Origin: a virus
Length of the DNA stretch: 64,000 bases
IMG/VR virus record: IMGVR_UViG_3300027902_000001
Coordinates: 1 to 64,000 of that record
Strand: one strand, 5' to 3'
This document shows positions 1-64,000 of this stretch, piece after piece. The notes under the pieces were generated by a model, which saw only the letters and a program-made list of their open reading frames with translations, was not told where the DNA came from and ran no database searches. The position numbers were made by a program, and so were the translations under genes. How positions within the stretch are numbered: position 1 is the first letter of the stretch; every line of letters starts with the position of its first letter.

Positions 1-2
1 CT

Positions 3-2405
3 GCCACCGCCGCCGAGCTTGATTTTGAGCGCACGATCCTGGAAAGCAAGTACAAGGGTCTGTCGGAAACGCGCACCGCTTACGCTAAACAAGCCCTGGA
101 CATCGCCAACAACCTGACCAAGCTCACCACGTCGCCCTTTCCGGCGCGCGTCAAACAACCGGAAACCGGCGCGACGATCCTGACGACTGACGTGGCGGCC
201 TGGCGCTCCTATATCGACGCGCTACGGCAACTCTATCCAGCCGAGGTTCTGGCCAATCAGGGTCTGTATGAATCGGTACGCGCAATGGAAGCCGGCCAGG
301 CGGCGGCCATCAAGACTGCCGAAAGTATGGGTTGGACTGCCGATGCCTTCGACCTGCTGGCGCAGCAGGCGCTTGGTGCGGGCAGCGGTATCCTGGAATT
401 GGTCGATCAATTCGCCAAGTTGAGTCCCGCCGCGCGCGCCGCCATTCCAGGTCTGCAACTCCTGGGTGCGGCGATAGACGCCTTGCGCGCCCAGGCTGAA
501 AAGCCTGCCGACATCAGTGGTCTCTTTGCGGGTTACAAGGGCGCGGCAGATGCCGTCAAGGGAGCCTTGACCGATCTGAGCGGCGCGCTGACCAGCGATG
601 AACTGGTAGCCCTGAACAAGAGCATCCTCGACGAAATGCAGGCTGACTATCTGGCCTACGCCAAAGATAACGTCAATGCGTCCGGACTTGAAAACGACAT
701 CTGGATCAAGAATGAGACCGAGAAGTTCGTCGGCCCTTTGCAGTCCACGAAGGAGTATTACGACGAATCGGTGCGGATGGCACGCCAGGCGGCAACTGAT
801 ACCAAGGCGTCGGCGGCTGAAGTTACCAGCGCCATTGAAGCCGCCATCAAAAAGGGCTTGGAAGTCACGCCGGGTGACATGCTGGATACTCAAGCCGGCA
901 AGTATAAGGACAAGGCTCTGGAATCCGCTCGCCGTCTGAACGCGATCTCCGAGCGCGGCTTTGCAGAACTCAAGGCGCATCCCGATTGGGCCGCGGCGCT
1001 CAAGATTCCGCCCGAAATCTTGGCCGGCAGCGAGGCCGATCTGAAAGCCTGGGCGGCGCAAACCTCTGAGGACGTGCAGAACCTCACACGGCCCGATCTG
1101 ATCAACTGGGACGCCTTCTTGGCCAACTGGGACAAGGGTCTGCTCGACGAGGCGGCCAAAAGCTACACAATGGATAAGGCGCTCGATATGTTGGTAAAAT
1201 CGGGGCGCATTGGACCAGAAGGCAAGGCGGCCGCCAAGAAGAAGATCGAGGGGATGTTCGGCGAAGCCCCGACAGTCACGTTCAAGACTTACTTCCCGGA
1301 TGAATCCAAGATTGTCGATCCATTCCTGGCTGCGGCAGCCAAGGCAGTGCGCGATAAGGCTAAGCTGCTGGTCGAGATAGAAGCGCATGTCACCAGGACC
1401 GGCGATACGTTACCGGTTCCTTCCGGTAAGGCTCCACCCGAAGGCAGCGGTATGGAACCTCCGGTAAAATCACCACCCGTTCCACCCAAACCGGAACCCG
1501 TCAAGGTTTCCGTCCAGGCGAAACTTACGCAGACGGTTATACCGGAAGCGGATTTCTTGAAGGCATTGGGGGTTACGAGTGTCAAGGTTCCTGTTACCGT
1601 TCAACCGGCGGTACCGGCATCTGATCAGGCCGCAGCGGTCAAGGCCAACATCCAGCAAGTCATCGGCACACCAGCCGTGCAAATCGCGACCATGTTGGCG
1701 CAGCCCACCGTAGACAGCCTCTTGGCCTATCGAACTACCATTGAAGGTAACTTCGCCAGCACGCCTTTGGATATAGCATCGGCAGTCGGCTGGGATATAA
1801 CTCAAGCAGATGAATATCGTACTGGCTTAGCCTCCTATTTTAGCACTAATCCAGTAAACGTAGACACTGCCCTGGGCGGCTCGCAGAAGAACATGGACGA
1901 CTATCGCACTGGGATTGAGGAGTATTTCAAGGCCAATCCGCTGCATATCGCTGCCATCATGACTTATGGTGAGGAGCCAAAGGAACCTGAGCCAACTCCC
2001 ATACCATATGGCCCGCAGTCGTCCAATCCCCTATTTCCTCTTGCTGGCTATGGCGTTGGAATGCCACCTGTCACTTCCGGTCTCGATCTGACCAACATCG
2101 GCGTGCAGACCAATATGACTAAACCGGGGCAGGACATTGCCGGCAAGCTCTACGCTTCATTCGACTCCGCGCTCAAGACGCAAACCCCCGGCGCGCAAGC
2201 GGCGAGCTATTGGGGCGCGAGTTTCGCCACGGCTGCGCCGGTCTTCAGGGCGATTGGGGTTTCGGCTGGCGATCAGGTCGGCGATGCTTTCATCACGGCC
2301 ATCGAGACAAAGGCCGAGGGAGTTGTGCACAAGCTCGCCGAGATCATCGCGCCGGAAGTCGCGGCGATCCTGGAGAAGTCCAAACCCAAGGGGCCGTTGC
2401 CATGA
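3..2405 (+). CDS. Tail tape-measure-like protein, C-terminal part (5' cut by window)
   Basis: The frame is open from the window edge, so about 800 residues are visible and the true start lies outside. The chain is Ala/Lys/Glu-rich and largely helical, with a Pro-rich stretch near visible residues 480-500 and short similar blocks after it. It ends with an amphipathic helical tail. Length, composition and position just upstream of tail hub and fibre-like genes fit a tape measure protein, which sets tail length inside the tail tube. The stop overlaps the next start (ATGA). No catalytic motif was seen. The identification rests on context and composition only. Confidence 0.6.
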   Translation, partial: ATAAELDFERTILESKYKGLSETRTAYAKQALDIANNLTKLTTSPFPARVKQPETGATILTTDVAAWRSYIDALRQLYPAEVLANQGLYESVRAMEAGQAAAIKTAESMGWTADAFDLLAQQALGAGSGILELVDQFAKLSPAARAAIPGLQLLGAAIDALRAQAEKPADISGLFAGYKGAADAVKGALTDLSGALTSDELVALNKSILDEMQADYLAYAKDNVNASGLENDIWIKNETEKFVGPLQSTKEYYDESVRMARQAATDTKASAAEVTSAIEAAIKKGLEVTPGDMLDTQAGKYKDKALESARRLNAISERGFAELKAHPDWAAALKIPPEILAGSEADLKAWAAQTSEDVQNLTRPDLINWDAFLANWDKGLLDEAAKSYTMDKALDMLVKSGRIGPEGKAAAKKKIEGMFGEAPTVTFKTYFPDESKIVDPFLAAAAKAVRDKAKLLVEIEAHVTRTGDTLPVPSGKAPPEGSGMEPPVKSPPVPPKPEPVKVSVQAKLTQTVIPEADFLKALGVTSVKVPVTVQPAVPASDQAAAVKANIQQVIGTPAVQIATMLAQPTVDSLLAYRTTIEGNFASTPLDIASAVGWDITQADEYRTGLASYFSTNPVNVDTALGGSQKNMDDYRTGIEEYFKANPLHIAAIMTYGEEPKEPEPTPIPYGPQSSNPLFPLAGYGVGMPPVTSGLDLTNIGVQTNMTKPGQDIAGKLYASFDSALKTQTPGAQAASYWGASFATAAPVFRAIGVSAGDQVGDAFITAIETKAEGVVHKLAEIIAPEVAAILEKSKPKGPLP

Positions 2406-2761
2406 CCTGGACACATTCATTAGGCGGCTCTCCTCTGCCGCTGCCCAAAGCCGAGGGGCCGTTCGAGATGGAGTACATCCCGTTCGGCGTGGCGCTGCGC
2501 TCGCTGAACTGCACCTATCACGTGCAACTCATGGGCGCGTACTGGCGCATTCACATCAACTGGGAGGGTTTGACCAAGGCCGAGCGCGACACGGCCTTTG
2601 CGGCATACGTGGCCTATCTGGCGGACAGAGCCGCCTACGTCATGCCGGATGGTCTGACGCTGACCGTCTGCGCCAGTCTGAATAGTTGGAATGAGAATCA
2701 CTTCTACGCCCGCGACGGCACCGTGCGTTACAACGTGTCCTTTCAGGTGGAGCAGGTCTGA
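2402..2761 (+). CDS. Small tail protein, unknown
   Basis: The 119-residue protein starts at the ATG that overlaps the tape-measure stop (ATGA), and its own stop overlaps the next start (TGATG). It is compact, has several aromatic residues and no recognised motif. Tight coupling between the tape measure and hub-like genes suggests a minor tail or distal-tail component. That role is inferred from position only. Confidence 0.6.
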   Translation: MTWTHSLGGSPLPLPKAEGPFEMEYIPFGVALRSLNCTYHVQLMGAYWRIHINWEGLTKAERDTAFAAYVAYLADRAAYVMPDGLTLTVCASLNSWNENHFYARDGTVRYNVSFQVEQV

Positions 2762-4323
2762 TGCAATTTGCCAGCGCGTTTTTTATTGCGGCCTGCCAGG
2801 CGACCGGCAACCAGCCGTTGACGTACCTGGAAATCTCCTGGGATGGTATGGGTAGCATCGCCGCGGCGCGTGGCAGCGCGCACTGGACGGATGAGACAGC
2901 TTATCTGGTGGCGCACCGCGGCGCGCTGAAGATCGAGCCGCCCGGAGAGAACATGGTCATGGCGGGCGACATCGCCAATGTCACCATCGAGCTTGCCAAT
3001 ACGACGCAGCGTTTTTCCTGGCTGCGCACCGACAAACCTCTCTATGCCAACATCGGCGGCGCGGTCGGCCTAAGCGGTAAGTTGGTGCGGCTGTGGCAGG
3101 GCTTGATTGTGACAGTCGTTGATCCATTTCTGGGGCCTACGCTGGAATCGCAGTACGTTTGCATCTTCACCGGCGTCATCGCCGACTTCACGCCCGACAC
3201 CGCGGCGGGCAACGTAGAACTGGAGTGTCGCGACATTGGCTGGCTCTACTTGCAGCAAAAGGTCAGTACGGTGGCGGCCTACGACGTAGCGGTCGATGCC
3301 TGGATCGGCCAGGTCTGCGCCCTGGGCCACGCGGGCGTGATCGCGACGGGCGCTATGGACGCCGGCATCTACCCGCTGCCGTTTGCCTGGTTGGACGACG
3401 AAAGCCTGGTCGATGAAATCTGGCAGGCCGCCGAAGCAGATTGCGGCCTGGCTTACTTCGATCAACTGGGCCGGCTGCGCTTCGAGAATGCCTTGCACTG
3501 GCTGAGCCACCTGAGCAGTGTTTGGACGTTCAACGAGAGCCACTACGGCAAAGTCGTGCCCGCTATTTCGACCGACGCGGTGGCGACTAAGGTCACGGTG
3601 GAATGGAGTGGACGCGTTATCGGCAGCGAAATAGCTGTCTACACCCTGGACAATGCCAAGCGCATCATGCCAGGCGCGACGCTCACCTGGCAGGCACGTT
3701 TCTCGAATGCCGTATCCGAAATCTACGCGCCCTCGGTGGTCAAACCGTTCAACGACTACACCGCCAGCGGTTTCGGCGGCGATAACCTGACTGCCGATGT
3801 CACCGTAACACTGAGCAATATTTCCGCGCAGCAATGCACGGTCACGGTGCTCAACAACAACATCAGCAAGGTGGCGCTGATCACCTTCCTGCAACTGCGG
3901 GGCCTGCCGCTGATCGGCGGGCCGACCGAGCAGGAGTCAGCCCTGGCCGTGCCTGCGCCGTACAGCTTCGAGCGGGTGCGTTCGGTGCGCGGCAACCCCT
4001 ATGTGCAGACGCAAGCGCAGGGTCAGGCCGCCGCCGGGCTTTTGGCAGTGCGGGGCCGGCGCATTCGTCCGGTTTGGCGCTTGAGTGATGTGCCCGGTGT
4101 GCCGCAACTTGAACTGGGAGATCGCGTCAGCTTGTACGATCAGCGCAATATCGGCCCCACGCCCGCCGCGTGCATCGTCATCGGCATCAGTTGGGAAGGT
4201 AGCAAAGAGCGGGGGTTCGTCCAGGAGCTAGACCTGATTGACTACACCGACCTATGGGCGTATGACGACTACTACATCATCGGCGTGACGGCCCTGGGTA
4301 CGCATGGCCGCGCGTACTATTGA
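2761..4323 (+). CDS. Tail hub / baseplate-like protein
   Basis: This 520-residue protein is translationally coupled to the gene before it. The first 160 residues are beta-rich with a V-T-I-E-L stretch. The middle has the recurrent pattern of tail-hub proteins, in which a segment of about 80 residues ends in F-T-G-V-I-x-D and is followed by E-C-R-D. The C-terminal third (L-G-D-R-V-S-L and the following G-I-S-W-E) resembles the barrel found in phage tail hub and tail-associated proteins. It probably sits at the tail tip. The family is inferred from this pattern and from gene order. Confidence 0.5.
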   Translation: MQFASAFFIAACQATGNQPLTYLEISWDGMGSIAAARGSAHWTDETAYLVAHRGALKIEPPGENMVMAGDIANVTIELANTTQRFSWLRTDKPLYANIGGAVGLSGKLVRLWQGLIVTVVDPFLGPTLESQYVCIFTGVIADFTPDTAAGNVELECRDIGWLYLQQKVSTVAAYDVAVDAWIGQVCALGHAGVIATGAMDAGIYPLPFAWLDDESLVDEIWQAAEADCGLAYFDQLGRLRFENALHWLSHLSSVWTFNESHYGKVVPAISTDAVATKVTVEWSGRVIGSEIAVYTLDNAKRIMPGATLTWQARFSNAVSEIYAPSVVKPFNDYTASGFGGDNLTADVTVTLSNISAQQCTVTVLNNNISKVALITFLQLRGLPLIGGPTEQESALAVPAPYSFERVRSVRGNPYVQTQAQGQAAAGLLAVRGRRIRPVWRLSDVPGVPQLELGDRVSLYDQRNIGPTPAACIVIGISWEGSKERGFVQELDLIDYTDLWAYDDYYIIGVTALGTHGRAYY

Positions 4324-4326
4324 GGT

Positions 4327-5721
4327 ATGATGACCAGTCCTTACGGCGCATTACCGACTTTCACCCACGGCCAGGTACTTTCGGCCAGTCATTTGAACGC
4401 GCTGCAAAGCTACGTCCAGGCGCTACATGACGCGGCCTTGGGCCAGACGATGCCGTTTTTGGCCTGGCAGTGGTATGGCGATGTCCCAGTCAGCAAGTCA
4501 TGGACCGGCATTTTGCGCCACAAGTACGACAGCTTCAAGTACAAGTACGTCATCACTGACGGCTATGGCGCGTGTACGATCAAGATCAACAACGTCGCCG
4601 TAGCCACTTCCACCGGGCCGGGCACCTACACGGCGACGGTGGACATCAGTGGCTTGGGTCTAGTGGCGGGTCAGTTCTACGATGTGATCTTTGCCATCGC
4701 CAACGTCGGCTCACAGGAAGGCCACGCGTCGGTGCAGTATATGTACGAATCCTATGCGCCCGCCGTCTATACGCTGGCTAGCTTTGCCGACGAGACGATT
4801 CCGAGCGCCGCCGCTTGGAACTACCTCTGCGCCTATGCGACTGACCTGGCCAATCTGAGCACCGCGCCGCAGCCGTGTGGCTTCAAGACGACGGGCCGCT
4901 ATCAGAACATGCTGGGGTCCTGCAACCACCATGCGCGCTACCTGGCTTACAGCTTCTCGCGCACCCGACCCTATCACGACGACGGTGGCCTCTGGGCTGA
5001 TACCAAGATTTATATCAATGGCAGCCTGGCCCTGCGGCGCGTAGTTGGCGGGCCGGCCCAAGTTGGTACAGGCGAGGACTTTGACCAAAACGCAGGCGAT
5101 ACTTGCACCTGGTCGGGGCTGCTCGACCTTGACGCCCACCCAGGCGGTCTGGTCATCGGCCACGATTACGACATCATCTTGAGCAGCGACGGCGCAGGTG
5201 AAAGTTTCGGCAGTCAGCAATGGGATCACTGGTTTTACCTGTACGAGTTGCCGGAGGCTAATCCGGGCGGCTTTTTCTGGCAAACGTTTACGGCCTGGAC
5301 GCACGGCGCTTGGGTGCGCGGCAATAGTAGCGTGCCGCAGATAGTCACCATTAAGGACAATCTGGACGCCATCGCGGCCTGCTCCAATTACCGTAACTAT
5401 CCTGCGCCCACCGACAACGGCGCGGGCCTGTACGGCATACGCCGCTGGCGCTGGCTGCACTACCGCACCTATCCCCAGGACAATCGCAGTCACGCTACCG
5501 ACGACGATCCCTATGACCCCTTGCCGCCCACCGGCACACCAACCATCACGGAAAGCCCGACGCTGATCTACAACTACATGGGCAAGGAGAAGAAAGTCTC
5601 GCTTTCCGACGCCTATGAGCAGTGGCTGTGGCTCGATCTGGATAGTGTTGAGGGCCTTGACCCAGGCATCCCTTATGCGCTAGAAAACGTCAGGTACGCC
5701 TTAGAGGACGAGGTAATCTGA
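4327..5721 (+). CDS. Minor tail / fibre-like protein
   Basis: The 464-residue protein begins three bases after the hub stop. Residues 10-27 carry the F-T-H-G-Q-V-L-S-A-S-H-L-N-A-L segment that recurs at the start of phage minor tail and fibre-attachment proteins. The rest is beta-rich with many Trp and Tyr, suggesting jelly-roll or carbohydrate-facing modules. Its stop overlaps the next start. A host-contact role is plausible but not shown by any motif. Confidence 0.5.
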   Translation: MMTSPYGALPTFTHGQVLSASHLNALQSYVQALHDAALGQTMPFLAWQWYGDVPVSKSWTGILRHKYDSFKYKYVITDGYGACTIKINNVAVATSTGPGTYTATVDISGLGLVAGQFYDVIFAIANVGSQEGHASVQYMYESYAPAVYTLASFADETIPSAAAWNYLCAYATDLANLSTAPQPCGFKTTGRYQNMLGSCNHHARYLAYSFSRTRPYHDDGGLWADTKIYINGSLALRRVVGGPAQVGTGEDFDQNAGDTCTWSGLLDLDAHPGGLVIGHDYDIILSSDGAGESFGSQQWDHWFYLYELPEANPGGFFWQTFTAWTHGAWVRGNSSVPQIVTIKDNLDAIAACSNYRNYPAPTDNGAGLYGIRRWRWLHYRTYPQDNRSHATDDDPYDPLPPTGTPTITESPTLIYNYMGKEKKVSLSDAYEQWLWLDLDSVEGLDPGIPYALENVRYALEDEVI

Positions 5722-6644
5722 TGTCCAAGCGTGATCTGATCCGTCGCATTGATCTGAGGCCCACCGCCGGTAGTATCCGCGCGCCTGTCTATGGCGCGTC
5801 CGCCACCAGCAACTTCGACGACGAACAACTGGTGCGCCGCGACGGCACGCATTGGCTCTACAGCACGGCCAAGTGGCTGTGGAGCGCCGGTGCGGAAGTC
5901 ACAGGGACCTTTCGTTCCTGGGGCAGCGGCATCGTGCAGGTTTTCGGCACGCTGTTTGCAGGTCGCCAGGAAGGGCCGCGCGTCGGCATCTTTGAGCGGA
6001 CCAACGAGGACAGCGTCGCGTCGTTCGGTATGGAAGCAGTGGGTCTGGATAACGTGCCTTTCTTTGGCGTTGGCGGGTTGGATAGCGGTGATCGTGACGA
6101 CACGTGGGGCACCTTGGGCTATGAAGGCTTTCCGCGCATTCACCTGGAGACTGTTACCGGCTACGAGCGCAAGCTGCCCTTGGTCGATGTGGCCGTGCTC
6201 AACGGCGCGATCCCCGGCAGCCAGATCGACACACATACGTTGACAATTCCAGTAGTGGATTCCCTGGCGGGGCTGACGTTTAGCGAGGGCCAGCTTTTTC
6301 TGTTGCGACTGGGCGCTGATAGCGGCGCGCTCTATGCGTGGACACGGTGGGGGCCGGAACCGCAAGGCGGCTACCACCGCGCCGGACCACACAATCATCA
6401 GACCTTCGACGAGGGTGACACCTTGTCTTTGGCGGCGGCCATGACGGACGTGGCCATTACCAGTCCAACTGCCTACGACACCCTCTATTACGATGCGCCC
6501 AACAGCCGCTGGGCTAACGGCGCACGCGAAGCGGTCTACGTGGGCATGGCTGATGCGGGTGGCTACTTTGCCACCGATCAAGTTGAGTGGGGGATGCAAT
6601 ATCTAGCCAGTTGGCTACTGGATGTTGCAGGGAGAGTGCCATGA
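5721..6644 (+). CDS. Tail structural protein, unknown
   Basis: The 307-residue protein is rich in Gly, Asp and aromatic residues with no transmembrane segment. Near residue 225 there is an H-N-H-Q-T-F stretch; it is not a nuclease motif in this context. It is coupled to the genes on both sides (start on the preceding stop, stop overlapping the 6641 start). It is likely the last of the coupled tail-tip genes. No family was recognised. Confidence 0.5.
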   Translation: MSKRDLIRRIDLRPTAGSIRAPVYGASATSNFDDEQLVRRDGTHWLYSTAKWLWSAGAEVTGTFRSWGSGIVQVFGTLFAGRQEGPRVGIFERTNEDSVASFGMEAVGLDNVPFFGVGGLDSGDRDDTWGTLGYEGFPRIHLETVTGYERKLPLVDVAVLNGAIPGSQIDTHTLTIPVVDSLAGLTFSEGQLFLLRLGADSGALYAWTRWGPEPQGGYHRAGPHNHQTFDEGDTLSLAAAMTDVAITSPTAYDTLYYDAPNSRWANGAREAVYVGMADAGGYFATDQVEWGMQYLASWLLDVAGRVP

Positions 6645-9600
6645 AACGTCTACCCTTCATCATCATCGGTGTAATCGTGCTGCTGGTCGTTGTGGTTCTG
6701 GCGGTACAACCCTTGACGCGCGTACAAAGCGCGCCGGTGTATCAGGGAGCGACTGCTACGCCAACTGTTGCGCCTGGTATCTATGCGTTCAACTACTTCG
6801 ATGCAAACAGTTTAGGCAATTCTTGCTCTAGTTGGTTTGGTGTACTAACGCCCGTGCCTTTGACCGGTGGAGCCGATACTACGGGGGAGCGTGATAACTG
6901 TATAGCCGATCCACGTGGTAAACCCTGTTGGGATTGGATGTATCTTTGTAATACCTATAGTACGGATCAGGTAGTGTCCCTCACCGCTGCCGGGTATGCA
7001 ACAGGTGATGATTACGAGCTTTCGGCTATAATGGGCGCTCAGTCTATGTTTGGAGAAGCCAGTAGTTATTGGTGCACTTTCAATGAATCTATTTTGGAAA
7101 TGGCGGGTGTGCTTACGGATACTGTTCCCGTGGCAGGTAGTACAGAGCATTATGATTATCTGCAAGTATTAGTAAGTTCCGATTCATATCACAATGAAGG
7201 CATAAGTAATTGCACGGCCTCCTCTTGGCATTCTTATGCTATTGATCTGGTTGCAATTTCAACTCCTACACCCACACGTACACCCTATGGCGGGGTTACA
7301 CCTACATCTACCAGTGGCGTAGCTGTTACGGCTACGCCGACTGCTAATCCCGCCGCGCAGCCCGTCATTGTCGGCATTTTCGCCTGCCAGGGTACGCCCT
7401 GTCGGGACTGGAACCTGCGTTCCATGTGCGGCGACAATGATCTATGGGCGGATATTGCGGTGGAAGCCAATACTACTTCAGTTGCCGGTTGGCGACTGGA
7501 AATTCGGGACACCAGCGACGTATTGTACTGTCAGCGCACCTTTGCCGCTGACAATCGTATCGTCGGCTGTAAGACGACATTCCTGGACGAGATGCTTAGT
7601 GCTGTTAGTCAACCTTGCCAGGTCTGGCCGACCAGTGGCACGGTTTACCTATACGACGCCGCCAATACACTGATTGATTTTCGTGCCTACACGGCTCAGT
7701 GCGGAGTAGCTTACAAACAACGTGTCTGGACTGATCCTGGTTCGACCTGGGCCCATTTACCTGGCGCACCGGGTTGCACAACCCTGGAGAATCTTACACC
7801 TACGGCAACGTCAGTTGGCAACACGCCATCACCTACTTTTACGGCGACACGCACGCGTACACCCACACCCACGCCAACTGTCACACCCACGCCGACTGTG
7901 ACACTTACGCCAACTGTTACTCCCACGCCAACTGTCACACCCATCGGTCATACACCTTCACCTACCTTTACACCGACTGTTACGCGGACACCGACGATCA
8001 CACCGACACCTACGGCAACGCTACTGCCTGGTCAGGTTGCTGCTGGTGTAGCTTTTGTCTCCTGGACGGCTCCTGAGAGCGCAATCCCGCCGTTACGACC
8101 CACTGCCGATCCACTCTATAGTCCCGGCGCGCGTTATCCGGTGGGCCTGGAGAGTATCGAGTATCTAGATAACACTTGGGGTGATACGCCCACAGATTGT
8201 GGAGCGGTGACTTGCACGACTTATAACATTAACTGGACACCCTACGATACTGATTTGGCGGCTGCCGCAGCTTATACCGTAACTTTGGGTGATGGTTCAG
8301 TTGTCAATCAACCCTACAGTCTACCACTACCGGCTTTCTGGCTGGTCAATGGTAACTCTCAGGGCGGCAATGGCACTGTGGATCATCCTTACGGCGACCT
8401 CTATCTACCGACCTGGATGTTGAGCTATGCGCAAAAGTTTCAGTATGGTACGGATTGGTATTGGGGTATCAACTACGATAATTCAGCCTTTGTCGCACGT
8501 CTAAAAAACTACATTACGGAGGCCGGGGCGCGTTACAACGACAATGATCAAGTTGCGTTGGTGCGGGTAGCCGTGGGCGTAGATGGCGAATCGCAACCGG
8601 TCGGCCATGCTACTTGGGCTGGTGCAGGTGGTAACCAGAATGGTCTGATGTACGCGCATCAAAACGCGGTGGCTTCCTGTCCTAGTTATCAGCAGTTCGT
8701 CATTACGATGTGTGAGACAGCGAAGATAGCTTTCCCGGACAAACCTGTAGTTTGCATGGTTGGGCCATCACCTTGTTTTGGTTGGTATGGTTACGAGTGG
8801 CGTTCAATGTTATGGGAAGGTTACGACTGGTTTGCCGGTTGGCACAATGAAGATCCTGAACCAGTGATTGGTTATAGCGCCAATGCCGTTGCGCCTGATT
8901 ATCAGTTGGCTCAAGGTGCGCCTGGTTTCGATTACTCTAACTGGATGTACTACTCTAGCGCCGCCACGGTGCATAATTACGGCGATCCAGTGGCGATGGA
9001 GTGGTGGGCTAACGCCAATATCGGCGGCTACGATCCCTACCAGAGTCTATACTGGCCCTTCCTAACCGGAGCTAACTGGCATAGCAGTTTCTTGCTACCC
9101 AACTCGACCTACAATCCCTATCGCACGACTTTTGCCTGGGACGTGATTGACTACTGGCTTGGTGGTTACGAGGATCGCGGTTGGATTATCTTCCGTGACG
9201 CCGAATACCGCAACTACATCATCAATGACGGTTATCGCAATATCTCACCCGAAGGCGGGCGCGGGCCTTACGAAAACCATCTGGCAGTGTTGACACCTAC
9301 GGCCTATGATCAATACTGTTCGGCGGCTGTAATCGCAGAGGAAGCCGATAAAGCACCGGGGGCTGGCGCTACACCAGTCTGGCGACCGTGTGGCTTGGAC
9401 GGTTCACCACATTACCTGCCGACGCCCAAAGCTACGCTTCAGGCGACCACGCCGACACCGGAACCGACCCAAGATTTCAACATGATGCAGCGCCTGTTCA
9501 ACCGCCAGGCCCTGGCCGTGAGTGCGGGCGGGACGATGGGTATCAAGGCGGACGAAGCCTGGCAGTATTACGGCGAGACGCATGACATCAGCGTCACGCT

Positions 9601-9988
9601 GAGTTACCTGGACATTGGTACCGGCAACGTCACGATTTCGCTGGCGACCGGGCCGAGCACCCAGGACGACCACGTGATCGCCCTGGGCAACACCGGCTTG
9701 TGGCAGCGCGCCCGGTGGGATGTCGCCTCAGCAGCCATTGGCAATACGATCAACGTGTCAGGGCGCGGCAATTCATTCATAAAAGTTGCCAACGGAGCCG
9801 GTAGTCTGTTATACTTGCACGAGTTGTATGCCGATGTCACCAGCGGCACGCGGGGCATGATGGCACCCTACGCGTTGCCGCCCGAAGCTCCGGCTACATC
9901 AAGACTCTGGCTGCTGGTCGTAGTTGGCATAGGCGCAATCGGCGCGGGTGTGCTGATCACACGCCGGCGCAGGAGCAGCCGAGCATGA
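6641..9988 (+). CDS. Large membrane-anchored surface protein with a glycosidase-like domain
   Basis: I chose the ATG at 6641 (GGAGAG upstream, ATGA overlap) because it starts directly with an N-terminal hydrophobic segment (residues 4-22), giving 1115 residues. Cys-rich domains follow, then Thr/Pro-rich linkers near residues 200-230 and 390-460. Between the linkers a domain of about 130 residues resembles a lamin-tail-like beta fold. Residues of roughly 480-900 are Trp/Tyr-rich with alternating strand and helix character suggestive of a TIM-barrel glycosidase, but no catalytic pair was assigned. The end has a transmembrane helix and a basic R-R-R-R-S-S-R-A tail, as in cell-wall or membrane-anchored proteins. 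It looks like a host-surface protein carried by a phage, possibly for lysogenic conversion or host-wall processing. Codon choice is more AT-rich than its neighbours. Confidence 0.6.
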   Translation: MKRLPFIIIGVIVLLVVVVLAVQPLTRVQSAPVYQGATATPTVAPGIYAFNYFDANSLGNSCSSWFGVLTPVPLTGGADTTGERDNCIADPRGKPCWDWMYLCNTYSTDQVVSLTAAGYATGDDYELSAIMGAQSMFGEASSYWCTFNESILEMAGVLTDTVPVAGSTEHYDYLQVLVSSDSYHNEGISNCTASSWHSYAIDLVAISTPTPTRTPYGGVTPTSTSGVAVTATPTANPAAQPVIVGIFACQGTPCRDWNLRSMCGDNDLWADIAVEANTTSVAGWRLEIRDTSDVLYCQRTFAADNRIVGCKTTFLDEMLSAVSQPCQVWPTSGTVYLYDAANTLIDFRAYTAQCGVAYKQRVWTDPGSTWAHLPGAPGCTTLENLTPTATSVGNTPSPTFTATRTRTPTPTPTVTPTPTVTLTPTVTPTPTVTPIGHTPSPTFTPTVTRTPTITPTPTATLLPGQVAAGVAFVSWTAPESAIPPLRPTADPLYSPGARYPVGLESIEYLDNTWGDTPTDCGAVTCTTYNINWTPYDTDLAAAAAYTVTLGDGSVVNQPYSLPLPAFWLVNGNSQGGNGTVDHPYGDLYLPTWMLSYAQKFQYGTDWYWGINYDNSAFVARLKNYITEAGARYNDNDQVALVRVAVGVDGESQPVGHATWAGAGGNQNGLMYAHQNAVASCPSYQQFVITMCETAKIAFPDKPVVCMVGPSPCFGWYGYEWRSMLWEGYDWFAGWHNEDPEPVIGYSANAVAPDYQLAQGAPGFDYSNWMYYSSAATVHNYGDPVAMEWWANANIGGYDPYQSLYWPFLTGANWHSSFLLPNSTYNPYRTTFAWDVIDYWLGGYEDRGWIIFRDAEYRNYIINDGYRNISPEGGRGPYENHLAVLTPTAYDQYCSAAVIAEEADKAPGAGATPVWRPCGLDGSPHYLPTPKATLQATTPTPEPTQDFNMMQRLFNRQALAVSAGGTMGIKADEAWQYYGETHDISVTLSYLDIGTGNVTISLATGPSTQDDHVIALGNTGLWQRARWDVASAAIGNTINVSGRGNSFIKVANGAGSLLYLHELYADVTSGTRGMMAPYALPPEAPATSRLWLLVVVGIGAIGAGVLITRRRRSSRA

Positions 9989-10030
9989 GCACGTAACTTG
10001 ATCCCAATCTAGCCAAGGATGTCCGACCAT

Positions 10031-10387
10031 ATGCACACATCACGCCTGTTTCGACTGGTTCGGCTCAGTCCCCTACGATTGTATATCGGCCTGTCACTAT
10101 TGCTGGTTGGTCTGGCGCGCTCCGACGCCATACCGTTCCTGGAGTTGCGGTCATATGCGGAGCCAGCGTGGCTCTACGGGGTGCTGCAAGTGGCGGCAGG
10201 TTTGGGCTTGCTGCTGACCCTGCCGCGGCGCACCCATTGGACGGGACGGGCGGCGGGCATCCTGGCAGTTGGCGTCGCGTCCATGCTGGCGTGGGCTTTG
10301 GCTCACTTGCTTTCGACGGGCAGCGTCTTTTACGCCGTGGGGGCGGTGATGCTATTGATCTTCGAGGTGGGCACCGATGGACAATAG
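10031..10387 (+). CDS. Small integral membrane protein
   Basis: I chose the ATG at 10031 because AAGGA lies upstream at normal distance; an in-frame ATG at 10019 sits on that ribosome site. The 118-residue protein has three to four hydrophobic helices and a short acidic C-terminus. It overlaps the CHAT-like gene by 11 bases, so the two are probably translated together. Size and position after the tail block would fit a holin, but a partner for the membrane-anchored CHAT protein is equally possible. Confidence 0.55.
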   Translation: MHTSRLFRLVRLSPLRLYIGLSLLLVGLARSDAIPFLELRSYAEPAWLYGVLQVAAGLGLLLTLPRRTHWTGRAAGILAVGVASMLAWALAHLLSTGSVFYAVGAVMLLIFEVGTDGQ

Positions 10388-25589: not shown

Positions 25590-25662
25590 CGCGGTGGGGT
25601 GAGGCATTGCTGACCCGGAGGCGCAACGCCACCTGGATGTACCCAGTTGCTCCCCCACCGCG
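25590..25662 (-). ncRNA. Structured leader RNA ahead of the zinc-ribbon gene
   Basis: On the minus strand CGCGGTGGGG and CCCCACCGCG form a perfect 10-bp closing stem around about 53 bases. Inside are two short hairpins (CTGG-N6-CCAG and GGCG-TTG-CGCC), so the element can form a multi-way junction. It lies between the promoter at 25695-25723 and the ribosome site of the 25154-25561 gene. This is typical of a cis-acting regulatory leader; no known riboswitch class was recognised. Confidence 0.5.
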
Positions 25663-25694
25663 ACGCGTATGCCTGTGTGTCAGGCACAGATGCT

Positions 25695-25723
25695 ATTGTA
25701 GCACAACACGCTACAAATGTCAA
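25695..25723 (-). promoter_or_regulatory. Sigma70-type promoter with an inverted-repeat operator
   Basis: On the minus strand TTGACA (25723-25718), 17 bases and TACAAT (25700-25695). The spacer and -10 are covered by TTGTAGC-N7-GCTACAA (25696-25716), a perfect 7+7 inverted repeat. A related site lies at 38351-38371. A protein bound here would block RNA polymerase. Confidence 0.7.
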
Positions 25724-25757
25724 ATTGACGTATGCCGCCTTACAGCGCCGGGTGTCA

Positions 25758-26330
25758 TCAGCCGCCGCGCTCGCCGTGATAGGCTTCGCGGAGCGTCTTG
25801 ACCAACTTGCCCTTGACCCAACGCTTCTGGTCCTGGTATCCCATGCCGCGCTCGTAGCCGTCCAGAGTGAACTTCAGGCCCGGCCAGCGTGCGGCACAGG
25901 CGGCGATCACCGACGACGGCGGCGACCAGGCCGTCTCGAAGTGGACGACCAGAGTGTCTGGCTTGGGCTGCTCGTACTTGGTATCGCTGGCGTTCCACTT
26001 GGTATCCCAATGCTTGATGTGCCAGTCGTACCAGTTATCTGCGCCGTACGCGGCGATCCATTGCGCGCGCACGTCGGCGGGCACCGGGCCGCCACGCCCG
26101 AACTTGTCGGCAGAATCGGTCGGTGGGTAGTACGGCACGTCGCCGACGACGATATCGCGCAGCACATCCGGGCAGGGCAGGATAGCGTTGAAGTCGAATA
26201 CGAGTTGCGCATCGGCGTCTTTGTTGCGTGGATAGACTTCCTTAGCAGGTCGCAGCATCACGGTCATGAAGTCTGCGACGAGTTCCGATTGACCGACGAC
26301 CTTCAGGTCGCAACTGCACCAGTTAGGCAT
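25758..26330 (-). CDS. YubB/DUF1281-like ferredoxin-fold protein
   Basis: The 190-residue protein starts M-P-N-W-C-S-C, and later has W-D-T-K-W-N and V-H-F-E-T-A-W-S-P-P, then a Y-x-x-G-M-G ending. This set is characteristic of the YubB/DUF1281 family found on plasmids and phages. The family's role is unclear. GGAGG precedes the ATG. Confidence 0.65.
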   Translation of the reverse strand: MPNWCSCDLKVVGQSELVADFMTVMLRPAKEVYPRNKDADAQLVFDFNAILPCPDVLRDIVVGDVPYYPPTDSADKFGRGGPVPADVRAQWIAAYGADNWYDWHIKHWDTKWNASDTKYEQPKPDTLVVHFETAWSPPSSVIAACAARWPGLKFTLDGYERGMGYQDQKRWVKGKLVKTLREAYHGERGG

Positions 26331-26931
26331 CTTGATCCTCCGTTTCTTCCGGTTCTTCGTATACTGCCCGCCAGGCGTCGAAGGCGGTAAAGACACCGGC
26401 ATCCAGCGGCAGCGTGGCGATGCACGTGCAGGGATAGTAAACTGGCCCACCCTCGTAGCAGGGTTTTCCGTCCTGGCCGTAGCGATTGGTGGGGTCGGAT
26501 TCTTCTTGGAAGCCCCGCCACACTTCCAGGATCGAGTCGTCCAGGTTGGCGACGTAACCCCATTCGCAGAACAGCGAGTCACGGATGAAGTAGTTAGCGT
26601 CCAGGAGGATGCCGGTCGCCAGCATGGCTCCCATGTCACCTTGGGCTTTTCTGAGCAAGCAGTACCAGTTGTCGATGCGCCGATTATCCACGCTCAGGTC
26701 GGCATACTGGCGGCACTTGGCGATGTCCTCTGGCGTGGGCGTGCTGTCTTCGCTCACGGCGCGCAGCGCGCGCACCTGTGATCTCAGTTCGTCCGTGGTG
26801 TTGTCTGCCAACAGTTCGGCCAACTGCGCGGCGATCTCCGTCCCCAAGCCGGGCGGATAGCTATCGAAGTGATTGTAGGCCAGATAGTCATGGCCGTCCA
26901 ACCGCCAGCCGTAAGTACCTCTAGTACCCAT
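26323..26931 (-). CDS. Conserved phage early protein, unknown
   Basis: The 202-residue protein starts M-G-T-R-G-T-Y-G-W-R and contains Y-N-H-F-D-S-Y-P and W-G-Y-V-x-x-L-D, a set I associate with uncharacterised proteins of phages and bacteria. A trio of Cys occurs near residue 170. AGGAGG precedes the ATG. Function unknown. Confidence 0.55.
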   Translation of the reverse strand: MGTRGTYGWRLDGHDYLAYNHFDSYPPGLGTEIAAQLAELLADNTTDELRSQVRALRAVSEDSTPTPEDIAKCRQYADLSVDNRRIDNWYCLLRKAQGDMGAMLATGILLDANYFIRDSLFCEWGYVANLDDSILEVWRGFQEESDPTNRYGQDGKPCYEGGPVYYPCTCIATLPLDAGVFTAFDAWRAVYEEPEETEDQDA

Positions 26932-27229
26932 GTTGATCCTCCTGAGCGGCGGCGGCCGCGGCGACGTATTGCGCCGCATCGTCCAGCAGGGCGCGCGCGG
27001 CCTGAGCCGCAGCGGGCCGCCCGCACGTGTCCATGTAGTCAGCCTGGCCGCGCACCTGCTCCGCGGTCAGGCGACCGGTGATGTTGCCCGGTCGGACGGT
27101 GTAGCGCGTACCGTAGCCGGTGACGAAGTTGTACTGGCCGGGCAGATAGTTCGGCCCGGTGCAGACGGCGGGACCCAGCGCGGTCAGCCAGACCAGGTCG
27201 CCGGGCGCGAAGGTCTCGTCTTGGTTCAT
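26921..27229 (-). CDS. Small early protein with SH3-like start
   Basis: The 102-residue protein begins F-A-P-G-D-L-V-W-L, as in small KOW/SH3-like barrels, and ends in an Ala-rich helix. GGAGA precedes the ATG. Function unknown. Confidence 0.5.
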   Translation of the reverse strand: MNQDETFAPGDLVWLTALGPAVCTGPNYLPGQYNFVTGYGTRYTVRPGNITGRLTAEQVRGQADYMDTCGRPAAAQAARALLDDAAQYVAAAAAAQEDQHGY

Positions 27230-27471
27230 GGTGCGTCTCCGTAGTGCTTGGGGTGATCCGACCAGTGGCGGTCGTAGGGCGTCGGCGCGTCCGGGTCATC
27301 TTTGAGCAGGTCTTGCAGGCGCGCGTAGGCGCGGCTGTCGATCACGTCGCCTTGGTACAGCGCCTTGAGCAGGTCGCGCAGGGCGGCTTCGAGCCGCGCG
27401 ACTTGCTGGCCGATCTCCAGGAGTTCGTCGGCCAGCTTTTCTTTGGTGGTTTCGTCGTAGCATTGGGTCAT
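27226..27471 (-). CDS. Small coiled-coil protein
   Basis: The 81-residue protein has a coiled coil at residues 8-45 and an acidic C-terminus. GGAGG precedes the ATG. The stop overlaps the next start. Function unknown. Confidence 0.5.
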   Translation of the reverse strand: MTQCYDETTKEKLADELLEIGQQVARLEAALRDLLKALYQGDVIDSRAYARLQDLLKDDPDAPTPYDRHWSDHPKHYGDAP

Positions 27472-27902
27472 AGCGCAGCCTCCATAGTGGCAAAGACCGA
27501 CTCGTAGCGGGGCCGGTACAAGTCGGTCGAGTCCGCGATCAAGTTCGGGTCGGCGGTGTTCAGGAAACGTAGGTGTTCTAGCCACAGCAGTTCCCGTTGT
27601 GCATCCAACAGCAGGAACGCCAGGTGGCGCAGTTGTGGTTCGGCGGCGAGGCGGGCGCGGGCAGCCTCCTCAGCCAGCCGCGCGCCGCGCCGGTAGAGTT
27701 CGTCCAGCATGAACTGGACAGCATCGTCGTAGTGCCGGTGATACCAGGCCGGCAACTTCCCCTGGGCGTATGCTTGATGCTCCCACGCGTCCACCGCGGC
27801 GTCGGCCCAGGCCAGGATGTCGTAATCCTCATCGCTCAGCGGGACTTGGGCCGCGTGCGTGGCTTGTGCGCGCAGCCAATTCTCTTGTTCGTCGGTCAAC
27901 AT
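27468..27902 (-). CDS. Helical early protein, unknown
   Basis: The 144-residue protein starts at the ATG with AGGAGA upstream and is almost wholly helical, with many Arg, Glu and Trp. No motif recognised. Confidence 0.5.
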   Translation of the reverse strand: MLTDEQENWLRAQATHAAQVPLSDEDYDILAWADAAVDAWEHQAYAQGKLPAWYHRHYDDAVQFMLDELYRRGARLAEEAARARLAAEPQLRHLAFLLLDAQRELLWLEHLRFLNTADPNLIADSTDLYRPRYESVFATMEAAL

Positions 27903-27910
27903 GGCATCTC

Positions 27911-28132
27911 CTATGCGGACTGCGGCGCGTCCCAACCGATCTGCTTGCTGGTCGCGCTGTGTGCGGCGGCGCCGATCTCCGCACGCTTCTCCTTCATTTT
28001 GGCGGCAAAGTAATCGCCGGTGAAGCCTTGGAACCAACGCGAGCCGACTGGCTCGAAGCGCCAAAGATAGAGCATGTGGTCGTAGCTCATCTGGTCGATA
28101 AGTCGGCATAGTTGTTCTTCTTCAGTTGTCAT
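27911..28132 (-). CDS. Small early protein, unknown
   Basis: The 73-residue protein has L-C-R-L-I-D-Q-M-S-Y-D-H-M near its start, resembling a helical interaction segment. AGGAGG precedes the ATG. Function unknown. Confidence 0.5.
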   Translation of the reverse strand: MTTEEEQLCRLIDQMSYDHMLYLWRFEPVGSRWFQGFTGDYFAAKMKEKRAEIGAAAHSATSKQIGWDAPQSA

Positions 28133-28140
28133 GGAACCTC

Positions 28141-28362
28141 CTAGTAGCCCAGGTGGTACACGTGGCCGGTGGGTGCGTAGGACGTATGGGGATACTCGCC
28201 TACGCCGACGATCTCGGCCAGGGTGATCTTGGTGCGCGTCAGTTCTGTGACGCGCACCAGTCCGCCGATGCTGCTGCCGCCGTCGCTGTAACCTTCGTGC
28301 AGCAGCAGGATGTCGCCGACGCGCAGCGTGCGCGTCTTGACGGGTGGTTGTGGTTTGGGCAT
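28141..28362 (-). CDS. Small SH3-like early protein
   Basis: The 73-residue protein has L-R-V-G-D-I-L-L-L-H-E-G and a beta-rich tail, consistent with a small barrel. AGGGGG precedes the ATG. Function unknown. Confidence 0.5.
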   Translation of the reverse strand: MPKPQPPVKTRTLRVGDILLLHEGYSDGGSSIGGLVRVTELTRTKITLAEIVGVGEYPHTSYAPTGHVYHLGY

Positions 28363-28371
28363 GTTATCCCC

Positions 28372-28530
28372 CTAGTGGTGGTTTGCGAGCGCCATCAGCA
28401 CGATGGCGGCCACGACGATGCCGACGCCGGCCAGCGACCAGAGGACGTACTGGCCGCAGGTCGCGCCTTGCGGCGCGGCGGGTGTGTGTCGATAGCGTGG
28501 TGGGTTGTGGCGCAGGGTGCGTCTACGCAT
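28372..28530 (-). CDS. 52-residue membrane protein
   Basis: ATG with GGAGCC upstream; a basic first half (R-R-R-T-L-R-H) and one hydrophobic helix (residues 29-49). TAG stop forms part of the next ribosome site (TAGGGGG). Function unknown. Confidence 0.5.
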   Translation of the reverse strand: MRRRTLRHNPPRYRHTPAAPQGATCGQYVLWSLAGVGIVVAAIVLMALANHH

Positions 28531-28885
28531 GGTCGGCTCCGTCTGTGGGCGTCAGTTCGGCCAGGATCGCACTGTAGCGACCGGGCGTCAGTTCGGTTTG
28601 GGCCAGGGCCCGATAGGCTTGGCGCTCAAAGTAGCGCAGGATGTCAGCGTGGATCGTGTCGTCCAGCGCGGCGTGAGAGAATTCCAACAGGCTCTCCAAC
28701 TCCTTGATGACCGCGCGATAGCCGGCCGGCTCCAGCCCGGCGCAGCCATTGACGCATGCCATCGCGCGGTCGTAGTCGTCTAGTTCCAGCGTCACCGGTC
28801 CGAGCATCCGGCCCCTGCGGTCGCGCTGGACCCGGTGGGTATCGTGCTGCCAGATGTGTTTCCAGGGTTCAGGACTCCAGGTCAT
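28523..28885 (-). CDS. Small early protein with A-C-V-N-G-C-A-G motif
   Basis: The 120-residue protein has A-M-A-C-V-N-G-C-A-G-L near residue 42, a stretch common in small phage proteins of unknown function, then a helical region. GGAGG precedes the ATG. Confidence 0.55.
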   Translation of the reverse strand: MTWSPEPWKHIWQHDTHRVQRDRRGRMLGPVTLELDDYDRAMACVNGCAGLEPAGYRAVIKELESLLEFSHAALDDTIHADILRYFERQAYRALAQTELTPGRYSAILAELTPTDGADHA

Positions 28886-29033
28886 GGTGATCCCTCCGGT
28901 TGAGATAGTTGACGGCTATAACACACGCACCCGCGCCGAGCACCAAGGGGACGGCCACCGCCAGGTGGTTCACGCCGGTGGCCAGGCCGAGCAGAAACAC
29001 GGCGATCACGTAGAGCCAGTCGTGGTTGTGCAT
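28869..29033 (-). CDS. Small two-helix membrane protein
   Basis: The 54-residue protein starts at the ATG next to the previous stop and has two short hydrophobic helices (residues 6-22 and 26-42). The ribosome site is weak. Function unknown. Confidence 0.45.
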   Translation of the reverse strand: MHNHDWLYVIAVFLLGLATGVNHLAVAVPLVLGAGACVIAVNYLNRRDHHDLES

Positions 29034-29035
29034 GG

Positions 29036-29293
29036 TCAATCCGCGAGCCAGAAGCCCGCCTCCTTGTATTCGGCTGCGGTCAGATGCGTGATCTTGGTGG
29101 CCGCGGGGATGCAAAGGCCGAGCGGTCTGTCGTCCAGCCATGTCACCTGATCGGCGCGTACCAGGTCAAGACTGCCGTCGCGGTGCAGATAGGTGATCCG
29201 CATGTCGGGCCATTCCGACGCGCTGACGCGCCGGCCAAAGATCGGTTGGCGTGACCGCATGTCGCGGTCGTCGCGATGGGTAGTGGTTTTCAT
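29036..29293 (-). CDS. Small early protein, unknown
   Basis: The 85-residue protein has a basic start and a beta-rich middle. AAGGAG precedes the ATG. No family recognised. Confidence 0.5.
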   Translation of the reverse strand: MKTTTHRDDRDMRSRQPIFGRRVSASEWPDMRITYLHRDGSLDLVRADQVTWLDDRPLGLCIPAATKITHLTAAEYKEAGFWLAD

Positions 29294-29320
29294 TTCTTCT
29301 CCTTGAGTAGTATGCGCGCC

Positions 29321-30103
29321 TCAGCGCGCCAGTCCGAGCCGTGACGCGATGTAGACCCACGTCGCACGGCGTAGTTGCTTGCCGACCACAGCCAGCAGCG
29401 GCGCGTCGTCCGGCGTGCGCGTGTGCTGGAGCAACTCGAAGGCCAGTTGCCGGGGCAGCGGACCCAGCGGCGACTTGGGATCGACGATCACATTCGCCAG
29501 CAGCGAGGGCACCAGGTAGCCCTCCGCGATGTGCGACTGGATGTGATCGTTTTGGGTGGTATCGCCCCAGGTTTGACCGTCCTCGTTCACCATGCAGCAG
29601 TACCAGCAATCGCCGCTACCGGGTGCGGGCAGGCTGCCGGCTAGCAGTGCGTCCACCAGATGCTTGACGTAGGCTTTGGCGTCCTTGGTCAACTGCGCCT
29701 GGCGATCAGCGGCATCCTGGTTGACGCCCTCGACGCGGCCGTCCGGGTAGACGGTGCAGCCGTCGGCGAATGAGTAGGAGGGGATGGGCGCTCCCGGTGC
29801 GGAGTAGAAATACAGCCGCCACTGACCCTTCTCTGACCAGACCCGCCAGTGATTGCCGGCCACGGCCAGCCGCAGCACCTTGTTGATGCGATCCTGGGTG
29901 GTCGCGGTGCGCCAGCCGCCGGTGTTGAGCGTGACGCGCCCATCCGGGTAGCAGGCCGCGATGTCGGTGTTATGCAGCACCGCGGCGATGTGCGGGTCCA
30001 CCCCGATAATCCGGCGCACGCGCGTGTTATTACCCCACGCGCGCTCCATTTTGGACTGGCCCGCTTCGATATGGGCCAGCAGTTGCGAGTATGCAGTTTC
30101 CAT
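29321..30103 (-). CDS. Conserved early phage protein, unknown
   Basis: The 260-residue protein has V-T-L-N-T-G-G-W-R-T-A-T-T-Q-D-R-I-N near residue 58 and C-W-Y-C near residue 167. The first segment recurs in hypothetical proteins of diverse phages. GGAGG precedes the ATG. Function unknown. Confidence 0.55.
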   Translation of the reverse strand: METAYSQLLAHIEAGQSKMERAWGNNTRVRRIIGVDPHIAAVLHNTDIAACYPDGRVTLNTGGWRTATTQDRINKVLRLAVAGNHWRVWSEKGQWRLYFYSAPGAPIPSYSFADGCTVYPDGRVEGVNQDAADRQAQLTKDAKAYVKHLVDALLAGSLPAPGSGDCWYCCMVNEDGQTWGDTTQNDHIQSHIAEGYLVPSLLANVIVDPKSPLGPLPRQLAFELLQHTRTPDDAPLLAVVGKQLRRATWVYIASRLGLAR

Positions 30104-30127
30104 GTGATCCTCCTGAGACGGTATGGG

Positions 30128-30349
30128 TTACGCGACGAGTGCGTCCAGTTCGGTTTGCGGCACAGTCTTGGCTTGTGCGCCAGCCAGCCAACGGTTGATG
30201 TGTTTCGACGTGGTTTTGCTGTAAGACTGCCCGGTGCGGATGTACTTGCCGTCAACGTACGCGGCGACCGGCGTGGAGTACGAAAACAGGATCGTCGCGC
30301 GCTCTGTATGTAACTCCGTCTGATTGCTGCCAATGGGTATAAGTTGCAT
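30128..30349 (-). CDS. Small conserved phage protein, unknown
   Basis: The 73-residue protein carries I-L-F-S-Y-S-T-P-V-A-A and S-K-T-T-S-K-H-I-N-R-W-L, a pairing often seen in small phage proteins of unknown role. AGGAGG precedes the ATG. Confidence 0.6.
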   Translation of the reverse strand: MQLIPIGSNQTELHTERATILFSYSTPVAAYVDGKYIRTGQSYSKTTSKHINRWLAGAQAKTVPQTELDALVA

Positions 30350-30358
30350 GGTATCCTC

Positions 30359-30703
30359 CTACAGCAGGTGCGCGCCCAACCGCGCCGCCACGTCGCCCCA
30401 ACAGCCGACGCGGTATGTTTCGGTCAGGTAGTCGTACAGCAGGGTCGTGTCATACGTGTTGCCCTGGTTGACGTAGCTCAGCCTGGGATGGCCTCCCAGG
30501 CGCTTATCCCACACGTACTCGACGCCGTGGCCGTCAATGTCATCGTTGCAGGCTTGCAGGATGCGGTCGCTGCGCGACCAGCCATCAGTCAGGCTGGTAA
30601 CTGGAATCGGCCCGCCGTGGATGTAGTCGCGCAGGCGGGCGGAGGCTTCCCAGGTCATGCCCCGGATGAGCATGAGCCGCTTGGATGATGGTGCTCTAGG
30701 CAT
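30359..30703 (-). CDS. Small early protein, unknown
   Basis: The 114-residue protein has no recognised motif. GGGAG precedes the ATG, which overlaps the preceding gene by 8 bases. Function unknown. Confidence 0.5.
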   Translation of the reverse strand: MPRAPSSKRLMLIRGMTWEASARLRDYIHGGPIPVTSLTDGWSRSDRILQACNDDIDGHGVEYVWDKRLGGHPRLSYVNQGNTYDTTLLYDYLTETYRVGCWGDVAARLGAHLL

Positions 30704-30890
30704 GGTTGACGCTCCCGGCCGCGGCGCGACGATCCAGTTCGTCGTCGATGTGGACGGTCTCGGCTTCGTCCTTCAGGATCGCAATTATCTCGGCGGCAGG
30801 CAAGCCTGATGCGTCGATGGCGGCGTGCAAGGCGCGCCGGAAGTTGATCCGTTGCGCGCGCTCCAATGGTGCGGCTTCGATATGATCCAT
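30696..30890 (-). CDS. Small helical early protein downstream of a ribozyme-like RNA
   Basis: The 64-residue protein is helical and acidic at the end. AAGGAGG precedes the ATG. Its message would start as the 3' product of the ribozyme-like element at 30901-30973. Function unknown. Confidence 0.5.
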   Translation of the reverse strand: MDHIEAAPLERAQRINFRRALHAAIDASGLPAAEIIAILKDEAETVHIDDELDRRAAAGSVNHA

Positions 30891-30900
30891 GTGTTTCCTC

Positions 30901-30973
30901 CTTGACCTGGCTCGTTCAGCGCCGGGCAGTCATCCCCGGTCAGAGCCGCGGCCTCCCGACCGCAGCTTTCGCC
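30901..30973 (-). ncRNA. Hammerhead-like ribozyme candidate (copy 1)
   Basis: Read on the minus strand: stem II strand GGC, then GAAA; stem III GCTGCGG/CCGCGGC; then U-C, the expected cleavage site after 30943; stem I T-G-(A)-CCGGG paired with CCCGGCG with one bulged A; then C-U-G-A-A-C-G-A and GCC closing stem II. The stem I loop GATGACTG can pair with CAGGTCA downstream, as in pseudoknotted type II hammerheads. The core has one extra A compared with CUGANGA. A second copy with different stem sequences lies at 34225-34297. Confidence 0.6.
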
Positions 30974-30976
30974 TGT

Positions 30977-31195
30977 TCAATCCCCATCATCCTCTTGCTT
31001 GTCACGACCATAGCGATTGCGCAGTACGTAACCGTGGCGGCGTGCATAGGTACGCCAGAAGGCCCGGCTTTGCGCGCCCAGGTCGCCGTGGTAAAACCAT
31101 GACGCGCCCCCATCGGTGGATTGGCTGGCGCAGAAACCATCGCCAAATGGGTCGCCGTTGGGGTAGATTTCAAGGATGTCGGCAGGATTACGCAT
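30977..31195 (-). CDS. Small early protein, unknown
   Basis: The 72-residue protein has AAGGAGG before its ATG and an acidic tail (D-K-Q-E-D-D-G-D). The stop lies 4 bases before the ribozyme-like element. Function unknown. Confidence 0.5.
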   Translation of the reverse strand: MRNPADILEIYPNGDPFGDGFCASQSTDGGASWFYHGDLGAQSRAFWRTYARRHGYVLRNRYGRDKQEDDGD

Positions 31196-31436
31196 GGTTG
31201 GCCTCCTTGGATTTATGCGTGGTCAGGTCGGCGCGACAGTAGCGGCACTCGTGGTAGATAGCGCAGCCGTCCTCCCAACTGACGCCGACCAGTATGGTGC
31301 CGGTCAACTTCTGAAACGGCATACCAGGTGGCACGCGGTCAGCCGGCACGGCCATCATGCCGTAGATCAAGCCCCGGCTCCGATCCTCGTGGTAGGACTC
31401 CCGGCAACCGTCATCGCAGAACTTACGCTGACTCAT
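31188..31436 (-). CDS. Small zinc-binding-like protein
   Basis: The 82-residue protein has F-C-D-D-G-C near its start and C-R-Y-C-R near residue 68, suggesting a four-Cys metal site. GGAGG precedes the ATG. Function unknown. Confidence 0.55.
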   Translation of the reverse strand: MSQRKFCDDGCRESYHEDRSRGLIYGMMAVPADRVPPGMPFQKLTGTILVGVSWEDGCAIYHECRYCRADLTTHKSKEANHA

Positions 31437-31438
31437 GG

Positions 31439-31636
31439 TTAGCCTCCGTAGTGCCAGACTTGGGTGCCGACCGGCAGGCGCTTGCACTTGGGTCCGCCAT
31501 GCCAGTCACGCAGGTATGACCGGAACTCCTGCTCGCCGATGGGTTCACGGAACTCGAATGCGCCCAGCGCGTAGGCGTCCAGCGAAAACTTGGCCGACCA
31601 ACGTGCGCTTTTACGGGACATGCTACGCTGGCTCAT
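31439..31636 (-). CDS. Small basic protein, unknown
   Basis: The 65-residue protein starts at the ATG with GGGAGG upstream, overlapping the ATPase gene end by 14 bases. It has a basic start and an aromatic, Gly-rich end. Function unknown. Confidence 0.5.
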   Translation of the reverse strand: MSQRSMSRKSARWSAKFSLDAYALGAFEFREPIGEQEFRSYLRDWHGGPKCKRLPVGTQVWHYGG

Positions 31637-33092
31637 GGTTGGCCTCCCGCCACGCGCAGTACATCTTACGCGCCTTGATGTAGATGCTCGGATCGTCGGC
31701 GCAGTATTCCATGACGCCGACCGACAACTCACTGATCTGGTTGGCGTGTTTGCGCGTGCAGTCGCTCGCGCCCTCACTGGCGACGTGGGCCGCCTCATGG
31801 ATGACGACGGTGACGAAGCGTTCCCACGACCACTGGGAGATGTGGTCAGTATTCAGGATGATGCGGGTGGCGTCACCTGCGCCGTCGCACTCGTCCTTGA
31901 GCGCCCGACCCTCGATGGGCGTTTCGACCATGCCGCAACACGCCAGTAGGGTCTGCGCGGCGTGCAGCACCGGCTCCGGGATGGGTTTTTGGAGCGCCTG
32001 TTGCGCCTTGACCGTCACGATTTCGGAGACGTTAGGGATGGCGTCCGTCACCCACGCCGGCGGCGCGTAGTAGCCGGTCAGCACCTTACTGTTGGTCATC
32101 GCCGACGCGTCGGCAATCTGGGCCGCGTCGTCCGCACGCGTGGTGGCCCAGGACAGCTTCTTGAGACCCGCGGTCATCTTGAACTGCTTGACGCCGGCCG
32201 CGACAATGCGGGCCGGGGGCGCTTGCATGAACCGGAACTCCTCCGGTTGCGCGCCGTAGTTGGCGGCGTATTTGAGGACGGCGGCGATAGCGTCGGCGTC
32301 CGCGTAGCGGGCGAAGATTTCGCCGCATTCGGTGCGGACGTGCTCCCAGGAGAAGGCGGCCCGGTCGCGGCCGGGCGATTGGGACACGTTGTAGCTGAGC
32401 GCCAGGTTCCACTGCTCGCCGACCCGTTGGCCGCGACTGTACAACTGGCCGGCTTCGGTGATGATCAGCGGCGAGGACGCCTTGGGTGGCCGGTCGGCCA
32501 GGTTGACGCCGACTGCCGCCAGCTTGCACTGCAAGTGCGGATAGACGGCGTAGTTGAGGCCCGGATGGCGGGCGAAGGCTTCATAGGCGTTGGCCGCGTC
32601 CCGCGCTACGCCCGGCCCGGCATACGACCAGTAGGTGCCGCGGCGGGGCGTGGCAGTCTGGTACACGTCCAGCGTGAGCACCTGCTTGCCTCCGCCGTTA
32701 TAGTTGGCCAGCCGACCGGTCATGAGCCAGTCCTGGGACGCCAGCAGCTTGACGAAACCGCTGCGCGCGGCGACCAAACTGGAGATCATTTCGCCTTCGC
32801 CGTGCTCGCCGACCGTGGCGTCGTCGCCACGCTTGCCGGACTGGCCCAGCAAAAGGATGGTGTCCAGATCGACGCCGCGGCCGCTGTCGGCCAGGGTGAT
32901 GTGGTCGGCGTCGATCACGGTCAGGGCGGGCGCGCACTTGGCCGTCAGGCACTCGTCAAGTTGGTTCTGGACGGATTCCTTGACGGCCTTGGCCGCGTCC
33001 CAATCCGGCACGTAGTCGGCGCTGAGAATGGTCTGGATGGTTTGCGCGTAGGCGTAGGTACGCCCATCCAGGACGATGTTAGTCGGTGACAT
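31623..33092 (-). CDS. GHKL ATPase fused to an HExxH metallopeptidase-like domain
   Basis: The 489-residue protein has GHKL (Hsp90/histidine-kinase fold) ATP-site motifs. K-E-S-V-Q-N-Q-L-D-E (38-47) is the N-box, A-D-S-G-R-G-V-D (68-75) the first Gly motif, and G-E-H-G-E-G-E-M (95-102) the second. The last 80 residues carry V-I-H-E-A-A-H (HEAAH at 432-436), the zinc site of metallopeptidases, plus nearby His and Glu. GHKL proteins such as T4 rIIA exist in phages, but I know of no described GHKL-HExxH fusion of this kind. GGGGAGGAG precedes the ATG. Domain calls are motif-based; activity is inferred. Confidence 0.65.
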   Translation of the reverse strand: MSPTNIVLDGRTYAYAQTIQTILSADYVPDWDAAKAVKESVQNQLDECLTAKCAPALTVIDADHITLADSGRGVDLDTILLLGQSGKRGDDATVGEHGEGEMISSLVAARSGFVKLLASQDWLMTGRLANYNGGGKQVLTLDVYQTATPRRGTYWSYAGPGVARDAANAYEAFARHPGLNYAVYPHLQCKLAAVGVNLADRPPKASSPLIITEAGQLYSRGQRVGEQWNLALSYNVSQSPGRDRAAFSWEHVRTECGEIFARYADADAIAAVLKYAANYGAQPEEFRFMQAPPARIVAAGVKQFKMTAGLKKLSWATTRADDAAQIADASAMTNSKVLTGYYAPPAWVTDAIPNVSEIVTVKAQQALQKPIPEPVLHAAQTLLACCGMVETPIEGRALKDECDGAGDATRIILNTDHISQWSWERFVTVVIHEAAHVASEGASDCTRKHANQISELSVGVMEYCADDPSIYIKARKMYCAWREANHEPA

Positions 33093-33399
33093 CGGACTCC
33101 TCCCCTGCTTTGATCTGTGCGGCGCGCACCGCGGCCATACGTGCGGTCATGCGCTTGACGCTGCGCAAGTTGTAACCGAGCGACTCCAGTTCCTCTTTCA
33201 GGTCGGCGTATTCGTTTGGCGCGGCCGGCCTGGTCCAGCCGGTGATGCCAACTGATGCCGCGCCATGCTGACCGACGTGCATGCAGGACAACATCCTGTA
33301 GTAACCATCTGCGATCTCCGGGAACAACGCAATGACATCTCCGTCGCCGTCCTTGAACTTGCGGAAGATGACGGTGGTCTGTGCAGTGTCTTGCTCCAT
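33079..33399 (-). CDS. Small conserved early protein, unknown
   Basis: The 106-residue protein starts at the ATG with AGGAGGATTATT upstream. It has I-F-R-K-F-K-D-G-D-G-D-V-I-A-L-F-P near its start, a segment seen in small phage/bacterial proteins of unknown role, then C-M-H-V-G-Q-H-G. It overlaps the ATPase start by 14 bases. Confidence 0.6.
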   Translation of the reverse strand: MEQDTAQTTVIFRKFKDGDGDVIALFPEIADGYYRMLSCMHVGQHGAASVGITGWTRPAAPNEYADLKEELESLGYNLRSVKRMTARMAAVRAAQIKAGEESDVTD

Positions 33400-33463
33400 A
33401 ATAATCCTCCTGAGAGCGTATGTTGGATAGCACCTGACGCGCCATCTTGCTGCGCGTCCATGA

Positions 33464-40916: not shown

Positions 40917-41660
40917 ATGCCCCACCAACCCCGCTTACCGCGTAAGACGCGCGCCAGAGCGGCCTTCGAGGCCGCCGAAGCCCTGCATACCGTGCAGGAG
41001 GCCGAGGCTGACCTGCCGCCGGAGCCTGCGCCGGACCTGCCGGATGATTACTTCGCGCCGCCCAAGCCGAAACACAACGACCTGGCCGCCCGCTCCACCG
41101 GCGTGCCCACCGGCAGCATCGGCTACATCTCGCCGGTCTACAAAAAGGCCAGCGGTGGGCTGCACCCCGCCTGGGACATGGACGAGGTCATCGCCGCGAT
41201 CCGTCGCTACGAAGGCAACTTGAACATGGCGGCTAAGATGCTCGGCGTCACGCGTCGCATGTTGGACTACTACCGCCGCGACCAACCCGAAGTGCAGGCG
41301 GTTTGCCAGGAAGAATGGGAGAGCCGCCTGGATAACGTCGAGGGCGTGCTCTACAACCGTGCCCTGCACGGCGAAGGTTGGGCGGTGTGTTTCATGCTCA
41401 AAACGCAAGGCCGCGGGCGCGGCTATATGGAGCGAGAAGTCTCGCTCAACATGAAACTGGACTTGAATCAACTCAATGACGAACAACTCAGACGCATCGC
41501 CAATGGTGAACACCCCGCAGTCGTTATGGGCGGTCCGCGCACAAGCGGTGCTGGAAGCGCGGAAACGGGGCCTGACGGAAACGTCGTCGAAGGCGAAACC
41601 CGACTTCTTATGGGAGGCCCTACCGAAGCAGAAGCTGGCGCTACGGAATCCGGCGACTGA
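40917..41660 (+). CDS. terS: Terminase small subunit
   Basis: The 247-residue protein has a Fis-type helix-turn-helix (N-M-A-A-K-M-L-G-V-T-R-R-M-L-D-Y-Y near residue 102), typical of small terminases that recognise packaging sites. It lies between a methyltransferase and the large terminase. Its last 185 bases overlap the large-subunit gene in another frame; that tail is Gly/Glu/Ala-rich. Confidence 0.75.
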   Translation: MPHQPRLPRKTRARAAFEAAEALHTVQEAEADLPPEPAPDLPDDYFAPPKPKHNDLAARSTGVPTGSIGYISPVYKKASGGLHPAWDMDEVIAAIRRYEGNLNMAAKMLGVTRRMLDYYRRDQPEVQAVCQEEWESRLDNVEGVLYNRALHGEGWAVCFMLKTQGRGRGYMEREVSLNMKLDLNQLNDEQLRRIANGEHPAVVMGGPRTSGAGSAETGPDGNVVEGETRLLMGGPTEAEAGATESGD

Positions 41661-43386
41661 ACTGCTCTTTGGCGGGGCCGCAGGGGGGGGTAAGCTTCTT
41701 GACATAACGACGTTATTGCCGACCCCTGATGGGTGGACGACGATGGCTGCCGTGCGGGTCGGCGACTTCGTGCTCGGCTCGAATGGCCAACCTACGGAGG
41801 TGCTGGCGACTTCGGCCATCGACCCCCACCCTAGCGCCTATCAGTTGACCTTCGCCGATGGCGCAGTGATCCGCGCCGATGGCCGGCACAAGTGGCAGGT
41901 CAGGACCAACATAGGTACACTGGTCATTATGACCGCTACCTGGGCCCGCTGGCATGGTACGATGGCGGCTACGCTGCGCCGACCGGACGCCAGCCAGGTA
42001 GCCTTGACGACTATCGAGCGCACCGACGCCGTGCCGATGCGCTGCATCCAAGTTGCCGCCGCCGATGGCGTCTACTTGTGCGGTCCCACCGCCCTGCCGA
42101 CCCATAACAGCGACCTGCTGCTCGGCGCGGCGCGCACCCAACACCATCAGGTGCTGCTGCTGCGCCGCGGCTTCCCCGACCTGGAACGCTCGCTGATCCT
42201 GCGCTCCAGCCAACTGTACGGCAATCCGGCCCTCTATAACGCCTCCAAGCACGTCTGGAAGTTCCCGGACGGTCAGCGCATCGAGTTTGGCCACCTGGAA
42301 CATTTGAAGAACCTCGAAGACTACCAGTCGGCGCAATACGATATGATCGGCTTCGACGAACTGGTGCAGTTCCCCAAAGAGATGTACGTCTACATGCTCT
42401 CCCGCCTGCGCACCACGCGCCTCAACCAACGCGTGCGCGTCGTCTCCTGTACCAACCCCGGCGGCGAAGGCAATGACTGGGTGCTGGAACGCTGGGCGGC
42501 CTGGCTCGATCCTGACTATCCCAAACCCGCTAAGATGGGCGAGGTGCGCTGGTACAAGCTGATCGACGACAAACACGAAGTCGAATGCGACGAAGGCGAC
42601 CCTGACGCCGTGTCGCGCTCCTTCATCCCGGCCTTCCTGTCCGACAACCCCTCCATCGACCTGGCCTACCGCCGTCGCCTGGCCCTGCTGCCGCAGCCGT
42701 GGAAGGATCAACTGCTCTACGGCTCGTGGGCCATCGGCCAAACCGACGACGCGCATCAGATCATCCCGACGCAGTGGATTCGCGCCGCGCAGCAACGCTG
42801 GACGCCCGGCGGGCGCTTGGGCTTTCTGACTTGCCTGGGCTGCGACCCGGCCCACGGCGGCGAGGATCAGACCGTGATCGCGTCGCGTTACGGCTATTGG
42901 CTCGGCGAGTTGAAGAAGACCCCCGGCGTCATGACGCCCAGCGGCACCGCGGTAACCGACCTGCTCGCGCCGCTGCTCAGCCGCGGCGGCTACTGCAACC
43001 TGGACATGGCCTCGATCGGCGCGTCGGCCTACGATGAGGCGGTCAAGCAGAGAATGAACGTCATCGGCTATAATCTCAGCGCACCCTCACAGGCCCTTGA
43101 CAGGAGTGGTAAACTAAGGTTTGTCAACCTGCGCGCTGAGATGTATTGGCGGCTGCGCGAGGCGCTGGACCCCGACAACGAGTTTCCGCTGGCCCTGCCG
43201 CCCGACCCAGAGTTGTCCGGCGATCTGCGGGCGCAACGCTGGCAACTGGAAGTGCGGGGCATTCAGGTCGTCGATAAGGACGACATTCGTAAGACCTTGG
43301 GCCGCTCGCCGGACTGCGGCGATGCGGTGGCGCTGACCATGCTGGAGCCACAACACGTGGCGGGCGGCGTGGGCCGCATCTTCTAG
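41476..43386 (+). CDS. terL: Terminase large subunit with a mini-intein
   Basis: The precursor is 636 residues. Walker A G-G-A-A-G-G-G-K|S is split by a 138-residue intein (residues 74-211). After splicing the protein is about 498 residues with Walker B Y-D-M-I-G-F-D-E, coupling motif S-C-T-N-P-G, and nuclease acids in G-C-D-P-A-H-G-G-E-D, N-L-D and P-D-C-G-D-A. It packages DNA into capsids. Alternative start ATG at 41503. No ribosome site is visible; translation may be coupled to the small subunit, which overlaps by 185 bases. Confidence 0.9.
   Translation: MTNNSDASPMVNTPQSLWAVRAQAVLEARKRGLTETSSKAKPDFLWEALPKQKLALRNPATELLFGGAAGGGKLLDITTLLPTPDGWTTMAAVRVGDFVLGSNGQPTEVLATSAIDPHPSAYQLTFADGAVIRADGRHKWQVRTNIGTLVIMTATWARWHGTMAATLRRPDASQVALTTIERTDAVPMRCIQVAAADGVYLCGPTALPTHNSDLLLGAARTQHHQVLLLRRGFPDLERSLILRSSQLYGNPALYNASKHVWKFPDGQRIEFGHLEHLKNLEDYQSAQYDMIGFDELVQFPKEMYVYMLSRLRTTRLNQRVRVVSCTNPGGEGNDWVLERWAAWLDPDYPKPAKMGEVRWYKLIDDKHEVECDEGDPDAVSRSFIPAFLSDNPSIDLAYRRRLALLPQPWKDQLLYGSWAIGQTDDAHQIIPTQWIRAAQQRWTPGGRLGFLTCLGCDPAHGGEDQTVIASRYGYWLGELKKTPGVMTPSGTAVTDLLAPLLSRGGYCNLDMASIGASAYDEAVKQRMNVIGYNLSAPSQALDRSGKLRFVNLRAEMYWRLREALDPDNEFPLALPPDPELSGDLRAQRWQLEVRGIQVVDKDDIRKTLGRSPDCGDAVALTMLEPQHVAGGVGRIF
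41695..42108 (+). mobile_element. Class 3-type mini-intein in the large terminase
   Basis: The insert starts with Leu rather than Cys or Ser and ends P-T-H-N before Ser. Block A reads L-P-T-P-D-G-W, then V-G-D-F-V-L-G. The block B region has H138-K-W140. Block F has Y-L-C202, and the end has T209-H-N211. The W-C-T trio with a non-nucleophilic first residue is the signature of class 3 inteins, which use the block F Cys. No homing endonuclease domain is present, so it is a splicing-only intein at the Walker A lysine. Confidence 0.8.
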
Positions 43387-43393
43387 GAGTCAC

Positions 43394-43927
43394 ATGACCT
43401 GCATCATCGGTCTCGAACACCACGGCCACGTCTACATCGGCGGCGACTCCGCCGGCGCAAACGACTGGGACATTCAGGCCGTCGCGGCACGCAAGGTCTT
43501 TCAGGTCGATAGTCTGCTGATCGGCTACACGTCTTCTTTTCGCCTGGGTCAACTCTTGCAGTACAATCTGGCCGTGCCCGATAATCCCTTCACTCATGAC
43601 ATCCCGCGCTACATGGTCGCCAAATTGATCCCGGCGATCCGCGAGTGCCTGAAGGCCGGCGGCTATGCTAAAATCGAGAACAACGTCGAAAGCGGCGGCG
43701 GCTTCCTGGTCGGCTATCACGGCCAGGTCTATCTGGTGGGCAACGACTTCCAGATCACGCGCATGGCCGATGGCCTGACTGCCGTAGGCTGCGGGCGTAA
43801 CTACGCCTTGGGCGCGTTGGCCGCCCAACCGATCACCCACCCTAAACGCGCCATCTTACACGCGCTGGCGATTGCCGGTCACTTCTCGAACGGCGTCTGC
43901 GGCCCCTATTACGTGCTGACCTTGTGA
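43394..43927 (+). CDS. Proteasome-beta/HslV-like Ntn-hydrolase
   Basis: The 177-residue protein starts M-T-C-I-I-G. Counting the Thr after the initiator Met as 1, Asp lies at 17 (G-G-D-S-A-G) and Lys at 33 (A-A-R-K-V-F), exactly the Thr1-Asp17-Lys33 set of proteasome beta subunits. A C-terminal G-C-G-R-N-Y-A-L-G-A-L-A segment matches the family's V-G-S-G-x-x-x-A-x-G. It lies between terminase and portal genes, so it may process capsid or host proteins. AGGAG precedes the ATG. Confidence 0.75.
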   Translation: MTCIIGLEHHGHVYIGGDSAGANDWDIQAVAARKVFQVDSLLIGYTSSFRLGQLLQYNLAVPDNPFTHDIPRYMVAKLIPAIRECLKAGGYAKIENNVESGGGFLVGYHGQVYLVGNDFQITRMADGLTAVGCGRNYALGALAAQPITHPKRAILHALAIAGHFSNGVCGPYYVLTL

Positions 43928-43934
43928 GGCTACC

Positions 43935-45449
43935 ATGCCCAACACCGACTCCCGCCAACCCCGCTTCGCCGAGACGAAAGACCTGGTCTCTTTCACCTTT
44001 ACCGCCTGGGAAGACAGCCAGGACTTCCCACCCTGGGGCGATGCGGCCCGCACCTCACGCCTGCGCGCGTTTGCCCGCGAGGAGCCCATCCTGTCCGGCG
44101 CGCTGGCGTCGATGGTCTCTAAGGCCGCTTCCCTGGATTGGGCCGTGACGGGCGGGCGCAACAAGGTGCAACGCTATCAGGAACTGTTCGCCAACGCCTC
44201 CGATGGCGATGGCTGGAACCGCCTGATCGACCAGTGGAGCCAGGACTATCTCTGCACCGACATGGGCGGTACGCTGGAGTTGGCGCGCCAGGGACGTGAG
44301 GGGCCGGTCGTAGACCTCTATCCAGTCGATGCCGCCTGCCTGACGCGCACCGGCAATCGCCAGTACCCCTTCCGCTACTACCCCAAGATCGGCCGCACCG
44401 CCAGCGGCGGCATCCCGTTTGGTCCGCTGGATGTCGCCAACATCGTCGATCTGCCCTCTACCGACGAGACCAAGTTCGGCCTCGGTTTTTCACCCGTCAG
44501 CCGCGCGCTGAAAGCGGCCAGTGTGCTGCTGGCGCTCTACCGCTACGACGCCGAGAAGCTGGCCGACCTGCCCATGCCCGGCCTCGTCACCATGAGCGGC
44601 ATCCTGATGCCGGAACTTGAGGACGCCTTCAAGCTCTACCAGGCCAAGCGCCTGAGCCGCGAACAGTTCGTCTTCAAGTCGCTGCTGTGGTTCGCCTCCG
44701 CGGGCAACCCGCTGGCTAACATCAAGGCCGAACTGATCCCCTTCTCCAACCTGCCCGAAAACTTCGACCGCGGGCAGACCATCTCGCTCTACGTCTACAC
44801 GCTGGCCCTGGACTTCGGCGTCGATGCGCGCGAGTTCTGGCCGGCCACCCAGTCCGGCGCGACCAAGGGCGAGGCCGAGGTGCAGGCGCAAAAGGCCAAG
44901 GGCAAAGGCTTCGGCAGGATGCTCACGAACATGGAGCGCGTCGCCAACTGGCACATCTTGCCGTCCGGCATCGGCTTCGGTTTCGACCGCCGTAATGACG
45001 ACGACGATCTGGCCCGCGCCATCATGGAGGGTCAGCACATCAAGAACATCCGTGCGCTCTGGCAGCCCGATCCCGGCAGTGGCGAAGGCATCATCTCGAC
45101 CGCGGAGGCCCGCCAGCTGGCGATCGAGCGCGGCGTACTGCCGGACTGGATCGACCCCTCGACCTACGGCAAGCTCTACTCGATGGAAAAGGCGGCAGCC
45201 TGGCTGGAGGACGGCGGCGCACCCGGCTACGCCGAGATGAAGTCCTACCTGGGGCCGGGCGAAGACCTGGTGCGCGTGACCCGCTACGGCGCGACCCGCA
45301 CCGTCTGGTCCAGCGCCAAGAGCATCGCCGTCGATTGGCCGCTGGCGGGCGATGTCAATGAGGCCCAAACGTTACGGGGCGCGGCGCAAGAACATCTGCG
45401 GGCCGCGCAGCTGCTCGTCGCGGAGGCGTCCGATGCCGCCGACGACTGA
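43935..45449 (+). CDS. Portal protein (DUF935-like)
   Basis: The 504-residue protein follows the Ntn-hydrolase gene. It has the portal-like order: a mixed N-terminal half with Y-P-V-D and a central helical stem region, then P-G-S-G-E-G-I-I-S-T-A-E-A-R-Q. Position between terminase and head genes and length fit a portal, the dodecameric channel for DNA. Confidence 0.75.
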   Translation: MPNTDSRQPRFAETKDLVSFTFTAWEDSQDFPPWGDAARTSRLRAFAREEPILSGALASMVSKAASLDWAVTGGRNKVQRYQELFANASDGDGWNRLIDQWSQDYLCTDMGGTLELARQGREGPVVDLYPVDAACLTRTGNRQYPFRYYPKIGRTASGGIPFGPLDVANIVDLPSTDETKFGLGFSPVSRALKAASVLLALYRYDAEKLADLPMPGLVTMSGILMPELEDAFKLYQAKRLSREQFVFKSLLWFASAGNPLANIKAELIPFSNLPENFDRGQTISLYVYTLALDFGVDAREFWPATQSGATKGEAEVQAQKAKGKGFGRMLTNMERVANWHILPSGIGFGFDRRNDDDDLARAIMEGQHIKNIRALWQPDPGSGEGIISTAEARQLAIERGVLPDWIDPSTYGKLYSMEKAAAWLEDGGAPGYAEMKSYLGPGEDLVRVTRYGATRTVWSSAKSIAVDWPLAGDVNEAQTLRGAAQEHLRAAQLLVAEASDAADD

Positions 45450-45681
45450 GCAGCGCACGCGCCAACTGATCACGCGCGGGATCGCGCCGGAGAGCGCGGC
45501 CGGTCTGGTCGCGGCCGCCAATCAAGGAGGCCTGCTTGCGGAAGACGCTGCGGAGTTACTGGCTGCAACCACGGCGCAAGAACAAGAGGACGGGCGCGCG
45601 TTCGTGCTGTACAGCCCCCTCATCCCGGACTGGCTGCGCCGCGCCTGGCACGCGCGGAGGTATCCCCATGAGTCCATCTGA
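45433..45681 (+). CDS. Small head-region protein, unknown
   Basis: The 82-residue protein starts at the ATG with GGAGGCG upstream and overlaps the portal end. It is helical and Ala-rich (L-A-A-T-T-A-Q-E-Q-E). Function unknown. Confidence 0.5.
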   Translation: MPPTTEQRTRQLITRGIAPESAAGLVAAANQGGLLAEDAAELLAATTAQEQEDGRAFVLYSPLIPDWLRRAWHARRYPHESI

Positions 45682-45880
45682 TGCGACTGGCCTGCCGCGC
45701 ACGGTCGCGGTGACGCTCTACGAGGAACACTCTGTACTGCGGGCGGAGTGGCATGACGACTGGCCGCTACCACTGCGCCTGACCGTGCCGCCCGGTACGG
45801 TGACGTTCAGTGTCGAGAACGCCCAACGCCTGCTGCGCCTGTTGTTGGACAATGTGCCGACCGGCGAGGATGCCCTATGA
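45668..45880 (+). CDS. Small head-region protein, unknown
   Basis: The 70-residue protein starts at the ATG with GGAGGTATCCCC upstream. It is beta-rich with a final helix (A-Q-R-L-L-R-L-L-L-D). Function unknown. Confidence 0.5.
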   Translation: MSPSDATGLPRTVAVTLYEEHSVLRAEWHDDWPLPLRLTVPPGTVTFSVENAQRLLRLLLDNVPTGEDAL

Positions 45881-46188
45881 GGCTGAGTGATGTCGAGATG
45901 GTGATCATGGGTACGGAGGGTTGGACGCCCCAGGCGGCCCAGGCGTTCTATCAGCAAATCTTGAACATCCTGGTCAATCTGGCGTCGCCGGGCCTGTTGG
46001 GCCACGGCACGGTCACGGCGGAACTGCTCAATGTACGCGACCAGCCTGGTGTCACCGGTAACATCTTGGCTGGCCTGCGCCGGGGGGCCGCCGTCGAAGT
46101 TTGGGGCCGCACGCCCAAGAACAACTGGCTGTGCGTGCGGGCCGGCGATCTGGCCGGTTGGGTCAGCGCCGCCTACGTCCAGGCATGA
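45877..46188 (+). CDS. SH3-domain (SH3b) protein
   Basis: The 103-residue protein has V-T-A-E-L-L-N-V-R-D-Q-P-G-V near residue 46 and G-W-V-S-A-A-Y-V near its end, the classic bacterial SH3 pattern. It could bind peptidoglycan or help head/tail assembly. The stop overlaps an ATG at 46185. Confidence 0.7.
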   Translation: MRLSDVEMVIMGTEGWTPQAAQAFYQQILNILVNLASPGLLGHGTVTAELLNVRDQPGVTGNILAGLRRGAAVEVWGRTPKNNWLCVRAGDLAGWVSAAYVQA

Positions 46189-46304
46189 CTTTCACCCTGT
46201 GTCCTGACTACGCCACTGCGCCGCGGGACTGCGGTCTGGTGCGGCGGCAGGGCGACTATTGCTGTACCTTCTGCGCCGAGCCGCGCAGACCAAGGAGTAA
46301 CGCC

Positions 46305-47045
46305 ATGACCGATCCACGTGCGGCCAACTGCCGAGCCTATCATCTCAACGCCGCGGGCAGGGTGGATGGCATCCACTTGATTTGGGAACCGGTGCCCTCG
46401 GCTCCCTACGCCTGCGTCTTGGCCGAACTGATTGACGAGGAAGCCGCGATGGGCAACACGGTCGTCACCGTCGAAATCCTGAATCGTGACGGCATCCAGA
46501 CGGCGGAACGCGCCCTGATGGCCTGGCCCTACGGGGAGCCGCCCGCCGCGGATGCGCCCGCCGGGCCGGGGAACACCAACAACCAATTCACCACGACCAG
46601 CACCTTTCCTTCGACCCGTAATGGCGTCGAGGTCATTGGCCCCCTGGGTTTCTTCGTCGGTAACGCCGCCAAGCAAGCCATCTCGGATGTCATTTGGGGC
46701 TATGGCTTACCGGACCATCGGCATGTCAGCGGACACGTGGTCTTCAAGGAACGCGCCGGCGCGGTGACGCCGCCGGTGGAGCCGCCCAACTATGCCACCC
46801 TGGCTGCGGCGCTGCGCGGCGAAGCCGAGGCCCATGACGTGCTGGCCGTCAACCCGGCCGCGGCGCTCTGCAAGTACGGCGCGCGCTTGGGTCTCTGGCC
46901 GACCTCCAATGAGTTCACGTTCACGTTCGGCGGCGTCAACTACGTGGCGCAGCGTTTCCGCGATCCGGGTAACGACGACGTGCATGTGCTCTCCTGCGTG
47001 GTCGGTCAGTACGGCGTCATCGGACGCCTGACCTATCGTCCCTAA
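46305..47045 (+). CDS. Structural-region protein, unknown
   Basis: I chose the ATG at 46305 because AAGGAG precedes it. An upstream in-frame ATG at 46185 overlaps the SH3 gene stop (ATGA) and would add 40 residues with several Cys. The 246-residue protein is beta-rich with a V-V-F-K-E-R segment and a C-terminal G-V-N-Y-V-A-Q-R-F. No family recognised. Confidence 0.5.
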   Translation: MTDPRAANCRAYHLNAAGRVDGIHLIWEPVPSAPYACVLAELIDEEAAMGNTVVTVEILNRDGIQTAERALMAWPYGEPPAADAPAGPGNTNNQFTTTSTFPSTRNGVEVIGPLGFFVGNAAKQAISDVIWGYGLPDHRHVSGHVVFKERAGAVTPPVEPPNYATLAAALRGEAEAHDVLAVNPAAALCKYGARLGLWPTSNEFTFTFGGVNYVAQRFRDPGNDDVHVLSCVVGQYGVIGRLTYRP

Positions 47046-47325
47046 GCGCGGCTCGCCGAGTCCCATCCTGGTCAGATGGTTGAGCTACGCAGTCTGGTGC
47101 GCGCTGATCACGCTGCTGATGGTGCTGTTGACCAGTGCTATGCCGATCAGCGCACCTTAATTGCCATTCAGGGCCGTTTGGACATTCCGGTCCGGCGTCA
47201 TCGGGGGGAGTCCTTTTGAGGGGACTCTGAGTACCCCTACCGGCTCATACTGGGTCTTCATGCCCACCTCCGGCACGTTGATGGTCGAGATGCGGCGCAA
47301 GCCGTGGCTTACGCAGACCAGATGA
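47046..47325 (+). pseudogene. Interrupted reading frame in an intergenic gap
   Basis: One plus-strand frame is protein-like on both sides of an in-frame TAA (47158-47160): before it a hydrophobic helix, after it a polar segment with G-S-Y-W-V-F-M-P and a basic end (stop at 47323). No ribosome site or good start was found, so it may be a broken small gene or two weak ones. Confidence 0.3.
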
Positions 47326-47332
47326 CGCAAAC

Positions 47333-47752
47333 CTATAACTTACCGTGCTCCTTGGCGTGACACCAGTCGCAGAGCACTTTTACGTCCCACCAGTGCTCGT
47401 GCCAGAGCGAGTTGTAATGCAGATGATGAATTTGCAGATGGTGGCGATGGCCGCACGCGGCGCAGGTAGAGTGGGCTAAACGTAAAGCCGCCTGGCGCAC
47501 GCGCTGCCAGTGCGGCGTCAGCAGATAGTCGGCATAGGCCAGCGGTCGAGGGTCTACCCGCTGCTGATCCAGGAGGGGGTTGGGGTCGGGCGGCGGTGGG
47601 GGCGGCTTCCGCTGGCACAGCTTGGGCTTTTTTGGGGGCTTCTCCGCTGGCTTGGACTTACCCGGCTTGACGGGTATACCCACTTTGATCAGCTTCTGCT
47701 CATACTCCGTAAAGCTTGCCTTGAATGCTGGCGAAGGGGTCCTTCTAGGCAT
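47333..47752 (-). CDS. HNH nuclease-like protein
   Basis: The 139-residue protein has a Pro/Lys-rich start. It then has C-A-A-C-G (near 95), L-Q-I-H-H-L-H-Y and L-C-D-W-C-H-A-K-E-H, the zinc-HNH arrangement. It is minus-strand inside a plus-strand block and adjoins the wHTH gene, as mobile HNH genes often do. The start at ATG 47752 has a weak ribosome site. Confidence 0.65.
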   Translation of the reverse strand: MPRRTPSPAFKASFTEYEQKLIKVGIPVKPGKSKPAEKPPKKPKLCQRKPPPPPPDPNPLLDQQRVDPRPLAYADYLLTPHWQRVRQAALRLAHSTCAACGHRHHLQIHHLHYNSLWHEHWWDVKVLCDWCHAKEHGKL

Positions 47753-47760
47753 TACAGGGG

Positions 47761-48729
47761 TCAATTAAGTACCGTGCCCAACGTCGCGCGCCAGAGGCGC
47801 GTCAGCGGCACACCCTTGTGGAGCAACAGCAGCGGCAAGGCGTCACTGTTACGCGCGGTGCGATAGTGCGTACGACTGTCGGGAGCTAACCAACCCAAGG
47901 GCGCGGCGTGGCGGGTCTGATCTGGCGACGACTTAGAGCGTGACAAAGTTTGGCATCTGGTTTCGTCAGGTTGCGGTGCGTGCCGGTGTTGATAGTGGGC
48001 TAATCTTGCGCGGCCGATGGGTGAAGCGGTGCCGACAGTGGGTGTCATGGGGGGTGCATAAGAGTTGGGGCGATCCCACACGACGATGTATTCCCGTTCC
48101 TGGCATTCAGCATGATGATTACAGAGCTTTTCGAGGGTGTTGAAGGCTTGACCACAGCGACAGTGGTATTCGACGTGGCGGTCCGGCATGTCCCTGAAGG
48201 CGCTCGGCGGGGCAAAGGCGAAGTTCTGGCTCACCAGCACGCCGGCCTCCCGCTCCCATTGGCGCAAGGTGTTGCGCGTGACGCCGAAGATGCGCTGCAA
48301 GGCGTCTCGGCTGACCATCTCCGAACGGTCGCCATGCACGTAACGCTGCATGTAGGCGGCGTAACAGTGGGCGTAGAAGTGGCCCAGGTGCGCCAGATCG
48401 GCCAGTGCCAGCGCCACAGCGGGCGCATCGGAAGGCTCGCCGCCCAGGCGTAGCATGATGGGCTTGGCTCCGATCAGGTAGACGTAGCCGTGCCGTTCAT
48501 CCAAGCGCCACCACAGGCCGTCGCCCTTGGCGAGCAAGTTGCTGGCATGGCGCAGTTTGACGTGTAGATGCTCGCCGATGGCGTCCAATAAGACGGCTTG
48601 CGCGATACGCGTGCCGGGCGCGGTAGCCAGGGCACGCGCCAGGAGCCAGACGCGCAATAGCGCGCCTTCACCGGCTCGGTGGGCGGCTGGCATTAGGTCT
48701 GGCGGTAGCTTTACTTGGGGCACGTCCAT
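47761..48729 (-). CDS. Winged-helix zinc-finger protein, possible initiator
   Basis: The 322-residue protein has a helical N-terminal half. Residues near 140-165 carry V-S-R-D-A-L-Q-R-I-F-G-V-T-R-N-T-L-R-Q-W, an HTH. A C2H2-like finger follows (C-R-C-G-Q-A-F-N-T-L-E-K-L-C-N-H-H-A-E-C near 192-211). The last 60 residues are basic. An 11-bp iteron array starts 27 bases upstream of its start codon, which suggests an autoregulating initiator or repressor. No ribosome site is visible. Confidence 0.55.
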   Translation of the reverse strand: MDVPQVKLPPDLMPAAHRAGEGALLRVWLLARALATAPGTRIAQAVLLDAIGEHLHVKLRHASNLLAKGDGLWWRLDERHGYVYLIGAKPIMLRLGGEPSDAPAVALALADLAHLGHFYAHCYAAYMQRYVHGDRSEMVSRDALQRIFGVTRNTLRQWEREAGVLVSQNFAFAPPSAFRDMPDRHVEYHCRCGQAFNTLEKLCNHHAECQEREYIVVWDRPNSYAPPMTPTVGTASPIGRARLAHYQHRHAPQPDETRCQTLSRSKSSPDQTRHAAPLGWLAPDSRTHYRTARNSDALPLLLLHKGVPLTRLWRATLGTVLN

Positions 48730-48755
48730 GAGGATACACCGATGCGGACAAAGTT

Positions 48756-48872
48756 CACGACACTAACCTGACGATTTCCTGACATTTAGCTGACGCGTAT
48801 GATTTGTTGACACCAAAAGTTACAGCTTGCTGACGCCAGTCTGACAATCAGCAGACATGCAGCAGACAAAAC
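48756..48872. repeat. Array of 11-bp iterons (NCTGAC)
   Basis: GAC-containing hexamers start at 48756, 48767, 48778, 48789, then 48829, 48840, 48851 and 48862, all 11 bases apart within each block; the blocks are linked by two less perfect units at 48806 and 48818. Most read CCTGAC, GCTGAC, TCTGAC or GCAGAC. The helical spacing puts all units on one DNA face. Iterons of this kind bind initiator proteins at replication origins or regulators at promoters. Confidence 0.7.
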
Positions 48873-48893
48873 GCCCGACCTATAGGTCAGGCG
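48867..48893 (-). terminator. Rho-independent-type terminator of the island operon
   Basis: Minus strand: CGCC-(T)-GACC-TATA-GGTC-(G)-GGCG forms an imperfect hairpin followed by TTTT. The stop of the 48887-49129 gene lies inside the stem. It ends the leftward three-gene operon before the iterons. Confidence 0.65.
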
Positions 48894-49129
48894 ATCTTGT
48901 ACATGGTGACGACTTGTTCAGCTTGCGGCACGACGATCTCGCCCTTGATCAGCAGATGCGCGCCTTCGGGCCAGTAGCCGGTATCCGAGCAATCATCATC
49001 TGGCAAGGCTGATAGGAATTGAGGGTGATCGCCGTAATCGCCAGCGCCGATGTCTCTGGCGAGCTTGCCAGGATCAATCCGTTCGACATAGGTGTCGCCG
49101 TCACTGTTCCAGATCAGAAAGTAGGTCAT
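48887..49129 (-). CDS. Small acidic protein, unknown
   Basis: The 80-residue protein has AAGGAGC before its ATG. It contains P-D-D-D-C-S-D-T-G-Y near residue 43. The stop overlaps the terminator. Function unknown. Confidence 0.5.
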   Translation of the reverse strand: MTYFLIWNSDGDTYVERIDPGKLARDIGAGDYGDHPQFLSALPDDDCSDTGYWPEGAHLLIKGEIVVPQAEQVVTMYKIA

Positions 49130-49452
49130 GGTTGCTCCTTCGTGTGCGTCTTGACGATATGCACGCGCAGCCCGCGCGCTGTGTCGAAGCGATTACTCTT
49201 GCCCTGGCAGGCCGGCAGGCGGCACTCGTACTTACCCCGGTGATTGGGGATATGGCGGGCAAGCCCAAGCAGGTTGACGGACGCGTGGCAGATGGGGCAG
49301 ATGACAGTCGGCACTTCGGGCGGCACGATGTAGTAGTCGTCAGCCAGCCAATCGTTGACGACCTGCGCGCCGTACTTGCGCTTGGCGGCCTTGTAGATGG
49401 CGGCCACCATGTCAGCTTCGCGTGCGAGTTGGATGTGTGACGGGATGGTCAT
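49126..49452 (-). CDS. C2H2 zinc-finger protein
   Basis: The 108-residue protein has two zinc-finger-like units: C-P-I-C-H then H-I-P-N-H (near 52-70), and C-R-L-P-A-C-Q-G-K-S-N-R-F then H-I-V-K-T-H (near 77-103). Such C2H2 fingers are rare in phages. It is likely DNA- or RNA-binding and lies next to a possible initiator. GGAGA precedes the ATG. Confidence 0.65.
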   Translation of the reverse strand: MTIPSHIQLAREADMVAAIYKAAKRKYGAQVVNDWLADDYYIVPPEVPTVICPICHASVNLLGLARHIPNHRGKYECRLPACQGKSNRFDTARGLRVHIVKTHTKEQP

Positions 49453-49679
49453 AGCTCGGTCTCCGCGGGCGCGATGATGCTGAATTCGTAGCCTGGGCCG
49501 AGTATCACGTACTTGTTGTCAGGGAACAGCATACGCATCAGCTTCTCGGTTTCTGCGAGGTCAAATAGTCTCAGCGTGCGAGGCGTCTTTAGCACGATCA
49601 CGTCGCCAGGTTCCAGATGCAGGCGTTGGACATCGCCGATGTAGCGCAGCGGCGGGTTGGGGGATGGCTGATCGTTCAT
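49449..49679 (-). CDS. Small protein behind a structured leader
   Basis: The 76-residue protein is beta-rich with V-I-V-L-K-T-P. Its ribosome site GCAGGAG is 12 bases before the ATG and can pair with upstream leader sequence. It is first in the leftward island operon. Function unknown. Confidence 0.5.
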   Translation of the reverse strand: MNDQPSPNPPLRYIGDVQRLHLEPGDVIVLKTPRTLRLFDLAETEKLMRMLFPDNKYVILGPGYEFSIIAPAETEL

Positions 49680-49834
49680 GGCAAAACAAAACTCCTGCGC
49701 ATTGGTTGAGGCCGACCGCCGACTGAAGGCTTTCGCGTTGACAAAACGCTAGGCAAGTCGGCTCCCACCATTGAGCAGGAGTCTATGTGCCTTCAGTCTA
49801 CTTGGTACTAGCTTGGGGCTGTCAGTTCCCAGGC
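49680..49834 (-). ncRNA. Leader RNA that can hide its ribosome site
   Basis: On the minus strand CTCCTGCTCAATGGT (49781-49767) pairs at 13 of 15 positions with ACCAATGCGCAGGAG (49706-49692), which contains the ribosome site. Two other helices compete: GACTGAAGGC/GCCTTCAGTC (49798-49789 with 49730-49721, perfect) and GCCGACT/AGTCGGC (49762-49756 with 49724-49718). Their 3' arms overlap by four bases, so only one can form. This is the logic of a riboswitch or attenuator; no known class was recognised. Confidence 0.5.
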
Positions 49835-49840
49835 GCTTAT

Positions 49841-49869
49841 ATCTTACAGCGTTTCTCTGATCTTGTCAA
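49841..49869 (-). promoter_or_regulatory. Leftward sigma70-type promoter of the island operon
   Basis: Minus strand TTGACA (49869-49864), 17 bases and TAAGAT (49846-49841). It is the only strong promoter for 49679-48887 genes and lies back to back with a rightward TATAAT at 49877-49882. Confidence 0.65.
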
Positions 49870-49882
49870 GTGGGTATATAAT
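49860..49882. promoter_or_regulatory. Repeated promoter-like element, copy 1
   Basis: ATCTTGTCAAGTGGGTATATAAT matches the element at 50557-50579 at 20 of 23 positions. It contains the palindrome CTTG-T-CAAG and ends with TATAAT 5 bases before the head-gene ATG at 49888, so that gene may be translated from a leaderless message. Confidence 0.5.
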
Positions 49883-49887
49883 AAGTC

Positions 49888-50535
49888 ATGCCTACCACGC
49901 GTCTCCCCGCTTACATCTTCGACCGCCGCATGTTTGGCGGTGGCCGCTACCGTCGCCTGCTGCCGGATGGCCGCCTGGGCGCGCTGGTCTCGCAGCGCGA
50001 GCTAGAAGCCGGGCTGCGCGAAATCGCCCTGCGCGCCGAGACGACGCTGGCCGATCTAGCCGAGGACGTGCTGGCGGGGCGACTGCTGCCCGCCGACTTC
50101 CAACAGGCGGGCCAGTACATTCTGAAGCATCTCTACAACGCCTACTCGGCTCTCGCGCGCGGCGGTTGGGCGCAGATGGACTTCGCCGCGTGGGGGGCAA
50201 ACGGTCAAATTTTACGAGGAGAATATCGCCTACTCGCAAAATTTTCGGCAGAGTTGGCGCAGGGTGAAATGTCGGTTGCGGCGGCCCGCGCCCGCGCTAT
50301 GCTGTATGTCGGCAAAGCCTACAGTCGCTACTGGGCTGAAGATCGCGTGCTGAAGCTCACCAGCGGCGCGTTCACCGAGGAGCGTTGGGAGGACACCAAG
50401 GGGCCGCAGGAATGTGTGGATTGTCTGGCTTTAGCGGCTTTAGGTTGGGTGCCCATCGGGACATTCAACACCGTACCCGGCGCAGGTGGCACCAAATGTG
50501 GCGGGGCCTGCTACTGCCGTATCCGCTATCGCTGA
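49888..50535 (+). CDS. Head morphogenesis-like protein
   Basis: The 215-residue protein has a helical body and a C-terminal segment C-V-D-C-L-A-L-A-A-L-G-W-V-P-I-G followed by C-G-G-A-C-Y-C-R-I-R-Y, a Cys-rich ending common in minor capsid/head morphogenesis proteins. No ribosome site; TATAAT lies 5 bases upstream, so leaderless initiation is possible. It is the first plus-strand gene after the inserted island. Confidence 0.6.
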   Translation: MPTTRLPAYIFDRRMFGGGRYRRLLPDGRLGALVSQRELEAGLREIALRAETTLADLAEDVLAGRLLPADFQQAGQYILKHLYNAYSALARGGWAQMDFAAWGANGQILRGEYRLLAKFSAELAQGEMSVAAARARAMLYVGKAYSRYWAEDRVLKLTSGAFTEERWEDTKGPQECVDCLALAALGWVPIGTFNTVPGAGGTKCGGACYCRIRYR

Positions 50536-50556
50536 GGTAGCATGTCGAATTGCCGT

Positions 50557-50579
50557 ATCTTGACAAGTGGGTGTATCAT
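50557..50579. promoter_or_regulatory. Repeated promoter-like element, copy 2
   Basis: ATCTTGACAAGTGGGTGTATCAT, with palindrome CTTG-A-CAAG, precedes the 50609 gene. It is nearly identical to copy 1. The plus-strand -35/-10 spacing is not standard, so it may be an operator or a phage-specific promoter. Confidence 0.45.
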
Positions 50580-50608
50580 ATAAGCATCCACCAGTCATCA
50601 GGAGTATC

Positions 50609-51214
50609 GTGCCTACCAGTGGGCTAATCATTCAGAAAACCGTGCGGGTGGCCGCCGATCCAGCCTTTCAAGCGCGCAAGCTGGACATTTTGCGCACGGT
50701 GGCCGCCAAGTATCAATCCAAGGCGCGCACTGAGTCGATGCGCCGTACCGGTCTTGGCCCCGGCGTGGTGACAGGCCGTTTGGTCGAGTCGATTCAAGTC
50801 ATTGGTCCCCTGGTGTTCTCAACCGGCAAAAGTACCCGCATCACCATCTACGCCTCGCGCAAGGTCGCTCCCCACGCCCTCTGGCAAGAAGAAGGCACCG
50901 GTATCTATGGCCCAGCCGGCACGCCGATTGTCTCACCGACCGGCAAGAAGATGTCCTGGACGCAGGTTGGCCGCGCCTATCGCGGGCCGTTCGTCAAGGC
51001 GCGGATTATCGCCAAGACGCGCATCGGCTCGCGCAAGACCGCCAAGGGGCGCACGCGCGGCGTCTACGAGAACACCTATCAGCAATTCGCCAGCCAGGTC
51101 AAAGGCTCGCGCCCCAAGCGTTTCATGGCCAGCGCGGGAGCCGACCCGGCGATTGCGGCGTACTATCAGGAGCAGGTGGCCGCGCTGGCGCGCACCGCCA
51201 TTAGAATCACTTGA
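50609..51214 (+). CDS. HK97 gp10-like head-tail/tail completion protein
   Basis: I chose GTG at 50609 because CAGGAG precedes it. The 201-residue protein has G-R-L-V-E-S-I-Q-V then Y-A-S-R-K-V-A-P-H-A-L-W-Q-E-E-G-T-G, the gp10-like pattern, and a R-P-K-R-F-M ending. It likely joins head and tail. Position after the head-morphogenesis gene agrees. Confidence 0.65.
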   Translation: MPTSGLIIQKTVRVAADPAFQARKLDILRTVAAKYQSKARTESMRRTGLGPGVVTGRLVESIQVIGPLVFSTGKSTRITIYASRKVAPHALWQEEGTGIYGPAGTPIVSPTGKKMSWTQVGRAYRGPFVKARIIAKTRIGSRKTAKGRTRGVYENTYQQFASQVKGSRPKRFMASAGADPAIAAYYQEQVAALARTAIRIT

Positions 51215-51226
51215 AGGAGTCAGCCC

Positions 51227-51289
51227 ATGACTAAGCCCAAGAAATCCGGTGGCAAGGGTAAGAGCGGCAAAGGTGGCTGCGGCAAGTAG
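51227..51289 (+). CDS. 20-residue Lys/Gly-rich peptide
   Basis: ATG follows AAGGAGTCAGCCC; the peptide has K-K-S-G-G-K-G-K-S-G-K and one Cys. TAG lies inside the next ribosome site (TAGGAGG). It is very short but well framed. It could bind nucleic acid in the capsid; function unknown. Confidence 0.5.
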   Translation: MTKPKKSGGKGKSGKGGCGK

Positions 51290-51298
51290 GAGGTCAAG

Positions 51299-51535
51299 AT
51301 GGATACTTTGAAGTTTCTGCTCCAGGACAGCCGTTTCTACGCCGCGCTGTTGGCGTTCCTGAACGTGCTGGTGTTCTACTTCTGGCCGACCTTCCCCAAG
51401 GAAGTGTGGGCGGCGATCAACGTGTTCGCCGGGGTGATCCTGGCGCTGTTGGTGTCCTACGGCTCAGTCAAGCAGACGCGCGCGTTGCGGGCGCAGCGGG
51501 CTGTCAATGCCGAGACGCGACCGGCAGCGGAGTAA
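51299..51535 (+). CDS. Small two-helix membrane protein (holin-like)
   Basis: The 78-residue protein has two hydrophobic helices (residues 13-30 and 36-56) and a basic tail. TAGGAGG precedes the ATG. Size and topology fit a holin, but it lies within head genes, so this is only a suggestion. Confidence 0.5.
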   Translation: MDTLKFLLQDSRFYAALLAFLNVLVFYFWPTFPKEVWAAINVFAGVILALLVSYGSVKQTRALRAQRAVNAETRPAAE

Positions 51536-51541
51536 TGACCG

Positions 51542-53179
51542 ATGCCCTACAGCGGCGCGGGTGACGAAGGTTTGCCCAAGGCGGTCAAGAAGCTGCCGCG
51601 GGACTTGCGCGAGTTGTGGGTGCGGGTCTTCAACGAGAACTACGACGCCGAGGATGAGGGCCAGGGTTTCAAGGTGGCCTGGGGCGTCATTCGCAAGGTG
51701 CAATCCGTGCGCAATGCTAAGGAGTGGGCTAACGTGGATATGAAAGATATTCGGGCCTGGTTGAGTGGCAGTAAGACCGTGCCTGCCGCGCCTGACACGC
51801 CGTTGCCGGTCAGTGATGGTGCGAAGGCTACAGAGGACTCGTCCGTGGGCGATTATCCGCCAGGTCAACTTTGTCCTGAGTGCGAAGCCGACCTGGAACT
51901 GCCTGACGCCGGCTGGTACAAGTGCGGCGGCTGCGGCGCAGTCCTCTGTGATGAAGCGTCAGATAGCGACGTTGAGGACTACAAGCTCCACAACGCTGCC
52001 GCGGCCCAAAAGCTGGGCCTCGGCGAGCCGCCCGCCAACCCGCCCATCGCCAAGGTCATCAAGCGCGCCGACGAGAAAGCTGAGAATGCCAAGGCGTTCC
52101 GCAGCGAGTTCAAAGCTTACGCGCAGGCCGATGGCCGCACGCGCTGGACGCTGATCGCCAGCGGCGGCTTTCAGGATCGGGACGGCGAGATTGTCTCGAC
52201 CCCCTTCTTGGACAGCGCCGTCGAGTACGCCGCCAAGTCGGGCGACCGCGGCCCGCTGTTGATCTGGCACATTCCCGGCAGCGATATCGGCACTTGCGAT
52301 ACACAGGTCGTGATCGGCCAGCCTGGTTTCTTGCTGGAATCCGGCCTGTTTCTGGACTCCCCGCGCGGCCAACGCGCGGCGAAGTATTACCGCGCGCACG
52401 CCGCCGACTACGGGGCGTCGATTCAGTTCTTGTGGGCCAACCGCGCCGAAGGGGTCTACCTGCCCCCCGGCTGTATCCTGGAACGTTCCCTGTTGCCGCG
52501 CAGCAAGGCCGCGTTCCCCTGGTCGGGCCTGCACACGAAGGAGCTTGACATGGGTACATCGAAACAACCACGCGCGGACGCCGTGGCCGAACTGGCCGCC
52601 GTCCTGGGCGACGACGAGGCCAAGCGCATCGTCGAGCAACTGGAAGCCAGCGCCAAAGACCTGACCGGCCTGGGCGTGCGCTTCAAGGAAGCTGAGGTGG
52701 TTGCTGAGGCCGCGCCGGTCGCGCCCGCAGCCGAGGCCAAGGCAGCCGACGCGCCTGCGCCGGAGCCAGCGGTCGCAGAGGAGCCGGTCGCCAACGCTGA
52801 AACCAAGGCTACGCCGGAGCCGGGCCTGCCCGCCCCTGCCGAGATCAGCCAGGTGGAAATCGTCTTCCCGCCCGCGACGCTGGCGACGATGGCCAAGGCG
52901 GTCTCTGACAGCATGGGGGGCCAGTTCGCCGCCCTGACGGCCCGTCTGGCCACGCTGGAAGGCAGCGTGCAGGGCCTGTTGGCCGGCCTGGAGGTACTGA
53001 AGGCCGCCGACGACGCCAAGATCGCCGAGAAGGTCGCACATCTGCCGCGCGCCACCGTGAAGTTCATGCAGGAGCCGGTGCAGCGCCCCACGCAGCGCAC
53101 GCCGGAGGCCGGTGACGGCACGGCGCAGAAGTCGCTGGCCGATGTGGAGCACGAAACCCTCTACGGCAAACCAACCTGA
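51542..53179 (+). CDS. ChaB-like, prohead protease-like and scaffold fusion
   Basis: The 545-residue protein starts M-P-Y-S-G-A-G-D-E-G-L-P-K-A-V, the ChaB domain (about 1-60). A zinc ribbon follows (C-P-E-C 111-114 and C-G-G-C-G 128-132). Residues 190-330 resemble a prohead/XkdF-type protease domain (F-Q-D-R-D-G-E-I, G-L-F-L-D). The remaining Ala/Pro/Glu-rich coiled-coil tail looks like a scaffold. It lies just before the major capsid gene, as prohead proteases do. Domain calls are motif-based. Confidence 0.6.
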   Translation: MPYSGAGDEGLPKAVKKLPRDLRELWVRVFNENYDAEDEGQGFKVAWGVIRKVQSVRNAKEWANVDMKDIRAWLSGSKTVPAAPDTPLPVSDGAKATEDSSVGDYPPGQLCPECEADLELPDAGWYKCGGCGAVLCDEASDSDVEDYKLHNAAAAQKLGLGEPPANPPIAKVIKRADEKAENAKAFRSEFKAYAQADGRTRWTLIASGGFQDRDGEIVSTPFLDSAVEYAAKSGDRGPLLIWHIPGSDIGTCDTQVVIGQPGFLLESGLFLDSPRGQRAAKYYRAHAADYGASIQFLWANRAEGVYLPPGCILERSLLPRSKAAFPWSGLHTKELDMGTSKQPRADAVAELAAVLGDDEAKRIVEQLEASAKDLTGLGVRFKEAEVVAEAAPVAPAAEAKAADAPAPEPAVAEEPVANAETKATPEPGLPAPAEISQVEIVFPPATLATMAKAVSDSMGGQFAALTARLATLEGSVQGLLAGLEVLKAADDAKIAEKVAHLPRATVKFMQEPVQRPTQRTPEAGDGTAQKSLADVEHETLYGKPT

Positions 53180-53185
53180 CTGTAA

Positions 53186-53201
53186 GCGGACGCAAGTCCG
53201 C
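53186..53201 (+). promoter_or_regulatory. GNRA-type hairpin just upstream of the capsid ribosome site
   Basis: GCGGAC-GCAA-GTCCGC forms a 6-bp stem with a GCAA tetraloop directly before the capsid ribosome site (GGGAG). It may stabilise the mRNA or mark a cleavage site. Confidence 0.45.
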
Positions 53202-53213
53202 GGGAGCATGACG

Positions 53214-54620
53214 ATGGGACTGAATATTGATTCCGAGACCCTGATGCGGGGCCTGCTGGCGCTCGCCCAGGGTAATGTCAATATCAATCAACCGGGCGGC
53301 TATCGAAGCAGCAAGGAAGCCTCGCTGACCCTTTCGACCCTGCCCACCTTTTTCGGCTGTTGCGGCCTGTTCAATATGTGCGGGTCGAACGACCTGCTCA
53401 GCCTGACTCTCGAAGCCGAACCGCTCATCGACTGGATCGGCTTCCGCGCCAACGACGAGTGCAACCAGTTCGTCAAGCTCGTCACCTACGTCGGCCCGGC
53501 GGGTACTTCTACGGACGCCGAAGCCACCGGAGCGACCGCCGCCTGCGCTAATGCGCCGGGCGTCGAGTTCGGCACCTGCGAAGTGCTGCTGCCCGGCAAG
53601 GGCCGTCTCAAGCGGGCCGGCCCGGTGCGCGACATCACCGAGAACAACGTCAAGCTGTGTGATGCTTACCCCACCTTCCGCAAGGACGGCACGCAAATCA
53701 CCGACGAACTGGCCTGGACCCTGACCCTGGCGGGCATCGCCATGAAGCAGGATTTCAAGCGCATGTTGATCACCGGCAACGCCGCTACCACCGGGCAGTT
53801 CGCCGGCCTGCAAGCCCTGGTCAACACCGGCTACGCCAACGTGCATGACTCGCGGCGCTGCTCGGATATGGACTCCTACGTCCTCAACTGGGGCAGCAAC
53901 GTGATGACGGCCACCCGCAACGGCTTCGAGTTGGTGGACTACCTGATCGACATCATTCGTCGCATCCAACTGCGGGCGCAGTGGTCGAACCTGGGCACCA
54001 TCGGCGACGGCGACATGGTCCTGATGATGCCGAGTCACCTGCGCGACTGCCTGCTGGACACCTTCACCTGCTGGTCGGTGTGCTCCACCGGCAACACGCT
54101 GGTCTGGCTCAACCCTGAACAGCGCGCCTTCCGCAACACCCTGAACGGCGGCACCTTCGGCATGGGCCAAATCTTCGTCGATGGGCGGGCCATCCCGATC
54201 ATCACCTACGACTGGACGACCATGACCCAGGCTGCGCCGGCCTTCGTCGGCGACATCTACGTGCTGACCCGGCGCATTGGCAACATGCCGGTGCTGATGG
54301 GCCAGTATTACGACATGACACAGCCGGCCAACAGAATGACCGAGGTGGCTGGCTCGACCCACTACCAGGCGACAGACGGCGGCAAGTATCTGGGCTACTG
54401 GAAGTACGACAACGAGTGCTTCCAGGGCACCATCGTCTTCCGCCCGAACCTCTATCTGTCGGCCCCCTGGGCGCAGGCGCGCATCCAGAACGTGGCGTGC
54501 ACGCGACCGCTCAGCCCGATCTCCCCGGACCCGACTTCGAGCTACTACGCCGAGCAGTACCTCAACCCGGCGCTCTGCCCCGAAGACTACCTGGACGTGA
54601 GCCAGGACAGCGGACGCTAA
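53214..54620 (+). CDS. Major capsid protein
   Basis: The 468-residue protein starts at ATG 53214 with GGGAG at normal distance. It follows the protease/scaffold gene and precedes a strong terminator and an Ig-like gene, the usual place of the capsid gene. The chain is mixed alpha/beta with an N-rich core typical of HK97-like capsids. Its Cys content is unusually high (G-C-C-G, C-L-L-D-T-F-T-C-W-S-V-C and others), perhaps metal or disulfide sites. Confidence 0.75.
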   Translation: MGLNIDSETLMRGLLALAQGNVNINQPGGYRSSKEASLTLSTLPTFFGCCGLFNMCGSNDLLSLTLEAEPLIDWIGFRANDECNQFVKLVTYVGPAGTSTDAEATGATAACANAPGVEFGTCEVLLPGKGRLKRAGPVRDITENNVKLCDAYPTFRKDGTQITDELAWTLTLAGIAMKQDFKRMLITGNAATTGQFAGLQALVNTGYANVHDSRRCSDMDSYVLNWGSNVMTATRNGFELVDYLIDIIRRIQLRAQWSNLGTIGDGDMVLMMPSHLRDCLLDTFTCWSVCSTGNTLVWLNPEQRAFRNTLNGGTFGMGQIFVDGRAIPIITYDWTTMTQAAPAFVGDIYVLTRRIGNMPVLMGQYYDMTQPANRMTEVAGSTHYQATDGGKYLGYWKYDNECFQGTIVFRPNLYLSAPWAQARIQNVACTRPLSPISPDPTSSYYAEQYLNPALCPEDYLDVSQDSGR

Positions 54621-54624
54621 ACGT

Positions 54625-54656
54625 AAACGGGGCGGTCTACCAAGGCCGCCCCGTTT
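54625..54656 (+). terminator. Strong hairpin after the capsid gene
   Basis: AAACGGGGCGG and CCGCCCCGTTT form a perfect 11-bp stem with a 10-base loop right after the capsid stop. The GTTT end of the stem gives a short U-run, so it resembles a Rho-independent terminator. Confidence 0.65.
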
Positions 54657-54679
54657 AGCAAGCAGCATAGGAGTTGACC

Positions 54680-54997
54680 ATGCCGACCCAGAAAACCATC
54701 CCGTTCACGCTGGAAATCAAAGAGGTGCCGCCGAAGCCCGACTTTTTTCCAGCAGTTGATCCAACTGCTCAGGCAGTTCTTAGAGGCACTGTGGCGACTT
54801 TTGCAGTCAGCTTTACTACAGTGGCTGGCTATGCAAATCCAATCGCTCTCAATGTCCTCGGGCTTCCCGATGGAGCCGTGGCCTCCTTCGGCGTGAACCC
54901 GGCTATGCCGACCGATGTGGTCAGCCTGACCATCACGACCGATGCGGAAGTGGGCGTCTACAACCTGTTGGTTGAGGCGACCGAGGTCGTAGTTTAG
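54680..54997 (+). CDS. Ig-like capsid decoration protein
   Basis: I chose ATG 54680 with AGGAG upstream over an in-frame TTG. The 105-residue protein is a beta-sandwich with A-T-F-A-V-S-F and a C-terminal G-V-Y-N-L-L-V-E-A, a pattern of Ig-like domains on phage capsids. It lies just after the capsid gene. Confidence 0.6.
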   Translation: MPTQKTIPFTLEIKEVPPKPDFFPAVDPTAQAVLRGTVATFAVSFTTVAGYANPIALNVLGLPDGAVASFGVNPAMPTDVVSLTITTDAEVGVYNLLVEATEVVV

Positions 54998-55010
54998 CCG
55001 GTTGGGTTGG

Positions 55011-55073
55011 ACCCCGCCGGGGTGTTCCTCCTCTTTGTGAGCCGGAGATCGGTCTTGTTAATCGGTCTCCGGC
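55011..55073 (+). terminator. Tandem hairpins before the fibre-like gene
   Basis: ACCCC-GCC-GGGGT (55011-55023) and GCCGGAGA/TCTCCGGC (55041-55073). A T/C-rich stretch follows the first, consistent with termination after the decoration gene. Confidence 0.5.
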
Positions 55074-55130
55074 GAATAATGCGGGATAGTGGACGCCGGT
55101 CGGGCGGCGATGGATAGGAGCAGTACAATA

Positions 55131-58109
55131 ATGTCACAATTTTTTACAATCAAACCGCTCACAGCCGCTGAGTTTGAGGCGCCCGAAGCCAATGATGGGC
55201 AAGTCCTGACAGCAGACGGTGCGGGTAAAGCAATCTGGGAGGATTCTACAGGTGGCGGCGCAGGCGTCACGGACGTGACCTATGCGGAACTGGTCGCGGC
55301 CATCGGCGCAGACGCACTGACTCCGGGGGGCTGGTATCGGATCACGGACTACGCCACTACACATTACATCGTAGACGGCGACGGCACCATCTACACGTCG
55401 CCGGTCGCGCAGGTAGACACCGTCACATTGAGCGGAACCAGCGGCACGGCCACGATTGACGTAGTCGGCGGCTTGAGCAAACTGGCGACATTCGACGGCG
55501 ACCTGGAGACTACGGCGGCCAACTTTGTGACCGACTGGGCCGCCGCCTACCTGGCAAACCCGATTCGCGTTGTCGTTACGTCTTCCGGCCCTGACATCAT
55601 CTTCACCGCCGAAGTTCCCGGCACAGCGTTTGATCGACCCACCATCGCGAACGTTTCCGGCGACTTGGGGCTGGCAGTCGCACAGGTTGACACGCTGACG
55701 TTGAGCGGCACGGACGGCAGCGCAGAAATCACCATTGACAGCGTGGTGCGCAGCATCACATTTACAGACGACCTGGCCACCACCGCAGAAGATTTCTTCA
55801 CGGCGCACGCAACCGCCTACGCAGTGCTCGGCATCATTCTCGCCAACAGCGACGCCGACCTGATCTTTACTGCCGTCGCACCCGGCACGCCCTTTACGTC
55901 GCCAACCATAACCAACCTCGACGGTTCCCTGGACGGCACAGTTGATCCCACCGAAACCAACCAGGTAGCCGCAATCAGCATGCACACCACCGCCAACGAT
56001 AACCCCGTCATCGTCGGTGAGACTGAGCCGCTGCTCGTACTGGCCACCGCCACCGATCAAATCGACGGGCAGGTATACTCCGTCTTGCACCCGGAAGACC
56101 AGATCAGATATGACTGGAACCCGGATAACTGGCTGTATGACCTTTCGTTCTGCGAGGACCAGGCTACCATCATCGCAGGTTGGAAGGGCGTCATCGTGTT
56201 CCGTTGGGACACCACCTTTGACAATTACGCCGGGTACGACTGGCGCAACGTCCTATTCCGCAGGTGGCAGACGGATGCAGAACCGTGGGACGCCGACGCG
56301 GGGTATTCTGCAGGCAGCATCGTGAACTACGGAGGAGTCACTGGGGGCGTCTACCAGGCCATGTTTGACATCCCCGCGAGTGAAGCGCAGATCCACACCG
56401 TAACACTCACCGGCACGGTCGGCTCCGCCACCATCGACACGGCCGGCGGCTTGTCGAAACTGCTCACGTTCGCGGATGACCTGGAGACGACAGCCGGCGA
56501 CTTTGTGACGACCTGGCAGGACGATTACCTGCTGCAAGGCATCGTCGTCACAGCGAGCAGCGCCGATTTGATTTTCACGGCCCTGATTCCCGGCACGGCC
56601 TTTGACGCGCCGACCGTCAACAATCTGACCGGCGACCTCTGCCTCGCCGTCGCGCAGGTGGAGACGTTGACGCTCACCGGCACGGACGGCACCGCGGACA
56701 TTTCGGCAGCCGGAGGATTGACGCGAACAGCGACGTTCGCCAGCGACCTGGGAACCACGGCCGGCAACTTCGTCACGGCCAACGCGGCAGCCTACCTGGT
56801 CGAACACATCGTGCTGACCAGCAGCGGCGCAGACTTGATTTTCACCGCCGAAGTTCCCGGCACAGCGTTCGTGCCGCCAGTCATCGAAAACGCAACCCTG
56901 TCCCTGGACGGCACGGTAGACCCAACGACACCGAACAATCCCGCGCCGACAATCGCGCCGGCCCACGCCAACGTGCCGCCAAACAGCGACCCGGCAACGG
57001 ACACCGCCAACTGGATCAAGTTGCTCGCTCTGTCCAGCATCCAGAATTGGAACGCCGAACCGTCATCCTGGTTGGGTGTGCCATCGGCAACGCAAGAATT
57101 TGCCGACTACATCACATTCAAGTATGACGATCCATTCAAAAATTACATTCGCGGCAACCATCTTGAGCCGATGCGCGACGACGCCAACTACTGGAATGAC
57201 ATAGCCACGATCCTATCCAATAATGTACTACTCGGCGCGAACACGTACGCCAACGTGCTCGGCGCGGGCGCGAACTCCAACGTGCTCGGCGTGGGCGCGT
57301 ACTTCAACGTGCTCGGCGCGGGCGCGACCTCCAACATGCTCGGCGCGGGCGCGAAATCCAACGTACTCGGCGCGAACACGTACGCCAACGTGCTCGGCGT
57401 GGGCGCGCAGTACAACGTGCTCGGCGCGGGCGCGCAGTACAACGTGCTCGGCGCGGGCGCGCAGTACAACGTGCTCGGCGCGAACACGTACGCCAACGTG
57501 CTCGGCGTGGGCGCGCAGTACAACGTGCTCGGCGCGGGCGCGCAGTACAACGTGCTCGGCGCGAACACGTACGCCAACGTGCTCGGCGCGAACACGTACG
57601 CCAACGTGCTCGGCGTGGGCGCGCAGTACAACGTGCTCGGCGCGGGCGCGCAGTACAACGTGCTCGGCGCGGGCGCGTACTTCAACGTGCTCGACGTGGC
57701 CGCGTACGCCAACGTGCTCGGCGCGAGCGCGCAGTTCAACGTGCTCGGCGTGGGCGCGACCTCCAACATGCTCGGCGCGTACGCGACCTCCAACATGCTC
57801 GGCGCGGGCGCGAACTTCAACGTGCTCGGCGCGAACGCGAACTACAATGTGCTCGGCGCGAACACGTACGCCAACATGCTCGGCGCGGGCGCGAACTTCA
57901 ACGTGCTCGGCGCGAACGCGAACTACAATGTGCTCGGCGCGGGCGCGCAGTACAACGATTTTGCTCCCGGTGTCATGGACCTCGACTGCACCCTGGGAAC
58001 CCACGTCTACGCCGCCTACCAATGCTGGATTGCAGTCGACAACACGCTCGGCGCACGGCTGCGCTACTATGACAACGATACGGTAGTCTTTGCCGACCCA
58101 ACTGCCTGA
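55131..58109 (+). CDS. Large fibre-like protein with domain repeats and a nonapeptide solenoid
   Basis: I chose ATG 55131 with AGGAG upstream; the protein has 992 residues. Residues of about 90-640 hold four related units of some 85-90 residues, each with L-x-L-S/T-G-T and D-L-E-T-T-A or similar, then I-F-T-A and V-P-G-T-A-F. Residues 699-941 are 27 tandem nonapeptides (N-V-L-G-x-x-x-x-x), likely a beta-solenoid. The end is a compact domain. It lies with head genes but looks like an adhesion or decoration fibre. No signal peptide is present. Confidence 0.65.
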   Translation: MSQFFTIKPLTAAEFEAPEANDGQVLTADGAGKAIWEDSTGGGAGVTDVTYAELVAAIGADALTPGGWYRITDYATTHYIVDGDGTIYTSPVAQVDTVTLSGTSGTATIDVVGGLSKLATFDGDLETTAANFVTDWAAAYLANPIRVVVTSSGPDIIFTAEVPGTAFDRPTIANVSGDLGLAVAQVDTLTLSGTDGSAEITIDSVVRSITFTDDLATTAEDFFTAHATAYAVLGIILANSDADLIFTAVAPGTPFTSPTITNLDGSLDGTVDPTETNQVAAISMHTTANDNPVIVGETEPLLVLATATDQIDGQVYSVLHPEDQIRYDWNPDNWLYDLSFCEDQATIIAGWKGVIVFRWDTTFDNYAGYDWRNVLFRRWQTDAEPWDADAGYSAGSIVNYGGVTGGVYQAMFDIPASEAQIHTVTLTGTVGSATIDTAGGLSKLLTFADDLETTAGDFVTTWQDDYLLQGIVVTASSADLIFTALIPGTAFDAPTVNNLTGDLCLAVAQVETLTLTGTDGTADISAAGGLTRTATFASDLGTTAGNFVTANAAAYLVEHIVLTSSGADLIFTAEVPGTAFVPPVIENATLSLDGTVDPTTPNNPAPTIAPAHANVPPNSDPATDTANWIKLLALSSIQNWNAEPSSWLGVPSATQEFADYITFKYDDPFKNYIRGNHLEPMRDDANYWNDIATILSNNVLLGANTYANVLGAGANSNVLGVGAYFNVLGAGATSNMLGAGAKSNVLGANTYANVLGVGAQYNVLGAGAQYNVLGAGAQYNVLGANTYANVLGVGAQYNVLGAGAQYNVLGANTYANVLGANTYANVLGVGAQYNVLGAGAQYNVLGAGAYFNVLDVAAYANVLGASAQFNVLGVGATSNMLGAYATSNMLGAGANFNVLGANANYNVLGANTYANMLGAGANFNVLGANANYNVLGAGAQYNDFAPGVMDLDCTLGTHVYAAYQCWIAVDNTLGARLRYYDNDTVVFADPTA
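57225..57953 (+). repeat. 27 tandem 27-bp repeats inside the fibre-like gene
   Basis: The 729-bp block encodes 27 nonapeptides. Most start AACGTGCTCGGC; variable codons give endings such as AGAQY, ANTYA, VGAQY, AGATS and NANY. Several neighbouring units are identical, a sign of recent duplication or gene conversion. It could change length readily, as in phase-variable receptor-binding proteins. Confidence 0.85.
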
Positions 58110-58119
58110 AAGGACACCT

Positions 58120-58698
58120 ATGCATACTCCCGCGCAAATCGCCCTCCGCCGAACCGAACAGAGACAACGGCCGCCGCATCCCGAACCCGTCCAACCGCCG
58201 CGGCCACCCGACCCGCCACGCCCGATCAACCCGCGCGTCAAGTTGCTCGTCCAGGAGTTGACCGCGTATCCTGAGACCTACCTCGACCTGACCGCGCCTG
58301 AGATTGCGGCGCTGCTGAACGCGGCCGGCAGCATGGAAAACCCCGCGCCGCAAGCCGACCTGCCGGCGCTGCAAAGCATCGTGCAGGCCATGACGGTGAT
58401 CAACAGCAAGGAAGCCCTGGCCATCTACCAGGTCGGCAACGGAGAGTTGAAGCGTGACATCGAAGCGGTCATTGCCAGCCGCAACCCGGAGGCGATGGCA
58501 GCAGTTTTTAGAATCATCGCGCCGATGCTATCGGAGGAAAGTCAGAAGTACCTGCTTGAGCTGCTCGCGCAGACCATCCCCGATCCGACCTGGACACCGA
58601 CCGTGCCCACGCCCAGCCGCGCAAAGCAGATTGGCATCGGGCAAACCAACGCCGTCGAAGTGATCCAGGCGCAGGAGATCGTTGCAAAGGCGGCATAA
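58120..58698 (+). CDS. Proline-rich structural protein, unknown
   Basis: I chose ATG 58120 with AAGGA upstream. The 192-residue protein has a Pro/Arg-rich start (residues 15-45) and a helical body. It lies between the fibre-like gene and a large structural protein. Function unknown. Confidence 0.55.
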   Translation: MHTPAQIALRRTEQRQRPPHPEPVQPPRPPDPPRPINPRVKLLVQELTAYPETYLDLTAPEIAALLNAAGSMENPAPQADLPALQSIVQAMTVINSKEALAIYQVGNGELKRDIEAVIASRNPEAMAAVFRIIAPMLSEESQKYLLELLAQTIPDPTWTPTVPTPSRAKQIGIGQTNAVEVIQAQEIVAKAA

Positions 58699-58700
58699 GC

Positions 58701-60899
58701 ATGGCAAATGAACTACAGGCGCATGGCATCACAACTGGTAAAACGCTGTACGCTGTACGGATTACCTCAACCGGGCTTTACTGGAATGGTGCCACACACG
58801 TCGCGTACAACGCTGCCAACTGGACGACTTATGCCATTGCGCTGACCGAGATCGGGGCGGGCAGTTATATGGCGACGATGCCGACTGCCGCCGCGGGCGT
58901 CTATGCGTATCCAGTCTATGAGCAGGCAGGCGCTTCTCCCGCGGTGACAGATGCAAAAAGGGGCATAGGATCAATCGGCTGGAATGGTGCAATCGAGATT
59001 TTGCCTGTCAACATTCTTCAGGTCAGCGGCACAGCGCAGACGGCGCGCGACCTGGGGCTGGCGCTGCCGGCGGCCGCCCCAGGCGGGGCTGGTGGCCTGG
59101 CACTCACCGGAGCCGTGGGTGTGGCTGTGGCCTACGCGCCGAACGCAGCCATCACGAACACGGGCGGTGGTGCCGAGGTCAACACTTACACCGCACTGGC
59201 CGCGCGGGATGGTGTCGAATACACGGTACGCGAGGTCAACTCCTCCCCGAATAACATCAACATCACAATCACGCGCACTGTCTCGACCATCACCGAAACG
59301 CCATCCGTGCTGCGTGTCGCCGGTTGGTACAACGCCTCCGGCTCGACCCACTGGATCACGGTGCTGGCCTGGGATTACTTACAGGCTGTGCCCGGCTTCG
59401 TCGCCATCGGCACGATGCTCCCGCGCGCATCCGCATTTGATTACGTCTTTCCCCTTGGTGTCGCCAATCACAACGCAGCCACCGGCGAGATGAAGATACA
59501 GTTCCTGCACAACGCCGTGACGGGCAATACCTCGCACTATCTCCAACTGGATTACGTGTCGTTCGAGAAGATGGGCACCTCATCGGCTTTGTCTGGTGAC
59601 GTGGCCGCAATTCGCGCCAAGACCGATCAATTGGGGTTCAATTCCGGGAACCTGAAGGCGGACATCCAGATGTGGCTGGCTGCTGCTCCGTTGGCGTTGT
59701 CCAGCCAGCAGGTGCAGGCGGTCGTGCCCGATACGCAGAAGGTGGACGTCAACACTATGAAGGCGAAAGGCGTCACCGTCGATACAGGCGGCACCACCTT
59801 CCCCGCAACTGTAGGTAGTGGTACAAGTACTTTTGCAGGCGGCGCGGTGGCAAGCGTGACAGGAGACGTGGGCGGCAAGGTATTAGGTGGTGGTATAAGT
59901 ACGATTACTGGCATAGGCGCGTGGGTGGCAGGCGCAGCAGGCGCGGCGGTAGCCCTGGTTGGATCGGTCATGGGTAAGTCGCCAGCGACATTGGACTGGA
60001 CGGCGGATGTGTCCAGCAAGCCGACCATTGGTACCGGCATGGCAGGTGAAGCAGCGACGGCGGTCAGCGGCCTGGCGACGGCGACGAACGTCAGCGACGC
60101 CGTGACTGCGATCAAAAAATGGCTGCGGCTCATGTTTCGCAAGGACCCCAATATCAAGAGCGATTACGCAACCGAACTGGCCGACATCAACGCCAATACC
60201 GGTGCGGGTGTTGGCACAGTGGACAATACCACCGATAGCCTGGAAGCGCGTGCCGATCTCGGCCTCAGCGCGCAAGCCAAGCTCGACGTAAATGCCGAGG
60301 CGGACAGCGCGCTGACAGATTACGGCGCAAACAAGGTGGCACCGCCGACTGCCGACGATGTGGCGGCTAAGATTCTGGTGACACCGGCCAATAAGCTTGC
60401 TACGGATGGTACGGGGCGCGTCACGCCCAGCATTGTCACCGCCGCGGCTCCCACGACCGCCGATATCAAGACGGCCTTGGAAGTGGACGGTGGGATGCTG
60501 GATCACCTGCACGAGATGACCGAGGACGATGGAGGTGTGCGACGACTGACGGCGAATGCATTGGAGCAAGCCCCGACTGGTGGTGTAGCTCCCACTGTGG
60601 GCCAAATCGACACGCAACTATCAACTACGCATGGGCCTGGCGTGTGGGGAGCCGGCGTCGGCGTCTTCAGCAAGGTCTACACGGCGACGGTCGATGGTGT
60701 GGTTGCGGCGGGCGTGTATTGCCGCCTCTGTCTGGATACTGCCGGCACGATTCAGGTGGACGCCGGCCTCACGAACAGCCTGGGCCAAGTTACCTTCCAT
60801 CACAACATTCCGGTCGGCACGACGGTCTACGTGTTCCCGTCCAAGGACGGCGTAGAGTTCAGCTTCGGCGGGTTGCCATATGATACTGAGGTGGTCTAA
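58701..60899 (+). CDS. Large structural protein, tail/baseplate-like
   Basis: The 732-residue protein has a beta-rich first 330 residues, a Gly/Ala/Val-rich middle with coiled-coil-like I-R-A-K-T-D-Q-L and a C-terminal carboxypeptidase-regulatory-like domain (V-Y-C-R-L-C, then T-N-S-L-G-Q-V-T-F-H-H). This architecture is typical of tail or adsorption proteins. Its stop overlaps the next gene start. Confidence 0.55.
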   Translation: MANELQAHGITTGKTLYAVRITSTGLYWNGATHVAYNAANWTTYAIALTEIGAGSYMATMPTAAAGVYAYPVYEQAGASPAVTDAKRGIGSIGWNGAIEILPVNILQVSGTAQTARDLGLALPAAAPGGAGGLALTGAVGVAVAYAPNAAITNTGGGAEVNTYTALAARDGVEYTVREVNSSPNNINITITRTVSTITETPSVLRVAGWYNASGSTHWITVLAWDYLQAVPGFVAIGTMLPRASAFDYVFPLGVANHNAATGEMKIQFLHNAVTGNTSHYLQLDYVSFEKMGTSSALSGDVAAIRAKTDQLGFNSGNLKADIQMWLAAAPLALSSQQVQAVVPDTQKVDVNTMKAKGVTVDTGGTTFPATVGSGTSTFAGGAVASVTGDVGGKVLGGGISTITGIGAWVAGAAGAAVALVGSVMGKSPATLDWTADVSSKPTIGTGMAGEAATAVSGLATATNVSDAVTAIKKWLRLMFRKDPNIKSDYATELADINANTGAGVGTVDNTTDSLEARADLGLSAQAKLDVNAEADSALTDYGANKVAPPTADDVAAKILVTPANKLATDGTGRVTPSIVTAAAPTTADIKTALEVDGGMLDHLHEMTEDDGGVRRLTANALEQAPTGGVAPTVGQIDTQLSTTHGPGVWGAGVGVFSKVYTATVDGVVAAGVYCRLCLDTAGTIQVDAGLTNSLGQVTFHHNIPVGTTVYVFPSKDGVEFSFGGLPYDTEVV

Positions 60900-61810
60900 T
60901 GACTGATTGGACCGGAGCCGGCACGACGATTACAGTTACGCCGAGTGTGGGTGCAGCGGCCTGTCTGGAATATCTGACGGTCGCCGACGTGCGCGCCGAG
61001 TACGGCGATGACGTGGTCGATCTCACCGACGCGCAGTTGCAGCGCCGCATTGATCGCCTGGTCGCCAGTCTGCAAGCCAAACTTGGACACACCTTCGGCC
61101 AGGCGTTGATCGCGCGCTCGACCGCCGCCGACACGGTACAAGTTACCGCTACGGCGCTGCTTATCGGCGGTACTTCCTTTGCCTTCGCCACCTACCCGAC
61201 CCTCTACGATCTGATTGCCGCGGTGAGTGCAGCCAGCGCGGTTTTCAGCCTGGAGTTACTGCCCAACGTGCGGGCCGGCACGCCCTCGACCCTCCTGGCC
61301 GCGCACGGAGCCGCGACGTGCGGGCCGGGCGCGGAGCGGCGCGTCGTGCTCTGCCTGGACGCCCTGTACTGCAAGCTCAGCGGCGCGCACGAGTCGCACC
61401 TGTTCCTGCCGTCGCCGGTGCAGGAAGTCATTACGGTAGTCGAGAACAACGTCGTATTGAGCGCAGCCGCTTACTGGTCAGTGCTCGGTGAAAGTTGGTT
61501 GATCCGCAAGTTGTGCGGCTGCACTGCCAGCGATGATTGTCCGCATCCGACCGGCGCGTGGCCCAATACCTACCCCGGCAACATCGCCGTGACCTACGTG
61601 CCGTCCTGGTGGGGCCACGTGCCCGCCGATTTGCAGGGCGCGCTGTTGGATGCCTTTGGCGCGAAGTTGGGCGGCGGCGCAGCGGGTGGCCTGATCGCCG
61701 AGGACTTCGGCGAGTACAGCTATCACAAGGGCGCGACACGCGCCGATACCTGGGATGAAATCCTGGGCGGGGCGACGGTGCGGCGCTACGCGACGAAGTT
61801 CCAACCATGA
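60899..61810 (+). CDS. Head-tail connector-like protein
   Basis: The 303-residue protein has L-T-V-A-D-V-R-A-E-Y-G near residue 26 followed by a two-helix segment, as in gp6-type head-tail connectors, then a beta-rich C-terminal half with C-G-C. The position after the head genes agrees. The stop overlaps the glycosyltransferase start (ATGA). Confidence 0.55.
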   Translation: MTDWTGAGTTITVTPSVGAAACLEYLTVADVRAEYGDDVVDLTDAQLQRRIDRLVASLQAKLGHTFGQALIARSTAADTVQVTATALLIGGTSFAFATYPTLYDLIAAVSAASAVFSLELLPNVRAGTPSTLLAAHGAATCGPGAERRVVLCLDALYCKLSGAHESHLFLPSPVQEVITVVENNVVLSAAAYWSVLGESWLIRKLCGCTASDDCPHPTGAWPNTYPGNIAVTYVPSWWGHVPADLQGALLDAFGAKLGGGAAGGLIAEDFGEYSYHKGATRADTWDEILGGATVRRYATKFQP

Positions 61811-64000
61811 AGCCGACCAAGACGGTCTGCATGTTGCCGCGCTTCGCGGCGACCGACATCGGCGGCGTGGCGATGCACGAACGCCAGTTGTGCCAGCAGC
61901 TTGAAAAACATGGTTGGACCATTGTGCCGCGGCCCGATGGGCACGCGCTGGTGCACACACATGCCCTGACACGCGCGCCGCAGGTAGATGCCTTTACCTG
62001 CCACGGCGTCTACCCGATTAAAGAGCAGATGCCGGCCTGGCAGCGGGACGCCAACCGCCAAATCTTCGACAATCTCAAACTGGCGCGGCGCGTGATCGCC
62101 GTCTCGCAATGGACCGCCGATCAGTGGCGACATCTGAACGGCGTCACACCGACGATCATCCCGAATGGCATCGACCTGGCGCAATGGCAACACGTGCCGA
62201 CTGGCGTCTGGCGCAGCAAGCTCAAACTGGACAAGCGCACGCCTATCGCGGTGTGGGGCAAGACCAGCGTCTCGGAAGTGCTGGACCCGACGCCCGCCGT
62301 CGAACTGGCGCTGCGTAATCCCAAGTTGGCGGTCGTCGCGCCGTTGCCGGCCAATGCACTGCCCTTTGCGCCCAAGAACTTCTACTGCATCGGCGCGCAG
62401 CCGTTCGCGGCCATGCAAGCCTTGCTGGCGGATTGTGACATCTACCTGGCGACGGTGTGCGAGAACCACGCCATTCAGGTCCTGGAGGCAATGGCGCTGG
62501 GCCGGGCAACGATCTTGGGTTACGCCTGGGGCGGCACGGCGGAGACGGTCACGGATGGCTGTGGTCTGCTGGTGCCACCCGGCGACATGGATGCCCTGCA
62601 CGAAGCCCTGTGGCCGGCTTATGAGCAGCGCCAACTGTTCGGCGCGCAGGCCCAGGCGCGCGTAGCTGAGCATTACACCTGGGACAAACTGATCGACCAG
62701 GTACTGGAGGTTTACGCTCAAGTGCAAGATGAACGCCAGGTCGAACTTGACACGCTGCACGCCATCAAGTGCTCGATCATCATTCCGGTCTACAACAAAG
62801 CGCCGTGGGTCGCCGAGACCATCCAGAGTGCCTTGGCGCAGATCGGCGCGCCGCCCTATGAGATCATCGTCGTCAACGACGGCTCTAAGGACAACAGCCT
62901 GGCGGTCGTCAAGCAAGCGGCGAGGCGCGATCCGCGCGTGCGCATCTTCGACCGCGCCAACGCGGGCGTCTCGGCGGCGCGCAACTTCGGCATCGAGCAG
63001 GCGCACGGCCAGTACATCTGCTGCCTGGACGCCGACGATCTGATCGACCCCTACTTCCTGGCGCGTCTGTCGCCCGCGTTGGACAGCGACCCCGGTCTGG
63101 GTATCGCCTACAGTGATTTCGTCTCCTTCGGCGTCAACGAGCAGGGCCAGGAGTGGGAAGCCTACATCCGTTGTGACGAATACGACTTCGACAAGCTCAG
63201 GCGCGACAATTTCCTGCCCTGTTGTAATCTGTTTCGTAAGGTCGCCTGGCAGCGCGCCGGGGGCTACAAGCCGATCAATCCGTCCTGGGAAGACTACGAG
63301 TTGTGGCTCAACCTGGGCAAGCTGGGTTGGTACGGGCGGCGTATCCCGGAAGGTTTGTTCCGCTACCGCAAGATACCCAATGTGGGCCGCGATCACGAGA
63401 GCCAGGGCAAAGTCTGGCGCTTGCGGGCGACCGTCAACGCCTATCATCGCGACCTGTACCCTCCGCTGGTATCGTTCATCGTGCCCTGCTTCAAGCACTC
63501 GCAGTTTCTGCGGGAGGCACTGGACAGCATTCAGGCGCAAACCTTCGTCGATCACGAGACGGTCGTCGTCGACGACGGCAACGACGCCGTAGAGGCAGCC
63601 GCGATCCAAGCTATCTGTGATGCCTATCCCGGCGTGCGTGTGGTCAAGCTGGCGCATAACAGCGGGCTGGCGACGGCGCGTAATGCGGGCTGCGAGGCGG
63701 CGCGCGGGCAATGGCTGGCCATATTGGATGCCGACGATAGGGTCGCGCCGACCTTCATCGAGGCCGCCCTGCGCACCATTGAGGCCCACCCCAAGCGTTT
63801 CGCCTACACTGATTCCTGGCTCTGGTGGCCCGACGATGCCAAGAAGCCCATGAAGGAACTCAAGGCGCATGATTACGACTTCAACGAACTGCTGGTGCGC
63901 ATCACCTGGGCGTGCAGCATTCTGGTACATCGGGACGCCTGGCGCGCGGTGGGCGGCTACAAGCCGGAGATGAGCGCCGTGGGCGGCTGGGAGGACTGGG
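61807..64000 (+). CDS. Multidomain glycosyltransferase (GT4 plus two GT2 domains), 3' cut by window
   Basis: The frame starts at ATG 61807 on the previous stop and is open to the window edge, about 731 residues. Residues 1-300 resemble a GT4 glycosyltransferase (I-P-N-G-I-D-L, then E-A-M-A-L-G-R-A and G-G-T-A-E-T-V). Residues of about 320-550 start S-I-I-I-P-V-Y-N-K and have V-V-N-D-G-S and C-L-D-A-D-D, a GT2 domain. A second GT2 starts near 555 (S-F-I-V-P-C-F) with V-V-D-D-G-N and I-L-D-A-D-D. It probably attaches sugars to virion proteins or to the host surface; substrates are unknown. Confidence 0.85.
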   Translation, partial: MKPTKTVCMLPRFAATDIGGVAMHERQLCQQLEKHGWTIVPRPDGHALVHTHALTRAPQVDAFTCHGVYPIKEQMPAWQRDANRQIFDNLKLARRVIAVSQWTADQWRHLNGVTPTIIPNGIDLAQWQHVPTGVWRSKLKLDKRTPIAVWGKTSVSEVLDPTPAVELALRNPKLAVVAPLPANALPFAPKNFYCIGAQPFAAMQALLADCDIYLATVCENHAIQVLEAMALGRATILGYAWGGTAETVTDGCGLLVPPGDMDALHEALWPAYEQRQLFGAQAQARVAEHYTWDKLIDQVLEVYAQVQDERQVELDTLHAIKCSIIIPVYNKAPWVAETIQSALAQIGAPPYEIIVVNDGSKDNSLAVVKQAARRDPRVRIFDRANAGVSAARNFGIEQAHGQYICCLDADDLIDPYFLARLSPALDSDPGLGIAYSDFVSFGVNEQGQEWEAYIRCDEYDFDKLRRDNFLPCCNLFRKVAWQRAGGYKPINPSWEDYELWLNLGKLGWYGRRIPEGLFRYRKIPNVGRDHESQGKVWRLRATVNAYHRDLYPPLVSFIVPCFKHSQFLREALDSIQAQTFVDHETVVVDDGNDAVEAAAIQAICDAYPGVRVVKLAHNSGLATARNAGCEAARGQWLAILDADDRVAPTFIEAALRTIEAHPKRFAYTDSWLWWPDDAKKPMKELKAHDYDFNELLVRITWACSILVHRDAWRAVGGYKPEMSAVGGWEDW

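Follow-up and report, generated by a model that had tools for sequence, protein, structure and literature searches.

Known proteins related to the GHKL-zincin protein

Known ATP-dependent proteases mostly combine a peptidase with an AAA+ unfoldase. Among the small zinc peptidases, the minigluzincins abylysin, jannalysin and selecase stand alone, with a minimal scaffold of about 105 residues and a Glu as third zinc ligand; in Wss1 and SPRTN, the WLM and SprT-like proteases of DNA-protein crosslinks, this ligand is His, and to our knowledge no protein of this kind is fused to a GHKL ATPase. Acel_2062 (PF06262) is another stand-alone mini-zincin, of 114 residues, whose motif is HEXXHXXGXXD and for which the Asp was proposed as the third ligand (PMC3890501). 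On the ATPase side, the phage protein rIIA has a GHKL N-terminus followed by a variable C-terminal part (PMC7824862). The polyvalent proteins of phages and plasmids, delivered with the virion or by conjugation, carry several conflict-related effector domains together with zincins that serve for processing or attack (PMC5512222). Finally, the phage GHKL proteins grouped in phrog_6077, such as the HATPase of Vibrio phage VPMS1 and ORF14 of Edwardsiella phage KF-1, have no assigned function; the isolate members examined are 307–408 aa long and end after the middle domain, without a zincin and with the Asp of the G1 box replaced. The protein described here, P0001, works like no single known system.

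Position of the gene in the phage genome

The gene is an ORF of 489 aa at positions 31623-33092 of the window, i.e., the whole stretch of 64,000 nucleotides that was analysed, which is part of a virus record of 73,495 bases (73.5 kb). The coordinates given by the first-pass annotation are correct; the strand had to be changed to minus, since the plus-strand frame is broken by stops. The start ATG is at 33092 and the stop at 31623-31625, with the purine-rich AGGGGAGGAG immediately 5' of the start. The start also overlaps by 14 bases the 3' end of the preceding gene, of 106 aa, and the two genes are probably translationally coupled; a family search with the C-terminal 97 aa of the small product gave no match. 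The features of the locus are as follows.

33079..33399, minus strand: preceding small gene, 106 aa (14-base overlap with the GHKL-zincin start)
31623..33092, minus strand: whole gene P0001, GHKL ATPase, transducer-like domain and C-terminal mini-zincin (phrog_6077 match; AF2 model)
32619..33092, minus strand: GHKL ATPase domain, aa 1-158 (Foldseek matches to TopoVI-B, MutL and GyrB; VIA Z about 10 to TRAP1/GyrB)
32955..32978, minus strand: N box, E39-x3-N43-x2-D46 (sequence motif and family alignment)
32874..32888, minus strand: G1 box DSGRG, aa 69-73, D69-S-G-R-G73 (sequence motif)
32793..32810, minus strand: G2 box GEHGEG, aa 95-100 (four residues invariant in 69 family rows)
32163..32480, minus strand: transducer-like middle domain, aa 205-310 (VIA alignments to GyrB/Hsp90 reach about aa 289-335)
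32361-32369, minus strand: RDR family motif, aa 242-244, within the transducer-like domain (alignment of 69 rows)
31626..31997, minus strand: C-terminal mini-zincin, aa 366-489 (AF2; similarity to Wss1; PDB profile hits)
31785..31799, minus strand: HEAAH, aa 432-436, predicted zinc ligands H432 and H436 and catalytic E433 (motif, conservation)
31761..31763, minus strand: D444, candidate third zinc ligand (invariant in alignment A1; motif in 53/55 relatives)
31746..31748, minus strand: H449, at position D+5, alternative third ligand (25 His and 28 Phe among 53 motif-matching relatives)

Judged by its terminase and portal, the source virus is a tailed phage, with a terminase only 34–39% identical to the best matches among named phages. 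The GHKL-zincin gene shares its strand with the genes of DnaB and a DnaD-like helicase loader, opposite to terminase and portal, and for this reason it is assigned to a non-structural, presumably early, block. At the nucleotide level the region did not match known phages, no close relatives of P0001 were found in viral or genome contigs, and a PADLOC search for defence systems with P0001 and five relatives gave no match. Elsewhere in the window, the large terminase gene is directly preceded by genes for an N6/N4 DNA methyltransferase and a Fis-type HTH protein (39453-41660, plus strand), and the sole tRNA gene detected is a tRNA-Glu (TTC) at 22360-22432 on the minus strand.

The GHKL ATPase and the transducer-like domain

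The three GHKL ATP-site motifs noticed in the first-pass annotation are intact, with N, G1 and G2 boxes that follow the canonical ExxxNxxD, DxGxG and GxxGxG patterns, and P0001 also has the G152-T153 pair of GHKL proteins. In an alignment of 69 family rows E39, G95, G98, E99, G100 and R244 are invariant, and R242 and D243 are present in 67 of them. The AF2 model has the Bergerat fold (Foldseek match to 1mx0, E 1e-4; in VIA, TRAP1 and GyrB give Z about 10) and resembles topoisomerase VI-B, MutL, GyrB and Hsp90/TRAP1. The phrog_6077 profile is matched by P0001 with an E value of 7e-20 (positions 3-128 of 366) and by P0002 with 3e-36 (positions 4-301).

Some features set P0001 apart from its relatives. 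Residue 102 is Met, a position occupied by Lys in 68/69 family rows; the residues after GEG are Glu-Met, in contrast to Leu-Lys or a comparable pair in nearly all relatives. P0001 is also the longest branch of the tree, with 2.92 changes per column, and this branch together with Met102 suggests that its ATPase may be weakened. The adenine-binding Asp of the G1 box is kept in P0001, and in the 69-member alignment Asn, Ser or Thr takes its place in more than half of the relatives. The canonical residue is confined in this alignment to proteins that carry the zincin, counting the split fusion L027 as one, and it is replaced in most phage members; a tree-aware test of this association rested on just two independent pairs and was uninformative.

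The C-terminal mini-zincin domain

The fusion of a GHKL ATPase to a zinc-peptidase-like domain, as first proposed from the motifs, is real, and structure prediction bears out the second half: residues 366-489, folded alone with 33 relatives in AF2, gave a predicted zincin with a pLDDT of 94.3 and a pTM of 0.88. The predicted order of elements, a helix, three strands, the HExxH helix and two more helices, is that of the zincin core of clan MA. The best structural match was Wss1 (Z 8.5 over 93 residues, 2.5 Å), and BepA, selecase, jannalysin, abylysin and Spartan were among the other top matches; with VIA, structures of the YbeY type are matched as well (1oz9, Z 7.5; 7y7o, Z 6.0). When the profile of the mini-zincin family was compared with the PDB, nearly all the matches were zincin metallopeptidases. 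Pfam gave weak sub-threshold hits, SprT-like being the commonest and DUF2201_N another; for the domain alone SprT-like reached 18.8 bits versus a cut-off of 25.6, and no model scored above its cut-off for the zincin tail of the members scanned. The region between the transducer-like domain and the zincin, aa ~310-365, is poorly conserved and has low pLDDT.

The first-pass annotation had anticipated a Glu or His as third ligand, a suggestion that gives way to Asp444, the conserved candidate. In alignments A3 and A5 no Glu after HExxH is invariant or reaches 90% conservation, and because no other polar residue in this part is as constant as the Asp, Asp444 appears to be the likeliest third ligand, with His449 as an alternative in P0001. 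From the residues present, the set formed by H432, E433, H436 and D444 points to a zinc peptidase.

Conservation of the HExxH motif

A motif as short as HExxH may appear by chance, and it did so in 1.1% of shuffled P0001 sequences, or in 0.28% when only the last 120 residues were considered. Conservation in homologues, proposed early as a check for HEAAH, is observed: 53 of the 55 distinct relatives have HExxH-x(3-12)-D-x4-[H/F] after the GHKL-transducer module, versus 6% of shuffles. L018, one of the two exceptions, has D-x4-F after a longer loop. The gap from the second His to the Asp is seven residues in P0001 and about 3-13 in the family.

Since the relatives in alignments A3 and A5 were picked by their HExxH, the invariance of H, E and H in them is circular; therefore, an HMM in which these three positions were masked served as a non-circular test. 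The masked HMM recovers the zincin domain, and of the nine recovered proteins outside the alignment, seven have HExxH with an Asp after it. L061 (5974-7293), with EELAH, and L017 (2944-5037), with MAAHRK, retain the domain with a degenerate motif and are candidate pseudo-peptidases on the basis of their residues. The HExxH label requires about 4-6 changes on the GHKL tree, versus 20.9 in shuffles, which argues that the zincin was inherited with the ATPase with few losses or gains; GHKL relatives that lack the zincin domain are many.

The idea that P0001 is an ordinary phage GHKL protein with an accidental HExxH, which draws on the roughly 1% of shuffles that contain one, is refuted by the confident zincin fold, the HExxH...D of distant relatives and the recovery by the masked HMM, and we consider it practically impossible.

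Distribution of the fusion

The full architecture is found in two named phages, in CDS0173 of Moorella phage MTATph1 and CDS 00137 of Exiguobacterium phage 132, both called hypothetical protein; on plasmids of Streptomyces, Alkaliphilus and Aneurinibacillus; in 34 uncultured virus contigs; and in genomes or MAGs of Bacillota, including Desulfofundulus, of Aerophobetes, and of Micrarchaeota and other archaea. In cells it is rare: in one bacterial phylum three full-length fusions were present in 398 genomes, and in an archaeal phylum matches of any kind came from 7/196 genomes, with several of the matches partial or split. Because the fusion recurs in phages, plasmids, Bacillota and archaea, selection appears to hold the two domains together. 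The loci of the relatives often have UvrD-type helicase, DNA polymerase or ligase-like genes nearby, as named from sequence or record annotation, although such genes are common in phage early regions anyway; no conserved neighbour is common to these loci and the window.

Several members depart from the simple architecture. The Alkaliphilus and Aneurinibacillus plasmid proteins (L019:1921-5232 and L020:2374-5250) repeat the GHKL-transducer module several times, three times in Alkaliphilus, ahead of a single zincin, an arrangement that recalls the triple repeat of sacsin. The Streptomyces plasmid members (L015:2911-5028 and L018:2938-5022; 695-706 aa) have an extra conserved stretch of ~200 residues after the zincin. 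In L027 (1052-2429) the GHKL part and the HExxH-D domain are divided between two overlapping ORFs, and given the ambiguous bases in this sequence an assembly error is possible. In L091, from the archaeal genome G482, the two parts occupy distinct open segments, and the match contains an in-frame TGA; this may be a pseudogene, a split gene or a case of recoding. In BFVD, the 595-aa protein A0A3Q8Q6V3, from a filamentous virus of Sulfolobales and called structural, aligns with the model over 593 columns (E 4e-12), and an archaeal virus may encode a relative.

Comparison with described proteins

The phrog_6077 proteins share with P0001 the GHKL and transducer-like module with its RDR motif and differ in lacking the zincin. 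The Moorella and Exiguobacterium phage proteins have the whole architecture of P0001, with HETLH/HETIH followed by a GAxDxT-type motif; they are about 21-22% identical to P0001 and their D+5 residue is Phe, not His. With respect to the zincin, Wss1 is the closest in structure, however the constant residue after HExxH is Asp in the GHKL-zincin family, and a possible counterpart of the His of Wss1 is H449 of P0001, a position at which half of the family has Phe. The minigluzincins, with a TM to the target of about 0.5-0.62, probably differ in their Glu third ligand; the family has no conserved Glu column after HExxH. Acel_2062 has an Asp after HExxH as in P0001 and gave a profile hit with an E value of 0.011; nevertheless, five residues separate its second His from the Asp versus seven in P0001, so that the exact HEXXHXXGXXD spacing is absent from P0001, and Acel_2062 has no GHKL domain. 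Against the several effector domains of the polyvalent proteins, P0001 has only two functional domains.

Probable function of the GHKL-zincin protein

The GHKL-zincin protein is probably an ATP-switched protease, and the reading of its gene as one for an ATP-gated metallopeptidase, within the non-structural block of the phage, has in our judgement about an even chance of being right. By analogy with GyrB, MutL and Hsp90, ATP binding would dimerise the N-terminal GHKL modules and swing the transducer; this movement would join or uncover the two C-terminal zincin domains, which would then cleave a specific protein. The likeliest class of target would be a host or DNA-associated protein early in infection; this is the weakest step, and it is weakly favoured by the position of the gene and the neighbours of the relatives. 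Coupling to ATP, proteolysis as such and any part in anti-defence are what we infer for this protein. Not every family member would be a protease, as indicated by the two degenerate HExxH motifs and the many GHKL-only relatives.

An unlikely alternative, yet one worth considering because zincins of polyvalent proteins either process or attack, and were proposed as autoprocessing domains in P1 DdrB-type proteins (PMC5512222), is that the zincin cuts its own protein or a partner and frees the GHKL module, which would be the working end, e.g., a chaperone or a DNA clamp. The C-terminal location of the zincin, the plasmid proteins with repeated GHKL but one zincin, and the GHKL-only members, which would equal the processed form, agree with this; however, in many phages the gene itself encodes a GHKL-only form, which needs no processing to arise, and the low conservation and pLDDT of the region ahead of the zincin argue against it. 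Quite improbable, in turn, is a zincin fold devoid of peptidase activity, be it a pseudo-peptidase or a metal-dependent binding or nuclease domain for substrate recognition. The matches to YbeY, an RNase with a related metal motif, and the two relatives that keep the domain without HExxH are consistent with it, but the metal motif of YbeY is HGxxH, the catalytic Glu is retained in all but the two degenerate members, and the PDB profile matches are almost all peptidases.

P0001 could also be a divergent rIIA-like counter-defence factor that, as T4 rIIA does, shields the infection from an exclusion system, the zincin being one of the variable C-terminal domains; many RIIA proteins are in fact retrieved by Foldseek from BFVD, with E values from 2e-6 to 4e-4. 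By sequence, however, P0001 is outside the rIIA family in spite of this distant likeness of fold: it matched no rIIA PHROG at a limit of E 10 (one relative did so at E 0.03), none of ten neighbours scanned had an rIIB-like match, non-rIIA phage GHKL proteins match the fold better, and the common part is mainly the GHKL module. We regard this reading as very unlikely. The repair of DNA-protein crosslinks, a role raised by the top match to Wss1, was considered; the Z of Wss1 is little above those of selecase and BepA, and thus the fold does not single out the role of Wss1.

Returning to the ATP-switched protease, no description of a GHKL-metallopeptidase fusion was found in the open-licence papers searched, and others may describe one. 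The first-pass annotation held that ATP-driven movement coupled to proteolysis would be new for this fold; the arrangement is not a novelty of one phage. What emerges more broadly is a family of GHKL-mini-zincin proteins that is scattered widely and lacks useful annotation, its members being called hypothetical protein or HATPase. It is possible, and we advance it tentatively, that phages, plasmids, bacteria and archaea share ATP-gated proteases of a class not described before, whose fused zinc peptidase is under the control of a gyrase/Hsp90-type GHKL clamp and not of an AAA+ ring. If true, proteolysis would here be controlled in another manner, by a GHKL switch fused to a mini-zincin, and the presence of the fusion in unrelated phages and plasmids suggests a common job in entry or takeover.

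Follow-up and report, generated by a model that had tools for sequence, protein, structure and literature searches.

A phased 11-bp direct-repeat array beside an orphan putative DNA-binding protein gene in a virus record is a candidate autoregulatory operator

What is a run of short repeats, all facing one way and set one helical turn apart, doing in a gap between genes of a phage-like genome? Inverted repeats are the usual targets of bacterial regulators; a long series of direct repeats with one-turn spacing suggests that protein assembles head-to-tail and that switching is sharp. Such an array lies in the 64,000-nucleotide window examined here (the window being the whole stretch of DNA that was analysed), which belongs to a virus record of 73,495 bp. 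The original prediction had read the array as resembling either a plasmid-type origin or a strong autoregulatory site, next to a gene for a winged-helix, zinc-finger protein and unexpectedly placed within head genes. We asked what the array consists of, what surrounds it and which of several functions it would best serve.

The sequence and the motif positions confirmed an 11-bp array on the plus strand at 48756-48872. Block A (48757-48800) comprises a degenerate ACGAC at 48757 followed by CTGAC at 48768, 48779 and 48790, and block B (48830-48873) comprises CTGAC at 48830 and 48841 followed by CAGAC at 48852 and 48863. Steps within both blocks are exactly 11 bp and every unit has the same orientation, including a TTGAC at 48807-48811 on the plus strand that is out of phase with both blocks: it lies 17 bp past 48790 and is rotated on the helix by about 257 degrees relative to block A. 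Of the eight or more phased units originally claimed, the two blocks and their exact 11-bp spacing hold up, but only seven units are strictly phased, or eight (4+4) if the degenerate ACGAC is counted; TTGAC at 48807 drops out, and the step from block A to block B (48790 to 48830) is 40 bp, which is no multiple of 11. If the helix is taken to turn once every 10.5 bp, block A falls at 343-34 degrees and block B at 326-17 degrees, placing both within about 70 degrees of one helical face, with only the unit at 48807 off it. The core is near-invariant, with G, A and C present in 8/8 of the CTGAC, CAGAC and TTGAC units, while the spacers have diverged, a pattern that differs from a fresh tandem duplication. 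Three or four units on one side and four on the other flank the 29-bp gap between the blocks, and on the minus strand the units read TGTCAG. The array as a whole occupies a promoter-sized intergenic gap of 157 bp. An Rfam search gave no match, and the low energy of the RNA fold includes the strong terminator-like hairpin described below.

The record looks like a fragment of a lytic phage. Its leftward block encodes DnaB (15101-16450) and RusA, and its rightward late block encodes a DNA methylase (39453-40910), a Fis-type HTH protein (40917-41660) and TerL (41476-43386), continuing with a weak portal match (43935-45449) and, further on, glycosyltransferases. A gene for a bacterial SH3-domain protein (45877-46188) follows the portal-like gene and precedes later head genes, and the major-capsid-like protein had no relatives in IMG/VR or phage records. 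The described location within head genes is partly right, in that the array has a terminase and a weak portal match upstream of it, but it is inside a five-gene reverse-strand cassette (47333-49679) and not between head genes of one strand. The first unit of the cassette, running from 49679 to 48887, encodes proteins of 76, 108 and 80 aa. The 108-aa protein (49126-49452, minus strand) carries two C2H2-like finger motifs that fall below cut-off, making it an alternative candidate for binding the array, and a search for its relatives found none; the 80-aa reading frame that closes the unit (48887-49129, minus strand) matches no family. The second unit consists of a 322-aa gene (48729 to 47761) followed by a gene for a 143-aa HNH-endonuclease-like protein (47764 to 47333, minus strand; phrog_119, E 1.2e-4), and because the HNH gene overlaps the end of the 322-aa gene, the two probably form one operon. 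Between the units the order is a minus-strand terminator-like hairpin, the array and then the start codon of the 322-aa gene, which lies 27 bp away from the degenerate ACGAC at 48757. The claim that the array follows a terminator agrees with the sequence, where an intrinsic-terminator-like hairpin that would end the upstream three-gene unit is seen at 48893-48872 on the minus strand, but shuffles yield such hairpins about as often (2 found, 2.0 expected).

The 322-aa product (47761-48729, minus strand) is a putative DNA-binding protein, judged from weak matches and a low-confidence model. It reached the cut-off of no Pfam, PHROG or NCBIfam family. Below threshold, it matched a MerR HTH (E 0.022, residues 146-165, below the curated cut-off), the small-terminase PHROG 57 (E 0.032, residues 135-167) and a Ros zinc-finger regulator (E 0.053, residues 178-242), in keeping with a MerR/Nu1-like HTH at about residues 141-165 and a zinc-finger-like CRC..HHAEC at about residues 186-208. 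A single-sequence AlphaFold model had a mean pLDDT of 38, too poor for a fold search; its finger region folded as strand-helix with a pLDDT of about 77, and its N-terminus was predicted with low confidence as helix-helix-strand-strand, that is, helix-helix-wing. The protein looks like one with two HTH motifs and one zinc finger. The description of a winged helix plus a zinc finger is plausible from the weak matches and the better-modelled finger region, but with a mean pLDDT of 38 it is not proven. Searches of IMG/VR, of GTDB genomes, of plasmids and phage records and of 36 virus records related by TerL found no relatives.

How would the second unit be transcribed? No consensus promoter for it was found in the array region. 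The top minus-strand promoter score there (8.2) belongs to a weak, sigma-70-like promoter element, TTGTCA-19-TAACTT or TTGTCA-17-TGTAAC (48817-48847, minus strand), whose 19-bp spacer is non-optimal and whose -10 is poor. Its putative -35 lies in block B, with the -10 placed between the two blocks, so that block A would fall just downstream of the start point. A plus-strand promoter-like element at 48775 (score 9.5) overlaps block A. The upstream unit of the cassette has a near-consensus promoter, TTGACA-17-TAAGAT (49841-49869, minus strand). This promoter belongs to a pair of overlapping divergent promoters at 49841-49888, in which TTGACA-17-TAAGAT points leftward and a TATAAT at 49877 stands directly before an ATG at 49888, an arrangement that suggests a leaderless start.

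The reading that we prefer, at a probability of about one half, is that the array is the operator of the second unit, bound most likely by the 322-aa product and serving negative autoregulation. A DNA-binding protein, most likely that product, would occupy the CTGAC/GTCAG units head-to-tail in two blocks on a single face of the DNA, each helical turn taking one molecule or half-dimer. Block B would span the -35 region and block A would lie at and past the start point of the weak promoter, so filling both blocks would block polymerase and shut the promoter; the outcome would be cooperative negative autoregulation with a sharp threshold. That the upstream unit has a near-consensus promoter and the downstream unit only a weak one overlapping the array supports an operator. 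The suggestion of a strong autoregulatory site thus fits the anatomy (terminator, array, start codon of a putative DNA-binding protein, -35 in block B), while we infer that the promoter exists, which protein binds and that it represses.

Two known systems favour the operator reading by their resemblance to the array. In plasmid R388, StbA binds the stbDRs, 9-bp repeats that stand 2 bp apart (an 11-bp period) and lie in two sets of five around the stbABC promoter (PMC3098194). The likeness lies in two sets of direct repeats with an 11-bp period around the promoter of the binder's own gene, both promoter and binder being putative here; the differences are the unit (TTGCATCAT in R388, CTGAC here), the five plus five repeats and the setting in a plasmid stbABC operon. 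The parC site of plasmid R1 likewise has two sets of five repeats (PMC4949242), and it shares with our array two blocks of 11-bp direct repeats, here with a promoter-sized gap between the blocks, but differs in its 5+5 block size. As it stands, the array would be a fairly ordinary, if unproved, operator, and its best explanation is an ordinary one: a further case of an 11-bp direct-repeat operator, beside an unusual orphan putative DNA-binding protein. If the 322-aa protein is the binder, a new architecture of two HTH motifs and a zinc finger joins a small class, and does so in a phage cassette that also encodes an HNH nuclease.

The binder might be a different protein. The second candidate in the cassette, the double-zinc-finger protein, counts against the 322-aa product, and together with the plus-strand element at 48775 it leaves room for other readings. 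Binding by that protein, or by a host response regulator of the OmpR/PhoB type acting as an activator, is on balance unlikely. Pho boxes usually have two to four units, and their core in E. coli is CTGTCAT. The minus-strand TGTCAG units come near this core, and an activator would suit the lack of a good -35/-10 in the downstream unit. Sites of OmpR/PhoB-type regulators are typically 11-bp direct repeats, as in the PHO boxes of S. coelicolor and the M. tuberculosis PhoP site TCACAGC-n4-TCACAGC (PMC9019756), and the array shares with PHO boxes its 11-bp direct repeats on one face and a TGTCA-like core. Seven to eight units are, however, more than the Pho box usually has, the spacers of block B are not AT-rich, and no matching response regulator was identified.

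A doubtful alternative is that the array arose by chance or is a decayed tandem duplication without present function. We scored arrays by a statistic that called for three or more exact 5-mer pairs together with five or more pairs of at most one mismatch inside 100 bp, and took 1000 dinucleotide shuffles of the genome as the null model. At period 11 the statistic was equalled in 1/1000 shuffles, which argues against chance, but when all periods from 8 to 15 were allowed, 15/1000 equalled it, which gives chance some support; a lone four-unit block is unremarkable, its score of 18 being matched in 32/100 shuffled genomes. Given the shuffles and the location in the 157-bp intergenic gap, the array is real, with modest statistical strength. 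Similar patterns do occur in other virus contigs, a point in favour of chance or decay: a scan for CTGAC arrays returned 35 stretches against 23 for a reversed control motif, most of them simple tandem duplications, and no family was common to their neighbouring genes. On these grounds we rejected them as relatives, and the scan gave no evidence for a widespread CTGAC system. The array differs from such tandem duplications in its diverged spacers and conserved core, its two blocks on one face and its promoter-sized gap. A search of phages for similar DNA found none. Within the 73,495-bp record, no second CTGACx3 array was found, and a position-weight scan of the whole record returned no second multi-unit site for the array motif, its nearest match being a minus-strand pair at about 68094; with no comparable array elsewhere in the record, the site appears local to the 322-aa gene. 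At 68050-68095 of the record, a pair of TTGACA 11 bp apart lies upstream of a minus-strand TATAAT, and apart from the array no further intergenic pair is strong by the unit's weight matrix.

We regard as quite improbable a role for the array as a replication origin built of iterons or as a pac/cos recognition site for packaging. The P1 pac site has 4+3 short repeats flanking the cut, and the units flanking the 29-bp gap recall that layout; the array also lies within the late region at a distance of 5 kb from the large terminase gene, and the 322-aa protein has its weak small-terminase HTH match. But a better TerS candidate exists in the Fis-type HTH protein, encoded directly before TerL, and the array adjoins a reverse-strand gene rather than TerS. 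As for an origin, no Rep initiator was found among the neighbours or among the families listed for the 82 ORFs of the record (25 of the 26 from Pfam, 25 of the 77 from PHROG), and DnaB is encoded about 33 kb away. No DnaA box lies near the array (the record's only match is at 36516), nor does an AT-rich stretch, GC there having a minimum of 40% over 60 bp. A change of GC skew nearby had been proposed as a check; cumulative skew has its extremes at 34.6 and 59.5 kb and not at 48.8 kb. With no Rep, partition or integrase family among those listed, the plasmid-type origin was rejected on content. A repeat-rich, AT-richer divergent region at 38.4-38.7 kb weighs against this alternative as well. 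In this area, the divergent early/late intergenic region at 38600-38726 holds CCACGTGA(T/G)CGCC-type units at intervals of about 16-17 bp and GTGAGCGACAG three times at 11 bp, and it is a stronger candidate than 48.8 kb for an origin or control region.

Still less probable is a partition or DNA-anchoring site, a centromere in the manner of stbDR or parC, with the 322-aa protein as adaptor in a plasmid-like phage state. ParR is a small ribbon-helix-helix protein that works with the ParM actin. In architecture these sites come closest to the array: two blocks of short direct repeats with an 11-bp period, in a promoter upstream of an adaptor gene. R388 StbA, moreover, has no need of its ParA-like partner StbB for stabilisation (PMC3098194). 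However, the matches listed for the 82 ORFs included no ParA, ParM, TubZ, Rep or integrase family, which makes a partition site less likely, and the likeness of the record to a lytic phage fragment tells against it too. Downstream of the array no StbA-family protein was found, with no StbA homology detectable in Pfam, PHROG or NCBIfam; no sequence relation to ParR was detected, and neither the neighbours nor the families listed contained a match to a ParM actin-like ATPase with ParR beside the array. Least probable of all is that the 322-aa protein, as a phage-encoded fusion of two HTH domains with a Ros-like finger and of neither StbA nor ParR ancestry, assembles head-to-tail on the 11-bp CTGAC repeats both as a single-protein complex for segregation, nucleoid anchoring or packaging and as an autoregulator.

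Two other repeats were observed in the window. A 27-bp coding repeat of about 26 copies occupies 57231-57957 within a 1006-aa ORF (55089-58109), and at 36954-36988, where the DNA appears to be non-coding, CTCACGTGC recurs every 9 bp for about four copies.
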